Of a DNA stretch of 64,000 bases, positions 1 through 64,000 are shown piece after piece. Both the position numbers and the translations under genes were made by a program. The stretch covers positions 62,001 through 126,000 of the forward strand of contig NZ_LMRA01000012.1 in the NCBI RefSeq assembly GCF_001424705.1. Direction: 5' to 3'. The notes beneath the pieces are model-generated. The model was not told where the DNA came from. It saw nothing but the letters and a program-made list of their open reading frames with translations, and made no database searches. Source of the DNA: Methylobacterium sp. Leaf465 (lineage in GTDB: Bacteria; Pseudomonadota; Alphaproteobacteria; Rhizobiales; Beijerinckiaceae). Every line of letters begins with the position of its first letter. Position 1 is the first letter of the stretch.

Positions 1-1
1 G

Positions 2-1027
2 CGCTCGCCCTGGACCCGCGCGCAGCTGCCCGAGGCGATTCGCGACCGGGTCGCGGTCGTGACCGTGCCGCGCCCGCGCCTGATGATCCTCGACGTCCTG
101 CGCCAGGCCGTCACCGTCCCGGCCCTGTGCCGGGCGGAAGGGATCGACCTGGTCTTGAACGCCGATCCCTACGGTGCGGCCTTCGGCGGCCTGGCCCGCG
201 TCACCGTCGTGCACGACCTCTACTTCCGAACCATCCCGGACTGCACCGGGTGGCGCGAGGCGCTCACGACGGACCTGATCTTCCGGCTGGTCCTCGGCAA
301 CAGCGCCCGGGTGATCGCGGTCTCGGACACCACCCGGGACAGCCTCGGGCAGTTCTACCCCTCCCTGCGCGAGCGCGTCCGGAGCGTGCCCTCGGCGGCC
401 ATGCTCGATGCGTCGGCGACGGGCGGCATCGCGCCCGAAACCACGCGGGGCGCCTACGTTCTGGCGGTGGGCAACGCCACCCACAACAAGAACTTCGCCG
501 CCCTGGCGCATGCGGCCGCGGCGCTCTCCCAAACCCATCCCGACCTTGCCATCGTCCATGTCGGCGAGGACGCGCAAGAGACCATCGCGGCGGCCCTGGC
601 GGGGGCGCCGGTGCGGCTGACGCGCCTGTCGCGCATCGGCGAGGATCGCCTCGCCGCTCTCTACCGGGACGCCCTGTGCCTGTGCGTACCCTCCTTTGCC
701 GAAGGATTCTGCCTGCCGGTGCTGGAGGCGCAGACCCTGGGCTGCCCGGTGCTGTGCTCGGACCGCTCGGCGACGCCCGAGATCGCCGGGAATGGTGCGC
801 TCACCTTCGATCCCGCCGATCCCGCTGCGCTCGCCGCGGCCCTGCGCCGCCTCCTGCACGAGCCCGACCTGCGCGCCGACCTGATCGCGCGGGGCCACGC
901 CAATGCCCGACGCTACGACTGGGCCGAGACCGCCCGGCGCTACGAGAGCGTGCTGCTCGAGGCCTTGCGGGACGCCGCCCGCCCAATGCCCGCCGGGGAG
1001 GCCTCGGATGCGCATCCTGCACCTTAG
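2..1027 (+). CDS. Glycosyltransferase, GT4-like (5' end outside window)
   Basis: C-terminal part of a family-4-type glycosyltransferase that would transfer a sugar from a nucleotide donor during surface-polysaccharide assembly. The frame is open from base 2, so the true start lies upstream of the window; the GTG at 59 is probably internal. The second Rossmann domain is clear: AVGNATHNKN opens it, and the donor-site E-x7-E motif EGFCLPVLE follows, then CSDRSATPEIAG. The stop overlaps the next glycosyltransferase by about 20 bases, so the genes are probably co-transcribed. The sugar specificity cannot be read from the sequence. Confidence 0.85.
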   Translation, partial: RSPWTRAQLPEAIRDRVAVVTVPRPRLMILDVLRQAVTVPALCRAEGIDLVLNADPYGAAFGGLARVTVVHDLYFRTIPDCTGWREALTTDLIFRLVLGNSARVIAVSDTTRDSLGQFYPSLRERVRSVPSAAMLDASATGGIAPETTRGAYVLAVGNATHNKNFAALAHAAAALSQTHPDLAIVHVGEDAQETIAAALAGAPVRLTRLSRIGEDRLAALYRDALCLCVPSFAEGFCLPVLEAQTLGCPVLCSDRSATPEIAGNGALTFDPADPAALAAALRRLLHEPDLRADLIARGHANARRYDWAETARRYESVLLEALRDAARPMPAGEASDAHPAP

Positions 1028-2267
1028 CTCCCTCTACGCCCCCGAGCAGGTCGGCGGCGCCGAACTGATGGTGGACACCCTGGCCCGGACCCAGGCCGGC
1101 CTCGGCCATGCCGTGGCGGTGGCCTGCGCCTCGCGCCGGGTGGAGGCGCCGACCCTCCAGGACGGGGTCACCGTCTACCGGACCGGCCATGGCACGCCCT
1201 TCCACAGCCTCGACTGGCCGCAGCACGGACGCCTCGACCGCCTCCGCTACAAGCTCGCCACGCAGTGGAACCGGAAGACGGTGATCCGGATGGAGGCGGC
1301 GGTCCGCGCCTTCGCCCCCGATGTCGTCAACACCCACTCGATCTCGGAGATCACCCCGGCCGTCTGGCCGATGCTCCGGCGCCTCGATATTCCGGTTGTC
1401 CACACGCTTCACGACTTCACCAGCCTGTGCACCAACGGTGCGATGGCGAAGCACGGACGCGCCTGCGCCGGCCAGCACCTGAAGTGTCGGCTCTACGCCG
1501 AGCCGCACCGCCGCTGCCAGCGCGCGGTCTCCGCCGTCGCGGCGGTCGGCACCGACATCCTGGACCGGCACCTGGCGGCCGGGTTCTTCGCGAAGATTCC
1601 CGACTCGCTGCGCCGAGTGATCTGGAACCCGATCGCCTCCGGTGGCCCCGCCGCTCGTCCGCCGCGCAGGCCCGGCGATCCGGTCGTCTTCGGCTCCCTC
1701 GGCCGCATCGAGGCGTCGAAGGGCACCGACGTGTTGCTGGCGGCCTGCCGCCACCTGCCGCCCGAGGGGTGGCGCCTCGTCGTCGCCGGCCGGGCTGCAG
1801 ATGGGCTCGCGCGATACCGCGCCCTGGCCGAGGGGTTGCCGGTAACGTTTGTCGGGTATGCCGAGAAGGATGCCTTCCTCGACGCCATCGACTGTCTCGT
1901 CGTCCCGCCGGTCTGGCCGGAGGCGTTCGGCCGGACGGTGGCGGAAGCCTATGGTCGCGCCGTGCCGGTGATCGGAACCGCCGTGGGCGGGATCGGCGAG
2001 CAAATCGGCGCCGGCCCCTGGCTCGTCCCTCCCGGCGATGCGTCCGCCCTGGCCGCCGCGATGGCGCGGGTCGTGGCGGCGCCGGAGCGCCTTCCCGAGG
2101 GCCTGTCCCGCGCCGAAGCCGTTCGCTCGGGCACCGACCCCGACGTCGTCGCCGGCGCCTATCTCGAGCTCTACGCCGCCGTTCGCGCTGGCGTCGCGAC
2201 CTCCCCCCATCCTCTCCCGCCGGTGGCCTTCTCCGAGCCCCCGCGTCTCGACGAGTGTCGCCCATGA
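1008..2267 (+). CDS. Glycosyltransferase family 4 protein (first of a tandem pair)
   Basis: A 419-residue glycosyltransferase. The ATG at 1008 gives MRILHLSSLYAPEQVGGAE, the usual first beta strand and glycine-rich loop of the GT-B fold; upstream codons of this frame lie inside the previous gene and are unlikely to be used. The donor-binding signature PEAFGRTVAEA and the following GTAVGGIGE are near the C terminus. It is a clear paralogue of the next gene: both have the same opening, a Cys/His-containing segment in the middle (CTNGAMAKHGRAC here) and a similar VGT-(D/E)-IL stretch. It overlaps the previous gene by 20 bases and the next by ATGA. The role is inferred as polysaccharide assembly; the substrate is unknown. 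Confidence 0.85.
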   Translation: MRILHLSSLYAPEQVGGAELMVDTLARTQAGLGHAVAVACASRRVEAPTLQDGVTVYRTGHGTPFHSLDWPQHGRLDRLRYKLATQWNRKTVIRMEAAVRAFAPDVVNTHSISEITPAVWPMLRRLDIPVVHTLHDFTSLCTNGAMAKHGRACAGQHLKCRLYAEPHRRCQRAVSAVAAVGTDILDRHLAAGFFAKIPDSLRRVIWNPIASGGPAARPPRRPGDPVVFGSLGRIEASKGTDVLLAACRHLPPEGWRLVVAGRAADGLARYRALAEGLPVTFVGYAEKDAFLDAIDCLVVPPVWPEAFGRTVAEAYGRAVPVIGTAVGGIGEQIGAGPWLVPPGDASALAAAMARVVAAPERLPEGLSRAEAVRSGTDPDVVAGAYLELYAAVRAGVATSPHPLPPVAFSEPPRLDECRP

Positions 2268-3637
2268 CCGCTTCCATGATGACCGCGTCCGAGATGGCCA
2301 CCGCCGCGATGACGGCCCCGGGCCTCACCCGCGCCCAGCTGGCCCCGTCCGCCGCCCCGGCGCTCGCGGTGCGCGGCGCGGAGAGTGCCGCACGGATCGC
2401 CGCCACCGGGCCGCTGCGCATCCTACATCTCAGCGCGCTCTACCCGCCCTACATCGTTGGCGGCGCCGAGCGGTCGGTGGAGCATCTCGCCGAGGAGCTG
2501 GTGACGGCCGGCCACACGGTGGCGGCGGCCTGCATCGCCCGGGAGGCCGAGCCCAAGATCGTGCGCAACGGCGTCACCGTCTACCGCATGGCCCACAACA
2601 ACGATTTCTGGCTGGAGGACTGGCCGAAGGCGACGCGGGTCGGCCGCACCTGGGCCAAGCTGAAGCAGCAGTGGAACTTCGCCATCGCCGCGGAGTTCGG
2701 CCGCGTCCTCGACGATTTCCGGCCCGACATCGTCAACACCCACTCGCTTCTCGACGTCTCCACCCTGGTCTGGCGGGAGGCGGCCAAGCGCGGCATTCCG
2801 ATCGTCCACACGGTCTGCGAGTACGACCTGATCTGCGGCAATGCCGCGATGTTCCGGCACGGCAAGCCCTGTACGCACTGGCACCTCGGCTGCAAGGTGG
2901 TGAACGCCACCAAGCAGATCACCAACCGGGCGGTGGGCGCCGTGGTCAGCGTCGGAACCGAAATCCTGAAGACACACGTGACGCACGGCCTGTTCCGCCA
3001 CCTCGCGCCGGAGCGCCGCCGGGTCATCTACTATTCCTGCACGGTGCCGGACGGCGACCCAGAGGCGCGGCGGCGGATCGACCGCACCGGTCGGCCGATG
3101 ACCTTCGGCTATCTCGGCCGCATCAACGTCGAGAAGGGCGTCGGCACCCTCGTCGACGCATTCCGCGCGGTGGGCCCCGGCGACTGGCGCTGCCTCGTGG
3201 CCGGCCAAGCGATGGACGACTCGATCGACCGCTTCACGGCGCAGGCCGAGGGGCTGCCGATCGAGTTCGTGGGCTGGGCCAAGCCCGCCGACTTCCTCAG
3301 CGAGATCGACGTGCTCATCGTGCCCTCGTTCTGGGCCGAGCCCTCGCCGCGGACGATCTACGAGGCCTACGTCATGGGCGTGCCGGTGATCGGCGCGGCC
3401 TCGGGCGGCATCCCCGAGCTGATCGGCGAGAACAACGCCGAATGGCTGTTCACGCCGGGCAACGAGGCCGAGCTTGCCGACCGAATCCGGGCCGTGATCG
3501 CCCGCGGCCGCGTCGGTCTGCCGGACGAGCGCAGCTTCCAGCACGTCATCCGGGAATCGACCTCCGAGCGCGTGGCGGAGAAGTATCTCGATCTCTACGC
3601 CGAGCTTGTGGACGAGCGCCGGGCCGACCGCGCGTGA
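2264..3637 (+). CDS. Glycosyltransferase family 4 protein (second of a tandem pair)
   Basis: A 457-residue GT-B glycosyltransferase, start ATG at 2264 overlapping the previous stop. About 45 residues of Ala/Met-rich sequence precede LRILHLSALYPPYIVGGAE, so translation could also begin later. The donor-site motif is PSPRTIYEA, followed by GAASGGIPELIGE. The mid-protein segment CGNAAMFRHGKPC matches the same place in its upstream neighbour, pointing to a tandem duplication and divergence. It overlaps the following flippase gene (GTG inside the stop region), consistent with one translationally coupled polysaccharide operon. Confidence 0.85.
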   Translation: MTASMMTASEMATAAMTAPGLTRAQLAPSAAPALAVRGAESAARIAATGPLRILHLSALYPPYIVGGAERSVEHLAEELVTAGHTVAAACIAREAEPKIVRNGVTVYRMAHNNDFWLEDWPKATRVGRTWAKLKQQWNFAIAAEFGRVLDDFRPDIVNTHSLLDVSTLVWREAAKRGIPIVHTVCEYDLICGNAAMFRHGKPCTHWHLGCKVVNATKQITNRAVGAVVSVGTEILKTHVTHGLFRHLAPERRRVIYYSCTVPDGDPEARRRIDRTGRPMTFGYLGRINVEKGVGTLVDAFRAVGPGDWRCLVAGQAMDDSIDRFTAQAEGLPIEFVGWAKPADFLSEIDVLIVPSFWAEPSPRTIYEAYVMGVPVIGAASGGIPELIGENNAEWLFTPGNEAELADRIRAVIARGRVGLPDERSFQHVIRESTSERVAEKYLDLYAELVDERRADRA

Positions 3638-5145
3638 GCGCCACCGCACTGCTTCCGGGGCAGGCCGCCACCGCCCCGGCCGCCCTCGGGGTCACCGACG
3701 AGCCGGACGTCTCCGGCCGCTCCTTCGCGGCGGCCCGCTGGGTGGCGCTGGCCTCCGTCGGCAACGTCGTCCTCAGCTTCGGGGTGTTCCTGGTCCTGGC
3801 CCGGCTGATCGAGCCCGCCCAGTTCGGGCTCGTCGCCGTCGCCGCCGTGTTCATCGACATCCTGCAGATCGTCGCCCGCGGCGGCCTGCCCGACGCGGTG
3901 GTCCAGCGGGCCGATCTCGAGGAGGCCTTCGCCGCTACCGCCTTCTGGGTCACCCTGGCCTCCAGCGTCGTCTACGCTGCGGCCCTCGTCGCCCTGTCCT
4001 GGCCGATCGCCTGGCTGCTCGACCTGCCCGAGCTGCGGCCCGCCCTCTGCGCGCTCTCCGCCTGCTTCGTGATCTCGGCCCTGGGCGCGATCCACGAGGC
4101 GCGGCTCCAGCGCAGCTTCGGCTTCCGCAAGCTTGCCCTCCGGGCGCTCGGCGCGAACCTCCTCGGGGGCGCCGCCGCTCTGGCCCTGGCGCTCGCGGAT
4201 TACGGGGTCTGGAGCCTCGTGGTCCAGCGCCTCGTCGCCACCGGCGCGACCACGCTCCTGACCTGGGCGGCGATGCCCTGGGTCCCGGCCCGGCGCCTGG
4301 ATCTCGCGGCGGCCCGGCGCCAGATCGCCTTCGGCTCCCGGGTCTTCTCCACGAACCTGCTGCTGGTCTTCTCGATCCGCAGCCAGGAGGTGATCGCCGC
4401 CTATTTCCTGTCCACCGCCGATGTCGGCCACCTGCGCCTCGCCTGGCGCTGCATCGACCTCGTGAGCCAGGTCGCGGTGATCCCGTTCTCGGCGGTCGCG
4501 CTGACCACCTATGCCCGCCTGCAGGACCGCCCGGCCGACCTCGCCGCCGCCTTCCACGACTTCACCCGGACCTCCGCCTTCCTGGCGCTGCCGGCCTTCT
4601 TCGGTATGGCGGCGGTGGCCCCGACGGTGATCCCGTTCCTGTTCGGCGAACAGTGGCACGACGCGGCCCCGGTCCTGCGCATCCTGGCGCTGCTCGCGCC
4701 GGAATTCGTCGTGACCTCCATGCTGTGGATGATCTTCACGGCGCTGGGCCGCAGCGGCACCGCCCTGAAGCTCGCCGGCGCCCAGTTCGGGATCGGGGCC
4801 GTGACGGCGATCCTCACCGGACCGTTCGGCCTGTCGGCCCTCGTCATCGGCCACGTGGTCCGGGCCTACCTGTTCTCGCCCCTGATCGTCGCGCGGGCCG
4901 GGCGTTTCGTGCCGGTGAGCAACGGGGGCCTCGTCGGGGTGCTGCTGCCCGCCACGGCCTGCGCCGGCGCCATGGCGGCCCTGGTCTTGCTGGTGCAGGA
5001 GGCCATCAACGCGACCCTCGGCGACCGCCTCGGCCTCGTCGCCTGCGTGACCCTGGGCATGATGGCCTATGGCGCCCTCGCCCTTGTCTTCCTGCGTCCC
5101 ACCGTCCGCGCGGCGCTCGGGTTCTTCGTCCGCCGCGGCGGCTGA
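3634..5145 (+). CDS. Oligosaccharide flippase (Wzx-like)
   Basis: A 503-residue polytopic membrane protein with about 12 to 14 hydrophobic helices starting at WVALASVGNVVLSFGVFLVLARL, the usual first helix of the polysaccharide-transporter/Wzx group in the MOP superfamily. It would move lipid-linked oligosaccharides across the inner membrane. The GTG at 3634 overlaps the upstream stop (GTGA), which fixes the start. Short Arg-rich loops such as HEARLQRSFGFRKL fall between helices. Its position between glycosyltransferases and a ligase/polymerase-like gene supports the role. The repeat unit moved is unknown. Confidence 0.85.
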   Translation: MSATALLPGQAATAPAALGVTDEPDVSGRSFAAARWVALASVGNVVLSFGVFLVLARLIEPAQFGLVAVAAVFIDILQIVARGGLPDAVVQRADLEEAFAATAFWVTLASSVVYAAALVALSWPIAWLLDLPELRPALCALSACFVISALGAIHEARLQRSFGFRKLALRALGANLLGGAAALALALADYGVWSLVVQRLVATGATTLLTWAAMPWVPARRLDLAAARRQIAFGSRVFSTNLLLVFSIRSQEVIAAYFLSTADVGHLRLAWRCIDLVSQVAVIPFSAVALTTYARLQDRPADLAAAFHDFTRTSAFLALPAFFGMAAVAPTVIPFLFGEQWHDAAPVLRILALLAPEFVVTSMLWMIFTALGRSGTALKLAGAQFGIGAVTAILTGPFGLSALVIGHVVRAYLFSPLIVARAGRFVPVSNGGLVGVLLPATACAGAMAALVLLVQEAINATLGDRLGLVACVTLGMMAYGALALVFLRPTVRAALGFFVRRGG

Positions 5146-5260
5146 GCCACCGGCCTCCCGGCACCTGCACGCTTCGCAAACCTTTGCGCGCCAGAGTGCA
5201 CGCGCGGGCGGAGGCATGCCCGGGCCGGGCACGCGGCGTCTTCTCGGGGGGGCCGGAGCG

Positions 5261-6514
5261 ATGACGGGACCAGCGGGGCCGATGGCGGCCGGGATGCGGC
5301 GGACGCGGGCGGTGCCGATCATGGCCGACCGTGCGGCCGTGTTCCTGCTCGGGGGCGCCCTGCAGCTCAACGTCCTGACCTCGAGCTTCGGGCTTCCCTT
5401 CCAGCGCCTGTCGGACCTCCTGCCCTTCCTGCTGATCCCCTGGTTCGGCTTGCGCCGCGCCGTGATCGCCGAGGGGCTGTGCCAGGCTGTCCCCATGGGG
5501 GCCGTCGGAATCCTGATCGCCCTCTCGCTGGTGCTGAAGGCCGAGATCCAGGCCGGCGACGTCTACCTGACCCTCGTCCTGCTGCTCTACTTCGTCCTGG
5601 CGATGATCCTGCTTGTGATGTTCCGCGACCGGAGCCTGGAGAACGCCTTCTGCTGGGGCCTTCTCGCGGGCCTCGGCGGCTCGCTGGTCGTCCTGCTGCT
5701 CTCGTCCTCCGGTTTGCCGCTGGACCGCTTCGGCCTCGGCGTCCCGACCGATGGCCTGGACGAGGAACTCAAGCTCTTCGTCGAGGACAAGCAGGGCGGC
5801 CTCTGGGCTTCCGGCAACGAGACCGGCCACGTCTTCGCCCTCGGCGGGGCGGCGGCCCTGCTGCTGAGCCTGCGCTACCGCTTGAACCTGATCTACCTTG
5901 CCTATTTCGCGGCTCTGCTGGCGAGCTTTCCCCTGACGAACAACCGCTCCGGGCTGTTCATGCCGGTGCTGATCCTGCTGGTGCTGATGCGCCGGAGCAT
6001 CCGGCTGCAGGTGGTGCTGCCCGTCCTCGGGGTGCTCGGGATCCTGCTCGTCGGCTTCTCGATGACCGGCGAGATCCCCCTGCCCCAGAAGTTGGCGCAG
6101 TCCATCGAGACGCGCTTTGCGGGCGACGGCAACGTCTCGGGCAATGCCGACGAGCGCTTCATTTCCGGCTTCACCGCCCTGCAACTCGTGGCGGAATACC
6201 CGTTCGGTGTCGGCGAGACCACGCGGCGCGAAGAACTCCGCGCCCTCACCGGGCTGGTGACGCCGCATAACGGCTTCATCTCCCTAGCGCTCCAGAGCGG
6301 CATCGCGACGGCGCTGCTCCTCCTCGCCGCCCTCGTGCGCATCGCCCGCGCACCCGCCGCCGCCGGTCCCTTCGTCGCCTACACGGCCCTGTTCCTTGTG
6401 CCCTCGATGATGTTCGAGGAATTGTCGGTGAACCAGTACTTCCTCTTCTTCATGGCGGTGCTGCTGGCCTCGCTGGTCGTGCGGTCCGGTTCGGAGCCGG
6501 CAACCGGGCGCTAG
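5261..6514 (+). CDS. O-antigen ligase/polymerase-like membrane protein
   Basis: About 417 residues with at least ten predicted membrane helices. It resembles the Wzy_C/WaaL group: a conserved TNNRSG follows a helix near residue 210, and a large periplasmic loop ends in TPHNGFISLALQSG, the His-containing motif typical of these enzymes. It probably polymerises or ligates the exported glycan. The start is uncertain: ATG at 5261 has GGAG only two bases away; ATG at 5216 would add 15 residues. It ends the polysaccharide cluster and is followed by a GC-rich hairpin. Confidence 0.75.
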   Translation: MTGPAGPMAAGMRRTRAVPIMADRAAVFLLGGALQLNVLTSSFGLPFQRLSDLLPFLLIPWFGLRRAVIAEGLCQAVPMGAVGILIALSLVLKAEIQAGDVYLTLVLLLYFVLAMILLVMFRDRSLENAFCWGLLAGLGGSLVVLLLSSSGLPLDRFGLGVPTDGLDEELKLFVEDKQGGLWASGNETGHVFALGGAAALLLSLRYRLNLIYLAYFAALLASFPLTNNRSGLFMPVLILLVLMRRSIRLQVVLPVLGVLGILLVGFSMTGEIPLPQKLAQSIETRFAGDGNVSGNADERFISGFTALQLVAEYPFGVGETTRREELRALTGLVTPHNGFISLALQSGIATALLLLAALVRIARAPAAAGPFVAYTALFLVPSMMFEELSVNQYFLFFMAVLLASLVVRSGSEPATGR

Positions 6515-6601
6515 GGGTACGGGCGGCACGTCGGCCGATCCGGTCGCCCCAAGGTTCTCGTCCGGTGCCCACTTCTACCGGTGTCGACCTCCCTGGGTGT
6601 C

Positions 6602-6617
6602 CCCCCGCACGCGGGGG
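6602..6617 (+). terminator. GC-rich hairpin after the polysaccharide cluster
   Basis: CCCCCGC, a two-base loop, then GCGGGGG form a perfect 7-bp stem 87 bases after the ligase stop. No T-run follows, so it may act as a Rho-assisted or processing hairpin rather than a classical terminator. Confidence 0.35.
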
Positions 6618-6630
6618 CGCCACGGCAGCG

Positions 6631-6672
6631 TTGACCTGTTCCATCCGCTAAAATAGATTATAAGCATAATCT
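6631..6672 (+). promoter_or_regulatory. RND efflux promoter with overlapping palindromic operator
   Basis: TTGACC at 6631-6636 and TAGATT at 6654-6659 are separated by 17 bases, a good housekeeping promoter. A perfect 7-bp inverted repeat, AGATTAT-AAGC-ATAATCT (6655-6672), covers the -10 element and likely start site. This is the classical layout for repression by a TetR-family protein, and such a gene follows the pump at 11075. The region is strikingly AT-rich against its surroundings. The pairing of regulator and site is inferred. Confidence 0.6.
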
Positions 6673-6708
6673 TAGAGCGGCGGATGGTCCGGCTGCGGAG
6701 GATGCGTC

Positions 6709-7794
6709 ATGCAGAAGTGGTTCGCACCCGGTCTCGCGTCCCTCGCCCTCGGCGCCTGCTCGCCGACGGAGACGGCGGTGAGCCCGGAACCGCCCCTCGT
6801 TCAGGTGGCCGAGGTCGTCCGCGGTCCCGGCGCGGTCGCGCGCTACACCGGGGTGATCCGGGCCCGGACCGAGAGCAACCTGGGCTTCCGGGTCGGCGGC
6901 AAGATCTTCGAGCGCCTCGTCGACCCGGGCGACCGGGTGCGTCGCGGGCAGCCCCTGATGCGCCTCGACCGCACCGACTTCACCCTCGCCCTCGAAGCCG
7001 CCCGCGCCTCTGCCGAGGCGGCCCGGGCCCAAATGATCAAGGCCAAGGCGGACGAGGAGCGCAGCCGCAGGCTGGTGGCCGACGGCTGGACCTCCCGGCA
7101 GACCTACGACCAGAACAAGGGCGCGGCCGACGCCGCCATCGCCCAGCTCGCCCTTGCCGAGGCCCAGGCCAGTCAGACCCAGAACCAGGCGGGCTATGCC
7201 GAACTCCAGGCCGATGCCGACGGCGTCGTCATGGAGGTGCCCTCCGAGCCCGGCCAGGTGGTCGCGGCCGGCCAGACCGTGGTCAAGCTCGCCCGCGACG
7301 GGGCGCGCGAGGCGGAGGTGTTCCTGCCCGAGGGCAGCCGGCGCGCTGCCGAGGGAGAGGCCTCCGCCACCCTCTACGCCGAGGGCGCGGCGACGTACCC
7401 GGCGCGCCTGCGCGAACTCTCCGCCACCGCCGATCCGGCGACGCGGACCTACCGGGCGCGCTATATCCTCTCGGGCGGGGGCGAGGCCGCCCCACTGGGC
7501 GCCACCGTCACCCTTCAGCTCATCGATGCCGCGGCGACCCGCGTACCGCGCGTCGAGGTGCCCCTCGCGGCCCTGTTCGACCAGGGGCACGGCATAGCGG
7601 TCTGGCGCTACGATGCCGCCACCGAGACCGTGCGTCCGCAGATCGTGCAGGTCGCTCGCCTGGGCGAGGAGCGCGCCGAGATCGTCGACGGTCTGAACCC
7701 CGGCGACCGGATCGTGGCGCTCGGTGCCCATCTCCTCACGGCCGACCAGCGGGTGCGCCCGGCGCCCGCCAGCAGGACCGGGGTGGTGCGATGA
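6709..7794 (+). CDS. RND efflux periplasmic adaptor lipoprotein
   Basis: A 361-residue membrane-fusion protein that would link the inner-membrane pump to an outer-membrane channel. The N terminus carries a lipoprotein signal with lipobox LGAC (Cys 18). A biotinyl-lipoyl half-motif, LGFRVGGKIFERLVDPGDRV, is followed by an alpha-helical hairpin rich in Ala/Gln (about residues 85 to 160) and the second half-motif ADGVVMEVPSEPGQVV. Beta-barrel and membrane-proximal domains fill the C-terminal half. It overlaps the pump gene by ATGA, so translation is coupled. It belongs to the HlyD/AcrA family; the substrate range cannot be deduced. Confidence 0.9.
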   Translation: MQKWFAPGLASLALGACSPTETAVSPEPPLVQVAEVVRGPGAVARYTGVIRARTESNLGFRVGGKIFERLVDPGDRVRRGQPLMRLDRTDFTLALEAARASAEAARAQMIKAKADEERSRRLVADGWTSRQTYDQNKGAADAAIAQLALAEAQASQTQNQAGYAELQADADGVVMEVPSEPGQVVAAGQTVVKLARDGAREAEVFLPEGSRRAAEGEASATLYAEGAATYPARLRELSATADPATRTYRARYILSGGGEAAPLGATVTLQLIDAAATRVPRVEVPLAALFDQGHGIAVWRYDAATETVRPQIVQVARLGEERAEIVDGLNPGDRIVALGAHLLTADQRVRPAPASRTGVVR

Positions 7795-10700
7795 GCGGCC
7801 TCAACCTCTCGGCGCTCGCCGTCCGCGAGCGGGCCGTCACCCTGTTCCTGCTGATCGCGCTGACGGGGGCGGGCTTCTTCGCCTTCCAGAAGCTCGGGCG
7901 GGCGGAGGACCCGGCCTTCACCGTCAAGGTCATGACGGTCTCGGCCGCCTGGCCCGGCGCCACGGCGGAAGAGATGCAGCGCCAGGTCGCCGACCCCCTC
8001 GAGAAGCGCCTGCAGGAGCTCGTCTACTACGACCGGGCGGAGACCACGGTGCGCCCCGGCCTGATGGTGACGAAGGTCATCTTCAAGGATGCGATGCCTC
8101 CGGCCAAGCTCCAGTCGGAGTTCTACCAGGCCCGGAAGAAGCTCTCCGACCAGGCCTCCAGCCTGCCGCGCGGCGTGATGGGGCCGCTCTTCAACGACGA
8201 GTTCTCGGACATCTACTTCGCCCTCTACGCCGTACAGGCCAAGGGTCTGCCACACCGCCAGCTCGTGCTGCACGCCGAGGACCTGCGCCAGCGCCTGCTG
8301 CGGGTGCCGGGCGTGGAGAAGATCAACATCCTGGGTGAGCAGACCCAGAAGATCTTCGTGGAGATCTCCTACCAGCGCCTCGCCACCCTCGGCATCACCG
8401 GCCAGCAGCTGCTGGCCGCGCTGGCTAACCAGAACGACGTCACCCCGGCCGGCTTTGTCGAGGCGGCGGGACCGCGGGTGTACCTGCGTCTCGACGGGGC
8501 CATCGACGGCCTCGACGCCATCCGGAATCTTCCCGTGGCCGCCGGCGACCGCAGCCTCAAGCTCGGCGACATCGCCGAGGTCAGGCGCGGCTACGAGGAT
8601 CCCCGGACCTTCGCGATCCGCAACGACGGCGACCCGGCCCTGATGCTCGGCCTCGTGATGAAGCCCGGCTTCAACGGGCTCACGCTCGGCGCGGCGCTCA
8701 ACGCCGAGGAGGTGGCGATCCACCACGAGACGCCGGTGGGCATCGCCTTCACCAAGATCACCGATCAGGCCAAGGTCATCGACGACGCCATCCACGAGTT
8801 CATGGTCAAGTTCTTCACTGCCCTCGGCGTGGTGATCCTCGTCTCCCTGGTGGCACTCGGCTTCCGGGTCGGCATCGTGGTCGCGCTGGCCGTGCCGCTC
8901 ACCCTCTCGGCGGTGTTCGTCGTGATGATGGTCACGGGCCGCGATTTCGATCGCATCACGCTGGGCGCCCTCATCATCTCGCTCGGCCTCCTCGTCGACG
9001 ACGCCATCATCGCCATCGAGATGATGGTGGTGCGCATGGAGGAGGGCGCCGACCGCATCGCGGCGGCGACCCATGCCTGGAGCGCCACGGCCGCGCCGAT
9101 GCTCACCGGCACTCTGGTGACCATCGCGGGCTTCCTGCCCGTGGGCTTCGCCGCTTCCACGGCAGGTGAGTACGCCGGCGACATCTTCTGGGTGGTGGCC
9201 TTCTCGCTGATCCTCTCCTGGATCGTGGCCGTGACCTTCACGCCCTATCTCGGCGTGAAGCTCCTGCCGAACATCCAGCGCGTCGTGGGGGGACACGAGG
9301 CGATCTACGCCACGAAGACCTACGCGCGCCTGCGCCGCGTCGTGCGGATGTCGGTCGACCACAAATGGCTCGCCGCCGGCATCACCGTGGGGCTGTTCGC
9401 CCTCGCCGTGGCGGCGATGGGCAAGGTCGAACAGCAGTTCTTCCCGAATTCCGAACGCCCCGAGCTCATCGTCGAGGTCACGCTGCCGGCGGGCTCGGCC
9501 TTCGCCACCACCGAGGCCAGCGTCAAGCGGATCGAGGCCGCGGTGCGCGATCTGCCGGAAGCTGGCGCGATGACGAGCTACATCGGCCAGGGTATGCCGC
9601 GCTTCGTGCTCTCCTTCGATCCCGAGCTGCCCGATCCGGCCTTCGCACAGATCGTGGTGCAGACGGCCGACGCGCAGGCGCGCGACGTCCTCAGGGGCAA
9701 GCTGCGCCGACTCGTGGAGGACGGCCGCTTTCCGGAAGCCCGCGTGCGGGTGCTCCAGATCGTGTTCGGCCCACCCATCCGCTTTCCCGTCGCCTTCCGG
9801 GTGGTGGGGCCCGACCTCGACGTTATCCGCGGCATCGCCGCCGAGGTTCGGGAGGTCATGGCGGCCAATGCCAACATGCGCCTCGTCCATCTCGACTGGG
9901 GCGACAAGACCCCGAGCCTGCGCCTCGCCTTCGACCAGGAACGCCTGCGCCTCATCGGCCTGACCCCGAAGGAGGCCGGCCAGCAGCTGCAGAGCTACCT
10001 CAACGGCACGCCCGCCACCCAGGTGCGCGAGAACCTGCGTTCCGTCGACGTCGTCCTGCGCAGCCCCGGCCCCGAGCGGCGCTCCCTGGGCGAGATCGGA
10101 GACCTGACGCTGACGACCAAGGACGGTCGTCAGGTGCCGGTCTCGCAGGTGGCGCGCCTGGAGAGCCGGACCGAGGACGCGGTGCTCAAGCGCTACAACC
10201 GCGAGACCTACATCCGCGTCCAGGGCGACGTGCTCGACGGCAAGCAGCCGCCGGACATCCACGCCCAGGTGTTTCCCCTCCTGGCGCCGATCAAGGCCAA
10301 TCTCCCGCCGGGCTACCGCATCGATACCGCGGGTGCCGTGGAGGAGAGCGAGAAGGCGATGATGTCCCTGGTGGCGGTGTTCCCGATCATGCTGATCGTG
10401 ACGCTCACCGTCATCATGATCCAGGTCCGCTCGTTCGCCACCATGTTCATGGTCTTCGCCACCGCCCCGCTGGGCCTGGTGGGCGCAGCACCGACCCTGC
10501 TGCTCTTCCACCAGCCCTTCGGCTTCAACGCGATCCTCGGGCTGATCGCCCTGTCGGGAATCCTGATGCGCAACACCCTGATTTTGGTGGACCAGATCCA
10601 CCACGACCAGGCGGCGGGCCTGGGGGATTACGACGCGATCGTGGAATCCACGGTGCGGCGCGCCCGTCCCGTCATCCTCACGGCGGCGGCGGCGATGCTG

Positions 10701-10892
10701 GCCTTCATCCCGCTCACCCACTCGGTGTTCTGGGGGGCGCTGGCCTACGTCCTCATCGGCGGCGTCGGGGTCGGCACCCTGCTGACCCTCCTGTTCCTGC
10801 CCGCCCTCTACGCCCTCTGGTTCCGGGTGGCGCGCCAGCCGCGCGACGCGCGGGGCGCCACCGAGACGGCGCCGCAGGGGGCCGGAACCTGA
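7791..10892 (+). CDS. RND efflux pump, inner-membrane permease
   Basis: A 1033-residue RND-family transporter of normal length for AcrB-type proteins, driven by the proton motive force. It begins with NLSALAVRERAVTLFLLIAL and shows the twofold repeat of one helix, a large periplasmic domain and a five- to six-helix bundle. The proton-relay aspartates are in helix 4 (LGLLVDDAIIAIEMM). The porter-domain stretch PGATAEEMQRQVADPLEKRL is typical. It looks closer to the branch represented by VexF/MexF-like or divergent hydrophobe pumps than to heavy-metal CusA, since no Met-triad is evident. No outer-membrane channel gene is adjacent, so a TolC-like protein encoded elsewhere would be needed. Confidence 0.9.
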   Translation: MSGLNLSALAVRERAVTLFLLIALTGAGFFAFQKLGRAEDPAFTVKVMTVSAAWPGATAEEMQRQVADPLEKRLQELVYYDRAETTVRPGLMVTKVIFKDAMPPAKLQSEFYQARKKLSDQASSLPRGVMGPLFNDEFSDIYFALYAVQAKGLPHRQLVLHAEDLRQRLLRVPGVEKINILGEQTQKIFVEISYQRLATLGITGQQLLAALANQNDVTPAGFVEAAGPRVYLRLDGAIDGLDAIRNLPVAAGDRSLKLGDIAEVRRGYEDPRTFAIRNDGDPALMLGLVMKPGFNGLTLGAALNAEEVAIHHETPVGIAFTKITDQAKVIDDAIHEFMVKFFTALGVVILVSLVALGFRVGIVVALAVPLTLSAVFVVMMVTGRDFDRITLGALIISLGLLVDDAIIAIEMMVVRMEEGADRIAAATHAWSATAAPMLTGTLVTIAGFLPVGFAASTAGEYAGDIFWVVAFSLILSWIVAVTFTPYLGVKLLPNIQRVVGGHEAIYATKTYARLRRVVRMSVDHKWLAAGITVGLFALAVAAMGKVEQQFFPNSERPELIVEVTLPAGSAFATTEASVKRIEAAVRDLPEAGAMTSYIGQGMPRFVLSFDPELPDPAFAQIVVQTADAQARDVLRGKLRRLVEDGRFPEARVRVLQIVFGPPIRFPVAFRVVGPDLDVIRGIAAEVREVMAANANMRLVHLDWGDKTPSLRLAFDQERLRLIGLTPKEAGQQLQSYLNGTPATQVRENLRSVDVVLRSPGPERRSLGEIGDLTLTTKDGRQVPVSQVARLESRTEDAVLKRYNRETYIRVQGDVLDGKQPPDIHAQVFPLLAPIKANLPPGYRIDTAGAVEESEKAMMSLVAVFPIMLIVTLTVIMIQVRSFATMFMVFATAPLGLVGAAPTLLLFHQPFGFNAILGLIALSGILMRNTLILVDQIHHDQAAGLGDYDAIVESTVRRARPVILTAAAAMLAFIPLTHSVFWGALAYVLIGGVGVGTLLTLLFLPALYALWFRVARQPRDARGATETAPQGAGT

Positions 10893-11074
10893 CGCAGGCG
10901 CGGGGCGAGATCTCGGCAGCGGTGGTATAAGCGTATCGCGCCGGGCTTGCCCGAGACCGCGCGGGCCGTCTGCCGATCCGTACCCTGTTCCCTTCGGCGG
11001 GTCGGCCGATGCGGACCTGTATCGATGACGGCCCGCATCTATATAAGACCGGGAAGGCAGCGGGAGAGCCGGAG

Positions 11075-11656
11075 ATGCCGAGAGTTTCGCAGGAGCAGGC
11101 CAAGCTCAACCGCCAAAGAGTCGTCGCGGTCGCCGCCGCCCTGTTCCGGGAACGTGGCCTGCACGGGGTGGGGGTGGCCGACATCATGGCCTCGGCCGGC
11201 CTGACGCATGGCGGCTTCTACGGCCAGTTCGCCAGCAAGGATGCGCTGGCGGTCGAGGCGTTCGACGCGGCCCTCGGGGAGGACCGGCGGGGCGCGCTGG
11301 ACATGCTCATCGCCAACTACCTGTCCGTCGGCCACGTGCAGTCGCCCGGCATGGGCTGCCCCCTCGCCGCCCTGGCCAACGACGTCGCCCGCGAGCCGGC
11401 GGGGAGTCTTCTGCGGGGACGCTTCACCCACGGGGTCCGACACCTCGTGGGCCTGCTGTCCGAGCTCTCGCCCCAGGGTGCGAAGGAGCGCCGCCGCCAG
11501 CGCGCGCTCGCCAAGTTGTCGACCCTCGTGGGCGCCGTCGTGCTGGCACGGGCGGTGGACGATCCGAGCCTCGCCGAGGATCTCCTCCGGGCCGCACGGA
11601 CCGCCGCGGGCGAGCGCGGCGACCCACCGCCCCCCGACAGCGCGTCGCCGCCCTGA
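11075..11656 (+). CDS. TetR/AcrR family regulator next to RND pump
   Basis: A 193-residue regulator with an N-terminal TetR helix-turn-helix (about residues 10 to 55): VVAVAAALFRERG, then VADIMASAGLTHGGFYGQF. The C-terminal ligand domain includes SPGMGCPLAALANDVAR, seen in the subgroup that governs efflux genes. The ATG at 11075 is preceded by GGGAG eight bases upstream; an upstream in-frame ATG at 11009 lacks a site. It lies 182 bases after the pump on the same strand. A weakly related TATAAGC-containing sequence occurs at 10923-10938 between the genes. Regulation of the pump and of itself is an inference. Confidence 0.85.
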   Translation: MPRVSQEQAKLNRQRVVAVAAALFRERGLHGVGVADIMASAGLTHGGFYGQFASKDALAVEAFDAALGEDRRGALDMLIANYLSVGHVQSPGMGCPLAALANDVAREPAGSLLRGRFTHGVRHLVGLLSELSPQGAKERRRQRALAKLSTLVGAVVLARAVDDPSLAEDLLRAARTAAGERGDPPPPDSASPP

Positions 11657-11705
11657 ACCGGCACCGACGCGTCGCCTCCCGGGGCTGTCCGGGACGGACG
11701 GAGCC

Positions 11706-12083
11706 TTACGCCGGACGCGGCAGCTTGCAGCTGTCGAGAGCGTTCAGGGCCTTGGCGCGGGCGGAATCGTTGAAGTAGCCGGTGCTGCGGTAGCCATCGA
11801 GCTCGCTCTTGTCGAGGCTTGCCAACGTCTGGTTCGCGTAGCAGCCGCAGGGGCGGGCGAGGGAGACCTCGGAGACGTTCTGCAGACGGGCCTGGGTGAC
11901 GGTGCAGGCGTGACGCACGCGGCCTGTCAGGTTGCTGGTGGAGGCCGTCTTCAGCGCCGGATCGGGAGTGTAGCCTTCGAGCGACGCGGTCGGGCCGGAC
12001 TTGTTGGCGTTGCAGGCGGCGACGAGCGAGAGCAGGCCGGCGGCGAGCAGGAGCCGGCCGGTGCGCGGGGCGATGGAGCGCAT
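11706..12083 (-). CDS. Small lipoprotein of unknown function
   Basis: A 125-residue predicted lipoprotein: N terminus MRSIAPRTGR, a hydrophobic stretch, and lipobox LVAAC at residue 24. The mature part has four further Cys (HACTVTQ, CGCY and a C-terminal DSCKLPRP), suggesting disulfides in the periplasm. I do not recognise a named family. It is convergent with the TetR gene and lies downstream of ndk on the same strand, but a strong hairpin lies between it and ndk, so it probably has its own promoter. Confidence 0.7.
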   Translation of the reverse strand: MRSIAPRTGRLLLAAGLLSLVAACNANKSGPTASLEGYTPDPALKTASTSNLTGRVRHACTVTQARLQNVSEVSLARPCGCYANQTLASLDKSELDGYRSTGYFNDSARAKALNALDSCKLPRPA

Positions 12084-12179
12084 GGAATGATGGGTCCGTG
12101 AAAGCGATTCGGGAACGAACCGGTTTCACGTCCGGGCCCCCGCCGCGCAAGGGCGCCGGGGCCACACTGGGACGGCAAA

Positions 12180-12206
12180 CGCCGAAGCTTCCGGGAAGCT
12201 TCGGCG
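12180..12206 (-). terminator. Hairpin downstream of ndk
   Basis: A perfect 13-bp inverted repeat, CGCCGAAGCTTCC then GGAAGCTTCGGCG with a single central base, 38 bases past the ndk stop. Only a short T-rich stretch (GTTTG) follows on the minus strand. It is most likely the ndk transcript end. Confidence 0.6.
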
Positions 12207-12243
12207 CGCCGGTTTGGTCGACCGTGTCCGAACCCCGAAGGAT

Positions 12244-12666
12244 TCAGCCGACGATGTCGGAATCCTGGAAGAACTGGGCGATTTCCGCCTTGGCGTTCTC
12301 GAGGCTGTCGGAGCCGTGGACGGTGTTCTCGCCGACCGACTCGGAGAAGGTCTTGCGGATGGTGCCCGCGTCGGCGTTGGCCGGGTTGGTGGCGCCCATC
12401 ACTTCGCGGTACTTGGCGACGGCGTTCTCGCCCTCGAGCACCTGCACGACGACCGGCCCGGAGGTCATGAACTCCACGAGCTCGCCGAAGAAGGGGCGCT
12501 CCTTGTGGATCTCGTAGAACGTCTCGGCCTGGGCGCGGCTCATCTGGATGCGGCGCTGGCCGACGATGCGCAGGCCCGCCTTCTCGATCACGGCGTTGAC
12601 CGCGCCGGTCAGGTTCCGCTTCGTGGCGTCGGGCTTGAGAATGGAGAAGGTGCGCTCGGTGGCCAT
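12244..12666 (-). CDS. ndk: Nucleoside-diphosphate kinase
   Basis: A 140-residue enzyme of full normal length that passes the gamma-phosphate of ATP to nucleoside diphosphates through a phosphohistidine. It opens with [18 protein letters not shown], whose Lys binds the nucleotide. The active-site His is in NTVHGSDS (about residue 117), after [10 protein letters not shown]. It is a stand-alone gene; a TATAAG on the minus strand near 12715 could be part of its promoter. Nothing unusual in the sequence. Confidence 0.97.
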
Positions 12667-12960
12667 GGTCCGTCCGGTTGTGATCGCTCAGCCGAAAATG
12701 GCTTCGGCGCCGGGCTTATAGCCGCCAGGCCCCCGGCCCTCAACCCGAGGCGCGAACGCGGGGGATAACCTGAGCGCGGCCGCGGGTTTTCCCGCTGCCA
12801 TGGCTTTGGCGCAACAGCGCCGGAAATTCGCCCGAATGCGGACGCCTCCTGTGGCCAGACGAACACGGCCCTGCCCCCGCGCCGGGTCGCTTGCCGATCC
12901 CCTTGCCGACTCTCTGGCCGCCGGCCTCCCGCCGCAGCCACGCCACACGGAGACCTGGAC

Positions 12961-13506
12961 ATGCGCGTCGCCCTCACCGCCGCCCTCATCCTCACCGGCC
13001 TCGCCCCCGCCTCCGCCGCCCCGGCCCAGGACCCCTCGGGGACCTGGCTCACCGGGGACGGCCGCGCCAAAGTCCGCATCGACCGCTGCGGCCCGGGTGC
13101 CGCCAACATCTGCGGGAAGGTGGTCTGGGCCAAGACCGCGACCAACGAGGACGGGAGCCCGCGCACGGACATCAAGAATCCCGATCCGAAGAAGCGCGGC
13201 CGCCCCGTGCTCGGCCTGACCCTCCTCGACAACCTGAAGCCCGAGGAGGCGAAGTTCTCCGGCGAGATCTACAACGCCGACGAGGGCAAGATGTATCAGG
13301 TCAGCCTGGAGCGAGAGAGCAGCTCCGAGCTGTCGGTCTCAGGCTGCCTCCTCAAGGTCCTGTGCGGCTCGCAGACCTGGACCCGGGTGCCCGACGTGAA
13401 CCAGCAGGCCTCCGCCGCCGCGCCCGAGTCGGCGCCCGCGCCCCGGCCCGCGCCGAAGGCTGCCAAGGCCGCCCCCACGAAGGCGCTCGCGGCGCCGGCC
13501 GAGTGA
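12961..13506 (+). CDS. DUF2147 exported protein
   Basis: A 181-residue protein with a cleavable signal peptide (MRVALTAALILTGLAPASAAPAQ). The mature part matches DUF2147: GTWLTGDGRAKVRIDRCG, then ICGKVVWAKT and GLTLLDNLK, ending in GSQTWTRV. The family is a small beta-barrel, lipocalin-like fold found in the periplasm; its function is not established. The C-terminal 45 residues are a low-complexity Ala/Pro/Lys tail. It faces the convergent GST gene and has a free promoter region upstream. Confidence 0.8.
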   Translation: MRVALTAALILTGLAPASAAPAQDPSGTWLTGDGRAKVRIDRCGPGAANICGKVVWAKTATNEDGSPRTDIKNPDPKKRGRPVLGLTLLDNLKPEEAKFSGEIYNADEGKMYQVSLERESSSELSVSGCLLKVLCGSQTWTRVPDVNQQASAAAPESAPAPRPAPKAAKAAPTKALAAPAE

Positions 13507-13543
13507 CGCCAGCGGCGTGACGCGTATCGGGTGACGCCTCCGC

Positions 13544-14179
13544 TCAGACCGCCGCGAATCCCCGCTGAACGGCCGGCCGCGCCATGACGCGGTCGAGCCA
13601 GGCCCGCACGTGGGGCACGCTGGCCAGCTCGATGCTCTGCTTCTCGTGGTACTTGGCCCAGGGTAGGATCGCGATGTCGGCGATGGAGAAGTCGCCCGCC
13701 ACGAAATCGCGGTCCGCGAGGTGCCGGTCGAGGACGCCGTAGAGGCGCTGGGCCTCCGCGGTAAACCGGTCGATGGCGTAGGGGATCTTCTCTTGCGCGT
13801 AGATGCGGAAATGGTGGACCTGGCCGAGCATGGGCCCGAAGCCGCCGACCTGCCAGAACAGCCACTCGTCCACCGCCACCCGGGCGCGCTCGTCGGCCGG
13901 GTAGAGGCAACCGGTCTTGCGCCCGAGATATTGCAGGATCGCACCGGACTCGAACACCGTGATGGGGTCGCCCCCCGGGCCGTCCGGGTCGACGATGGCG
14001 GGAATCTTGTTGTTCGGCGAGATCTTCAGGAAGTCGGGCGCCATCTGGTCGCCGCGGCCGATATTCACCGGCACCACCCGATAGGGCAGTCCGCACTCCT
14101 CCAGCATGATCGGGATCTTCCAGCCATTCGGCGTGCTCCAGGTGTGCACGTCGATGGGTTTTCCCGGCGCGTGTGCCAT
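13544..14179 (-). CDS. Glutathione S-transferase, YfcG/YghU-like (Nu class)
   Basis: A 211-residue two-domain GST. The N-terminal thioredoxin-like domain has DVHTWSTPNGWKIPIMLEE, the TPNG(H/W)K signature of the YfcG-type disulfide-bond reductases, cis-Pro in NKIPAIVDPDG and the glutathione-binding VFESGAILQYLG. The C-terminal helical domain contains GDFSIADIAILPW. The ATG at 14179 is chosen because family homology begins at once after it. The upstream codons to 14398 do not look like protein. Role: thiol-disulfide exchange or detoxification in the cytoplasm. Confidence 0.88.
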   Translation of the reverse strand: MAHAPGKPIDVHTWSTPNGWKIPIMLEECGLPYRVVPVNIGRGDQMAPDFLKISPNNKIPAIVDPDGPGGDPITVFESGAILQYLGRKTGCLYPADERARVAVDEWLFWQVGGFGPMLGQVHHFRIYAQEKIPYAIDRFTAEAQRLYGVLDRHLADRDFVAGDFSIADIAILPWAKYHEKQSIELASVPHVRAWLDRVMARPAVQRGFAAV

Positions 14180-14396
14180 GCTGATGTTTCCGACCCTGTT
14201 CAGGCTCGCCCGACCCGCCGAAACAATCGGGAACGCGAGCGGATGGTTGCAGACTCCGTGCCACCGCCACAACACGTGACACGAGCGGTGGATCGCGTCG
14301 ACACCCGTACAGATGGCACTTGCCCTCGCCCGGGGTTGTGGCTGTGATGCGCCCGGCCCGCCACACGGCGGCGCCCAAGCGTCCCCGGGGGTCGTC

Positions 14397-14687
14397 ATGC
14401 TGTCGTTCCGTTCGCGTCACACCCGTGCTTTGTTCGCGGGCTTGCTGCTTCTGGCAAGTCCCCTCCTTCTGACAAGCCCGTTCGTCGCGGGCGGTGCGCT
14501 GGCACAGGCCGCGGCGGCGAAGCCCGCCAAGGAGCTCAGCGTCGGCCAGAGTGCCGCGCGCGAGCGCCAGAAGAAATGCGGCGCCGAGTGGCGCGCCCTC
14601 TCGGTCGCCGACAAGGCCGCGCAGGGACCGAAATGGCCGCAATACTACAGCAAGTGCGTCAAGCGCCTGAAGCAGATGAAGGCCTGA
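14397..14687 (+). CDS. Small exported PsiF-like protein
   Basis: A 96-residue protein with a signal peptide (MLSFRSRHTRALFAG, hydrophobic core, cleavage near GGALAQ). The mature part is basic with two conserved Cys: QKKCGAEWRAL and YYSKCVKRLKQ. This spacing, with GPKWPQ between, is reminiscent of the PsiF repeat and of many small alphaproteobacterial periplasmic proteins. The function is unknown. ATG at 14397 is preferred over an upstream one at 14313 because the signal sequence starts there. A perfect 13-bp hairpin follows. Confidence 0.65.
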   Translation: MLSFRSRHTRALFAGLLLLASPLLLTSPFVAGGALAQAAAAKPAKELSVGQSAARERQKKCGAEWRALSVADKAAQGPKWPQYYSKCVKRLKQMKA

Positions 14688-14694
14688 GGGGATC

Positions 14695-14724
14695 CGGCCG
14701 CCCGCGGGCGTCCGCGGGCGGCCG
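14695..14724 (+). terminator. Strong hairpin after the PsiF-like gene
   Basis: CGGCCGCCCGCGG and CCGCGGGCGGCCG form a perfect 13-bp stem with loop GCGT, eight bases after the stop. No T-run follows. Confidence 0.55.
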
Positions 14725-14830
14725 ACATCGTGTGCGGGGCCAGGCGGCCCCTTTCGCGGACCGCCAAGGAACGTAAGCCTGGCCGTCCCGGTTGCCGATC
14801 CTGACAGGCGGATTCCGGACGGACGCGACG

Positions 14831-15247
14831 ATGCGGGAACGGCAGGCGCTGCAGCGCGCGGTGGCGGTGATGGCCCTGGTCCCGGTGGCCTCCGGCCTCT
14901 ACGGCGTGCTGTTCGGGCTGAACGGGATCGGACGCGGCGGCCTCGTCGACGTCTCCGCCGACAGCCACTTCCGCTACCTCTCCGGCCTGCACATGGGCAT
15001 CGGCATCCTGTTCTGGACCTGCGTGCCCGGCATCGAGACCAAGACCACCCTGTTCCGCTTCCTCACCCTGGTGGTGGCGCTGGGCGGCCTCGCCCGCCTC
15101 CTCGGCTGGGCGCTAACCGGATTGCCGTCGTTCCTGATGCTGGCCGCCCTGGCCGTCGAACTCCTCGTCAGCCCACTGCTCTGCCTGTGGCAGGCCCGGG
15201 TCGCGGCGCGTGCCGCCGACGCGATGCCCGGCGGGGTCATCGGGTGA
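14831..15247 (+). CDS. DUF4345 membrane protein
   Basis: A 138-residue protein with four predicted helices. SGLYGVLFGL begins the domain, and DSHFRYLSGLHMGIGILFW is the DUF4345 signature. The ATG at 14831 (MRERQALQR) is favoured; an ATG at 14792 would add a non-hydrophobic leader. Its stop overlaps the GTG of the FUSC gene (GTGA), so it is probably the first gene of the exporter operon. The function of the family is not known; context suggests a membrane accessory. Confidence 0.75.
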   Translation: MRERQALQRAVAVMALVPVASGLYGVLFGLNGIGRGGLVDVSADSHFRYLSGLHMGIGILFWTCVPGIETKTTLFRFLTLVVALGGLARLLGWALTGLPSFLMLAALAVELLVSPLLCLWQARVAARAADAMPGGVIG

Positions 15248-17259
15248 GCGCCCTCGCCGACAGCCCGCCCCGCATGCCGGACCGGATCCTCGCCGCAATC
15301 GAGCGCGTGGTTCCGAAGCCCGCCGCCTGGGCCTTCGCCGTGCGGATCTGGCTCGCCATGATCCTGGCCCTCTACGCGGCCTTCTGGCTGCAGCTGTCAA
15401 GCGCCTCCTCGGCGGCCGTCTGCGTGGCGATCCTGGCCCAGCCCAAGCGCGGGCAGGCCCTGTCGAAGGCGCTCTACCGCTTCCTCGGCACCCTCGTAGG
15501 GGCGGCCGTGGCCATCGTCCTGATGGCCTTGTTCGCGCAGGACCGGGTGGTGCTCCTCGTCGCCTTCGCCACCTGGCTCGGCCTGTGCGTCTTCACCGCC
15601 CACTTTCTGCAGGACACCCGGGCCTACGGGGCCATGCTGTCGGGCTACACCGTGGCGATCATCGCCATCGCCCATATCGACACGCCGCAGAGCACCTTCG
15701 ACGCGGCCGTGGACCGGGTGGCGGCGATCACCCTCGGCATCGTGGCGATCACCGTCATCAACGACGCCCTCGGCTCGCCCAGCATCTGGCGGACGGTGCG
15801 CGACGCCCTGGGCGACGCCCTCGCGGAAACCCGGGCCTTCGCCCGCGAGACCCTGACCCGGGGCGATCCCGGCTCCGAGCGGACCGCCGCGCTGATCCGC
15901 AAGATCGCCGCCCTGCGGGGCGACGCCAGCGCCATCGCGGGCGAACGCGACGACGGGCCGGACCGGGCCGCGGGGGCGCGCAGCGCCATCGCGGCGCTCT
16001 ACGTCATGGCAGCGGCCGCCCGCCATGTCCGGGCGGCCCTGGCCCGCCTGCCCGCCCCGTCGCCCGCCGTCGCGGAGGCGCGCGCCCTCTGCCTCGGGCT
16101 GACGGAGCCGGAGGCCGACCCGGCCCTGGCGGTGGCACGCCTGTCGGACCTCGTCGCGGAGGCCGTGCGCGCGGGCGACCAGCCCCTCGACGCGATCCTC
16201 GCTCTGCAGCGCGCCCTCGATTTCGCTCGGGCGGCCGCCTTCGCGGCCGATGGCTCCCGCGTCCTCGCCCATGGGGGGCGCCCCTTGCGCGACGTCCCGC
16301 TCCCGACCCACCGCGACGTGCCCGAGGCCGTGCGGGGCGCCCTGCGGGTGGTGATCGCCTTCGGCCTCACGGCCCTCCTCCTCGTCGCCACGGGATGGCC
16401 GGCCACCTCCTTCGCCCTGGTCCAGGTGGCGGCGACCTGCTCGCTCTCCGCGATCACCCCCGACCCGCGCGTCTTCGCCAAGGGCGTGCTCATCGGCATG
16501 CCGCTGGCCGCCCTCTGCGCCGGTCTCGTGCTGTTCGGCGCGCTCGCCGGCGTCCAGGGCTTCCCCCTGCTGGCGATCGCCATGGCGCCGGTGGTCTTCG
16601 CCGCCTGCTTCCTCAGCCTCAACCCGCTGACTTTCGGCATCGGGTTCATCCTGCTGGTGTTCTTCCCCGTGCTGCTCTCGCCCGCCAACCCCCAGAGCTA
16701 CGACCCGCAGGGGTTCCTCACCAACGCCTTCCTGGTGATCTTCGCGGCGCTGATCCTGTTCTTCACCGTCCGGATCATCCTGCCCATCTCCAACGCCCGC
16801 CACCGTGCCTTCGCCCTCGATTCGGCCCGGCGCGCCCTGGTCGAGGCCTTGGCGGGCCGGGGCGGCGACGCCACGACCCGGACGAGCCTCAACAGCGACC
16901 GCCTGCTGCAATTCGCCCGCTGGAGTTCGGGCAGCGCGGCCGTGCGCCGGGCGAGCCTCGACCGCGCCTTCGAGCTCGCCCGGATGGAGTCGGCGGCCGC
17001 GCGCGCCCAGGCGCAGCTGCGCGGCCTCGCCCGGGACGGTGCCCTGGCTGCGGTCGCGGGCCGGGCCCGCGCGGCCCTTGCGAGCGTCGATGCCGGCCGG
17101 ATGCGGGAGGCCGCCGCGGCCCTTCTCGCCGCGGGCGGGCCGGCCGATCCGGCCACGCGCCTGCACCTCGCCCGGGCGGTGAGCGACCTCGCCACGGCCG
17201 CCCACGTCGCCGAGGGGCAGGGCCGCTTCCTACGCCGCCTCGGCATCCGGGGCGCCTGA
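15244..17259 (+). CDS. FUSC-family transporter (AaeB-like)
   Basis: A 671-residue inner-membrane protein with two halves of about five to six helices each, near residues 20 to 170 and 355 to 510, separated and followed by soluble helical regions. FWLQLSSASSAAVCVAILAQPKRG in the first half is the FUSC signature, echoed by LVATGWPATSFALVQVA in the second. It would act with the downstream DUF1656 and HlyD proteins as an aromatic-acid or drug exporter of the AaeXAB type. The GTG at 15244 overlaps the upstream stop. The substrate is unknown. Confidence 0.85.
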   Translation: MSALADSPPRMPDRILAAIERVVPKPAAWAFAVRIWLAMILALYAAFWLQLSSASSAAVCVAILAQPKRGQALSKALYRFLGTLVGAAVAIVLMALFAQDRVVLLVAFATWLGLCVFTAHFLQDTRAYGAMLSGYTVAIIAIAHIDTPQSTFDAAVDRVAAITLGIVAITVINDALGSPSIWRTVRDALGDALAETRAFARETLTRGDPGSERTAALIRKIAALRGDASAIAGERDDGPDRAAGARSAIAALYVMAAAARHVRAALARLPAPSPAVAEARALCLGLTEPEADPALAVARLSDLVAEAVRAGDQPLDAILALQRALDFARAAAFAADGSRVLAHGGRPLRDVPLPTHRDVPEAVRGALRVVIAFGLTALLLVATGWPATSFALVQVAATCSLSAITPDPRVFAKGVLIGMPLAALCAGLVLFGALAGVQGFPLLAIAMAPVVFAACFLSLNPLTFGIGFILLVFFPVLLSPANPQSYDPQGFLTNAFLVIFAALILFFTVRIILPISNARHRAFALDSARRALVEALAGRGGDATTRTSLNSDRLLQFARWSSGSAAVRRASLDRAFELARMESAAARAQAQLRGLARDGALAAVAGRARAALASVDAGRMREAAAALLAAGGPADPATRLHLARAVSDLATAAHVAEGQGRFLRRLGIRGA

Positions 17260-17453
17260 TGCGCAGCGACCTCGATCTCGGCGGCGTGCTGTTCTCGCCC
17301 TTCGTGGCCTACGCCGCCGGCGCGCTGGCGATCCTCCTAGGTCTGCGCCTGCTCTTCGCGCACCTGCGCATCGCCCGCTACGTGGCCAACCCGCCCCTGG
17401 CGGAGGCCGGCCTCTACGTGTGCATCCTCGCTCTCCTGATCGTGTTCCTGTGA
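17259..17453 (+). CDS. DUF1656 small membrane protein (AaeX-like)
   Basis: A 64-residue protein with two helices: MRSDLDLGGVLFSPFVAYAA and LYVCILALLIVFL. The opening (DLDLGGV..SP) and length match DUF1656, which nearly always sits between FUSC and HlyD genes. The ATG shares its A with the FUSC stop codon. Presumed small subunit of the exporter. Confidence 0.85.
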   Translation: MRSDLDLGGVLFSPFVAYAAGALAILLGLRLLFAHLRIARYVANPPLAEAGLYVCILALLIVFL

Positions 17454-17455
17454 CC

Positions 17456-18478
17456 ATGGCTCAAGACCCGCCCGCCGAGACCGCCGCCGCAGGGCCCGAC
17501 GGCCGCTCCCGCGGCTCCGCCCCGGATACCCGCCCCCGCGCGCCCGGCCGGGGGCGCCGGGTGCTGCGCCTGCTGATCACCGGGCTCATCCTGGCCTGCG
17601 CCTTCGTCGCGGCGGCCCTCGTCTGGCAGTTCTACGTGACCGCCCCCTGGACCCGCGATGGGCGGGTGCGCGTGCAGGTCGCCAGCGTGGCCCCCCAGGT
17701 CTCAGGCCAGATCACGGAGCTGCGCGTCGCCGACAACCAGACCGTGAAGAAGGGCGACATCCTCTACGTCATCGATCCGTTCGACTTCGAGGTCTCGGTG
17801 ACCTCGGCCCAGGCCGAACTCGACAACCGGGAGGCGGACCTCCAGGTCAAGCGGACCCAGGCCGCCCGGCGCGAGGCGCTGACCACCCTCTCGACCTCCA
17901 TCGAGGAGAAGCAGCAATATGCCGGCACCGCCAAGATCGCCGAGGCGGCGGTGGCCTCGGCCAAGGCGCAGCTGTCCCAGGCCAAGATCAATCTCCAGCG
18001 CACCCAGGTGCGCTCGCCGGTGAACGGCCGGGTGACGAACCTCCTGCTGCGCCCCGGCGATTACGCCACCACCGGCACGGTCAACATCGCCGTCATCGAC
18101 ACCGATTCGTTCTGGATCGACGGCTATTTCGAGGAGACCAAGATGGCCCGGATACACGTGGGCGATCCGGTCTCGGCCGAGCTCCTCGGCTACGATCCGC
18201 TGATCCGCGGCACGGTAGAGAGCATCACCCTGGGCATCAGCACCGCCAACGCCACCGCGAGCACCCAGGGCCTGCCGAACGTCGACCCCGTCTACACCTG
18301 GGTCCGCCTCGCCCAGCGGGTGCCGGTGCGCATCCGCATCGACGTCGTGCCAAACGGCGTCACCCTGGTCGCCGGCATGACCGCCACCGTCTCGGTGGGC
18401 GCGCCCGGCGCCCATCGGCGGGACTGGCTCGCGGGCCTGCGGAGCCGCTTCAGCGGGACAGCGGTGCCCACCCCGTAG
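17456..18478 (+). CDS. HlyD-family membrane-fusion protein (AaeA-like)
   Basis: A 340-residue periplasmic adaptor anchored by one N-terminal helix (about residues 37 to 60) after a Pro/Arg-rich cytoplasmic tail. The first lipoyl half is VAPQVSGQITELRVADNQTV; a helical hairpin and the second half RSPVNGRVTNLLLRPGDYA follow. FWIDGYFEETKMARI is typical of the AaeA/EmrA branch. ATG at 17456 is two bases past the DUF1656 stop; a GTG at 17450 is an alternative. It completes the DUF4345-FUSC-DUF1656-HlyD unit. Confidence 0.88.
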   Translation: MAQDPPAETAAAGPDGRSRGSAPDTRPRAPGRGRRVLRLLITGLILACAFVAAALVWQFYVTAPWTRDGRVRVQVASVAPQVSGQITELRVADNQTVKKGDILYVIDPFDFEVSVTSAQAELDNREADLQVKRTQAARREALTTLSTSIEEKQQYAGTAKIAEAAVASAKAQLSQAKINLQRTQVRSPVNGRVTNLLLRPGDYATTGTVNIAVIDTDSFWIDGYFEETKMARIHVGDPVSAELLGYDPLIRGTVESITLGISTANATASTQGLPNVDPVYTWVRLAQRVPVRIRIDVVPNGVTLVAGMTATVSVGAPGAHRRDWLAGLRSRFSGTAVPTP

Positions 18479-19162
18479 GTTGTGGCGACGGGGCGTGCGG
18501 TGGCAGCTGCGCCCAAGCGACTGCGGCGACAGGACATTTCAGGGTCGAGTCTCTGGGAATGAATACAGTCGCGAAATCACGCAAATAGGCTCTTGACGCA
18601 TTCGCGATCCGGTCGCACCTTGATGTGGTGCTTCGACGGCAAAGCACAGCTCAAGCAACGAGGAGGCCTTGATCGGATAACGATCACGACCGACCTGACG
18701 CAGGAGATGTGGGAATGACTCCACCCCAGCAGGAAGCTGCGGCGATCATCCAGGGCTGATTCGACCTGGACGTTGAGCAGCGCACACGCGAATTACGGGA
18801 CGGAAGCGGTCTCCGGGGCGCAGAAGCGGCCAGCACGGCACGACTTCAGACATGCACCAGGCCCCACCTCGGCCGCTTCCGCCGCCGATCTATTTAGATG
18901 AGCCGGCGTGCTTCGCGCCGAATGATCACGATATCTTCGTCTCAAGGCGTCGCCGCCGCGCTCCCGCGCGAGCGGCTCGACCCATGAGCGGACGTAGGAG
19001 AGTTCGCGCGCCGCCGCGACGCTCGCCTCTGCCACGGGGGGAAGCTCCCCCGGAGGCGGCCGCCTCTCTCAGCTAACCAGGGAGCGCCTCGCCCGGCCGC
19101 ATGACGTCGTGTCCGACCCGGCACCGACCGTACATGTCCGCGGCGCGGACGCAGGCCCGCTT
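18479..19162. other. Long intergenic region without a recognised gene
   Basis: 684 bases between the convergent exporter operon and gatB. I see only short open frames: a 31-codon ATG frame at 18623-18718 that ends ATGA into a 14-codon frame, and an 80-codon minus-strand frame at 18793-19035, none with recognisable homology. Parts are lower in GC than the surroundings (18540-18720 and 18880-18950). It may hold eroded remnants of former genes. Confidence 0.4.
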
Positions 19163-20635
19163 CTACTCGATCCCCAGCTTCGCCTTCAGCAGGGCGTTCA
19201 CTGCTGCCGGATTGGCCTTGCCGCCGGTGGCCTTCATGGTCTGGCCGACGAACCAGCCGAGCAGGGTCGGCTTCTCGCGGGCCTGAGCGACCTTCTCGGG
19301 GTTCCTGGCGATGATCTCGTCCACGGCCGCCTCGATGGCGCCGGTGTCGGTGACCTGCTTCAGGCCGCGCGCATCGACGATCTGGCGCGGGTCGCCGCCC
19401 TCGGACCAGACGATTTCGAACAGGTCCTTGGCGATCTTACCCGAGATCACGCCCTCGCCGATGAGGTCGACGATGGCGCCGAGCTGGTCGGCCGAGACCG
19501 GGCTGGTCTCGATGCTGTGGCCTTCCTTGTTCAGGCGCCCGAACAGCTCGTTGATGACCCAGTTCGCCGCGGCCTTGCCGTCGCGGCCCTTGGCCACCGC
19601 CTCGAAGTAGTCGGCCGAGGCGCGCTCGGCGATGAGCACGCCCGCATCGTAGGGCGACAGGCCGTAGGACGCGATGAAGCGCGCCTTCTTGGCGTCGGGC
19701 AACTCGGGCAGGCCGGCGGCCAGGGCGTCGACATAGGCCTGGTCGAATTCCAGCGGCAGCAGGTCCGGGTCCGGGAAGTAGCGATAGTCGTGCGCCTCTT
19801 CCTTCGAGCGCATGGAGCGGGTCTCGCCCTTGCCCGGATCGAACAGGCGGGTCTCCTGGCTGATCGTGCCGCCATCCTCGATGATCGCGATCTGGCGGCG
19901 GGCCTCGGTCTCGATGGCCTGGCCGATGAAGCGGATCGAGTTGACGTTCTTGATCTCGCAGCGGGTGCCGAGCGGGTCGCCGACTCGGCGCACCGAGACG
20001 TTGACGTCGGCGCGAAGCGAGCCCTTCTCCATGTCGCCGTCGCAGGTGCCAAGGTAGCGCAGGATGGTGCGCAGCTTGGTCACGTAGGCGCGCGCCTCCT
20101 CCGACGAGCGCAGGTCTGGCCGGGAGACGATCTCCATCAGGGCGACGCCGGAGCGGTTGAGGTCGACGAAGCTCTGGGTCGGGTTCTGGTCGTGCAGGGA
20201 CTTGCCGGCATCCTGCTCCAGATGCAGGCGCTCGATGCCGACGGTGATCGACTCGCCGTCGGGCAGATCGACCAGCACCTCGCCCTCGCCGACGATCGGG
20301 TCCTTGAACTGGCTGATCTGGTAGCCCTGCGGCAGGTCCGGGTAGAAGTAGTTCTTCCGGTCGAACACCGAGCGATGGTTGATCTGCGCCTTGAGGCCGA
20401 GGCCGGTGCGCACGGCCTGGGCCACGCACGCTTCGTTGATGACGGGCAGCATGCCGGGCATCGCCGCGTCCACCAGCGAGACGTGGTCGTTCGGCTCGCC
20501 GCCGAACTCGGTGGAGGCGCCGGAGAACAGCTTGGAGCGGCTCGTGACCTGGGCGTGGATTTCCATGCCGATCACGACCTCCCAGTCGTGCAGGCCGCCC
20601 TTGATGAGCTTCTTGGGGTTCACGGCAGCGGTCAT
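19163..20635 (-). CDS. gatB: Asp-tRNA(Asn)/Glu-tRNA(Gln) amidotransferase subunit B
   Basis: A 490-residue subunit of the GatCAB enzyme, which converts mischarged Glu-tRNA(Gln) and Asp-tRNA(Asn) to the correct species. The GatB cradle starts with [40 protein letters not shown] and [15 protein letters not shown] are hallmark motifs, and the C-terminal YqeY-like tail ends with [19 protein letters not shown]. It is the last gene of gatC-gatA-small membrane gene-gatB, all on this strand. Length is normal and no defect is visible. Confidence 0.97.
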
Positions 20636-20703
20636 GATGGCCCGGATTCAGCGTTGCGGGGCGCGGGTACGCGCCGGAAAGGTGGAAGTGTCGGCCCGCC
20701 CGG

Positions 20704-21003
20704 TCAAGCGCGCAGGCGGTAGAGCTGGTGCGCCAGGAAACCGAGGGCGCCCCACAGGAAGGCGGCGATCCAGCGCACGGGGAAGAAGGTCGGCCCGTCG
20801 TGGCTCACCGGCGCCGGCCACGGGATGCCGATCGCGGTGACGCCCCAGGACACCAGCACCGAGACGGCGAAGGCCATCAGCGAGACGAGGATAACCTTGA
20901 CGAACTGGTCCGACTTCCAGCCCATCACCAGGGCGATGGCGATCAGCACCGGATCGAAGGCGGCCCAGATCCAGACGTCGAAGGGATAGATCGGGACCGT
21001 CAT
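20704..21003 (-). CDS. Small three-helix membrane protein between gatA and gatB
   Basis: A 99-residue protein with three hydrophobic segments: WAAFDPVLIAIALVMGW, VILVSLMAFAVSVLVSWGV and WIAAFLWGALGFLAHQLY. No named family recognised. It lies 11 bases after gatA and 68 before gatB and is probably co-transcribed. A link to tRNA amidation is not implied by the sequence; it may simply ride in the operon. Confidence 0.7.
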   Translation of the reverse strand: MTVPIYPFDVWIWAAFDPVLIAIALVMGWKSDQFVKVILVSLMAFAVSVLVSWGVTAIGIPWPAPVSHDGPTFFPVRWIAAFLWGALGFLAHQLYRLRA

Positions 21004-21013
21004 CGCGTGCGCC

Positions 21014-22495
21014 TCATGCCCACCACGCCGCCGGCAGCCTGGTTCGTCCGGTGGCGTCCTCGATCACCTGGGCGGCGGCGAACAGCGTCTCCTCGTCGAA
21101 GGGCCGGCCAATGAGCTGGAGCCCGAGGGGCAGCCCCTGCGCGTCGAGGCCGGCCGGCACCGAGATGCCGGGCAGGCCCGCCATGTTCACCGTGATGGTG
21201 AAGACGTCCTGCAGGTACATCTCGACCGGATCGCCCGAGCCCTTCTCGCCGATGCCGAAGGCGGCCGACGGGGTCGCAGGCGTCAGGATCGCGTCGACAC
21301 CGGCGGCGTAGGCCTGCTCGAAGTCGCGCTTGATCAGGGTGCGGATCTTCTGGGCCCGCACGTAGTAGGCATCGTAGTAGCCGGCCGAGAGCACGTAGGT
21401 GCCGATCATGATCCGGCGCTTCACCTCGCGGCCGAAGCCGGCGGCGCGGGTGTTCTCGTACATCCCGGCGATGTCCTTGCCGGGCACGCGCAGGCCGTAG
21501 CGCACGCCGTCGTAGCGGGCGAGGTTCGAGGAGGCCTCGGCCGGGGCGACGATGTAGTAGGCCGGCAGGGCGTAGGGGGTGTGCGGGAGCGAGATCTCCC
21601 TCACCGTGGCGCCGGCATCCTTCAGCATCGCGGCGCCCCGGTCCCACAGCGCCTGGATCTCGGCCGACATGCCCGCGACCCGGTATTCCTTCGGGATGCC
21701 GATGGTCAGGCCCTTGACGCCGCGGGCCACCGCCGCCTCGAAGTCGGGCACGGGCAGGTCGGCGCAGGTGGTGTCGCGCGCGTCCGCGCCGGCCATCGAG
21801 CCGAGCAGGATGGCGCAGTCGCGCACCGTCCGGGCGATCGGGCCCGCCTGGTCGAGGGAGGAGGCGTAGGCCACCGTGCCCCAGCGCGAGCAGCGCCCGT
21901 AGGTGGGCTTGATGCCGACGGTGCCGGTGAAGGCGGCGGGCTGGCGGATCGAGCCGCCGGTATCGGTCGCGGTGGCGCCGAGGCAGAGATGGGCGGCCAC
22001 CGCCGCCGCCGAGCCACCCGACGAGCCGCCCGGCACCAGCTTGGCGTCCGATCCGGCCCGGCGCCAGGGCGAGACCACGTCGCCATAGGCGGAGGTCTCG
22101 TTGGACGAGCCCATGGCGAACTCGTCGAGGTTCAGCTTGCCGAGCATCACCGCGCCGTCGCGCCAGAGATTGGCGGTCACGGCCGATTCGTAGGCCGGCG
22201 TGAAGCCCTCGAGGATCTTCGAGCCGGCGGTGGTCGCCACGCCCTCGGTACAGAACAGGTCCTTGATCCCGAGGGGGATGCCCTCCAGCGGACGGGCCTC
22301 ACCGGAGGCGATCCGCGTGTCGGCCGCCTCCGCCATGGCCAGGGCCCGGTCCGGCGTCTCGACAAGGTAGGCGTTCAGCGCCCGCGCCTTCTCCATGGCG
22401 TCGAGATGCGCCCGGGTCAGGTCGGTGGCGGAGAAGTCCTTGGCCTTGAGCCCGTCGCGGGCCTCCGCCAGGGTGAGTTCGTTCAGAGAGGTCAT
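21014..22495 (-). CDS. gatA: Asp-tRNA(Asn)/Glu-tRNA(Gln) amidotransferase subunit A
   Basis: A 493-residue amidase-signature enzyme that releases ammonia from glutamine for GatB. The catalytic Ser-cis-Ser-Lys triad is visible: Lys in [14 protein letters not shown], and the Ser pair in [14 protein letters not shown] followed by [15 protein letters not shown]. The full length is normal. It follows gatC by 122 bases and precedes the small membrane gene. Confidence 0.97.
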
Positions 22496-22617
22496 GGGTT
22501 GCGAGAGTCCTGGGCGCTCGTCCTGGTGGGTCCCGGGGCACAGCCGCCGTCGCCGTTCGGGCGCCGTGCGGACCGTCCTTCGGGGCGGCCGGGTTTTGAG
22601 GTCGGCGGCGCGTGCGC

Positions 22618-22905
22618 CTACTCGACGACCTTCGGCACGAGGAAGTAGTGGTCCTCGGTCTCGGGGGCGTTGGCCACGATGGCGTCGGCCTTGGCCCCGT
22701 CGGTGACCGCGTCCGCGCGCTTCTTCATCGCCATGGGGGTGACCGAGGTCATGGGCTCGACCCCCGTCACGTCGACCGCGCCGAGTTGCTCGACGAAGGC
22801 CAGGATCGCGTTCAGTTCGCCCTGCAGGGGGGCGACCTCGTCCTCGCTCACCGCGATGCGCGCCAGGTGCGCGATGCGCCTCACCGTCGTTGCGTCGACC
22901 GACAT
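22618..22905 (-). CDS. gatC: Asp-tRNA(Asn)/Glu-tRNA(Gln) amidotransferase subunit C
   Basis: A 95-residue subunit that wraps GatA and GatB together. It starts [19 protein letters not shown] and ends [12 protein letters not shown], both diagnostic for Gat[13 protein letters not shown] and GVEPMTSV lie between. First gene of the gat cluster. Confidence 0.95.
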
Positions 22906-23053
22906 GCTGTCTTCAGATCCTCAGGCCCCCATCCGCAGCCCGTCGGGGTTCCGCGGGCGATGGGGCGTCGGGCCGGGCTATAGCACCCGCCTTCCCGCGC
23001 TCGCAACGGCGGGGCCGCGCGGGGGCCGGATCGGGCGGAGCGGCCCGGACGCC

Positions 23054-23233
23054 TCAGGCGATCGCGTGATGCGGCTGTACCGGTGATTCGATGAGAATCC
23101 CGGCCCGCGCCGGCCCGCGATCCGCCTGTCGGAACCCGACGAGCAGGATCTCGCAGGCCAGGGCCAGCATCAACTTGTGCCGCAGGGGCATCCGGCGTGG
23201 TGCGGGTGTCGTCGCGTGGGGCGGCAGGGGCAT
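23054..23233 (-). CDS. Possible small protein (59 residues)
   Basis: An ATG frame of 59 codons, with GGAAG eight bases before the start at 23233; an internal ATG at 23191 would give 45 residues. The middle, HKLMLALACEILLVGFRQADRG, could be one short hydrophobic helix. No homologue recognised. It lies alone between gatC and the SMI1-type gene. It is supported only by the start context and by its less random composition than other frames here. Confidence 0.35.
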   Translation of the reverse strand: MPLPPHATTPAPRRMPLRHKLMLALACEILLVGFRQADRGPARAGILIESPVQPHHAIA

Positions 23234-23346
23234 GCGGTCGGCTTCCAGCGTCGTAACGGTTCGTTAACGATGCTCTGGCCGATCCGGTCCCCGCAAGGCT
23301 ATGACAACGTTTTCTCAAGGTTAACGACGAGCCGGAGATCAGATTC

Positions 23347-23892
23347 ATGTGGGAGACGGTGTTCTCGCCCTGCGCGCCGGGTCCGGTGGCGACCGAGGCG
23401 GCCCTCGACCGGGCGGAGGCGGAGCTCGGCTACGGCCTGCCCGAGAGCTACCGCGTCTTCTGCCGGACCCTCGGGGCCGGGCTCGCCAACGGCTCCTTTC
23501 GCGTGGCGGTCCCGAGCGAGGCGCCCGAGACGGACCTCGTCGCCCAGTCCGAGCTGATCGCCCACAGCATCGCCTCCGTCCTCGGCGACCGGCCCGAGCA
23601 TCGGTTCGAGGTGGAGGGCGACGATCCCAGCGTCGTCGAACGGGCCGGCTTCTTCGGCCGGTCGGAGGCCGGCGAGTTCCTGTTCTGGGACGTGGTGCCG
23701 GGGCGCGACGAGTACGAGATCTGGGTCCTGGGCGCCGACCTCGAATCGGTGCGCTTCGGCGGGGCCGACCTCGTCGACCTGATGCGGCGGAGCCAGGGGG
23801 CTGCCGTGCGGGGCATCCTCGGCATGGGCGCCGAGCCCCTCCCCGCCAGCTTCGTGGGCGACGGCACCGAAGGGTCGGCCGGCCCGCACTGA
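23347..23892 (+). CDS. SMI1/KNR4-family protein
   Basis: A 181-residue protein with the SMI1/KNR4 fold: ALDRAEAELGYGLPESYRVFCRTLGAG is the N-terminal signature and GEFLFWDVVPGRDEYEIWVLG the central strand pair. In bacteria this superfamily often contains immunity proteins against contact-dependent or polymorphic toxins, but many members are of unknown role. No toxin gene is adjacent. It is 71 bases upstream of ruvX on the same strand. Confidence 0.75.
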   Translation: MWETVFSPCAPGPVATEAALDRAEAELGYGLPESYRVFCRTLGAGLANGSFRVAVPSEAPETDLVAQSELIAHSIASVLGDRPEHRFEVEGDDPSVVERAGFFGRSEAGEFLFWDVVPGRDEYEIWVLGADLESVRFGGADLVDLMRRSQGAAVRGILGMGAEPLPASFVGDGTEGSAGPH

Positions 23893-23963
23893 TCCGCGAG
23901 GATCCCCTTGCCGGCCGGGAGCGGATCGCGCAGGACGGGCGGCGGCACGGGAGAGCGACGGAC

Positions 23964-24458
23964 ATGGATGAGGCCGAGATGCGGGCCTTCGCGGAGGCGT
24001 CGCAGGGCGGCCCCCGCCTCATCGGAATCGACCTCGGCACCAAGACGATCGGGCTCGCCCTCTCGGATGTCGGGCGCCAGATCGCCTCGCCCCTGGAGAC
24101 GATCCGGCGGGTGAAGTTCACCCCCGACGTGAAGCATCTGGCGGCCCTGTGCGAGCGGCACGCCGTCGGCGGCCTCGTCATCGGCCTGCCCCTGAACATG
24201 GACGGCAGCGAGGGCCCGCGGGTCCAGTCGACCCGCTCCTTCGTGCGCAACATGAAGCCGCTGCTGCCCCTGCCCGTCCTCTACTGCGACGAGCGCCTCT
24301 CCACCGCCGCCGTCACCCGCGCCCTCATCGCGGCAGATGCCTCGCGGGCCAAGCGCGGCGAGGTCGTCGACATGCTGGCCGCCGCCTACATCCTGCAGGG
24401 CTGCCTCGACCAGATGCGCCGCGCCCTGGGCGAGGAGGCGCCCGAAGACGACGCGTGA
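23964..24458 (+). CDS. ruvX: Holliday junction resolvase-like RuvX (YqgF)
   Basis: A 164-residue RNase H-like protein, required for 16S rRNA 5' maturation and described as a putative resolvase. LIGIDLGTKTIGLALSD has the first catalytic Asp; GLPLNMDGSEGPR and DERLSTAAVTRAL follow, and KRGEVVDMLAAAYILQG has the last acidic residue. The ATG at 23964 adds about 18 residues before the domain. It converges on dprA with six bases between stops. Confidence 0.93.
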   Translation: MDEAEMRAFAEASQGGPRLIGIDLGTKTIGLALSDVGRQIASPLETIRRVKFTPDVKHLAALCERHAVGGLVIGLPLNMDGSEGPRVQSTRSFVRNMKPLLPLPVLYCDERLSTAAVTRALIAADASRAKRGEVVDMLAAAYILQGCLDQMRRALGEEAPEDDA

Positions 24459-24464
24459 CGGCCC

Positions 24465-25640
24465 TCAGCCCACCAGGGACACCGACCCGCTGCCGTGGCG
24501 CTCGATGCGCCCGTCGAGCTCCAGCTCGAGCAGGGTGGTCTGGACGACCCGGACGCTGAGGCCGGCGGTGCGCGCCAGTTCGTCGGTTCCGATCGGGGTC
24601 GGGCTCAGATAGGCGATGAGGCGGGCGCGGTCGTCCACCGGCTCCGGCGCCGCGAAATCCTCGGCGGGGAGCGGCAGGACGATGCCGTCCACGTCGAGTT
24701 CGTCCCAGAAGATCGGCGCGTCGGCGAGGTCCGGCCGGTCGACGGCCAGGGCTTCCACCCTGCGCGCCTCGCTGCCCCCCGCCAGCAGCGGGGCGATGAC
24801 GTCGGTGACGTGGGCGGCGTCGGAGACCAGGGTCGCGCCCTGGCGGATCAGGTCGTTGGTGCCTTCCGCCCGCGGATCCAGGGGAGAGCCCGGCACGGCG
24901 AAGACCTCCCGGCCCTGCTCCAGGGCGAAGCGGGCCGTGATCAGCGAGCCCGAGCGGCGGGCGGCCTCCACCACGACGGTGCCGTAGGCAAGGCCGGAGA
25001 TGATGCGGTTGCGCCGGGGAAAGTCGCGCCCGCGCGGTTCCCACCCCATCGGCATCTCGGCCAGCACCGCCCCGCCCGCCTCCAGGATCGCCTCCACCAG
25101 GGCCGCATGGTTGGCCGGGTAGATCCGGTCCTGTCCTCCCGCCAGCACTGCCACCGTACCGCGCGCCAGGGCGGCCCGGTGGGCGCGGGCATCGATGCCC
25201 CGCGCCAGCCCCGAGACCACGACGAGCCCGGCCTCGCCGAGCCCGCGCGCGAGGCGCTCGGTGAAGGCGAGGCCGGCGGCGGAAGCGTTGCGCGAGCCGA
25301 CCAGGGCGATAGCTGGACGGTTCAGGATCGCGGCCTCACCCCGGATCGCGATCAGCGGCGGTGCCGAATCGGCGGCCTGCAGCAGCTTCGGGTAATCCGC
25401 CTCTCCGAGGGCGACGAGGCGGGCGCCGAGGCGACCGGCCGCGCGGAGCTCGGCCTCGGCTTCTTCCCGGCTCGGCGGCGTGATGCGCCGGCCGCTGCGG
25501 CCGGTGAGGTTCGGCAGGGCGTCCAAGGCCGGCCCGGCGCCGCCGAAGCGGTTGACCAGGGTGCGGAAGCTGCGCGGGCCGATCCCCTCGCTGCGGATGA
25601 GGCGCAGCCAATCGAGACGCTGGGCATCGGTGAGCTGCAT
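24465..25640 (-). CDS. dprA: DNA-processing protein DprA
   Basis: A 391-residue protein that loads RecA on incoming single-stranded DNA. Domains in order: an N-terminal HhH/SAM-like part (LIRSEGIGPRSFRTLVNRFG), a Rossmann core with IALVGSRNAS, VVSGLARGIDARAHRAAL and PRRNRIISGLAYGTVVVEA, and a C-terminal winged helix (PIGTDELARTAGLSVRVVQ). It lies 31 bases after plsY on the same strand. Confidence 0.95.
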   Translation of the reverse strand: MQLTDAQRLDWLRLIRSEGIGPRSFRTLVNRFGGAGPALDALPNLTGRSGRRITPPSREEAEAELRAAGRLGARLVALGEADYPKLLQAADSAPPLIAIRGEAAILNRPAIALVGSRNASAAGLAFTERLARGLGEAGLVVVSGLARGIDARAHRAALARGTVAVLAGGQDRIYPANHAALVEAILEAGGAVLAEMPMGWEPRGRDFPRRNRIISGLAYGTVVVEAARRSGSLITARFALEQGREVFAVPGSPLDPRAEGTNDLIRQGATLVSDAAHVTDVIAPLLAGGSEARRVEALAVDRPDLADAPIFWDELDVDGIVLPLPAEDFAAPEPVDDRARLIAYLSPTPIGTDELARTAGLSVRVVQTTLLELELDGRIERHGSGSVSLVG

Positions 25641-25671
25641 CGCCCTCCCCTCCCGGAGCGGGCGGCGAGCC

Positions 25672-26280
25672 TCAGCCCTTCTGCCCGATGCGCCCCTCGG
25701 TCCCGTCGATCAGCCGGCGGATGTTGGGCGCGTGCTTCCACCATAGCAGGATGGCGAGCAGGAGGAACAGGCATGCAACCGCAGGCTGTCCCAGGGCCCA
25801 CAGGACGAGGGGCGTCAAAGCCGAGGCCGCCAGCGCCGCGAGGGAGGAGTATTTCAGCGTGAAGGCGAGGCCCAGCCAGATCGCCGCGAAGGCCAGGAGG
25901 CCCAGCGGGCTCAGGGCCAGCAGGACGCCCAGGAAGGTCGCGACGCCCTTGCCGCCCTTGAACCCGAGCCAGACCGGGAACAGGTGCCCCAGGAAGGCGC
26001 CGAAGCCCGCCACCAGGGCCGCCTCCAGTCCGAAGCGACCGGCGAGGAGCACCGCGAGGGTGCCCTTCAGCGCATCGCCCAGCAGGGTGGCGGCTGCCAG
26101 CCCTTTACGCCCGGTGCGCAGGACGTTGGTGGCGCCGATGTTGCCCGAGCCGATCGCCCGCACGTCGCCGAGCCCGGCATAGCGGGTCAGGATCAGCCCG
26201 AACGGGATCGAGCCGAGGAGGTAGCCCCCCGCCAGCGCCGCCAACAGGACGGGCCACGGCAGCATGTTCAGAGCGATCAC
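25672..26280 (-). CDS. plsY: Acyl-phosphate glycerol-3-phosphate acyltransferase
   Basis: A 202-residue inner-membrane enzyme that acylates glycerol-3-phosphate from acyl-phosphate. All three PlsY motifs are present: [11 protein letters not shown] with [23 protein letters not shown], and the C-terminal [14 protein letters not shown]. The GTG at 26280 overlaps the stop of the upstream gene (GTGA); an internal ATG at 26265 is an alternative start. Confidence 0.95.
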
Positions 26281-27590
26281 GCGGCGGCCTCGGTCTCGGC
26301 GGGGGCCCGGAAGACGATGCGGCCCGCCACCATCGTCAGCACGGCGGCTCCCTGGAGGCGCGCCTCGTCGAAGGGCGAGTTCTTGGAGCGGGACTTCAAG
26401 GTGCGCTTGTCGAGGACGTAGGGCAGGTCCGGGTCGATCAGCACCAGGTCGGCCGGCGCACCGGTCGCGAGGCGGCCGGCGGCGCGCCCGAGAAGGGCCG
26501 CCGGGTTCGCCGTCAGGGCCGCCAGCAGGCGCGGCAGGGCAACGTCGCCGGTATGGACCAGCCGCAGGGCCGCGCCCAGCAGGGTCTCGATGCCCAGCGC
26601 CCCGTCGGCCGCTTCGGCGAAGGGCAGGCGCTTGGTCTCGACGTCCTGCGGGTTGTGGTCGGAGACAACGACGTCGATCACGCCGTCGTTGAGGCCCGCC
26701 ACCAGGGCGAGCCGGTCCGTCTCGTGGCGCAGCGGCGGCGAGAGCCGGCAGAAGGTGCGGTAATGGCCGATGTCGCCCTCGTTGAGGACGAGGTTGTTCA
26801 CCGAGGCGCCGCAGGTGACCGGCAGCCCGTCCGCCTTGGCCCGGCGCACGATCTCGACCGAATCCGCGCAGGAGATCATCGCCGCGTGGTAGCGGGCGCC
26901 GGTGAGGCGCACGAGGCGGATGTCGCGCTCCAGCATCACCGTCTCGGCCTCGCGCGGGATGCCGAGGAGCCCGAGGCGGGAGGCCATCTCGCCCTCGTTC
27001 ATCACGCCGTCGCCGACGAGGTCCGGCTCCTCCACGTGCTGCATCAGCAGGGCGCCGAAGTCGCGGGCATAGGTCAGCGCGCGGCGCATGACCTGAGCGT
27101 TCGCCACCGCCTTGAGGCCGTCGGTGAAGGCCACGGCCCCGGCCTCCTGCAGGAGGCCGAACTCGGTCATCTCCTGGCCGGCGAGGCCCTTGGTGATGGC
27201 CGCGGCCGGCAGGACGTGGACGCTGGCCGTGTCGCGGGCACGGCGCAGCACGAAGTCGACGATGGCCGGCCCGTCGATGACCGGGTTGGTGTTCGGCATG
27301 CAGACCAGGGTGGTGACGCCGCCGGCGGCGGCCGCCGCGCTGGCGCTGGCCAAGGTCTCGCGGTGCTCGGCGCCGGGCTCGCCCACGAAGGCGCGCAGAT
27401 CGATCAGGCCGGGGCTGAGGACGTGGCCGCCGCAATCGACCGTCTCGGCGTCGTCCGGCACCCCGGCGACGGGCCCCCAGCCGACATCCTGGATCAGGCC
27501 GTCGCGCACGAGGACATGCCCGGGCGCCTGCCGGCCCGTGGCCGGATCGCACAATGTGGCGTTGGTCAGGAGGATGGGACGCATCGTCAT
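26277..27590 (-). CDS. Dihydroorotase-like protein, probably non-catalytic (PyrX type)
   Basis: A 437-residue amidohydrolase-fold protein aligned with type I dihydroorotases: [35 protein letters not shown], and [11 protein letters not shown]. The metal-binding residues are lost. The expected His-x-His after GLID is replaced by Arg-Ala-Phe, the HCED motif reads HVEE, and the second His of YHxxHxS is Met (RYHAAMIS). In several bacteria such inactive homologues (PyrX/PyrC') assemble with aspartate carbamoyltransferase PyrB; usually pyrB is directly upstream, but here it is not. Start ATG at 27590 ([13 protein letters not shown]), where homology begins. It overlaps plsY. Confidence 0.88.
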
Positions 27591-27694
27591 GCGTCGCGGT
27601 TTCGACCGGGCGCGCCGTGGCGTCAAGCGGGATGCGGCGGGCACGCCGATCCCGACCGCGGCGGCGTGCCCTGACTGCGCTCCGGCGCGTCGTC

Positions 27695-27883
27695 TCAAAC
27701 CTCGTAGATCGGATCGTTGCCCGAGGCCTTGTTGAGCTTCAGGCCGTGCAGGCAATCCGCCTTTGCCGCGTAGCTCTCGCTGCTCCTCGAGATCTCCTCG
27801 CCGTTCTTGGCGTAGTAGACCCAGTACCACTGTCCCTTCGCATCCTTCTTCATCTTGTAGCAGGGGTAGGACATTGCCGACAT
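27695..27883 (-). CDS. DUF1508 (YegP-like) small protein
   Basis: A 62-residue protein. [21 protein letters not shown] matches the single DUF1508 repeat, a compact beta-beta-alpha fold of unknown function. ATG at 27883 is preceded by GAGGAG, which decides it over the ATG at 27928. It stands where pyrB would be expected in the common gene order. A perfect palindrome lies 44 bases upstream. Confidence 0.75.
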
Positions 27884-27926
27884 CGCTTCGCTCCTCGGTT
27901 CACGGCGGCCGCGACCGGCCTCCGCC

Positions 27927-27955
27927 AAATAATCAAACTCTAGGTTTGATTATTT
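27927..27955. promoter_or_regulatory. Perfect 12-bp palindrome, AT-rich
   Basis: AAATAATCAAAC and GTTTGATTATTT are exact inverted repeats separated by TCTAG. The element is very AT-rich in a GC-rich genome and sits in the presumed promoter of the DUF1508 gene (minus strand), with TTAACG/TTACAA-like sequences next to it. It could be a repressor operator. It lacks a T-run and so is less likely to be a terminator. Confidence 0.5.
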
Positions 27956-28000
27956 GTAATTCGTTAACCTGAGAGAAGTTTTACAAGGCTTCTGGGCATG

Positions 28001-28030
28001 AAAAAGGCCCCGCCCTTTCGGGCGAGGCCT
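28001..28030 (-). terminator. Rho-independent terminator of acnA
   Basis: On the minus strand a stem of about ten base pairs (GGCCTCGCCC with GGGCGGGGCC, one mismatch, loop GAAA) is followed by TTTTT, 30 to 60 bases after the acnA stop. The best classical terminator in the window. Confidence 0.85.
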
Positions 28031-28061
28031 CGGGATCGCGGTTCGCGGAGGCGGCGAAGTC

Positions 28062-30773
<2,712 letters not shown>

Positions 30774-31023
30774 GGCGTTCTGTTTCCTCGCGAGCGGTTG
30801 GTCGAACACGCGCAGGCATAACCTGCGCCACGAAAACACGTGTTCGGCTGGGAGCGCTATGAAGCGCGCGCCGCCCCGGGGGTGCCCGGATAGGATGTTG
30901 CGCGAAGGGCGATTTGGACGCCCTGAAATCTCGCGCGGCGCAGCCTGCGCGCGTTATAGAACACTTCGAAACTGGCCGCTACCGGGCGCCTGACAGCGCG
31001 TGGGATCTGTTCGGAGGGCGGGT

Positions 31024-31161
31024 CTACGCCGCGACCAGATGCGCCAGATCCGCCCCCTCGGCCACATGCCGGGATGCGTCGAGGATCTCGCTTCCGACGA
31101 TCCTCGCCTCTGCGAGCTGCACGTCGAGGGCGTCGGTCTCGGCGTCATATCGGGACGTCAT
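31024..31161 (-). CDS. Short DUF2283-like protein, possibly internally deleted
   Basis: A 45-residue frame: MTSRYDAETDALDVQLAE matches the DUF2283 start, and RIVGSEILDASRHV matches its end. The usual middle strand (a VAPGVxLDYD-type segment of about 15 to 20 residues) seems absent, so this could be a shortened variant or a decayed gene. It lies between acnA and ccmA on the minus strand with no clear ribosome-binding site. Confidence 0.45.
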   Translation of the reverse strand: MTSRYDAETDALDVQLAEARIVGSEILDASRHVAEGADLAHLVAA

Positions 31162-31533
31162 CGGCTCGGGGCCTTCGCCCACGATCGAGGAAGGCGGTGA
31201 TGAAAGGGAAGGTCGAGAGCGATCGTACCACGAAAGCCACGCGAAGCTCGGGAGCGTCCGATCCACAGCCGTCGAGAGCGAGAGGGCTCGAATAGCACGT
31301 TTGGGATGCGCTCCGGCATGCCGGCCCGGATCGCGGTCGCCACGGTGCTCCCCGGCTCCGGATGGTGCGACGGACCGTGCGACCGTCGGCTGGGTCCATT
31401 TTGCGTGCCCGGGTCTCGCCACCGAACGATCCGCGTGCGATGGGCGAAGCGCCGGGGGACGGAGACCGCACATTCCTTCGTTCGGTCTTTTCGACAGGCG
31501 CCACCTCTTGAGGCTCATGATTCAGGACCCCCC
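31162..31533. other. Intergenic region upstream of ccmA, nothing recognised
   Basis: 372 bases with only short, unconvincing frames in both directions (for example 31 codons from an ATG at 31200). It presumably includes the ccmA promoter; no clear -35/-10 pair or repeat was found. Confidence 0.3.
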
Positions 31534-32190
31534 GTGCGGCTGACCGCTCAAGACCTCGCCGTCCGCCGGTCCGGCCGCCGCATCTTCGCGAACCTGTCCT
31601 TCGCCCTCGGGCCGGGGGAGGCGCTGATGGTCACCGGGCGGAACGGGGCCGGCAAGTCGACGCTGCTCGCGGTGCTGGCCGGCCGGCTCAAGCCCGAGGC
31701 CGGGACCGTCGCGGCGAGCGAGGTCGGCGAGGCGACCCTGTCCGAGTGCCTGCACGTGGTCGGCCACCGCGACGGGCTGAAGAGCCCGCTGACGGCGGAG
31801 GAGAACCTCGCCTTCGCCCGCGACCTCCTCGGCGCGCCGACCGCGACCCCGCGGGCGGCCCTGGAGGAACTCGGCCTCGGCCACGCCCTGCGGCTTCCCG
31901 TGGCCTATCTCTCCGCCGGCCAGCGCCGGCGGGTGGCGCTGGCCCGCCTCCTGGTCTGCCGGCGCCCGCTCTGGCTCCTCGACGAGCCGACGGCCGCCCT
32001 CGATGCCGCCTCGCAGGCGGTCCTGGCCGGGATGATGGCGCGGCACCGGGCGACGGGCGGCCTCGTCATCGCGGCGACGCACCAGGCCCTCGGCCTCGCC
32101 GACGCCCAGGAACTGCGGATCGAGGCGCCCGCACCCGCCCCACCGACGCTGGCCCGGACGACGGTCGCGGCCGACGAGGTCTGGTGGTGA
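31534..32190 (+). CDS. ccmA: Haem exporter ATP-binding protein CcmA
   Basis: A 218-residue ABC ATPase of the cytochrome c maturation system I, which with CcmB, CcmC and CcmD releases haem-bound CcmE. Walker A is GRNGAGKS, the signature is LSAGQRRRVALAR and Walker B LWLLDEP; VVGHRDGLKSPLTAEENL is characteristic of CcmA. The GTG at 31534 starts MRLTAQDLAVRRSGR. It overlaps ccmB by one base. Confidence 0.93.
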   Translation: MRLTAQDLAVRRSGRRIFANLSFALGPGEALMVTGRNGAGKSTLLAVLAGRLKPEAGTVAASEVGEATLSECLHVVGHRDGLKSPLTAEENLAFARDLLGAPTATPRAALEELGLGHALRLPVAYLSAGQRRRVALARLLVCRRPLWLLDEPTAALDAASQAVLAGMMARHRATGGLVIAATHQALGLADAQELRIEAPAPAPPTLARTTVAADEVWW

Positions 32191-32855
32191 TGCGCGCCCT
32201 GAGGGCCCTCGTCGCCCGCGACCTCGCCCTCGCCGCCCGCGTCGGCGGCTCGGGGGCGCTCTCCCTCGTGTTCTTCCTGATGATCGTCGCCCTGGTGCCG
32301 TTCGCCCTCGGCCCCGACCTGAACCTGCTGTCGCGGATCGGCCCGGCGATCCTCTGGCTCGCCGCCGTGCTCTCGACCCTGATCGGCCTCGACCGCCTGT
32401 TCCAGGCTGACGAGGAGGACGGCTCCCTCGACCTGATGACCGGCTCGCCGGCCCCCCTCGAGGGCGTGGTGCTCGCCAAGGTGCTGGCCCACTGGCTCAC
32501 CACCGGCCTGCCCCTCGCCCTCGCCTCGCCCCTCTTCGGGCTCCTCGTCGCCCTCGATGGCCGGGCGATGGCGGCGACCGCCCTCACCCTCCTGGTGGGC
32601 ACCCCGGCCCTGACCTTCGTGGGCGCGGTCGGCGCGGCCCTCACCGCCTCGATCCGCCGGGGCGGCCTCATCCTGGCGGTCGTGGTGCTGCCGCTGATGA
32701 TCCCGACGCTGATCTTCGGCGTCTCGGCGAGTGAATCGGCCCTCGGCGGCACCGTCCCGTTCACCACGCCGCTGGCCATCCTGTGCGCCCTCAGCCTGAT
32801 CGCGGGCGTGATCGGGACGCTCGCCGCCGCCGCGGCCCTGCGCTGGTCGGAATAG
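32190..32855 (+). CDS. ccmB: Haem exporter permease CcmB
   Basis: A 221-residue inner-membrane protein with six helices. FQADEEDGSLDLM is the cytoplasmic coupling motif specific to CcmB; PLMIPTLIFG and the C-terminal helix follow. Start ATG at 32190 (a GTG at 32187 is possible). ccmC and ccmD are not next: the following gene runs the other way and ends four bases away, so they must be encoded elsewhere. Confidence 0.94.
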   Translation: MRALRALVARDLALAARVGGSGALSLVFFLMIVALVPFALGPDLNLLSRIGPAILWLAAVLSTLIGLDRLFQADEEDGSLDLMTGSPAPLEGVVLAKVLAHWLTTGLPLALASPLFGLLVALDGRAMAATALTLLVGTPALTFVGAVGAALTASIRRGGLILAVVVLPLMIPTLIFGVSASESALGGTVPFTTPLAILCALSLIAGVIGTLAAAAALRWSE

Positions 32856-32859
32856 GGCG

Positions 32860-34035
32860 TCAGGCGATCGCCGGGGTCCCCCGCAGGCCTGCGACCCGGA
32901 CCTCCGGCGGCGCGGGGTGGGCGGGCCGCGCCCGGTCCGGGCGCCCGGCGATGCGCAGGGCGATGCCGACGAACAGCGCGATCATGCCGGCCTCCAGAAG
33001 CAGCAGGGGAAGCCAGGCGGCGTCCAGGGGAATGGCGGCCAGATCCAGCGCCTCGCTGGCGAGCACGGCCCCGATCGCGCCGGCGGTGAAGACCGGCAAG
33101 GACCGGCGGCCGAGGCGGGTCAACGGGTGGTCGCGCGGCACCTGGTGCAGCAGGCGGATGAGCGGCGCGCGCGGCAGGGCCATCACCAGGTAGGCCAGGG
33201 CGAGAACGTGCAGGACGCGCAGGGGCGACTGGTAGGTCTTGCTCGCGCCGAGCCAGAAGGCGTCGTTGCGCGTCGCGGCCCAGTCCGCGGCCGCCGGCCA
33301 GAGACGAACCACGGCCACCGCCAGGACGAGGTAGCCGACGAGGTAGCCCAGGGCGAGGCCGGTCAGCCCCCGGGGACGCGGCAGGGCGACGCCGTCGACC
33401 AGGCCCTGCCCGATGGTGATCCCCAGGGCGAAGATCAGGGTCCAGGGCAGGATCGTCAGCGCGAAGGGCGCGCCCGAGAGGCTGTTGCTCAGCACCAGAT
33501 GGAAGTGGCCGGCCGCGATCCAGAGCAGCAGTGCCGGCGGCAGGGGCGCCCAGAACCGCCACCCGGCGAGGCGCAGCAGGATCGGGGCGATCAGCATCAG
33601 GGCCACGTACAGGCGCAGGACGGACGAGTAGCCCACCGTCTGGCGGAGGGTCAGGGCATGGCTCAACAGGTTCGGGAAGCCGTGGTCCCGCAGCAGGGCG
33701 GTGTCCTGCGCGTGCACGCCCGTCACGCCTCGAAGGGCGAGGATGGCCGCCAGGAGACCGAGCGTCGCGAAGACGATGACCAGTTCGAAGGCGTAGATCC
33801 GGGCCGCCCGCCGCCACAGATGGGCGACGATGTCCGGCAGGCGGCGCCGCGAGGCTTGGCTCCCCGCGAGGGCGATGGAGATGCCGCTGAGCAGGACGAA
33901 GATGTCGGCGCTGTCGGAGAAGCCGAGCCGGGAGGGCGACACGGCCGAGACGGCGCCGTCCTGGATGTGGTTCACGAAGATGTTGATCAGGCACAGACCG
34001 CGAATGGCGTCGATCGTCGTTCTTCGCTGCGGCAT
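32860..34035 (-). CDS. OpgC-domain membrane protein
   Basis: A 391-residue integral membrane protein with about ten helices. RRTTIDAIRGLCLINIFVNH, then SDSADIFVLLSGISIAL, match the OpgC family, named for succinylation of osmoregulated periplasmic glucans and related to acyltransferase-3 enzymes. Here it would acylate a cell-envelope glycan, but the substrate is unknown. It stands alone on this strand, convergent with ccmB. Confidence 0.85.
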   Translation of the reverse strand: MPQRRTTIDAIRGLCLINIFVNHIQDGAVSAVSPSRLGFSDSADIFVLLSGISIALAGSQASRRRLPDIVAHLWRRAARIYAFELVIVFATLGLLAAILALRGVTGVHAQDTALLRDHGFPNLLSHALTLRQTVGYSSVLRLYVALMLIAPILLRLAGWRFWAPLPPALLLWIAAGHFHLVLSNSLSGAPFALTILPWTLIFALGITIGQGLVDGVALPRPRGLTGLALGYLVGYLVLAVAVVRLWPAAADWAATRNDAFWLGASKTYQSPLRVLHVLALAYLVMALPRAPLIRLLHQVPRDHPLTRLGRRSLPVFTAGAIGAVLASEALDLAAIPLDAAWLPLLLLEAGMIALFVGIALRIAGRPDRARPAHPAPPEVRVAGLRGTPAIA

Positions 34036-34159
34036 GCCTCGCCCCGATGCGGCCTACACGCACCGATCGTAGGGCGGAGGGCTTAAGGTTGTGTTGCAAC
34101 CTCCGGACGTGGGCCCGGGGAACGGTTGGGCCGTTCCCCGGGCCGAGGCCTCGTGCGCC

Positions 34160-35347
34160 TCACGCCGGATCGGCGTCGATCCGCATCCGCAGGATGGCGT
34201 AGGGCGGCGCCTGCAGGTCCTTGCCGCCGTTGTATTCCGGGCGTCGGTTCACCTGGGCGGACGAGATGTGGAGCCAGCGGTCGGGGGTGATCCAGAACGT
34301 GTCGGCCCAGATCAGGCGCGGATCGGAGGCGATGATCGTGACGGTGCCGTCGGGGTCGCGCCGGCCGACCGCGTTGAACTCCTGCAGGGCGAGGTAGACC
34401 CGGTCCTTGGAATCCGTGGTCAGGCCGCCGGTCATGCCCTTCTCGCCGAGATCCGTGACGCCGGCCGCCACGGCCCCGTCGCTGGCCCCGGGATCGAGGA
34501 GCGCGGCGGTCTCCACAGCGTAGAGGCGGCGCCCGATCAGGGGCGCGTAGTAGAGGCGCCGGCCGTCGGGGCTGAGCGCGATGCCGTTGGCGCCGCCCTG
34601 GACCGGGCGCGGCGGCCCCTCCCCCTTCCGCTGCACCACCGGGCGGTCCTCGACGATCTTGAGGAGGCCCTTCTGCGACCGGGTGCTGGCATGGCCCGCG
34701 AGGCGTCGCACCACCCGGCCGCTGGCGAGGTCGACGGCCAGGATGGCGCCCTCCCCGTCCTGGCCCTGGTCGGTGACGTAGGCGCGGGCGTACCCGTCGC
34801 GGATGTCCACCCGCAGGTCGTTGAGCGACGAGGTCGGGGTGATGCCGGCCTCCAGGGGCACCACGCGGCGGATGCGGTTGTCGGCGAGATCGATCTGCAC
34901 GAGCTTCGCGCCGCCCTTCACCGGCGGGCCGGAGCCGTCCGGCAGGCCGGCATCGAGGCACCACAGGGTGTCGTCGCGGTCGAAGACGCCGTTGGGCACG
35001 TGGAACAGGCGCGCCTGCGGCTGCTCCGGGTCGGGCTGGTTCGTCGGCAGGTCCGGGTAGGGCCGGACCTCCCCGTCCGCCAGCACCTCGCCCAGGGTGT
35101 AGGGCACCGTCGCGGTGAAGCGGGGCATCATCACGAAGCGCCGGCCGCCGGCCGAGATGGCGAGGCCGGTGGGGGTCGAGGGGGCGTTCGCCGTGAACGC
35201 GAGTTCGAGCCCGCCCGCCGCCCGGTGGGTGGCGACCTCGGAGGACGGCGCGGCCGCGGCCTCGCCGGGTCGGGCGAGGGCTGCCGTACCGGCGATGCCG
35301 GCACCGGCGAAGCCGGCGGCGAGGAGGTCACGGCGAGCGAGCGTCAT
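34160..35347 (-). CDS. Exported beta-propeller, yellow/major-royal-jelly-like (copy 1)
   Basis: A 395-residue protein with a Tat-type signal: MTLARRDLLAAGFAGAG, then Ala-rich. Repeated blade motifs such as NGIALSPDGRRLYYAPLIGRRLY and LTTDSKDRVYLALQEFNAV identify the MRJP/yellow branch of six-bladed propellers; KLVQIDLADNRIRRVVPLE is another hallmark. Likely periplasmic; ligand or substrate unknown. ATG at 35347 is chosen for the twin-Arg signal. Last of three consecutive propeller genes on this strand. Confidence 0.8.
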   Translation of the reverse strand: MTLARRDLLAAGFAGAGIAGTAALARPGEAAAAPSSEVATHRAAGGLELAFTANAPSTPTGLAISAGGRRFVMMPRFTATVPYTLGEVLADGEVRPYPDLPTNQPDPEQPQARLFHVPNGVFDRDDTLWCLDAGLPDGSGPPVKGGAKLVQIDLADNRIRRVVPLEAGITPTSSLNDLRVDIRDGYARAYVTDQGQDGEGAILAVDLASGRVVRRLAGHASTRSQKGLLKIVEDRPVVQRKGEGPPRPVQGGANGIALSPDGRRLYYAPLIGRRLYAVETAALLDPGASDGAVAAGVTDLGEKGMTGGLTTDSKDRVYLALQEFNAVGRRDPDGTVTIIASDPRLIWADTFWITPDRWLHISSAQVNRRPEYNGGKDLQAPPYAILRMRIDADPA

Positions 35348-35386
35348 GGCGGGATCCGGTCGAGCGAGGATGGGGGACATGGCGGG

Positions 35387-36370
35387 TCAGCCCCGGGCGG
35401 GGCCGCGCACCTTGAGATCGATCGCGAGGACGTGCGCGCCCGCGCCGATGAAGAGGCGCCGGCCGTCCGGGCCGCCGAAGGCCACGTTGGCGGCGTCGGT
35501 CGCGGTGGCGATGCGTCCGAGGGGCGTGCCGTCGGGCGCATAGATCCGCACACCGTCGAAGCAGGCGGCATAGACCCGGCCGTCGGCATCCACCGCGAGG
35601 CCGTCCGGCACGCCGGCCTCCACGGTGGCGAAGGGTTCGGGCGCGCCGAGCCTCCGGCCCTCCACCACCGGGAAGGCCAGGATGGTGCGCGCGCCCTCGG
35701 GATTCTTCAGGGCGGCGCTGGTGTCGCTGACGTAGAGGCGCGTCCCGTCCGGGCTGAAGGCGATGCCGTTGGGCTGGCCGACGGCGTCGGTCATGCCCTC
35801 GACCCGGCCGGCCGGGTCGATCCGGTAGACCCGCCGGGCCCCTTGCGCCGGCGGCGCCATCAGGCCCTCGTCGGGCATGGTGATTCCGAAGACGGGGTCG
35901 GTGAACCAGATCGCGCCGTCCGGGGCCAGGGCGGCGTCGTTCGGGGAATTCAGCGGCCGGCCCGCGAAGGCGTCGGCCAGCACCGTGAGGCGGCCGTCCG
36001 GCTCCCGCCGCACCACCCGCCGCCCGCGATGCTCGCAGGTGACGAGGCGGCCCTCGGCGTCGAGCGTGTTGCCGTTGGCGTTGTTCGAGGGGTCGCGAAA
36101 CACGCCGGTGCCGCCGTCGTCGGCGATCCGGATCATCCGGTTGGCCCGGACATCGCTGACGATCAGGCCGCCGAGGCCCGGGGCGTAGCACAGGCCCTCG
36201 CACCAGCGCCCGCCGGCATAGAGGGTGCGCAGCACCGCGCCGGGATCGACCACCTCGCTCAGCCGCGGATCGTCGACCCGGACGATGGGGGCCGCTGCGG
36301 CCGGCCAGGCACGCAGGGCGAGGGCCGCTCCCGCGCCGCCGAGCAGCGCGCGTCGTCGTATCGTCGGCAT
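35387..36370 (-). CDS. Exported SMP-30/gluconolactonase-family protein
   Basis: A 327-residue protein with a Tat-like signal (MPTIRRRALLGGAGAAL). The propeller matches SMP-30/gluconolactonase/LRE: WCEGLCYAPGLGGLIVSDV with the metal-ligand Glu, GNTLDAEGRLVTCEH with Asn, PNDAALAPDGAIWFTDP with the Asn/Asp pair, and VSDTSAA. The metal ligands appear intact, so it may hydrolyse a sugar lactone in the periplasm. It is flanked by two MRJP-like genes. Confidence 0.85.
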   Translation of the reverse strand: MPTIRRRALLGGAGAALALRAWPAAAAPIVRVDDPRLSEVVDPGAVLRTLYAGGRWCEGLCYAPGLGGLIVSDVRANRMIRIADDGGTGVFRDPSNNANGNTLDAEGRLVTCEHRGRRVVRREPDGRLTVLADAFAGRPLNSPNDAALAPDGAIWFTDPVFGITMPDEGLMAPPAQGARRVYRIDPAGRVEGMTDAVGQPNGIAFSPDGTRLYVSDTSAALKNPEGARTILAFPVVEGRRLGAPEPFATVEAGVPDGLAVDADGRVYAACFDGVRIYAPDGTPLGRIATATDAANVAFGGPDGRRLFIGAGAHVLAIDLKVRGPARG

Positions 36371-36435
36371 CGGTCCTCGATGGGCTGCGGGTGCGATGAG
36401 CGCGCCGCCGCGTGGCCGGGGCGGCGCGGGACGGG

Positions 36436-37725
36436 TCAGCGCGCGGCCGGCGCGGGGGCGGTCGAGCCGGTGGCGTCCGGGGTCCCCGGCTTGAAGCTCC
36501 ACAACTCCGTCGGCAGGGCCGCCGGCGCATCGGGCTTGTAGAAGGCCGAGTCCTGGATGCGCGAGGTGGTGACGTAGAGCGTCCCGTCGGGCCCTTCCGC
36601 GAAGGTGTCGGGCCAGCGCAGGCGCGCGTCCTGCACCACGGTGCTCAGGGTGTTCCCCTTCGCCGAGAGGTCGCGCACCTTGATCGCATCGTCCTGCGGC
36701 GAGGTCACGTACATCCGGCCGTCCTTGCGGGCGATGATCAGGCCGTCGGCGGGGCCGTTCTCGCCCACGATCTCGATGCGGCCCGACACGCTCTTGTCGG
36801 CCAGCGCGGTCGGCATCAGCGCGGTGGTGATGCTCCCCGCGAGCGTCTCGGTGGGCAGGCTGTAGAGCGTCTTGCCCTTGATCGCCTGCCAGTACAGCGT
36901 CTTGCCGTCGGGGGAGAGGGCGATGCCGTCGGCGGCGAACTCGACGCCGCGCCCGTCCGGCCGGCGCAGGGGCTTGCCGTCATAGGTCACGGTGACGCCC
37001 GTGTCGGGTTGGGTCGACGGGTCGCCGTCGAGGACCCGGTGGGCCCGGCCGCTGTCGAGGTCGACCACCACCAGGGCGCCCCGGGCGCCGGAATCGGTGA
37101 GGTAGGCGGTCTTGCCGTCGGGGGAGAAGCGCACGTCGTTGAGGTAGGAGCCCTGCGGCGCCACGCTCTCGTCGAACGCGATGGTGCGCGCGGGCTGGTT
37201 GGTCTTCAGGTCGATCTCGACGAGCTTGGGACCGCCGGGCACCAGAGCCGCCATGGCGGGGGCGGCCGGATCGAGGACCCAGAGGTTGCCGTTCGGGCTC
37301 GCCACCACGCTCTGGACGCAGACCCAGTGATCCTTGGCCGAGATTTCGTCCTTCTTGGCGTTGCGCCAGGAGTTCCAGGCCGCATCCGGGAACGGCACCA
37401 GCTTGCCGTCCTTCAATTCGGCCACCGACACCGCGGTGTCCTCGGTCCAGCGCGGGAAGTTCACGAAGATCCGCCCGTCCTTGGAGACGGTGACCCCTGT
37501 CACCTGGTGGTCGAAGCTCGCCACCTTCGTGAGCGTCGCCGTCGGCGCGGCGGCGGCGGCGGCGGCGGCGCCCTGCGCCAGGACCGAGCGGGGGAGGAAG
37601 ACGACCCCGGGGAGGAGGACGGCGCCCAGGAGGGCCGCGGCGCGCGTCCGGCCCCGCCGCCGGGGGCGGGCCGAGAGGCGCGGCGGGGCGGCGAAGATCG
37701 GACGGTCGGACTGATGGTGCGTCAT
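36436..37725 (-). CDS. Exported beta-propeller, yellow/major-royal-jelly-like (copy 2)
   Basis: A 429-residue protein with an N-terminal Arg-rich stretch and a hydrophobic signal ending near SVLAQGAAAAAAAAP. GRIFVNFPRWTEDTAVSVAEL is the classic MRJP/yellow motif; QSVVASPNGNLWVLDPA, GIALSPDGKTLYWQAIKGKTLY and WPDTFAEGPDGTLYVTTSRI are further blades. ATG at 37725 is preferred; an upstream ATG at 37770 would cross a 15-bp direct repeat (about 37741-37771, GAATCCCTGGCATCG-like). First gene of the three-propeller group. Confidence 0.8.
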   Translation of the reverse strand: MTHHQSDRPIFAAPPRLSARPRRRGRTRAAALLGAVLLPGVVFLPRSVLAQGAAAAAAAAPTATLTKVASFDHQVTGVTVSKDGRIFVNFPRWTEDTAVSVAELKDGKLVPFPDAAWNSWRNAKKDEISAKDHWVCVQSVVASPNGNLWVLDPAAPAMAALVPGGPKLVEIDLKTNQPARTIAFDESVAPQGSYLNDVRFSPDGKTAYLTDSGARGALVVVDLDSGRAHRVLDGDPSTQPDTGVTVTYDGKPLRRPDGRGVEFAADGIALSPDGKTLYWQAIKGKTLYSLPTETLAGSITTALMPTALADKSVSGRIEIVGENGPADGLIIARKDGRMYVTSPQDDAIKVRDLSAKGNTLSTVVQDARLRWPDTFAEGPDGTLYVTTSRIQDSAFYKPDAPAALPTELWSFKPGTPDATGSTAPAPAAR

Positions 37726-37949
37726 CGGAACCCTGGAAAATGGAATCCCTGGCATCGGATTCCCTGGCATCGCGCCGATCGCACCGTGCGGCGCGATCGT
37801 GACGACCTAACGCATGAAGTCTCGGCCAAGGTTCATCCGCCCCGCGACTCGTGAACGGCGGCGCCCCTCTCCCGCGCGACCGAGCGGCGGCCTCGGATTG
37901 CGCGGTTGGCCGGTGTCGCACGGACCCGGCCCGCGTCCGGATGCGAGGG

Positions 37950-38098
37950 CGCTCGGCACGCTTTCATATGTTGTTTTTTGCAAAGTCGTTTCAGGATCTT
38001 CGACCGTTAAAGACAAATTCACGGATTGTAATTAAAGTTACGAGCATCAAAATGCGACCCGTCTAGTCGCGTATCAGTCACCGTTTCCGCGAAAGAAA
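37950..38098 (+). promoter_or_regulatory. AT-rich leader of the chemoreceptor gene
   Basis: About 150 bases, sharply lower in GC than the rest, with T-runs near 37970 and TTGTAATTAAAGTTACG near 38025. It surely holds the chemoreceptor promoter, but I cannot choose a -35/-10 pair or a flagellar sigma-28 site with confidence. Confidence 0.4.
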
Positions 38099-38104
38099 TT
38101 GACG

Positions 38105-39574
38105 ATGTTGGGCGCCGGTCTTCGTGCAACACTCGAAGCGCTCGATCGATCGCAAGGTCGAATCGAGTTCGCGATGGATGGAAGTGTCCAGAGCGCGAAC
38201 CAGATCTTTCTCGATCTCATCGGCTATACGTTCGCAGAGGTCCGTGGCCGCCCGCACAGCCTGTTCGTCCCTCCGGAGGAGCGGGACACCCCGGCCTACC
38301 GGGCCTTCTGGGACAGCCTGCGCCGGGGCGAGCACCAGGCGCGCGATTTCTGCCGGATCGGCAAGGACGGCCGCCGGATCTGGATCCGGGCGAGCTACAA
38401 CCCGATCCTCGATCGCCGCGGCAAGCCGGTGAAGGTGGTGAAGTTCGCCACGGACATCACCGCGCAGGTGGCGCGCAACGCCGCGTTCGAGGGCCAGATC
38501 GCGGCGATCAACCGGTCGCAGGCGGTGATCCACTTCACGCCGGACGGTCTCGTCACCGACGCCAACCCGAACTTCCTCGCCGCGCTCGGATACACCCTCG
38601 ACGAGATCAAGGGTCGGCACCACAGCCAGTTCGTGGCGCCGGCGGACCGGGACACGCCGGCCTACGCCGCCTTCTGGACGGCGCTGGCGGGCGGCGCCTA
38701 CCAGGCCGGCGAGTTCCGTCGCCTGGCGAAGGGCGGCCGCGAGGTGTGGATCTACGGCGCCTACAATCCGGTCTTCGGACCCGACGGCCGGGTGGTCTCC
38801 GTGGTGAAGTTCGCCAGCGACGTCACCGCCCAGGTCGCCGACCGGCTGCGTCGGCACGAGGGCCAGCAGGCGATCGACAAGGATCTCGGGGTCATCACCG
38901 GCTCGATCTCCGACGTCAGCCATCAGGCGACCCTCACGGCGGAGGCGGCGGCCCAGACCTCCGGCAACGTCCAGGCGGTGGCGGCCGGCGCCGAGGAGTT
39001 CTCGGCCTCCATCGAGGAACTGAGCCGCCACGCGTCCGAGGCGAAGGTCGCGTCCGAGGAGGCGGTGATCCGGGCCGAGGAGGCCTCCGGCATCATCGCC
39101 GGGCTGACCTCGGCCGCCGACAAGATCGGCGAGGTGATCTCGGTCATCCGCACGATCGCCGACCAGACCAACCTGCTGGCGCTCAACGCCACCATCGAGG
39201 CGGCCCGCGCCGGCGAGGCGGGCCGCGGCTTCGCCGTGGTCGCCGCCGAGGTGAAGGCCCTGGCCAACCAATCGTCCCGGGCCACGGAGGAGATCGGGAC
39301 GCAGATCGCGGCTGTGCAGGGCTCCACCACCCAGGCCGTGACCGCGATCGAGGCCATCGCCCGGACGATCGGCCATCTCAGCGAGATCTCGCTGAGCGTC
39401 TCATCGGCCGTGACCGAGCAGGCCGCGGTGACCCGCGACATGACGATCAACATGCAGAACGCCGCCCGGAGCGTCGAGGTCGTGCGTCAGAACATGGACG
39501 GGATCGCCGCCGCCACGATCGACGTCGACGCCTCGGTGCGCAAGGCCGGCGCCGCGGCCCGCGCCCTGGCCTGA
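38105..39574 (+). CDS. Soluble methyl-accepting chemotaxis protein with two PAS domains
   Basis: A 489-residue chemoreceptor without membrane helices. Two Aer-like PAS domains (about residues 15 to 125 and 138 to 247) share GYT(F/L)xE(V/I)xGR, RDTPAY and a C-terminal VKFA(T/S)D(I/V)TAQV. The signalling domain follows, with the hairpin tip [20 protein letters not shown] and [15 protein letters not shown]. It would act from the cytoplasm on CheA, sensing a redox or small-molecule cue. ATG at 38105 is chosen; TTG at 38099 is also in frame. Confidence 0.92.
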
Positions 39575-39591
39575 GGGCCGGTCGAACCGGA

Positions 39592-39771
39592 TCAGTCCGG
39601 GCGCGGGCCGCCCCCGGGCTGCATCACCGCCGGCTCGGAGCCCGAGCCGCGCACCCGGCCGCGCAGGGCCGGCGGCGCGCCCGGCCGTCCGGGTTCGCGC
39701 CGCTCGAGGCCGGGCACGACGCGCTCGGTGAGGTCCACGCAGCGGCCGACCAACCACGTCATCCAGTTCAT
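39592..39771 (-). CDS. Possible small protein (59 residues)
   Basis: The ATG at 39771 is preceded by GGGAG at good spacing. MNWMTWLVGRCVDLTERVV could be an amphipathic or membrane helix; the rest is Pro/Gly/Arg-rich. No homologue recognised. It sits downstream of the response-regulator gene on the same strand, 90 bases after its stop. Confidence 0.4.
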   Translation of the reverse strand: MNWMTWLVGRCVDLTERVVPGLERREPGRPGAPPALRGRVRGSGSEPAVMQPGGGPRPD

Positions 39772-39861
39772 CGCGAAGCTCCCAGCCTGACCTGTCTGAT
39801 AGATCGGGTGTCGCGCCGCCAAAGCGAGGGGGTGGGCCGGAAATATCCGCTCCGCCGCCCG

Positions 39862-40770
39862 TCAGTCGAGGTCCTGCAGGTGGCGGGCGGCGATGACGGA
39901 CGCGGCCGTGCGGTTCTCGACGCCGAGCTTCTCGTAGATGCCCTCCAGGTGCTTCGTCACCGTGCGGGGGCTCAAGCCCAGGATCTCGCCGATGTCGCGG
40001 CTCGACTTGCCGCGCGAGAGCCAGAGCAGCACCTCCGCCTCCCGTCCGGTGACCCGCAGGCGCAGGCGCAGGCGTTCCAGGCCCGCCTCGGTGCCGTCGC
40101 GCGACAGGCGCAGCAGGATCTCGTCGCCGGTGCCGCCGATGAAGCTGAAGGTATAGGCGGTGCCCGCGCGGTCGCCGAGGGTCAGGGCCGGCGCGCCCGT
40201 GCCGGCGAGGCAGCCCCGGAGCCAGGCGGCCCCCTGCGGCGGCAGGCTCGAGGGAGCGCCGGGCTCGGTGAAGCCGCCGAGCAGCCGGGCGGCCTGGGGC
40301 GTGCCCCACAGGACCGTGCCGTCGCGGTCCACCGCGAACAGGGTGCGGCCGGTGGTGTCGAGGGCGGCGCGCGCGCTCTGGGCCGCTCGGGCACCGGCGA
40401 GATGCACGCGGATGCGGGCCAGGATCTCGTCGGGGGCGATGGGCTTCGTGACGTAGTCGACGCCCCCCGCTTCCAGGCCCTTCACGATGTGCTCGGTCTC
40501 CGACAGGCCGGTCATGAAGATGACGGGCACGTGGGCGAGGTGCCCCTTCGCCTTGAGGCGGCGGCAGGTCTCGAACCCGTCCATGCCGGGCATCATCGCG
40601 TCGAGCAGGATGACGTCGGGGGTGATCTCGTCGACCAGGGCCAGGGCGAGGTCGCCCGCCACCGCCACCAGCACGGTGGCGCCCGAGCGCTCGATCGCCT
40701 CGGTGAGGAAGCTCAGGGTCTCGGGGGAATCGTCGACCACCAGGACGGTGTCGCGCTGCGCCTCAGCCAT
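39862..40770 (-). CDS. Response regulator, REC-PAS-like-LuxR
   Basis: A 302-residue regulator. The receiver (residues 1 to 125) has the acidic pair in VVDDSP, phospho-acceptor Asp 57 in VILLDAMMPGMDG, Thr in FMTG and Lys in TKP. A central segment (about 135 to 230) resembles a degenerate PAS domain (FAVDRDGTVLWGTPQAARLLGG). The C terminus is a LuxR helix-turn-helix: TGREAEVLLWLSRGKSSRDI, then LGLSPRTVTKHLEGIYEKL. It overlaps the NCS1-kinase gene by eight bases, so the two are a cognate pair. Probable targets are the divergent urt/fmd genes; this is inference. Confidence 0.9.
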   Translation of the reverse strand: MAEAQRDTVLVVDDSPETLSFLTEAIERSGATVLVAVAGDLALALVDEITPDVILLDAMMPGMDGFETCRRLKAKGHLAHVPVIFMTGLSETEHIVKGLEAGGVDYVTKPIAPDEILARIRVHLAGARAAQSARAALDTTGRTLFAVDRDGTVLWGTPQAARLLGGFTEPGAPSSLPPQGAAWLRGCLAGTGAPALTLGDRAGTAYTFSFIGGTGDEILLRLSRDGTEAGLERLRLRLRVTGREAEVLLWLSRGKSSRDIGEILGLSPRTVTKHLEGIYEKLGVENRTAASVIAARHLQDLD

Positions 40771-43700
40771 CGGCGGGCTCCAGCAGGCCCTCGATCACCG
40801 CCCGGGCGCGGCGCAGGTCGAAGGCGGCGGTGAGCCCCCGCATCTGCGCGATGAAGGCGGTCGGTGCCGCGGGGCCGCTGTCCATCTCGGCGAGCTTTGC
40901 CTCGATGCCGCGGACGTGCCCGATGCGCACGAGGCGCAGGAGGTCGGCGAGGTGCTCCGGCCGCGGGTCCGGCGCGGCGGCCTCGGGCGGGGGCGGCGCG
41001 GGCGCGTCCCCCGCCGTCCAGTCGAGGCCGAGGAGCCCGGTGACGCATTCGAGGAAGTCGCGCAGGTCGAAGGGCTTGGCGATGATCGCGTCGTGAGGCG
41101 CGTCGTCGCCCCGCACCGGGCTGATCTCGTGCACGTTGGCCGACATCATGGCGATACGCGCCGTGTGGCCGGCCTCCCGCAGGGCCTTGGCCAGCCCCCA
41201 GCCGCTCATGCCCGGCATGGCGATGTCGAGGAGGAACAGGTCCGGCGGCTGGGTCTCGGCCAGCGCCAGGCAGGCCGGGCCGTCGCCTGCCTCCCAGACC
41301 ACCAGGCCGAGGGGTTCGAGGATGTCGCGCATCAGCCCGCGATGGGCGGCATCGTCGTCGGCCACCAGGATCGTGCGGCGGGCCCCCGCGTAGACGCGCG
41401 GCGGGGCGCTCGCCTGCGCCGCCAGCACGGGTTTGGGCCGCGCCACCGAGGCCAGCATCAGCCGGAGGCGAAAGCGCGTGCCGCGCCCGACCTCGCTCGC
41501 CACCGTGATCTCGCCCCCCATCACCTGGGCGAGCAGGTGCGCGATGGTCAGCCCGAGGCCGGTGCCGGGGGTGGAGCGGGCGGCGGCCATCGAGCCGCGC
41601 TCGAACGGCTCGAAGATGCGCTCCAGGTCGTCCGGGCGGATGCCGAGGCCGGTGTCGCTGATCGTGAACACCGCGATCTGGCTGCGGTAGGTCAGATCGA
41701 GGGTCACCGTGCCGGCGGGGGTGAACTTGATCGCGTTCGACAGGAGGTTGAGCAGGATCTGGCGCAGGCGCTTCTCGTCCGTGGCGACCACCGCCGGCAG
41801 GGTCTCGGGCCGGGTGAAGCGGAACGCCAGGGCGGCGCCCTGGGCCTGGAGCCGGATCATGTCGACGATCTGGTCGAGGAAGTCGGCGAGCCGGACCTCG
41901 TTGCGGTGGATCTGGAGGCGGCCCGCCTCCATCCGGGAGATGTCGAGCAGGCCGTCGATCAGCCCCGAGAGGTGCTGGGCCGAGCGCCGGATGACCCGGA
42001 TCCCGTTCTGGCGCGGGGCCGGGATCGCGGGATCGCCCTCGAGGAGCTGCGCGTAGCCCAGCACCGCGTTGAGGGGCGTGCGCAGCTCGTGGCTGATGCC
42101 GACCACGTAGCGGCTCTTGGCGAGGTTGGCGGCCTCCGCCACCTCCTTGGCCTGCTGCAGCTTGGCGTCCGTGACCTTGTGGGCCTCGATCTCGGCCTGG
42201 TAGAGCCCGGTCTGGCGGGCGGTCTCCTCCAGGGCGACCCGGCGGCTCTCCTGGGCCAGCACGAACAGCCAGGCGACGATGCCCAGGATCACGATGAGGA
42301 TCAGGAACACGCTGGTCAGCGCCGCGCCGAGCACCGCGCGGTGCTCGGGATGCTCGGCGCTGGCCCCCGCATGCACGATGCCGAGGATCAGCCCGATCGC
42401 CGCCACCAGGGTGAGCATCAGCGCGAGGTAGCGCCCCAGCGGCGCGCCGATCCAGGCGGCGGTGCGGGCCGGGGCGACCCGGGCGAGCACGCTCTGGGCC
42501 TGGGCTTCCAGGCGGCCGTGCGGCTTGCAGAGATCGCCGCAGCGGGCGTCGAGGGAGCAGCACAGGGAGCAGATCGGCCCGGCATAGGCCGGGCACTGGG
42601 CCATGTCCTCGGGCTCGAACGGGTGCTCGCAGACCCGGCAGGTGATCTCGGTCGCCCCCTGCCAGTCCGTGCGCGGGGTACGAGCGAGGTAGTAGCGCCC
42701 GCCGGTGGCGAGGGCGATCGCGGGGGCGCCCGCGACGGCGACGACCAGGGCCAGCAGCGGCGCGAACGGCACGGCCTGCGTCCCGAGCCAGCCCGCATGG
42801 GCCACGAACCCCGTGAGGATCGCCAGCGCCATGGCGCCTGTGCCCACCGGGTTGACGGCGTAGAGATGGGCGCGCTTGAACTCGATGCCGGGGGGCGACA
42901 GGCCGAAGGGCTTGTTGATGGCGAGGTCCGCCGCCAGCGCGCCGACCCAGGCCGAGACCACCACGGCGTAGAGCGACAGGGTGCTGACGATGGTCTTGTC
43001 GATGCCGAGCTCCATCAGCAGCAGGGCGATGGCGACGTTGAAGACGAGCCAAACCACGCGGCCCGGATGGCTGTGCGTCAGGCGCGAGAAGAAGTTCGAC
43101 CAGGCGATGGAGCCCGCATAGGCGTTGGTGACGTTGATCTTGAGCTGCGAGACCACCACGAACAGGGTCATCAGGGCGACCGCGCCCATGCCCGAGGGCA
43201 CCACGTAGCCGAAGGCCACCGCGTACATCTGGGTCGGCTCGGCGGCCCGCTCGGCCGGAACGCCGTGCGCGATCGCGAGCACGGCCAGGAACGACCCGAG
43301 CAGGATCTTGAGCATCCCGGGCAGGATCCAGCCGCCGCCTGCGCCCAGCACCGCCGCCCACCAGCGCCCGGCGCGCTCGGGCGTGCGCGCCGGCACGAAG
43401 CGCAGGAAATCGACCTGCTCGCCGACCTGGGCCAGCAGCGCCAGGAGGATGCCGGAGGCCAGCCCGAAGCGGGGCCAGTCGAAGCCCCCGAGTCCGTCGG
43501 CCCCCGGATGGGCGAGCCAGGCCGCCACCGGAGCGTCCCCGGCCCAGGCGATGCAGGCGAGCGGCACGAGGTTGAGGACGATCCAGACCGGCTGCGTCCA
43601 GAGCTGGAAGCGGCTGATCATGGCGAAGCCGTAGACGACCAGCGGGATCACCGCGAGGGCGCTGACGAGGTAGCCGAGGCTCGGCGGCAGCCCGAAGCAC

Positions 43701-44128
43701 AGCTCCAGCGCCAGGGCCATGATCGCCGCCTCGATGGCGAGGAACAGGAAGGTGAAGCTCGCATAGATCAGCGAGGTCACGGTCGAGCCGATATAGCCGA
43801 AGCCGGCGCCCCGGGTGAGGAGGTCGATGTCGACGCCGTAGCGGGCGGCGTAGAGGCTGATCGGCGTCGCGGTGGCGAAGATGATGGCGCTGACCACCAG
43901 GAGCGCCGCCAGGGTGTTGGTGAACCCGACCGTCAGCACCAGGGTGCCGCCGATCGCCTCCAGGGCCAGGAAGGAGAGCGACCCGAGGGCGGTCTGGGCG
44001 ACCCGGAACCCGGACCAGCGCCGCGCCTTCTTGGCGGTGAAGCGCAGGGCATAGTCCTCCAGCGTCTCGTCGGCGACGAGGCGGTTGTAGTCGCGCCGGA
44101 TCGGCAGGATACGCTGGTGCTCGGTCAT
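40763..44128 (-). CDS. NCS1-permease/hybrid histidine kinase fusion
   Basis: An 1121-residue multi-domain sensor. Residues 25 to 480 form a complete nucleobase:cation symporter-1 (purine/cytosine/hydantoin permease) domain of about 12 helices: DYALRFTAKKARRWSGFRVA and FLALEAIGGTLVLTVGFTN are CodB-like. Residues 497 to 537 are Cys-rich (CxxC, C, CxxCC, C, C, H), perhaps a zinc site. Two more helices (565-590, 598-625), a coiled coil, then HisKA with His 680 in ISHELRTPLN, HATPase (N box near 798, DTGLGI, GTGLGLTIA) and a receiver with Asp 968 follow. The C-terminal 70 residues are helical. Start ATG at 44128 has a poor ribosome site; ATG at 44152 is possible. It probably senses a nitrogen compound. 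Confidence 0.9.
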   Translation of the reverse strand: MTEHQRILPIRRDYNRLVADETLEDYALRFTAKKARRWSGFRVAQTALGSLSFLALEAIGGTLVLTVGFTNTLAALLVVSAIIFATATPISLYAARYGVDIDLLTRGAGFGYIGSTVTSLIYASFTFLFLAIEAAIMALALELCFGLPPSLGYLVSALAVIPLVVYGFAMISRFQLWTQPVWIVLNLVPLACIAWAGDAPVAAWLAHPGADGLGGFDWPRFGLASGILLALLAQVGEQVDFLRFVPARTPERAGRWWAAVLGAGGGWILPGMLKILLGSFLAVLAIAHGVPAERAAEPTQMYAVAFGYVVPSGMGAVALMTLFVVVSQLKINVTNAYAGSIAWSNFFSRLTHSHPGRVVWLVFNVAIALLLMELGIDKTIVSTLSLYAVVVSAWVGALAADLAINKPFGLSPPGIEFKRAHLYAVNPVGTGAMALAILTGFVAHAGWLGTQAVPFAPLLALVVAVAGAPAIALATGGRYYLARTPRTDWQGATEITCRVCEHPFEPEDMAQCPAYAGPICSLCCSLDARCGDLCKPHGRLEAQAQSVLARVAPARTAAWIGAPLGRYLALMLTLVAAIGLILGIVHAGASAEHPEHRAVLGAALTSVFLILIVILGIVAWLFVLAQESRRVALEETARQTGLYQAEIEAHKVTDAKLQQAKEVAEAANLAKSRYVVGISHELRTPLNAVLGYAQLLEGDPAIPAPRQNGIRVIRRSAQHLSGLIDGLLDISRMEAGRLQIHRNEVRLADFLDQIVDMIRLQAQGAALAFRFTRPETLPAVVATDEKRLRQILLNLLSNAIKFTPAGTVTLDLTYRSQIAVFTISDTGLGIRPDDLERIFEPFERGSMAAARSTPGTGLGLTIAHLLAQVMGGEITVASEVGRGTRFRLRLMLASVARPKPVLAAQASAPPRVYAGARRTILVADDDAAHRGLMRDILEPLGLVVWEAGDGPACLALAETQPPDLFLLDIAMPGMSGWGLAKALREAGHTARIAMMSANVHEISPVRGDDAPHDAIIAKPFDLRDFLECVTGLLGLDWTAGDAPAPPPPEAAAPDPRPEHLADLLRLVRIGHVRGIEAKLAEMDSGPAAPTAFIAQMRGLTAAFDLRRARAVIEGLLEPADG

Positions 44129-44219
44129 CGTGTTCGGTGGGGACGGTATCATGCGGCGCGGGGTCTGGCGCGGCATCCCGGCCTGTCCGAAACCGTGGCG
44201 CTCCGTCGTCCCCAGCGTA

Positions 44220-44234
44220 GCAAGGACCGTGCCC
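44220..44234 (-). promoter_or_regulatory. Sigma-54-type promoter for the NCS1-kinase gene
   Basis: Reading the minus strand: GGGCACG-GTCC-TTGC, i.e. GG and GC separated by exactly ten bases. Only the leading T of the TGGCACG-N4-TTGC consensus is changed. Transcription would start near 44208, about 80 bases before the ATG at 44128. This predicts RpoN- and activator-dependent expression. No activator site was identified. Confidence 0.6.
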
Positions 44235-44360
44235 GATCCCGTGTTTCCACGTGGGCGCGCACCCCGTCCAGTGGCCGGAGCGGCGATGGGACCCTGGACT
44301 CGCGGGCAGTTCGCCAGAATGGGCCTGTCCGCCCGGCTCCGACATACGCAAAACAGCGTA

Positions 44361-44386
44361 TAGGCCGCACTGCACAACGCGGCCTA
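44361..44386. promoter_or_regulatory. Inverted repeat upstream of urtA
   Basis: TAGGCCGC and GCGGCCTA, a perfect 8-bp inverted repeat with a 10-base spacer, 68 bases before the urtA start in the divergent control region. It is a candidate binding site for the neighbouring LuxR-type regulator or another dimeric factor. Confidence 0.45.
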
Positions 44387-44453
44387 GCCTCCGCTCCGTC
44401 GATCCGCGGCCGTCCGATGCGCCGTGCGACGACCGACAGGGGTTTTGGGCACG

Positions 44454-45713
44454 ATGGCAGAGGACAAGGGCAACGGCCTGCAATCGGCGCTCCGGCGCAG
44501 GCTTCTCATGGGGCTCGCCGGCGCTCCGGCGATCGCCTTGATGCCGCGCATGAGCTTCGCGGCGGCGCCGCCGACCTCGGCGGTGAACACCACCGGCCTC
44601 GCCGTGACCGACACGGAGGTCACGGTCGGCATCCTGCACTCGGCCACCGGCACGATGGCGATCTCCGAGACCGGCTCGATCCAGGCCGAGAAGCTCGCGA
44701 TCTCCCAGATCAACGAGGCGGGCGGCGTGCTCGGCCGCAAGATCAAGATCATTCAGGAGGACGGCGCCTCCGACTGGCCGACCTTCGCCGAGAAGGCCAA
44801 GAAGCTCCTCGTCAACGACCACTGCGCCGCCGTGATGGGCTGCTGGACCTCGGCCTCGCGCAAGGCCGCGTTGCCAGTCTTCGAGCAGTATAACGGCCTG
44901 TTGTACTACCCGACCTTCTACGAGGGCCTGGAGCAGTCGAAGAACGTCTTCTACACCGGCCAGGAGGCCACCCAGCAGATCCTCGAATCGCTGAACTGGG
45001 TCACCAAGGAAAAGAACGCCAAGACGTTCTTCTTCATCGGTTCGGACTACATCTGGCCGCGCACCTCGAACAAGATCGCCCGCAAGCACATCGAGAACGT
45101 GCTCAAGACCAAGGTCGTCGGCGAGGAATATTTCCCGCTGGGTCACACACAGTTCAACTCGGTGATCAACAAGCTCAAGCTCACCAAGCCGGATGTGATC
45201 TTCACGGACGTGGTCGGCGGCTCGAACGTGGCGTTCTACAAGCAGCTCAAGGCGGCCGGCATCGACCTCGCGAAGCAGACCCTGCTGACGATCTCGGTGA
45301 CCGAGGACGAGGTCGACGGCATCGGCGGAGACAACATCGCCGGCGCCTATTCCTGCATGAAGTACTTCCAGTCGCTCAAGAACCCGAACAACGAGAAGTT
45401 CGTCGCCGCCTTCCACAAGATGTGGGGCGAGAAGACCGTCATCGGCGACGTGACCCAGGCCGCCTATCTCGGGCCGTTCCTGTGGAAGATGGCCTGCGAG
45501 AAGGCCGGCTCCTTCGACGTCGACAAGGTGGTCGCCGCCTCGCCGGGCCTCGAGTTCAAGGAGGCGCCGGAAGGCTACGTCAAGATCCACCCGAACCATC
45601 ACCTCTGGTCGAAGACCCGGGTCGCCAGGGCCCTGCCCTCGGGCCAGTTCGAGGTGGTCTACGAGAGCCCCGACCTGATCGAGCCGAACCCCTTCCCGAA
45701 GGGCTACCAGTAG
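44454..45713 (+). CDS. urtA: Urea/short-chain amide ABC transporter substrate-binding protein
   Basis: A 419-residue periplasmic receptor of the UrtA/FmdD type. A Tat-like signal (SALRRRLLMGLAGAP, cleavage near SFAAAPP) is followed by TVGILHSATGTMAISETGS, the usual first strand of urea- and amide-binding proteins. GCWTSASRKAALPVFEQYNG and LLYYPTFYEGLEQSKNVFYTG are strongly conserved in this group. ATG at 44454 is favoured; 44424 is possible. First gene of urtABCDE; a long hairpin follows, which may keep its mRNA level above that of the permease genes. Confidence 0.93.
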   Translation: MAEDKGNGLQSALRRRLLMGLAGAPAIALMPRMSFAAAPPTSAVNTTGLAVTDTEVTVGILHSATGTMAISETGSIQAEKLAISQINEAGGVLGRKIKIIQEDGASDWPTFAEKAKKLLVNDHCAAVMGCWTSASRKAALPVFEQYNGLLYYPTFYEGLEQSKNVFYTGQEATQQILESLNWVTKEKNAKTFFFIGSDYIWPRTSNKIARKHIENVLKTKVVGEEYFPLGHTQFNSVINKLKLTKPDVIFTDVVGGSNVAFYKQLKAAGIDLAKQTLLTISVTEDEVDGIGGDNIAGAYSCMKYFQSLKNPNNEKFVAAFHKMWGEKTVIGDVTQAAYLGPFLWKMACEKAGSFDVDKVVAASPGLEFKEAPEGYVKIHPNHHLWSKTRVARALPSGQFEVVYESPDLIEPNPFPKGYQ

Positions 45714-45721
45714 GACTCCAG

Positions 45722-45841
45722 CGTGCCCTCCTCCCCCTTGTGGGGAGGAGTTGGAGGTGGGGGTGGTTGGGTGACCCTCGACCTGCGGAGGCTGGCGGCG
45801 CCACCCCCACCCCTACCCCTCCCCACAAGGGGGAGGGGAAA
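45722..45841. repeat. Long imperfect palindrome (REP-like) between urtA and urtB
   Basis: Left arm about 45722-45773 and right arm about 45796-45841 are near-perfect inverted copies built on CCCTCCCCCTTGTGGGGAGG and GGTGGGGGTGG. Each arm's core is also self-complementary. It starts five bases past the urtA stop. Such elements are common intergenic repeats in this group of bacteria and can stabilise the upstream mRNA or attenuate readthrough. Confidence 0.75.
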
Positions 45842-45904
45842 TCTGAGGCCTAACTCGGCCCGATGCTTGCACGACCTTCGCGGCATCCTTCGGAGAACGA
45901 ACCC

Positions 45905-46831
45905 ATGTTCGGTGACTATTCGCTCGGGGATCTCAGCTCGATCTTCGTCATGCAGGGCTTCGCCGGGCTTATCCTGTTCTCGGTCTACGTGCTGATGGCC
46001 CTGGGGCTGGCGATCATCTTCGGCCAGATGGGGGTGATCAACATGGCGCACGGGGAGTTCATGATCCTCGGCGCCTACATGACCTATCTCTGCTCGGGCT
46101 TCTTCCAGACCCAGCTGTCGGCCCTGTTCCCGGCCTACTTCTTCGTGGCGATGGCCCTGGCCTTCCTGGCCTCGGGGGCCCTCGGGATGCTGGTGGAATG
46201 GGCCCTGATCCGCCACCTCTACAAGCGCCCGCTCGACACGCTGCTGGCCACCTGGGGCCTCTCCCTGATCCTGCAGCAGGCCTACCGCACGATCTTCGGC
46301 GCCCGCGAGGTCGGCGTCGAGCTGCCGTCCTGGCTCATCGGCTCGGTGCAGGTCACCGACACCATCGAGATCCCGATCAACGGCATGTTCGTCATGGGCG
46401 TCACCACCCTGATCACCGTCGGCGTCGCCCTCCTGATGTACCGCTCGCGCTTCGGCGCCCAGGTCCGCGCCGTGGTGCAGAACCGCGCCATGGCGGGCGC
46501 CGTCGGCATCGACACCGAGCGGGTGGACCGCCTCACCTTTGGCCTCGGCTGCGGCATCGCGGGCATCGCCGGCTCGGCCTTCACCATGGTGGGCTCCACG
46601 GGGCCGACCTCGGGCCAGCTCTACATCGTCGACACCTTCCTGATCGTGGTCTTCGGCGGCGCCGCCTCGCTCCTCGGCACCATCGCGTCAGCCTTCTCGA
46701 TCTCGCAGACGCAGTCGACCCTCGAGTTCTTCCTCTCGGGCTCCACCGCGAAGGTGCTCACGCTGCTGGCGGTGGTCGGCATCCTGATGCTGCGGCCCCA
46801 GGGCCTCTTCACCCTCAAGGTCCGGCGCTGA
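45905..46831 (+). CDS. urtB: Urea/amide ABC transporter permease UrtB
   Basis: A 308-residue LivH-type permease with about eight helices. GLAIIFGQMGVINMAHGEFM is the classic motif of this family, and GGAASLLGTIASAFSISQTQ the later one. ATG at 45905 follows the palindrome by 63 bases. It pairs with UrtC to form the membrane channel for urea or short-chain amides. Confidence 0.93.
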   Translation: MFGDYSLGDLSSIFVMQGFAGLILFSVYVLMALGLAIIFGQMGVINMAHGEFMILGAYMTYLCSGFFQTQLSALFPAYFFVAMALAFLASGALGMLVEWALIRHLYKRPLDTLLATWGLSLILQQAYRTIFGAREVGVELPSWLIGSVQVTDTIEIPINGMFVMGVTTLITVGVALLMYRSRFGAQVRAVVQNRAMAGAVGIDTERVDRLTFGLGCGIAGIAGSAFTMVGSTGPTSGQLYIVDTFLIVVFGGAASLLGTIASAFSISQTQSTLEFFLSGSTAKVLTLLAVVGILMLRPQGLFTLKVRR

Positions 46832-46845
46832 GGAGCCCGAACGTC

Positions 46846-47994
46846 ATGACCCGCTCCAAAACCCCCGTCGTCAACGACAATCCCTTCATGAAGCCGATGG
46901 AGTGGGTGAGCCTGGCGCTCCTCGTCGGCGTCATCTTCGTCCTGCTGCCGATGCTGCTCGACGCCTTCCGGCTCAACCTCGTCGGCAAGTACCTGACCTA
47001 TTCCTTCGTGGCCCTCGGCCTCGTCATCTGCTGGGGCTTCGGCGGCATCCTGTCCCTCGGCCAGGGCGTGTTCTTCGGCCTCGGCGGCTACCTGATGGCC
47101 ATGTACCTCAAGCTCGAAGCCTCCAGCGTCGAGAACACGAAGATCCAGTCGACGCCGGGCATCCCCGACTTCATGGACTGGAACCAGATCACCGCCCTGC
47201 CCTGGTTCTGGAAGCCGTTCGAGAGCCTGCCCTTCACCCTCCTGGCGGTGCTGGTGGTGCCGGCCCTCTTCGCCTTCGTCATCGGCACGGCGATGTTCCG
47301 CCGCCGGGTCGGCGGCACCTACTTCGCCATCATCACCCAGGCCATCGCCGCCATCCTGACGATCCTCATCGTCGGGCAGCAGGGCTATACCGGCGGCATC
47401 AACGGCATCACGGACCTGCGCACCCTGCACGGTTGGGACATCCGAACCGACAGCGCCCACAACATCCTCTACTTCGTCAACGCCGGCCTGCTCGTCGCCT
47501 GCATCCTGTTCGCCCAGATGGTGAAGAAGTCGAAGCTCGGGCGCATCCTGCTCGCCATGCGCGACAAGGAGGACCGGGTCCGGTTCTCGGGCTACCAGGT
47601 GGCGAGCTTCAAGACCTTCGCGTTCTGCCTGGCGGCGGTGTTCGCCGCCATCGGGGGCGCGATGTTCACCCTCCAGGTCGGGTTCATGTCGCCCTCCTTC
47701 GTCGGCATCGTGCCCTCGATCGAGATGGTGATCTACGCCGCGGTCGGCGGGCGCCTGTCCCTGTTCGGCGCCGTCTGGGGCACGCTCCTCGTGAACTGGG
47801 CCAAGACCAGCTTCTCGGAGAGCTTTCCGGAGCTCTGGCTGTTCGGCCTCGGGGGGCTCTTCATCCTGGTGGTGCTGGCCTTCCCCAACGGTCTGGCGGG
47901 CATCTACCGCACCCATGTCGAGCCCCGCCTGACCCGGCGCGTGAAGGCCCTGGAGCCCGCGCCCGCCGTCGCCCTGCCCCACGCGGCCGAGTAG
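46846..47994 (+). CDS. urtC: Urea/amide ABC transporter permease UrtC
   Basis: A 382-residue LivM-type permease. GLVICWGFGGILSLGQGVFF opens the conserved core, with FAIITQAIAAILTILIVGQQ and GYTGGINGITDL in the middle; these last are specific to the urea/amide branch. The long loop with DWNQITALPWFW is also usual for UrtC. Fourteen bases after urtB. Confidence 0.93.
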   Translation: MTRSKTPVVNDNPFMKPMEWVSLALLVGVIFVLLPMLLDAFRLNLVGKYLTYSFVALGLVICWGFGGILSLGQGVFFGLGGYLMAMYLKLEASSVENTKIQSTPGIPDFMDWNQITALPWFWKPFESLPFTLLAVLVVPALFAFVIGTAMFRRRVGGTYFAIITQAIAAILTILIVGQQGYTGGINGITDLRTLHGWDIRTDSAHNILYFVNAGLLVACILFAQMVKKSKLGRILLAMRDKEDRVRFSGYQVASFKTFAFCLAAVFAAIGGAMFTLQVGFMSPSFVGIVPSIEMVIYAAVGGRLSLFGAVWGTLLVNWAKTSFSESFPELWLFGLGGLFILVVLAFPNGLAGIYRTHVEPRLTRRVKALEPAPAVALPHAAE

Positions 47995-48002
47995 GACCTC
48001 CG

Positions 48003-48788
<786 letters not shown>

Positions 48789-48803
48789 CAGGGAAACGGC
48801 GCC

Positions 48804-49553
48804 ATGCTCCAGACCACGCCTTCTCCCGCCGCCGTGCCGCCCATCCAGGCCGGGCTCCAGCCGATGCTGGCGATCGGCGACCTTCACGCGGCCTATGGCC
48901 AGAGCGAGGTGCTGCACGGCCTCGACATCGCGGTGGCGCCCGGCGAGATCGTCGCCGTGATGGGCCGCAACGGCATGGGCAAGACCACGCTGATGAAGAC
49001 CCTGATGGGCATCGTGCCGGTGAAGTCCGGCACGATCCGGGTCGACGGGGCCGCGGTCGAGGGCCTCAAGAGCCACCAGCGCGTGGCCAAGGGCCTCGCC
49101 TACGTGCCCCAGGGCCGCATGATCTTCTCGGCCATGACCGTGCAGGAGAACATCGAGACGGGGCTCACCGTCACCGGCGAACGCCGGGTGCCCCAGGACC
49201 TCTACACGATGTTCCCGGTCCTCCTCGAGATGAAGGGCCGGCGCGGCGGCAACCTGTCGGGCGGCCAGCAGCAGCAGCTCGCCATCGCCCGGGCCCTGGC
49301 GAGCCGGCCCAAGGTCCTCCTCCTCGACGAGCCCACCGAGGGCATCCAGCCCTCGATCATCCGCGAGATGGGCCGGACCCTGAAGAAGATCCGCGACGAG
49401 CGCGGCCTCTCCATCGTGGTCTCCGAGCAGGTTCTGAGCTTCGCCCTCGACGTCGCCGACCGGGTGCTGGTGATCGAGAACGGTGTGATCGTGCACGAGA
49501 GTCTGCGCGCCGACATCGACGAGGCCCAGGTCGCCCGCTTCCTTTCGGTCTGA
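48804..49553 (+). CDS. urtE: Urea/amide ABC transporter ATP-binding protein UrtE
   Basis: A 249-residue LivF-type ATPase. LHAAYGQSEVLHGLDI, Walker A GRNGMGKTT, signature LSGGQQQQLAIAR, Walker B VLLLDEPTEGIQPSII. A Pro/Ala-rich leader of about 20 residues precedes the domain. The stop touches an upstream ATG of the hydrolase gene, so the operon continues. Confidence 0.94.
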   Translation: MLQTTPSPAAVPPIQAGLQPMLAIGDLHAAYGQSEVLHGLDIAVAPGEIVAVMGRNGMGKTTLMKTLMGIVPVKSGTIRVDGAAVEGLKSHQRVAKGLAYVPQGRMIFSAMTVQENIETGLTVTGERRVPQDLYTMFPVLLEMKGRRGGNLSGGQQQQLAIARALASRPKVLLLDEPTEGIQPSIIREMGRTLKKIRDERGLSIVVSEQVLSFALDVADRVLVIENGVIVHESLRADIDEAQVARFLSV

Positions 49554-49564
49554 TGGAGGTCAGA

Positions 49565-50581
49565 ATGGTCGATTACGAGATCTTCGAGCTCGGCGACTTC
49601 GTCCTCCAGTGCGGCAAGACGCTGCGCAACGCCCGGCTCGCCTACAAGACCTTCGGCACGCTCAATGCCGCCCGGGACAACGCCATCGTCTACCCGACCT
49701 GGTACTCGGGCCAGCACACCGAGAACGAGTGGCTGATCGGGCCGGGCAAGGCGCTCGATCCCGACACCTACTTCATCATCGTCCCGAACCTGTTCGGCAA
49801 CGGGCTGTCGTCCTCCCCGAGCAACACGCCGCCCCCCTGGAACGGGCCGCGCTTTCCCAACGTCACCGCCTACGACAACGTCACGGCCCAGCACCGCCTC
49901 GTCACCGAGCATTTCGGCATCGACACGCTGGTCCTCGTGACCGGGTGGTCCATGGGCGCGCTGCAGACCTATCATTGGGGGGCGCTCTACCCCGACATGG
50001 TGCCCCGCATCCTGCCGTTCCAGGGCTCGGCCAAGTGCTCGCGGCACAACTTCGTCTTCCTCGAGGGCGCCAAGGCCGCGCTCCAGGCCGACGCCGCCTA
50101 TGCGGAGGGCTGGTACACGAGCCCGCCGAACCGGGGCCTGCGCGCCTTCGGCCGGGTCTATGCCGGCTGGGGCCTGTCGCAGACCTTCTACCGGATCGAG
50201 GCCGACAAGACCCACATGGGCTACGCGTCCCTGGAGGACTTCCTCGTCGGGTTCTGGGAGGGGCTGTTCTACACCCGGGACGCCAACGACCTGCTGGCCA
50301 TGCTGTGGACCTGGCAGAACGGCGACATCAGCGCCAACGACCGCTTCAACGGTGATCTCGATGCCGCGCTCGGAGCGATCCGCGCCGACGCGATCCTGAT
50401 GCCGGCCTCCACCGACCTCTACTTCCCCCCCGAGGACAACGCCATCGAGGCGGCGGCCATGCCGAACGCGGACCTGCGCGTCCTCGACACCTGGTGGGGC
50501 CACTTTGCGGGCGGACCGGGGACGAGCCCCGACGACATCGCCACACTCGATGCGGCCCTGAAGGAGCTGCTCGCACGCTGA
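49565..50581 (+). CDS. MetX-like alpha/beta hydrolase in the urt-fmd operon
   Basis: A 338-residue alpha/beta-fold protein of the homoserine O-acetyltransferase-like group. Nucleophile elbow GWSMG (Ser near residue 127, with TGWSMGALQTYHWGALYPDM), acid in MPASTDLYFPPED, and His in WWGHFAG make a full triad. GRVYAGWGLSQTFYR is a conserved segment. ATG at 49565 has GGAGG at ideal spacing; ATG at 49553 overlaps the urtE stop. Its position suggests hydrolysis or acyl transfer on an amide or ester nitrogen source rather than methionine synthesis; this is inferred. Confidence 0.82.
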   Translation: MVDYEIFELGDFVLQCGKTLRNARLAYKTFGTLNAARDNAIVYPTWYSGQHTENEWLIGPGKALDPDTYFIIVPNLFGNGLSSSPSNTPPPWNGPRFPNVTAYDNVTAQHRLVTEHFGIDTLVLVTGWSMGALQTYHWGALYPDMVPRILPFQGSAKCSRHNFVFLEGAKAALQADAAYAEGWYTSPPNRGLRAFGRVYAGWGLSQTFYRIEADKTHMGYASLEDFLVGFWEGLFYTRDANDLLAMLWTWQNGDISANDRFNGDLDAALGAIRADAILMPASTDLYFPPEDNAIEAAAMPNADLRVLDTWWGHFAGGPGTSPDDIATLDAALKELLAR

Positions 50582-50703
50582 CGGCGACCGGGCCCGGCGC
50601 GCGCCTGCCCGACGATCACCGCCACATCACCCGCCGGCGGATCTCACCGCCGGCGCGAACGGGGACGCATGTCCCCTGTCTGGGAAGGGAGCACCGACGC
50701 AAC

Positions 50704-51933
50704 ATGCCCGAGACCCTGATCAAGGTCGATCTGACCCAATCGGCCTACGACAACGACATGGTGCACAACCGCTGGCACCCCGACATTCCCATGGTGGCGA
50801 TGGTCAAGCCCGGCGACGACTTCATCGTCGAGACCTACGACTGGACCGGCGGCTTCATCAAGAACAACGATTCGGCCGACGACGTGCGCGACATCGACCT
50901 GTCGATCGTGCACTTTCTGTCCGGCCCGATCGGCGTCGAGGGTGCCGAGCCCGGCGACCTCCTCGTGGTCGACCTCCTCGACATCGGCGCCAAGCCCGAG
51001 AGCCAGTGGGGCTTCAACGGCTTCTTCTCGAAGAAGAACGGCGGCGGCTTCCTCGACGAGCATTTCCCCCAGGCCCAGAAATCGATCTGGGACTTCGAGG
51101 GCATGTTCACGAAGTCGCGCCACATTCCCGGCGTGCGCTTCCCCGGCCTGATCCATCCCGGTCTGATCGGCTGCCTGCCCGATCCGAAGATGCTGGAGAC
51201 CTGGAACACCCGCGAGAAGGCGCTGTTCGACACCGACCCCAACCGGGTCCCGGCCCTGGCCACCCTGCCCTTCGCCCCCACCGCCCATATGGGCCGGCTC
51301 AAGGGCGAGGGACGCGACAAGGCGGCGGCGACGGGCGCCCGCACGGTGCCGGGCCGCGAGCACGGCGGCAATTGCGACATCAAGGACCTGTCGCGGGGCT
51401 CGAAGATCTACTTCCCCGTCTACGTCCCCGGCGCCGGCCTCTCGATGGGCGACCTGCATTTCAGCCAGGGCGACGGCGAGATCACCTTCTGCGGCGCCAT
51501 CGAGATGGCGGGTTGGGTCCATCTCAAGGTCAGCCTGATCAAGGACGGCATGGCCAAGTACGGGATCAAGAACCCGATCTTCAAGCCGTCGCCGATCACG
51601 CCGAAGTTCGACGACCATCTCATCTTCGAGGGCGTCTCCGTCGACGAGTACGGCAAGCAGCACTACCTCGACGTCACGGTGGCCTACCGCCAGGCCTGCC
51701 TCAACGCGATCGAATACCTGAAGAAGTTCGGCTACTCGGGGGCCCAGGCCTACTCGATCCTCGGCACCGCGCCGGTCCAGGGCCACATCTCCGGCGTCGT
51801 CGACATCCCGAACGCCTGCGCCACCCTGTGGATTCCGACGAAGATCTTCGACTTCGACATCAATCCCGGCGCCGACGGACCGACGAAGTTCCTCGACGGC
51901 TCGATCCAGATGCCCCTGTCGCCCGATCTTTGA
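50704..51933 (+). CDS. fmdA: Formamidase
   Basis: A 409-residue enzyme of the acetamidase/formamidase family, giving formate and ammonia from formamide. Typical motifs: HNRWHPDIPMVAMVKPGDDF, RFPGLIHPGLIGCLPD, GREHGGNCDIKDLSRGSKI and the C-terminal FDFDINPGADGP. Length is normal for bacterial FmdA. It follows the hydrolase by 122 bases that include a small GC-rich inverted repeat. It supplies cytoplasmic ammonia from the imported amide. Confidence 0.96.
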   Translation: MPETLIKVDLTQSAYDNDMVHNRWHPDIPMVAMVKPGDDFIVETYDWTGGFIKNNDSADDVRDIDLSIVHFLSGPIGVEGAEPGDLLVVDLLDIGAKPESQWGFNGFFSKKNGGGFLDEHFPQAQKSIWDFEGMFTKSRHIPGVRFPGLIHPGLIGCLPDPKMLETWNTREKALFDTDPNRVPALATLPFAPTAHMGRLKGEGRDKAAATGARTVPGREHGGNCDIKDLSRGSKIYFPVYVPGAGLSMGDLHFSQGDGEITFCGAIEMAGWVHLKVSLIKDGMAKYGIKNPIFKPSPITPKFDDHLIFEGVSVDEYGKQHYLDVTVAYRQACLNAIEYLKKFGYSGAQAYSILGTAPVQGHISGVVDIPNACATLWIPTKIFDFDINPGADGPTKFLDGSIQMPLSPDL

Positions 51934-52029
51934 GGATCGGGTCGCGCCCGATCCGGCGCGCATCCCCCTCCTCCTGGCAGGGGGACCGCAGATGCCGGTT
52001 CGCGCGCCGAAACGTCTCCCGTCGCACCA

Positions 52030-52143
52030 CGTCATCCCGGGGCCGCGCAGCGGAGCCCGGGATCCAGACGCACAGGTGGTGCGAGACTGCATGCCGTCGG
52101 CGGGTCCGGATTCCGGGCTCGCCTGCGGCGCCCCGGAATGACG
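52030..52143. repeat. Repetitive palindromic element between fmdA and fmdB
   Basis: CGTCATCCCGGGGC at the left and GCCCCGGAATGACG at the right are outward-matching inverted ends. Inside, GAGCCCGGGATCC and GGATTCCGGGCTC pair too. This nested layout is typical of alphaproteobacterial REP/palindromic elements found in many intergenic spaces. No coding content. Confidence 0.75.
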
Positions 52144-52236
52144 CGGCGGGTCGCATGCGAACGCGCGAACGTCCAGAGTCGTGGGTCGCACTCCGCTCGC
52201 CGCGCTCCACCCAGCAGACAGCACCGAGAGGTCCCC

Positions 52237-52560
52237 ATGCCCGTCTACGATTACGCCTGCGAGGGCTGCGGCCCGTTCACGGTGCTGCGCCCGATGGCCG
52301 AGTTTCGCGATCCCCACGACTGCCCGGATTGCGGGACCGCCTGCGGCCGCGCCTTCCTCACCGCGCCGAACCTCGCCTCCATGGATGCGGGATTGCGCAA
52401 GGCGCACGCCACCAACGAGCGCAGCCGTCATGCCCCCCGCAAGGTTTCGGGGCACGGCGCCGGCTGCGGCTGCTGCAGCGGGTCGGCAAAGACCAAAACG
52501 CAAGCAACGCCGGCCGCCAAAAGCTTTCCTGCGGCACGACCCTGGATGATCAGCCATTAA
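52237..52560 (+). CDS. fmdB: FmdB-type zinc-ribbon protein
   Basis: A 107-residue protein opening with MPVYDYACEGCGPF, the FmdB zinc-ribbon start. CxxC pairs CEGC and CPDC would bind zinc. A Cys-rich GCGCCSG tail lies further on. FmdB was described as a regulator of formamidase expression in Methylophilus methylotrophus; biochemistry for this copy is unknown. Separated from fmdA by a 303-base gap containing the palindromic repeat. Confidence 0.88.
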   Translation: MPVYDYACEGCGPFTVLRPMAEFRDPHDCPDCGTACGRAFLTAPNLASMDAGLRKAHATNERSRHAPRKVSGHGAGCGCCSGSAKTKTQATPAAKSFPAARPWMISH

Positions 52561-52569
52561 ATTAAGCAC

Positions 52570-52584
52570 TGGCACTGCAATTGC
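52570..52584 (+). promoter_or_regulatory. Sigma-54-type promoter for the porin-amiE unit
   Basis: TGGCAC-TGCAA-TTGC, with GG and GC exactly ten bases apart, starting ten bases after the fmdB stop. It matches the -24/-12 consensus very closely. Transcription would begin near 52596, about 105 bases before the porin start. It predicts RpoN-dependent, nitrogen-regulated expression. Confidence 0.75.
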
Positions 52585-52702
52585 AAAGTATTACCCGACA
52601 GCAGATCTGCACAGTGTCTGGGCCTATCGAGATATAATTCCACAGCTGAAGTGGATGGGATGGGTCCGAGGCCGGATCGATGCTGGAGCGTGGGGTGGTA
52701 CG

Positions 52703-54181
52703 ATGATCCAGAGATTCGAACGGGGACCGGTGCCGAGGCGCCGGATGGGATGGGGGGCGGCCCGGGGCGCGCTCCTGTCGGCGGCGGTCGCGTCCGCCGG
52801 CGTCCTGGTGGATGGGCCGGCCCTGGCGCAGACGGCCTCGCCGGTGGGCCAGTTCAACGACCAGACGCAGCCGCGCACCGACCCGGCCATCGCCGACAAG
52901 CCGAAGGACCCGGTCCGGGTCGGCCCGCTCGCGCCCTGGGCCACCGAGATGGCGGCCCGCGGCCTGACCTTCGACGTCAACGTCTACGACTTCTACCAGG
53001 CCAACCCGACCATGGGTCTGCGGCCCGGCGAGCAGTCGAACTCGGCCTATTTCGTCCTGTCGATGACGGCCGACATGCAGAAGATCGCCGGCATCTCGGG
53101 CGGGACGATCAACTTCACCCAGACCTTCTTCGGCCTGGTGCGCAACCTCAACATGGCCGCCGACATCGGCGACACCACGGTGGGCTACCAGCCGCCGTTC
53201 AACCCCAACTTCGCCCGGCTGTCGCTGTTCACCTACCAGCAGAAGCTGCTCGACGACCGCCTCGTGGTCGAGGTCGGCCGCACCCATCCGGACCGGTACT
53301 ACGGCCTTCCGCCGTGCAACTCGATCAATTCCTGCTTCCAGGACATGTTCTACTTCAACGCCGGCTTCACCTCGCCGCTCTACGGGGTCTGGGGCGCCAA
53401 CGTCGCCTACAAGCTCTCGCCGACCACCTACGTCCAGGCCGGCGCCTTCAGCGTGAACCCCAACACCAACGGGCTGTCGGGCTATGATTTCGGCTACGAG
53501 CGCCTGGCCGGCGCGGTGGTGATGACCGAGATCGGCCGCAAGACCGACTTCTCCCAGGAGGCCTATCCGGGGCGCGTCTCGCTCACCGGCTTCTACAACA
53601 CCGCCGATCACGAGGATAACTTCAAGACGGCGCTCGGCCGCTCCAAGGGTCTGTTCCCCGGCGATCCGGCCCTGCAGAAATCCGGCACCTCCGGCGTGGT
53701 GCTGACCGCCTCGCAGACGGTCTGGCGGGCCGACGGGGGCGCGGAGGCCGCCAACCCGCACCCGGCCTCGGTCTCGGTCTATACCGGCACCGGCTACGCC
53801 TTCGACCCGACGATCCCGATCCGGTTCAATTCCTTCGCCGGAATCCTTCTGCAGTCGCCCGACCAGTCCCGGCCCAACGACACCTACGGTCTGAAGGCCA
53901 ACTGGCAGCGGATCAACGCCAACTACGCCGACTTCCTGGCGGATGCGAACTTCATCTCGGGCGGCTCGGGCGCGCCGTTCTCGCGGGACAAGTTCATCTT
54001 CGAGGCCAACGCCCACATCGACGTCGGGGCCGGCGTGATCCTCGAGCCCGTGATCCAGTACGTCGTCAATCCGAACTCGTTCTGGAACCCCTACACCGCC
54101 CGGCGGCCGAAGGACGGCGTCTATGGCGGCTTCACCCTCGTGGTTCCCCTCGGAACCCTCCTCGGCCTCGCGCCGGGCTAG
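52703..54181 (+). CDS. OprB-family porin (FmdC-like)
   Basis: A 492-residue outer-membrane protein with a signal peptide ([18 protein letters not shown], cleavage near GPALAQ). The rest is rich in alternating beta-strand patterns and aromatic girdle residues and ends in a strand, [35 protein letters not shown] fits the carbohydrate-selective OprB group. A porin, FmdC, accompanies the amide-uptake genes in Methylophilus, and the location here argues for the same role in amide or urea entry. Preceded by a sigma-54-type promoter. Confidence 0.8.
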
Positions 54182-54209
54182 GGGCCCGGGGGACCCCGTC
54201 TCCCCCCAC

Positions 54210-54235
54210 GCGTGCCGCCAAACACCGCGGCACGC
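54210..54235 (+). repeat. Hairpin between porin and amiE
   Basis: GCGTGCCGC and GCGGCACGC, a perfect 9-bp stem with an 8-base loop, 30 bases before amiE. No T-run. It may lower readthrough into amiE or protect the porin mRNA. Confidence 0.5.
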
Positions 54236-54264
54236 GCCACGTCTCGAAACCGGAGGATCGCGCC

Positions 54265-55317
54265 ATGATGCACGGAGACATTTCGTCGAGCCAGGACAGC
54301 GTCGGCGTCGCCGTCGTGAACTACAGGATGCCCCGCCTGCACACGCGGGACGAGGTCCTGGAGAACGCGTCCAAGATCGCCGACATGGTGGTCGGCATGA
54401 AGTCCGGCCTGCCCGGCATGGACCTGGTGATCTTCCCCGAATACTCGACCCACGGGATCATGTACGACGCGGCCGAGATGTACGAGACCGCCACCACGGT
54501 CCCGGGGCCGGAGACCGACATCTTCGCCGCCGCCTGCCGCAAGGCGAAGGTCTGGGGCGTGTTCTCCCTCACGGGCGAGCGCCACGAGGAGCACCCGAAC
54601 AAGGCGCCCTACAACACCCTCATCCTGATGAACGACCAGGGCGAGATCGTGCAGAAGTATCGCAAGATCATGCCCTGGACGCCGATCGAGGGCTGGTATC
54701 CGGGCGACCGGACCTACGTCTCCGACGGCCCCAAGGGCCTGAAGATCAGCCTCATCATCTGCGACGACGGCAACTACCCGGAGATCTGGCGCGACTGCGC
54801 CATGCGGGGCGCCGAGCTCATCGTCCGCTGCCAGGGCTACATGTATCCGGCGAAAGAGCAGCAGGTCCTGATGTCGAAGGCGATGGCGTTCGCCAACAAC
54901 ACCTACGTGGCGGTGGCCAATGCCGCCGGCTTCGACGGAGTCTACAGCTACTTCGGCCACTCGGCGATCATCGGCTTCGACGGGCGGACGCTGGGCGAGT
55001 GCGGCGAGGAGGAGATGGGCATCCAGTACGCCGCCCTGTCGAAGTTCCTGATCCGCGATGCCCGCGCCCACGGGCAATCGGAGAACCACCTCTTCAAGCT
55101 GCTGCATCGCGGCTACACCGGCATGATCGCCTCGAAGGAGAACCGGCACGGCCTGTCGGAATGCCCCTACGACTTCTACCGCCGCTGGATCGAGGACCCC
55201 GATGCCACCCGCGAGGCCGTGCGGGCGATCACCCGGCCGAGCGTCGGCACCCCGGAATGCCCGATCGAGGGCATCCCCTTCGTGGGCAAGGGCGAGGGCC
55301 CGCCCGACCCGGCTTGA
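54265..55317 (+). CDS. amiE: Aliphatic amidase
   Basis: A 350-residue nitrilase-superfamily enzyme hydrolysing short aliphatic amides such as acetamide. It is very close to Pseudomonas AmiE: HGDISSS at the start, catalytic Glu in FPEYS (residue 59), Lys in KYRKIMPW (134) and Cys in [11 protein letters not shown] (166). The family length is about 345. ATG at 54265 has GGAGG upstream. It probably shares the porin's promoter, so uptake and hydrolysis are made together. Confidence 0.96.
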
Positions 55318-55391
55318 TCCGGCGCCCCTCACCCGTGTGATGCCTCGAGGGGCCTCGGCCAGCGACGGCGCGACGATGCGCGGGAACCCGG

Positions 55392-55429
55392 TTGACAGGC
55401 GCGAGATGTGTCGTATTGTCATCGACACA
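55392..55429 (+). promoter_or_regulatory. Promoter and palindromic operator of the Rrf2 gene
   Basis: TTGACA (55392-55397) and TATTGT (55414-55419) are 16 bases apart. TGTGTCG-N9-CGACACA (55407-55429), a perfect 7-bp inverted repeat, encloses the -10. The arrangement suggests autorepression by the Rrf2 protein encoded 16 bases downstream. Confidence 0.6.
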
Positions 55430-55444
55430 CAAGCGAAATCGATC

Positions 55445-55891
55445 ATGCCCACCACCACCCGCTTCGCCGTCGCCGTCCACATCCTCGCCGCCCTGGCGGT
55501 GAGCGGCGGCAAGCCTCTCCGGTCCGAGGATCTCGCCTATTCCGTCAACACGGGCGCGGTGGTGATCCGGGGGCTTCTGTCCCGCCTCGGCGAGGCGGGG
55601 CTGACCCGTTCGCAGATGGGGGCGGGCGGCGGCGCGCTGCTGGCCCGACCGGCCGAACGCATCCGCCTCCTCGACGTCTACGGCGCGGTGGAGGATACGG
55701 CGCTGTTCACCCTGCACCGGACCCCGCCCTGCGAGGCCTGCGCGGTCGGCGGACAGATCCAGGCCGCCCTCAGCCCGATCCTCGGGCGGGCCCGGCAGGC
55801 CCTGGAGGACGAGTTGGCGACCGTCACCATCGCCGACATCGCCGCCGAGGTGGCGCGCCTCGGCAAGTTCACGATCCCCCTCTCCTGGTGA
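55445..55891 (+). CDS. Rrf2-family transcriptional regulator
   Basis: A 148-residue winged-helix regulator: TTTRFAVAVHILAALAV, then SEDLAYSVNTGAVVIRGLLSRL (recognition region) and the wing SQMGAGGGALLAR. Two close Cys (PPCEACAVGG) are present where iron-sulfur Rrf2 proteins have three, so it may be a YwnA-like member using cysteine chemistry rather than a cluster. It precedes a reductase gene on the same strand by 156 bases, its likely target. Confidence 0.85.
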   Translation: MPTTTRFAVAVHILAALAVSGGKPLRSEDLAYSVNTGAVVIRGLLSRLGEAGLTRSQMGAGGGALLARPAERIRLLDVYGAVEDTALFTLHRTPPCEACAVGGQIQAALSPILGRARQALEDELATVTIADIAAEVARLGKFTIPLSW

Positions 55892-56047
55892 TCGTTTTTT
55901 ACCCTAAAGTGTAATCGCGTCGTCGACATAACAACATTCAAGATGGATGCGGCCGGCATTGAATGCGGATCGTTCGCCACCGGGGCGCGGACGGCTCGAA
56001 GACGCAAAGCCCCCGGCAGCAACCCCCTTCATGACAGGAGCGACACC

Positions 56048-56692
56048 ATGAGCATCGGTATCCTTGGTTCCGGCGGCCTCGGCTCGAACGTGGCGCGGGC
56101 GCTGGCTCGCAACGGCATCGCCGCCACGGTGGCGAACAGTCGGGGGCCGGCCTCGCTGGCGGCCCTCGTCGCGGAACTCGGTCCCTCGATCACGGCGGGC
56201 ACCGTCGCGGAGGCGGCCAGCGCCGACATCGTCTTCGTCGCGCTGCGCTGGACCGACACCGAGACGGTGCTGAGCCGCCTGCCGGCCTGGAACAACCGCA
56301 TCGTGGTCGATGGCACCAACCCGGTCGAGTTCCTCGACCCGAATTCGCCCGCCGCGAACGATCCGGCCAACCCGCTGGCCGCCTACGGCATCAAGGCCGT
56401 CGATCTCGGTGGCCGCGCGTCGAGCAGCCTGATCCGTGCCCTCGTCCCCGGCGCACGCTTGGTCAAGGCCTTCAATCACCTCGACGTCAACGCCCTGCCC
56501 CAGCCCCAACTCTCCGGCGGTCAGCGCGTGCTGTTCTATTCCGGCGACGATGCGGCCGCGAAGGCCGAGATCCGCGCGCTGATTGAGGCCATGCGGTTCT
56601 TCCCCGTCGACCTCGGTGCCCTCGACACCGGCGGCCCGCTGGCGGAACTGCCCTTCGGCCCCCTCGCGGCCATCAACTTCGTCAAGGTCTGA
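56048..56692 (+). CDS. NADP-dependent F420-reductase-like oxidoreductase
   Basis: A 214-residue protein with one Rossmann domain. GILGSGGLGSNVARALARNG binds the dinucleotide, and DGTNPVEFLDP and LVKAFNHLDVNALPQ are typical of the NADPH-dependent F420 reductase family (often annotated NADPH-dependent reductase in bacteria without F420). ATG at 56048 follows an AGGAG. Its substrate is unknown. It may be governed by the upstream Rrf2 regulator. Confidence 0.85.
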   Translation: MSIGILGSGGLGSNVARALARNGIAATVANSRGPASLAALVAELGPSITAGTVAEAASADIVFVALRWTDTETVLSRLPAWNNRIVVDGTNPVEFLDPNSPAANDPANPLAAYGIKAVDLGGRASSSLIRALVPGARLVKAFNHLDVNALPQPQLSGGQRVLFYSGDDAAAKAEIRALIEAMRFFPVDLGALDTGGPLAELPFGPLAAINFVKV

Positions 56693-56889
56693 CCGGCGGT
56701 CCCGCCTACGATTCGGGCTGGACCGCGAAGCCCGGATCGAGGGCCGGTTCCGTTGCCGCGGGGCCGGCTCTCGCCGTTCTGCGCCGCGGGGCCGCGCCGC
56801 CTCCGTTTGACCCGGGCGGGCGGCGCCTCTACCGCCCTTGCCGAGACCCGTCGCCCCTGATCGACACCCCGGAAGGAGGACGTCCCGGC

Positions 56890-59841
56890 ATGAGCCAGCC
56901 CGAGACCGACGCGCGCCTGCGCCGCGCCGCGGAGCTGGAGCGGGAGGCCGCGCGCCTGCGGGCCGAGGCCCGCCGCTCCGCCGAAGGGCCGGGCATCGGG
57001 CCGGATGAGGCCGGACCGGATGGGGCCGGGCCGGAGGCCGACCCGATCCCGCACCGGCAGGCGATCCTCGACAGCACGACCCGCTTCGCCATCCTGGGCA
57101 CGGATCGCGACGGGGTGGTGACCGACTGGAACGCCGGCGCCGCCCGCCTCTTCGGCTGGCCCGCCGCCGCCATCCGCGGCCGCGGCATCGCCTGCCTGTT
57201 CACCCCCGAGGATCGCGCGATCGACCGGCCCGGGATCGAGATGCGCCTCGCCCTGGAGCAGGGCCGCGCCGAGGACGAGCGCTGGCACCTGCGCGCCGAC
57301 GGCACGCGCTTCTGGGCCTCGGGCGAGATGATGCCCCTGCGGGACGGCGACGGCCGGCACATCGGCTACGTCAAGGTCGTGAGCGACCGCACCGCGGAGC
57401 ACCGGGCCGGGGACGCCCTGCAGAACGCGGAGATGCGCCTGCGCCGCGCCCAGGAGGCCGGCGGCATCGGCGTGTTCTCGGTGGGCATCGACGACGGCAT
57501 CCTGCACCCGACCCCGGAATTCTGCCGCCTCTACGGGCTGCCCGTGGCCGCGACCTATCCGGCCTCGGTCTTCGAGCGCCTGGTCATCCCGGACGACTCG
57601 CACCTCGTCTCCACGGCGGAGAGCCGCCGGCGGGGCGAGCCGCCCCGGGACGTCGAGTACCGCATCCGCCGGCCCGACACCGGCGAACGCCGCTGGATCG
57701 CCCGCCGGGGCGAGATCGAGCGCGATGCCGCGGGGCGCCCGCTTCGGTTCTCCGGCGTCGCCCGGGACGTCACCGAGGCGCGCTCCGCCCGCGACGCCCT
57801 GGCCACCAGCGAGGCGCGCTACCGCGCCCTGTTCGAGGCCGTCGACGACGGCTTCTGCATCATCGAGTTCTTCGACGGGCCGCACGGCCCCTTGAGCGAC
57901 TACGTCCACGTCGAGGCCAATGCCGGCTACGAGCGCCACACCGGCATCCCGGACATCGTCGGCCGCACCCTGCGCGACCTCGCGCCGGCGGAGGCCGAGG
58001 GCTGGCTCGAGCTCTACGGCGGCGTCCTGCGCACCGGCACCGCGATCCGGTTCGAGCGCGCCTTTCCCCTGGCCGGGCGTCACATCGAGGTCTCCGCCGC
58101 CCGGATCGAGCCGGCGAGCCGGCGCCAGGTCTCGGTGCTGTTCCGGGACATCTCGGCCCGCCGCCGGGCGGAGGACGCCCTGCGCGCCAGCGAGGCCCTG
58201 GCCCGGGAGAACATCGAGCGGGTGCAGCTCGCTCTGGCCGCCGGGGCGATCATCGGCACCTGGCTCTGGGACCTGCCCACCGACCGCTTCAGCGTCGACG
58301 AGGCCTTCGCCCGCAGCTTCGGCCTCGATCCCGCCGCCGGGCGCGAGGGCCTGAGCCTCGCCCAGGTGGTGGAGACCGTGCACCCGGACGACCGCGCCGG
58401 CCTCGCCGAAGCCATCGAGGCCGCGATCGCCCGGGGCGGCGCCTACGCGCACCAGTACCGGACCCGCCGCGCCGACGGGCGCTACTACTGGCTCGAAGCC
58501 AACGGACGCGTCGAGCACGGCCCGGACGGCACCCCCTTACGCTTTCCCGGCGTGCTCATCGACGTGGAGGAGCGCCGGGCCGGCGAGGCCGAGCGCGCGC
58601 GCGTCACCGAGCAGCTGCGCAGCCTCAACGAGACCCTGGAGCAGCGGGTCGCGGAACGCACGGCCGAGCTGATGCGGGCCGAGGAGGCCCTGCGCCAGTC
58701 GCAGAAGATGGAGGCGGTGGGCCAGCTCACGGGCGGCCTCGCCCACGACTTCAACAACATGTTGGCGGGCATCGTCGGCTCCCTCGAGCTGATGCAGACC
58801 CGGATGCTCCAGGGAAGGGTCGGCGACCTGGAGCGCTACATCGGCGCCGCGCAGGGGGCGGCGCGCCGGGCCGCCGCCCTGACCCACCGGCTCCTCGCCT
58901 TCTCGCGCCGCCAGACCCTGGCCCCGAAGCCCACCGACGTGAACCGCCTCGTCGAGGGCATGGCGGAGCTGGTGCGCCGCACGGTGGGGCCGGCGGTGTC
59001 GGTGGAGGTGGTGGGCGCGGCCGGCCTGTGGCCGACCCTCGTGGACCCGAGCCAGCTCGAGAACGCCCTCCTGAACCTCTGCATCAACGCCCGCGACGCC
59101 ATGCCGGACGGCGGCCGCATCGTGGTCGAGACCGGCAACCGCTGGCTCGATGCCCGCGCGGCGCGGGAGCGCGACCTGGAGCCGGGCCAGTACGTCTCCC
59201 TCTGCGTCTCGGACAACGGCACCGGCATGACGCCCGACGTCGCCGCCAAGGCCTTCGACCCGTTCTTCACCACGAAGCCCCTCGGCGAGGGCACCGGCCT
59301 CGGCCTGTCGATGATCTACGGCTTCGCCAAGCAGTCGGGCGGCCAGGTGCGGATCTACTCCGAGCCCGGCGCGGGCACGATGGTGTGCATCTACCTGCCG
59401 CGCCATCTCGGCGCGGCGGAGGGGGTGGAGACGGTGCCGGACCTGTCGGAGGCGGCCCGGGCCAAGGTCGGCGAGACGGTGCTGGTGGTGGACGACGAGC
59501 CCACCGTCCGGATGCTGGTGACCGAGGTGCTGGAGGATCTCGGCTACGCCGCCATCGAGGCGGCCGACGGTGCCTCGGGCCTCAAGGTGCTGCAATCCGA
59601 TGTGCGCATCGACCTCCTCGTCACCGATGTCGGCCTGCCCGGCGGCATGAACGGCCGCCAGATGGCGGAGGCGGCCCTGGTGTCCCGCCCGGGCCTGAAG
59701 GTGCTGTTCATCACCGGCTATGCCGAGAACGCCGCCCTCAACCACGGCCACCTCGCCCCCGGCATGCAGGTGCTGGTCAAGCCCTTCGCGCTCGAGGCCC
59801 TGGCCACCCGCATCCGCGGCCTGATCGAGGGGGCCGCGTGA
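56890..59841 (+). CDS. Hybrid histidine kinase with four PAS domains
   Basis: A 983-residue cytoplasmic sensor. An N-terminal coiled coil (1 to 30) is followed by PAS domains at about 55-170, 180-298, 305-425 and 443-562, a further coiled coil (565-605), HisKA with His 619 in GLAHDFNNMLAG, HATPase (DNGTGM, GTGLGLSMIYG) and a C-terminal receiver with its acceptor Asp near 914 (LLVTDVGLPGGMNG). No membrane helices. GGAGG precedes ATG 56890. The kinase-receiver half is a close paralogue of the partial gene at 62642. No DNA-binding partner is adjacent. Confidence 0.92.
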   Translation: MSQPETDARLRRAAELEREAARLRAEARRSAEGPGIGPDEAGPDGAGPEADPIPHRQAILDSTTRFAILGTDRDGVVTDWNAGAARLFGWPAAAIRGRGIACLFTPEDRAIDRPGIEMRLALEQGRAEDERWHLRADGTRFWASGEMMPLRDGDGRHIGYVKVVSDRTAEHRAGDALQNAEMRLRRAQEAGGIGVFSVGIDDGILHPTPEFCRLYGLPVAATYPASVFERLVIPDDSHLVSTAESRRRGEPPRDVEYRIRRPDTGERRWIARRGEIERDAAGRPLRFSGVARDVTEARSARDALATSEARYRALFEAVDDGFCIIEFFDGPHGPLSDYVHVEANAGYERHTGIPDIVGRTLRDLAPAEAEGWLELYGGVLRTGTAIRFERAFPLAGRHIEVSAARIEPASRRQVSVLFRDISARRRAEDALRASEALARENIERVQLALAAGAIIGTWLWDLPTDRFSVDEAFARSFGLDPAAGREGLSLAQVVETVHPDDRAGLAEAIEAAIARGGAYAHQYRTRRADGRYYWLEANGRVEHGPDGTPLRFPGVLIDVEERRAGEAERARVTEQLRSLNETLEQRVAERTAELMRAEEALRQSQKMEAVGQLTGGLAHDFNNMLAGIVGSLELMQTRMLQGRVGDLERYIGAAQGAARRAAALTHRLLAFSRRQTLAPKPTDVNRLVEGMAELVRRTVGPAVSVEVVGAAGLWPTLVDPSQLENALLNLCINARDAMPDGGRIVVETGNRWLDARAARERDLEPGQYVSLCVSDNGTGMTPDVAAKAFDPFFTTKPLGEGTGLGLSMIYGFAKQSGGQVRIYSEPGAGTMVCIYLPRHLGAAEGVETVPDLSEAARAKVGETVLVVDDEPTVRMLVTEVLEDLGYAAIEAADGASGLKVLQSDVRIDLLVTDVGLPGGMNGRQMAEAALVSRPGLKVLFITGYAENAALNHGHLAPGMQVLVKPFALEALATRIRGLIEGAA

Positions 59842-60168
59842 TGACCCTCGCCGGTTGATTCCTCGGGCGCTTCTCGCGCGCGGGTCCCCTCCGGGAGGGA
59901 GAGGGACAGGGTGAAGTGCGGGACCGCGTCGGATGGGCCACGCCCCTCACCCCGACCCCTTCTCACACCGGAGAGCGACGGCCCGCCGAGATCGCTGCCG
60001 CGGGCCCCGTCCGGGTCCAACGCCTGTTCGGCCGTCTCCCGAACTCGCGGCGCGTCGCAACTGGCTGTAACTGCCCGGACGGCAACGATCCGGCCGCCGT
60101 CGCCCGCGTTGCCGGTGTCATCGCAGGCGGCTGAGTGAGTCCCCCCCACCAAAACGGGAATCGCCGGT
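59842..60168. other. Intergenic region with REP-like GC-rich repeats
   Basis: 327 bases between convergent genes. Around 59885-59975, CCCTCCGGGAGGGAGAGGG and CCCCTCACCCCGACCCC resemble parts of a common intergenic repeat. No gene recognised. Confidence 0.4.
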
Positions 60169-61089
60169 TCATCCCCGTCCTTTCGCACCGAGCGCGATTC
60201 CGACCAGGATGGTGAGCGCCGCGACGACGAGCCGCGGATCCAGCCCTTCGGCCAGGATGACAGCCGACAGACCGATCCCCACGGCAGGCGTCGCAAGAAC
60301 ACCGAGAGATGCGGTGGTCGCCGGCACGCGCCGGTTCACGACCGTCATGGCCCAGAACCCGAGCGCTGTTCCGATGACGCCGTTGTAGGTGAGCGCCAGC
60401 AGCGCGGGCGTCCCGATCCGCGTCGGCGGTGCACCCTCGACCGTGAGCGCCAGGATCACAAGGACGATGGTCGCGAGCAGGCATTGCCAGGGCATGAGCT
60501 GGAGCGGCGTCGCCTCCCAGCGATGGGCCCGGGTGTAGACGATGCTGACCGACCAGCAGAGCGCGGCCACGATCACCAAGCCGTTCCCGAAAAGGACCGC
60601 CGCGTCCCCCCACGCGAAGCTGCCCGGCTCGAAGAGCACCAGCAGGCCGGCGATGCCGACCGCGATGCCGGCGACTTGCCGCGCGGACACGCGCTCGCCG
60701 AGGAAGAAGAAGGCGGCGGGCGCGACCCAGAGCGGGGTGGTGTAGCCCAGCACGATGGCGCGGCTCGCCGGAACGAAGACGAGCCCCGCCGTCATGAGGC
60801 TCGCGAAGGCGACCATGTGAAAGAGCGCGATCACGAGGATGACCGGCAGGTCGGCCCGGGACGGCAAGACAAGCTGTCGGGCCGCAAACAGGGATGGGAA
60901 CAGGACGAGAGCGGCCAGCGCAGTGCGGATGGCGACTGCCCAGAGCGGCGTGACCTCCCGTACCGCCAGCTTCATGACGACCCAGTTGAGGCTCCAGGCC
61001 AGGACCACGAAGGCGAAGAGGCCGATGGTGGAGAGGGCAGAGGCCGAATCCCGCTTTTGGGCGGGGAGAGCGGCAGTGGGTGCGGGCAT
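60169..61089 (-). CDS. EamA/DMT-family transporter
   Basis: A 306-residue inner-membrane protein with ten predicted helices in two EamA repeats. LAWSLNWVVMKLAVREVTPL opens repeat 1 and NGLVIVAALCWSVSIVYTRA repeat 2. It would export a metabolite or drug; the substrate is unknown. ATG at 61089 has GAGG upstream. It is divergent from the TetR gene, with a shared palindrome 14 bases before its start, implying control by that regulator. Confidence 0.88.
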   Translation of the reverse strand: MPAPTAALPAQKRDSASALSTIGLFAFVVLAWSLNWVVMKLAVREVTPLWAVAIRTALAALVLFPSLFAARQLVLPSRADLPVILVIALFHMVAFASLMTAGLVFVPASRAIVLGYTTPLWVAPAAFFFLGERVSARQVAGIAVGIAGLLVLFEPGSFAWGDAAVLFGNGLVIVAALCWSVSIVYTRAHRWEATPLQLMPWQCLLATIVLVILALTVEGAPPTRIGTPALLALTYNGVIGTALGFWAMTVVNRRVPATTASLGVLATPAVGIGLSAVILAEGLDPRLVVAALTILVGIALGAKGRG

Positions 61090-61102
61090 CGCGGCGGCCT
61101 CA

Positions 61103-61122
61103 TGTAGACAGGTCTGTCTACA
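61103..61122. promoter_or_regulatory. Shared operator of the eamA/tetR pair
   Basis: TGTAGACAG-GT-CTGTCTACA is a perfect 20-bp palindrome between the divergent genes. A third identical half-site, CTGTCTACA, lies at 61142-61150, just before the TetR start. The layout strongly suggests a TetR binding site that controls both genes. Confidence 0.75.
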
Positions 61123-61158
61123 CTGTCTCACATGGGACGGCCTGTCTACATGGTCGGG

Positions 61159-61776
61159 ATGACATCAGACCCAGGCACCGCGGCATCCGCTCCCATCCCG
61201 GCCCGGGATCGCATCCTGCGGACGGCACAGGATCTCTTCTACAGACAAGGCATCCGCGCCACCGGCATCGACCGGATCATCGCGGAGGCGGGGGTGACGA
61301 AGGTGACCTTTTATCGGCACTTCCCCTCCAAGGACGTCTTGATCCGGGCTTATCTGGAGCGGCGGCACGTGGCCTGGATGGCTTGGTTCCGCGCGGCGCT
61401 CTCGTCCGCCCGCGCCGCCCAGCCGGAGGCAGAGCGCAGGGAGGCACCGCTGGTGCCCGTGCTCGACGCCGCGCGAGCGTGGTTCGGCCTCGCCGACTTC
61501 CGGGGGTGCGCCTTCGCCAACACGGTCGCGGAGGCGGGGGAGGCCGCCTTGCCACTCGCCGGCATCGCGGCGCAGCACAAGCACGAGGTGCGGGATGCGA
61601 TTGCGGCGCTGTTGCCCCCGACCGCGAGGGGTCGCGCCGAGATCGCCTGGGCCGCCACTCTGGCCCTGGACGGAGCGGCTGTGAACGCGCAGTTCGGCGA
61701 AGCTTCCGCGGCTGCGGCACTGGATGGCCTCCGCAGCCTTCTCGATGCCCTCGGCTCGCGCCCGTCCCTTCCATGA
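61159..61776 (+). CDS. TetR/AcrR family regulator of the EamA transporter
   Basis: A 205-residue regulator with helix-turn-helix RDRILRTAQDLFYRQGIRAT, then IIAEAGVTKVTFYRHFPSKD. The C-terminal domain has DFRGCAFANTVAEAG, common in this branch. ATG at 61159 is preferred because the extra half-site CTGTCTACA overlaps the codons after the ATG at 61132. Likely autoregulated through the palindrome. Confidence 0.88.
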   Translation: MTSDPGTAASAPIPARDRILRTAQDLFYRQGIRATGIDRIIAEAGVTKVTFYRHFPSKDVLIRAYLERRHVAWMAWFRAALSSARAAQPEAERREAPLVPVLDAARAWFGLADFRGCAFANTVAEAGEAALPLAGIAAQHKHEVRDAIAALLPPTARGRAEIAWAATLALDGAAVNAQFGEASAAAALDGLRSLLDALGSRPSLP

Positions 61777-62116
61777 GGGTCCGCTTTCCGCCCCGCGCCG
61801 GACTGGCCGAAAGCCCATGAACGACCGCGTCCGGGAAGCGCCGGCGGCTGTCTCTGCGGCTTCCCCGGGTCGCAACCTGCCCCCGATGGTCCAGCGGAGG
61901 CAGGCGCTCCCGGACTCCGCCGACCCTTCGCCGACCTTCCGCTGCGCCGCGCGCTTCAGGCAAATCCCGTCAGGTGGCGCGGGCTGCGTGGTCCACTCTG
62001 CCGGCGGATCGCGGACTGGGCGATCACGGGTGACGCGCCGGTGCTCGGCATCCGGCTGCGGCGGGTGACCGTGTGAACGGCCGTTGAGGAGGGGGTGCGG
62101 ACCTGATGCGTCGCGT
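61777..62116. other. Intergenic region, no gene supported
   Basis: 340 bases after the TetR stop. One plus frame stays open to 62076 and reads PLCRRIADWAITGDAPVLGI near its end, which looks protein-like, but it has no start codon and no family I can name. It may be the tail of a lost gene. Confidence 0.3.
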
Positions 62117-62380
62117 TCAAAGCTCGCGTCGGCGCGTGCCAGCCCTGTCGCCTTCGATAAACCGGCGGATGACTTCTTTCTCCTTAGCCATGTCGCCTGT
62201 GGAAACGCGCCCGAAAAGACGATCGAGCCAGATGGACGTGAAGAAGACCAGGACCCAGCCTATCGAAAACAAGAGGAATTCGGTTTCAACAGCGTAGATT
62301 TTCCCATAGCAAGCCCTGACGAGCATCTGAGATGCAGAGGCGATTGGATAAAACCAGAAAAGCGTCCAGTTCGAGGGCAT
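62117..62380 (-). CDS. Small two-helix membrane protein, lower GC
   Basis: An 87-residue protein: NWTLFWFYPIASASQMLV and EFLLFSIGWVLVFFTSIWL are two likely membrane helices; the C-terminal 30 residues are charged (AKEKEVIRRFIEGDRAG). ATG at 62380 has GGAG at seven bases; a TTG frame to 62422 is longer. The region is near 50 percent GC, far below its neighbours, suggesting recent acquisition. No family recognised. Confidence 0.6.
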   Translation of the reverse strand: MPSNWTLFWFYPIASASQMLVRACYGKIYAVETEFLLFSIGWVLVFFTSIWLDRLFGRVSTGDMAKEKEVIRRFIEGDRAGTRRREL

Positions 62381-62641
62381 CGGATAGCTCCACATGCTGA
62401 AATTGTACGATGCGGAACTCAACGAACTTTTATCGGGGAAGCGCCAAATTGAACTTCCATCACAGGGTTTCGGCAGCCCTGTACAGGCAGGGCCGTTTCA
62501 TAGTGCAGCACCGATTGGAACACTGTGGCTGCCGTCCGCAATGGGTGGTATCGAGATGGTCTGCTTTCGGACGGCAATCCCTTTAAGCGGACGTTGCCGC
62601 CGCGCCCGCTCACGATCCATAGCAGCCCGTCAGCTCCGGCA

Positions 62642-64000
62642 TTACCGCCTCGCCTCGCGCCCCGCCTCGATCATCGAGCGGATGCGCGCCGCCATCGTCT
62701 CGATGGCGAACGGCTTCGTCAGCACCCCCATACCGGGCGCTAGATGGCTGTTGCCCAGCACTGCATTCTCGGCGTAGCCGGTGATGAACAGCACTCTGAG
62801 GTCCGGTCTGGAAACACGGGCGGCATCGGCCATCTGCCGCCCGTTCATGCCGCCGGGCAGGCCGACGTCGCTAACCAGGAGGTCGATGCGCACGTTCGAC
62901 TGCAGGATCCTAAGCCCGGCCGCGCTGTCTCCGGCCTCGATGGCCGTGTAGCCGAGATCCTCCAGGATGTCGGTGACGAGCATGCGCACGGTCGGCTCGT
63001 CGTCGACCACCAGCACCGTCTCGCCCTGCTCGGAACGTGGCAGTACGACTGCTGGAACCATAGCGGAGCCATACGGCACCTCACCGTAGTGGCGCGGTAG
63101 GTAGATTGAGACTGTCGTCCCCGCGCCGACCTCGGAGTATATGCGCACCTGTCCGCCCGACTGCTGCGCGAAGCCGTAGATCATCGACAGCCCAAGACCG
63201 GTGCCCTCGCCGATAGGCTTGGTTGTGAAGAACGGCTCGAAGACCCGTGCCATAACCTCGGGCGGCATGCCGGTGCCGGTGTCGGTGACGCTGAGCGTGA
63301 GGTACTGTCCCTCCGGCACGTCCTGCTGCCGCGCCGCACGCTCGTCCAGCCACTTATTGGACGTCTCGATGGTAATGGTGCCCCCGTCAGGCATTGCGTC
63401 GCGGGCGTTGATGCAGAGGTTCAGCAGCGCATTCTCGAGCTGGGACGGGTCGACCAGGGTGGGCCAGACCCCTGAAGCGCCGACAACCTCGACGGCGATG
63501 CCCGGACCGACCGTGCGCTGGATCAGCTCCTGCATGCCGAGAGTCAAACGGTTCACATCCGTAGGCCTGGGATCGAGCGTCTGCCGGCGCGAGAAGGCGA
63601 GCAAGCGATGCGTCAGGGCTGCCGCCCGTTTCGAGGCGCCTTGCGCGGCGGCCATGTAGCGCTCGATGTCGTGGAACCGTCCCTGCTGCATGCGGGACTG
63701 CATCATCTCCAGCGAGCCGGATATGCCCGCCAGTAGGTTGTTGAAGTCGTGCGCGAGCCCACCGGTGAGCTGCCCGACCGCTTCCATCTTCTGCGCCTGC
63801 CGCAAAGCCTCCTGCGTGACGGCGAGTTCTGCTTCGGCGCGGAGCCGGGCCGAGATGTCCCGCGCGTAATGGAACGCCCCGATGACCCGACCCTGTTCGT
63901 CCCGCAGCGGCGAGTAGGAGACCTCCCAGCGAGGCTTGGCCAGACGAGGGTCGCCGAACTCCTCGGTGACCGTGTACGCCTCCCCCGTCAGAGCTCGCGC
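62642..64000 (-). CDS. PAS/hybrid histidine kinase (5' end outside window)
   Basis: At least 450 residues of a hybrid kinase that continues beyond the window. It enters in a PAS domain (WEVSYSPLRDEQGRVIGAFH, DISARLRAEAEL), then HisKA with GLAHDFNNLLAGISG, HATPase (GTGLGLSMIYG) and a receiver (VVDDEPTVRM, LLVSDVGLPGGMNG). The kinase-receiver part is nearly superimposable on that of the gene at 56890. The ATG at 63805 is internal. The two genes point towards each other. Confidence 0.9.
   Translation of the reverse strand, partial: ARALTGEAYTVTEEFGDPRLAKPRWEVSYSPLRDEQGRVIGAFHYARDISARLRAEAELAVTQEALRQAQKMEAVGQLTGGLAHDFNNLLAGISGSLEMMQSRMQQGRFHDIERYMAAAQGASKRAAALTHRLLAFSRRQTLDPRPTDVNRLTLGMQELIQRTVGPGIAVEVVGASGVWPTLVDPSQLENALLNLCINARDAMPDGGTITIETSNKWLDERAARQQDVPEGQYLTLSVTDTGTGMPPEVMARVFEPFFTTKPIGEGTGLGLSMIYGFAQQSGGQVRIYSEVGAGTTVSIYLPRHYGEVPYGSAMVPAVVLPRSEQGETVLVVDDEPTVRMLVTDILEDLGYTAIEAGDSAAGLRILQSNVRIDLLVSDVGLPGGMNGRQMADAARVSRPDLRVLFITGYAENAVLGNSHLAPGMGVLTKPFAIETMAARIRSMIEAGREARR

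Follow-up and report, generated by a model that had tools for sequence, protein, structure and literature searches.

The locus examined here raises two questions: what is sensed by a histidine kinase whose N-terminal part resembles a transporter, and which genes does it control? The kinase gene lies in a 64,000-nucleotide stretch of the Methylobacterium sp. Leaf465 genome (hereafter the window), divergent from a set of genes for urea and amide utilization. We approached both questions by profile searches, structure modelling, comparison of gene neighbourhoods across genomes and operator search.

Architecture of the kinase and its regulator

The kinase (HK) and response regulator (RR) genes overlap, as the original prediction claimed; the overlap is 8 nt long. 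They comprise the following features.

39862..40770 (-): LuxR-type response regulator, 302 aa; Pfam Response_reg and GerE
40763..44128 (-): hybrid histidine kinase, ATG start, 1121 aa
41045..41371 (-): receiver domain of HK, D968; Pfam Response_reg, 3e-19
41453..41782 (-): HATPase_c domain of HK; Pfam, 3e-29
41921..42118 (-): HisKA domain, phospho-acceptor H680; Pfam, 7e-15
42212..42442 (-): two further helices, aa 563-639; from the structure model, the last TM helix continuing into the signalling helix
42527..42640 (-): 8-Cys module, aa 497-534; invariant Cys, weak fold matches
42692..44050 (-): NCS1-fold sensor unit, aa 27-479; structure model compared with CodB and Mhp1

From N to C terminus, HK thus consists of the NCS1-fold unit, the 8-Cys module, two TM helices, HisKA, HATPase, the receiver and a C-terminal tail. 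The HisKA, HATPase and receiver parts named in the original prediction are all matched by Pfam, and the two extra helices it had proposed appear in the AlphaFold model at about aa 563-592 and 594-639. RR combines Response_reg with GerE, and we read the linker between its receiver and the LuxR/GerE HTH as PAS-like. H680 of HisKA and D968 of the receiver are identical in 122/122 full-length homologues, and HK is therefore no relic. Since one polypeptide joins a transporter-fold unit to a kinase whose catalytic residues are intact, HK has the build of a transporter-fused sensor kinase (transceptor) in the broad sense. The tail after the receiver (about aa 1050-1100, 40829-40981) is conserved and helical and carries an RIGHVRG motif, with no obvious HPt. 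A gene for a soluble PAS-PAS-MCP chemoreceptor (38099-39574, + strand) converges on the RR gene and lies outside the conserved cluster.

Fold and pocket of the sensor unit

The Pfam model of the family, PF02133 (Transp_cyt_pur), does not match the full HK at E<1, HK aa 1-480 alone up to E 10, or anything else in the genome. Because a sequence search of the PDB with a profile of the sensor relatives found no match either, kinship with NCS1 had to rest on fold and on intermediate sequences. In an AlphaFold model of HK aa 1-640 (47 sequences, pLDDT 82, pTM 0.83), the best fold match is CodB (Z 34.1, 395 residues, 3.3 A), followed by Mhp1 (Z 29.9), with the remaining APC folds at or below 24.4 and SSS structures at about 23. 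The sensor unit therefore has the CodB/Mhp1 fold of NCS1 (TC 2.A.39). A free-standing relative (L125), 29% identical to the sensor, passes PF02133 (3.6e-9) and bridges the two in sequence. A Phmmer search of the PDB with two distant standalone proteins gave a ligase match only, which we judged spurious. The "intact NCS1 domain" of the original prediction thus stands as regards fold, with the L125 bridge, but not as regards PF02133, which it escapes.

The binding site was compared with that of CodB, in which Thr278/Thr279 of TM8 supply the hydroxyls of the Na2 site and Trp108/Phe204 are the aromatic pair sandwiching cytosine (PMC9379551). This mapping depends on an alignment to CodB at about 20% identity. 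The Arg216/Tyr285 pair of CodB is kept in the sensor as R243/Y337, which is invariant. In that alignment at about 20% identity, Thr278/Thr279 fall on Lys330/Ile331 and not on Thr or Ser; K330 is present in every kinase scored and I331 in all except one. Position 129, equivalent to Trp108, is occupied by Phe or Leu, with Phe throughout the 85 amide-linked kinases and Leu in a single urea-linked clade, and position 232, equivalent to Phe204, mostly by V, I, L or M; the aromatic sandwich is thus not retained. The changed Na2 pair and the reduced aromatics suggest a Na+-independent pocket suited to a small non-aromatic ligand. F129 and T334 were also considered as specificity columns and are suggestive at most, as they mainly mark one rhizobial clade. 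Since PF02133 misses the sensor and neither the Na2 site nor the aromatic sandwich is kept, we regard it as a diverged NCS1-fold branch without the canonical Na+ site and do not count it as a standard member of NCS1.

Linkage of the kinase to urea and amide genes

Profile matches, homology and gene order establish the complete divergent urtABCDE-hydrolase-fmdAB-porin-amiE set that the original prediction had described:

44454..45713 (+): urtA, substrate-binding protein; TIGR03407 at 529.9 bits, above cut-off; alternative GTG start at 44424
45863..46831 (+): urtB (short form); TIGR03409
46846..47994 (+): urtC; homology and gene order
48003..48788 (+): urtD; TIGR03411
48804..49553 (+): urtE; TIGR03410
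49565..50581 (+): alpha/beta hydrolase, MetX-like, between urtE and fmdA; PF00561
50704..51933 (+): fmdA formamidase; NF045496 at 759.8 bits, PF03069
52237..52560 (+): fmdB zinc-ribbon protein; PF09723
52655..54181 (+): OprB-type porin; PF04966
54265..55317 (+): amiE aliphatic amidase; PF00795 (CN_hydrolase), 75-94% identity to the aliphatic amidases of related loci

Among the loci compared, the MetX-like hydrolase gene is confined to those of Methylobacterium type.

Of 398 evenly sampled Pseudomonadota genomes, 52 from 36 genera (about 1 in 8) carry the sensor. They have 57 kinase loci, one of which is on a 4.8-kb contig. Homologues away from amide or urea genes had been named beforehand as the outcome that would speak against the predicted link; a database search of the neighbourhoods placed the kinase no more than about 12 kb from urt, ureC or fmdA in all 56 evaluable loci, a count that includes related, non-independent genomes and covers 36 genera. 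Among the 80 loci of the GTDB set, one from Beijerinckia (L080) clearly departs from this pattern, its kinase being unlinked. In a Bradyrhizobium locus (L068) amiE alone adjoins the kinase, and one locus (L072) is cut by the contig end.

The partner sets vary. They consist of amide-type urt with fmdAB and often amiE, of canonical urt with or without urease, or, for gammaproteobacterial kinases, of urease. In L126 and L127 the partners are AmiS/UreI and fmdAB, and the NCS1-Cys sensor sits on another kinase core without a receiver; in these loci (L126:3201-10156 and L127:3169-10347) the output module has thus been swapped and the palindromic operator described below is missing. Four genomes have two kinase paralogues, one at urease and the other at urt-fmdA. 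A division into two clean subfamilies, amide and urea, was rejected, for the label switches four or more times along the sensor tree; the system has therefore moved repeatedly between regulons. The constant partners are urea and amide genes and not fmd alone, some kinases being on urease operons. The original proposal of a sensor for a nitrogen compound is supported by this linkage. We also noted that 342 Klebsiella plasmid records contain the sensor; the two plasmids examined (L007 and L195, IncF types from clinical isolates) carry a urtABCDE-formamidase-kinase cluster.

Free-standing relatives and the class of ligand

The same N-terminal unit also occurs in free-standing proteins annotated as "cytosine" or "allantoin permease", which are about 41-42% identical to the HK sensor and mostly 49-75% identical to the Klebsiella pneumoniae protein. 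Eight of the 10 annotated standalone loci with a sensor-type N-terminal unit are linked to urea or amide hydrolases. In K. pneumoniae, a "cytosine permease" of the sensor family (L290:5573-7180 and L317:6001-7608) follows the urease operon (ureDABCEFG), and in Acinetobacter (L192/L316) the relative precedes the urease genes. It adjoins fmdAB in Moraxella and Tsukamurella (L311, L314) and amiE in Arthrobacter (L006), and in Methylovirgula (L315:1-9394) fmdA, kinase, regulator, a free-standing sensor paralogue and amiE stand side by side, with the paralogue between the kinase-regulator pair and amiE. The two standalone loci of a Streptomyces and a second Arthrobacter (L312, L313) have no amide or urea partner. 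More distant free-standing relatives (L125, L165) adjoin nitrilase-AmiC-AmiR genes. The neighbours of these relatives have urea and short amides in common, which is why we propose this class of ligand: judged from gene context, urea or a short amide is more likely to be the ligand than a purine or hydantoin. The K. pneumoniae "cytosine permease" would then be misleadingly named and becomes a candidate urea permease.

NCS1 transporters have nucleobases, hydantoins and allantoin as substrates, the closest folds to the sensor are CodB and Mhp1, and its relatives bear "cytosine" or "allantoin permease" labels. One could thus argue that the kinase does regulate urt and fmd, while its NCS1 unit senses a purine, hydantoin or allantoin breakdown product whose catabolism yields urea. 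However, both kinases and standalones have genes for urease, formamidase, amidase, nitrilase and Urt proteins as neighbours, with no purine or hydantoin genes among them, and of the base-stacking aromatic pair of CodB there remain Phe/Leu at 129 and non-aromatic residues at 232. We consider this alternative unlikely and prefer urea or short amides as the ligand.

The 8-Cys module

Between the NCS1-fold unit and the two extra helices lies a module, overlooked in the original prediction, with eight cysteines (C497, C500, C512, C520, C523, C524, C530 and C534) in a fixed pattern. The kinases scored comprise 85 of amide type, 57 of urea type and 5 others, and each has all eight. The module has no match in Pfam. 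A separate model of it (pLDDT 75) gave weak fold matches only, with Z up to 5.1, most of them to the two-zinc cross-brace domains RING, FYVE and C1; on this modelled similarity, the module is probably a zinc-binding, cross-brace (RING/FYVE/C1-like) element. The urease-linked free-standing relatives retain 4/8 Cys, and the Arthrobacter relative lacks the pattern.

Urease is nickel-dependent, and the invariance of the eight cysteines in all kinases, the weak similarity to two-zinc domains and the 4-Cys version in urease-linked standalones might be taken to mean that a metal or redox state read by this module is the true signal, the NCS1 unit being a structural or transport element. Yet the module is equally present where the partner enzymes are amidases, and it is partly kept in kinase-free permeases and lost in Arthrobacter, which fits a structural element. 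That the module, and not the NCS1-fold unit, receives the signal is in our assessment very unlikely.

A palindromic operator tracks the kinase and urtA

The gap between the kinase gene and urtA contains one further feature:

44344..44361: palindromic operator ATACGCAAAACAGCGTAT, proposed RR binding site, in the kinase-urtA gap; found by exact pattern and matrix

The palindrome ATACGYNNNNNNRCGTAT in this gap is the sole exact site in the 5.06-Mb genome. The pattern ATACG-N8-CGTAT occurs in 47/85 amide-type kinase-urtA gaps, while shuffled sequences reach 5. An operator matrix was built from sites upstream of kinase genes. In the window, it finds one strong site, the only one above 20 bits (44342-44363, 26.9 bits), the next scoring 13.5. 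Across 132 loci (2.68 Mb), it finds 117 sites of at least 20 bits, 114 of them no further than 600 bp upstream of a kinase gene, urtA or fmdA. The other three are in L164, L193 and L195, where urtA was unpaired with the site in that step. Kinase-linked urtA promoters score at least 20 bits in 39/46, 75/76 and 10/11 loci. Where 1-11 kb separate the kinase gene from urtA, the operator stays with urtA in 20/24 loci, several of them closely related, usually 95-113 bp upstream of the urtA start. In Methylovirgula (L315), operators stand upstream of fmdA/HK and of the separate amiE, at 982 and 9533.

The operator is absent from all 60 urtA promoters of kinase-less genomes, where the best score is 9.0 bits. 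Among other urtA copies in kinase genomes, 1/28 has it, a copy that belongs to a urt-ure-kinase operon. No operator is present in five kinase-urtA loci from the even sample (L138, L156, L153, L152 and L040), at most gammaproteobacterial urease-linked kinases or at the AmiS-linked variant; the targets of these gammaproteobacterial kinases may therefore differ. The idea of a sigma-54 promoter was dropped, with sigma-54-like sites in 20/85 amide-type and 2/52 urea-type gaps.

The tracking of kinase and urtA by the operator across genomes supports the control of the divergent genes by the kinase that the original prediction had suggested, so far as comparative genomics can indicate it. It is highly improbable that the palindrome belongs to another urt regulator (e.g., a general nitrogen regulator) with only an indirect link to the kinase, for although the operator keeps to the urtA promoter when the kinase gene lies at a distance and its binding by RR is a prediction, such a regulator is hard to reconcile with operator-free urtA promoters in 60/60 cases from kinase-less genomes and in 27/28 other urtA copies, and the dyad stands at the LuxR-type regulator's own divergent promoter.

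Proposed mechanism

We think it likely that HK, as an NCS1-derived transceptor, and RR form a two-component system that responds to urea and short aliphatic amides and activates urtABCDE-fmdAB-amiE via the palindrome. The NCS1-fold unit would bind, and possibly transport, the amide and undergo a conformational change, which the Cys module and the last two helices would relay to the HisKA dimer. From there, a phosphorelay via the internal receiver would lead to the LuxR-type regulator; the domains and catalytic residues for this are in place, the HPt step being either missing or supplied elsewhere. RR would then bind the palindrome ATACGYNNNNNNRCGTAT upstream of urtA, an operator identified by comparative genomics, and activate urtABCDE-fmdAB-amiE, with both the binding and its positive sign presumed. 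In other lineages, members of this sensor family are found on urease operons.

A wider reading, to which we give somewhat better than even chances, is that an unrecognized NCS1-fold branch carries urea and short amides without sodium, and that one line of it, fused to a kinase, became a widespread bacterial membrane receptor for urea and amides with its own operator. As part of that reading, the branch would include the proteins labelled "cytosine/allantoin permease" in the urease clusters of K. pneumoniae and Acinetobacter and in the amidase clusters of Moraxella, Tsukamurella and Arthrobacter.

Comparison with known systems

The AmiC/AmiR system of the Pseudomonas type exerts amide-responsive control of amidase genes. 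It shares with the present locus amide-related control, and it is found beside the distant NCS1 relatives L125 and L165. In contrast to it, the present locus has no AmiC-like binding protein and ANTAR regulator but a membrane kinase and a REC-LuxR (GerE) regulator. Pseudomonas veronii has a urt-fmdAB-amiE cluster with the same enzyme and transporter gene set as the present one, and its growth on both acetamide and formamide was shown in the paper on that cluster. The paper notes that the locus lacks amiC and amiR, and nowhere in its text is a histidine kinase, a two-component system or a response regulator mentioned (PMC13209695).

Transporter-kinase fusions are known from the SLC5/STAC sensor kinases CbrA, CrbS and RpuS (PMC7096432, PMC5715377, PMC9100948, PMC13022988). 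Like HK, they join a LeuT-fold transporter unit to a histidine kinase, serve nutrient sensing and are linked to a regulator of uptake or catabolic genes, and CrbS is likewise a hybrid kinase. Their transporter unit, however, is of the SSS/SLC5 type, whereas that of HK has the NCS1 fold (Z 34 with CodB, about 23 with SSS structures) and has no Pfam match to SSF (PF00474). The position of STAC is taken in HK by the 8-Cys module and two helices, and the predicted regulon of HK is that of urea and amides. CodB and Mhp1 (PMC9379551) share with the sensor the 12-TM fold and the Arg216/Tyr285 pair (R243/Y337), but the sensor differs from them in escaping PF02133, in lacking the Na2 hydroxyls, in its reduced aromatic sandwich and in its fusion to a kinase. 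The original prediction knew of no described function for an NCS1-kinase, and our search of open-licence papers likewise found no report of such a fusion.

The use of urea and amides by bacteria matters in soils, on leaves and in urease-positive pathogens. We found no account of a membrane receptor that senses these compounds and signals through a two-component system. The sensor family is testable, its operator predicting its regulon, and with it the few known transporter-kinase fusions gain a second transporter fold. It also offers natural comparisons for how a transporter becomes a receptor, between free-standing permease and fused sensor and between urea-linked and amide-linked paralogues.
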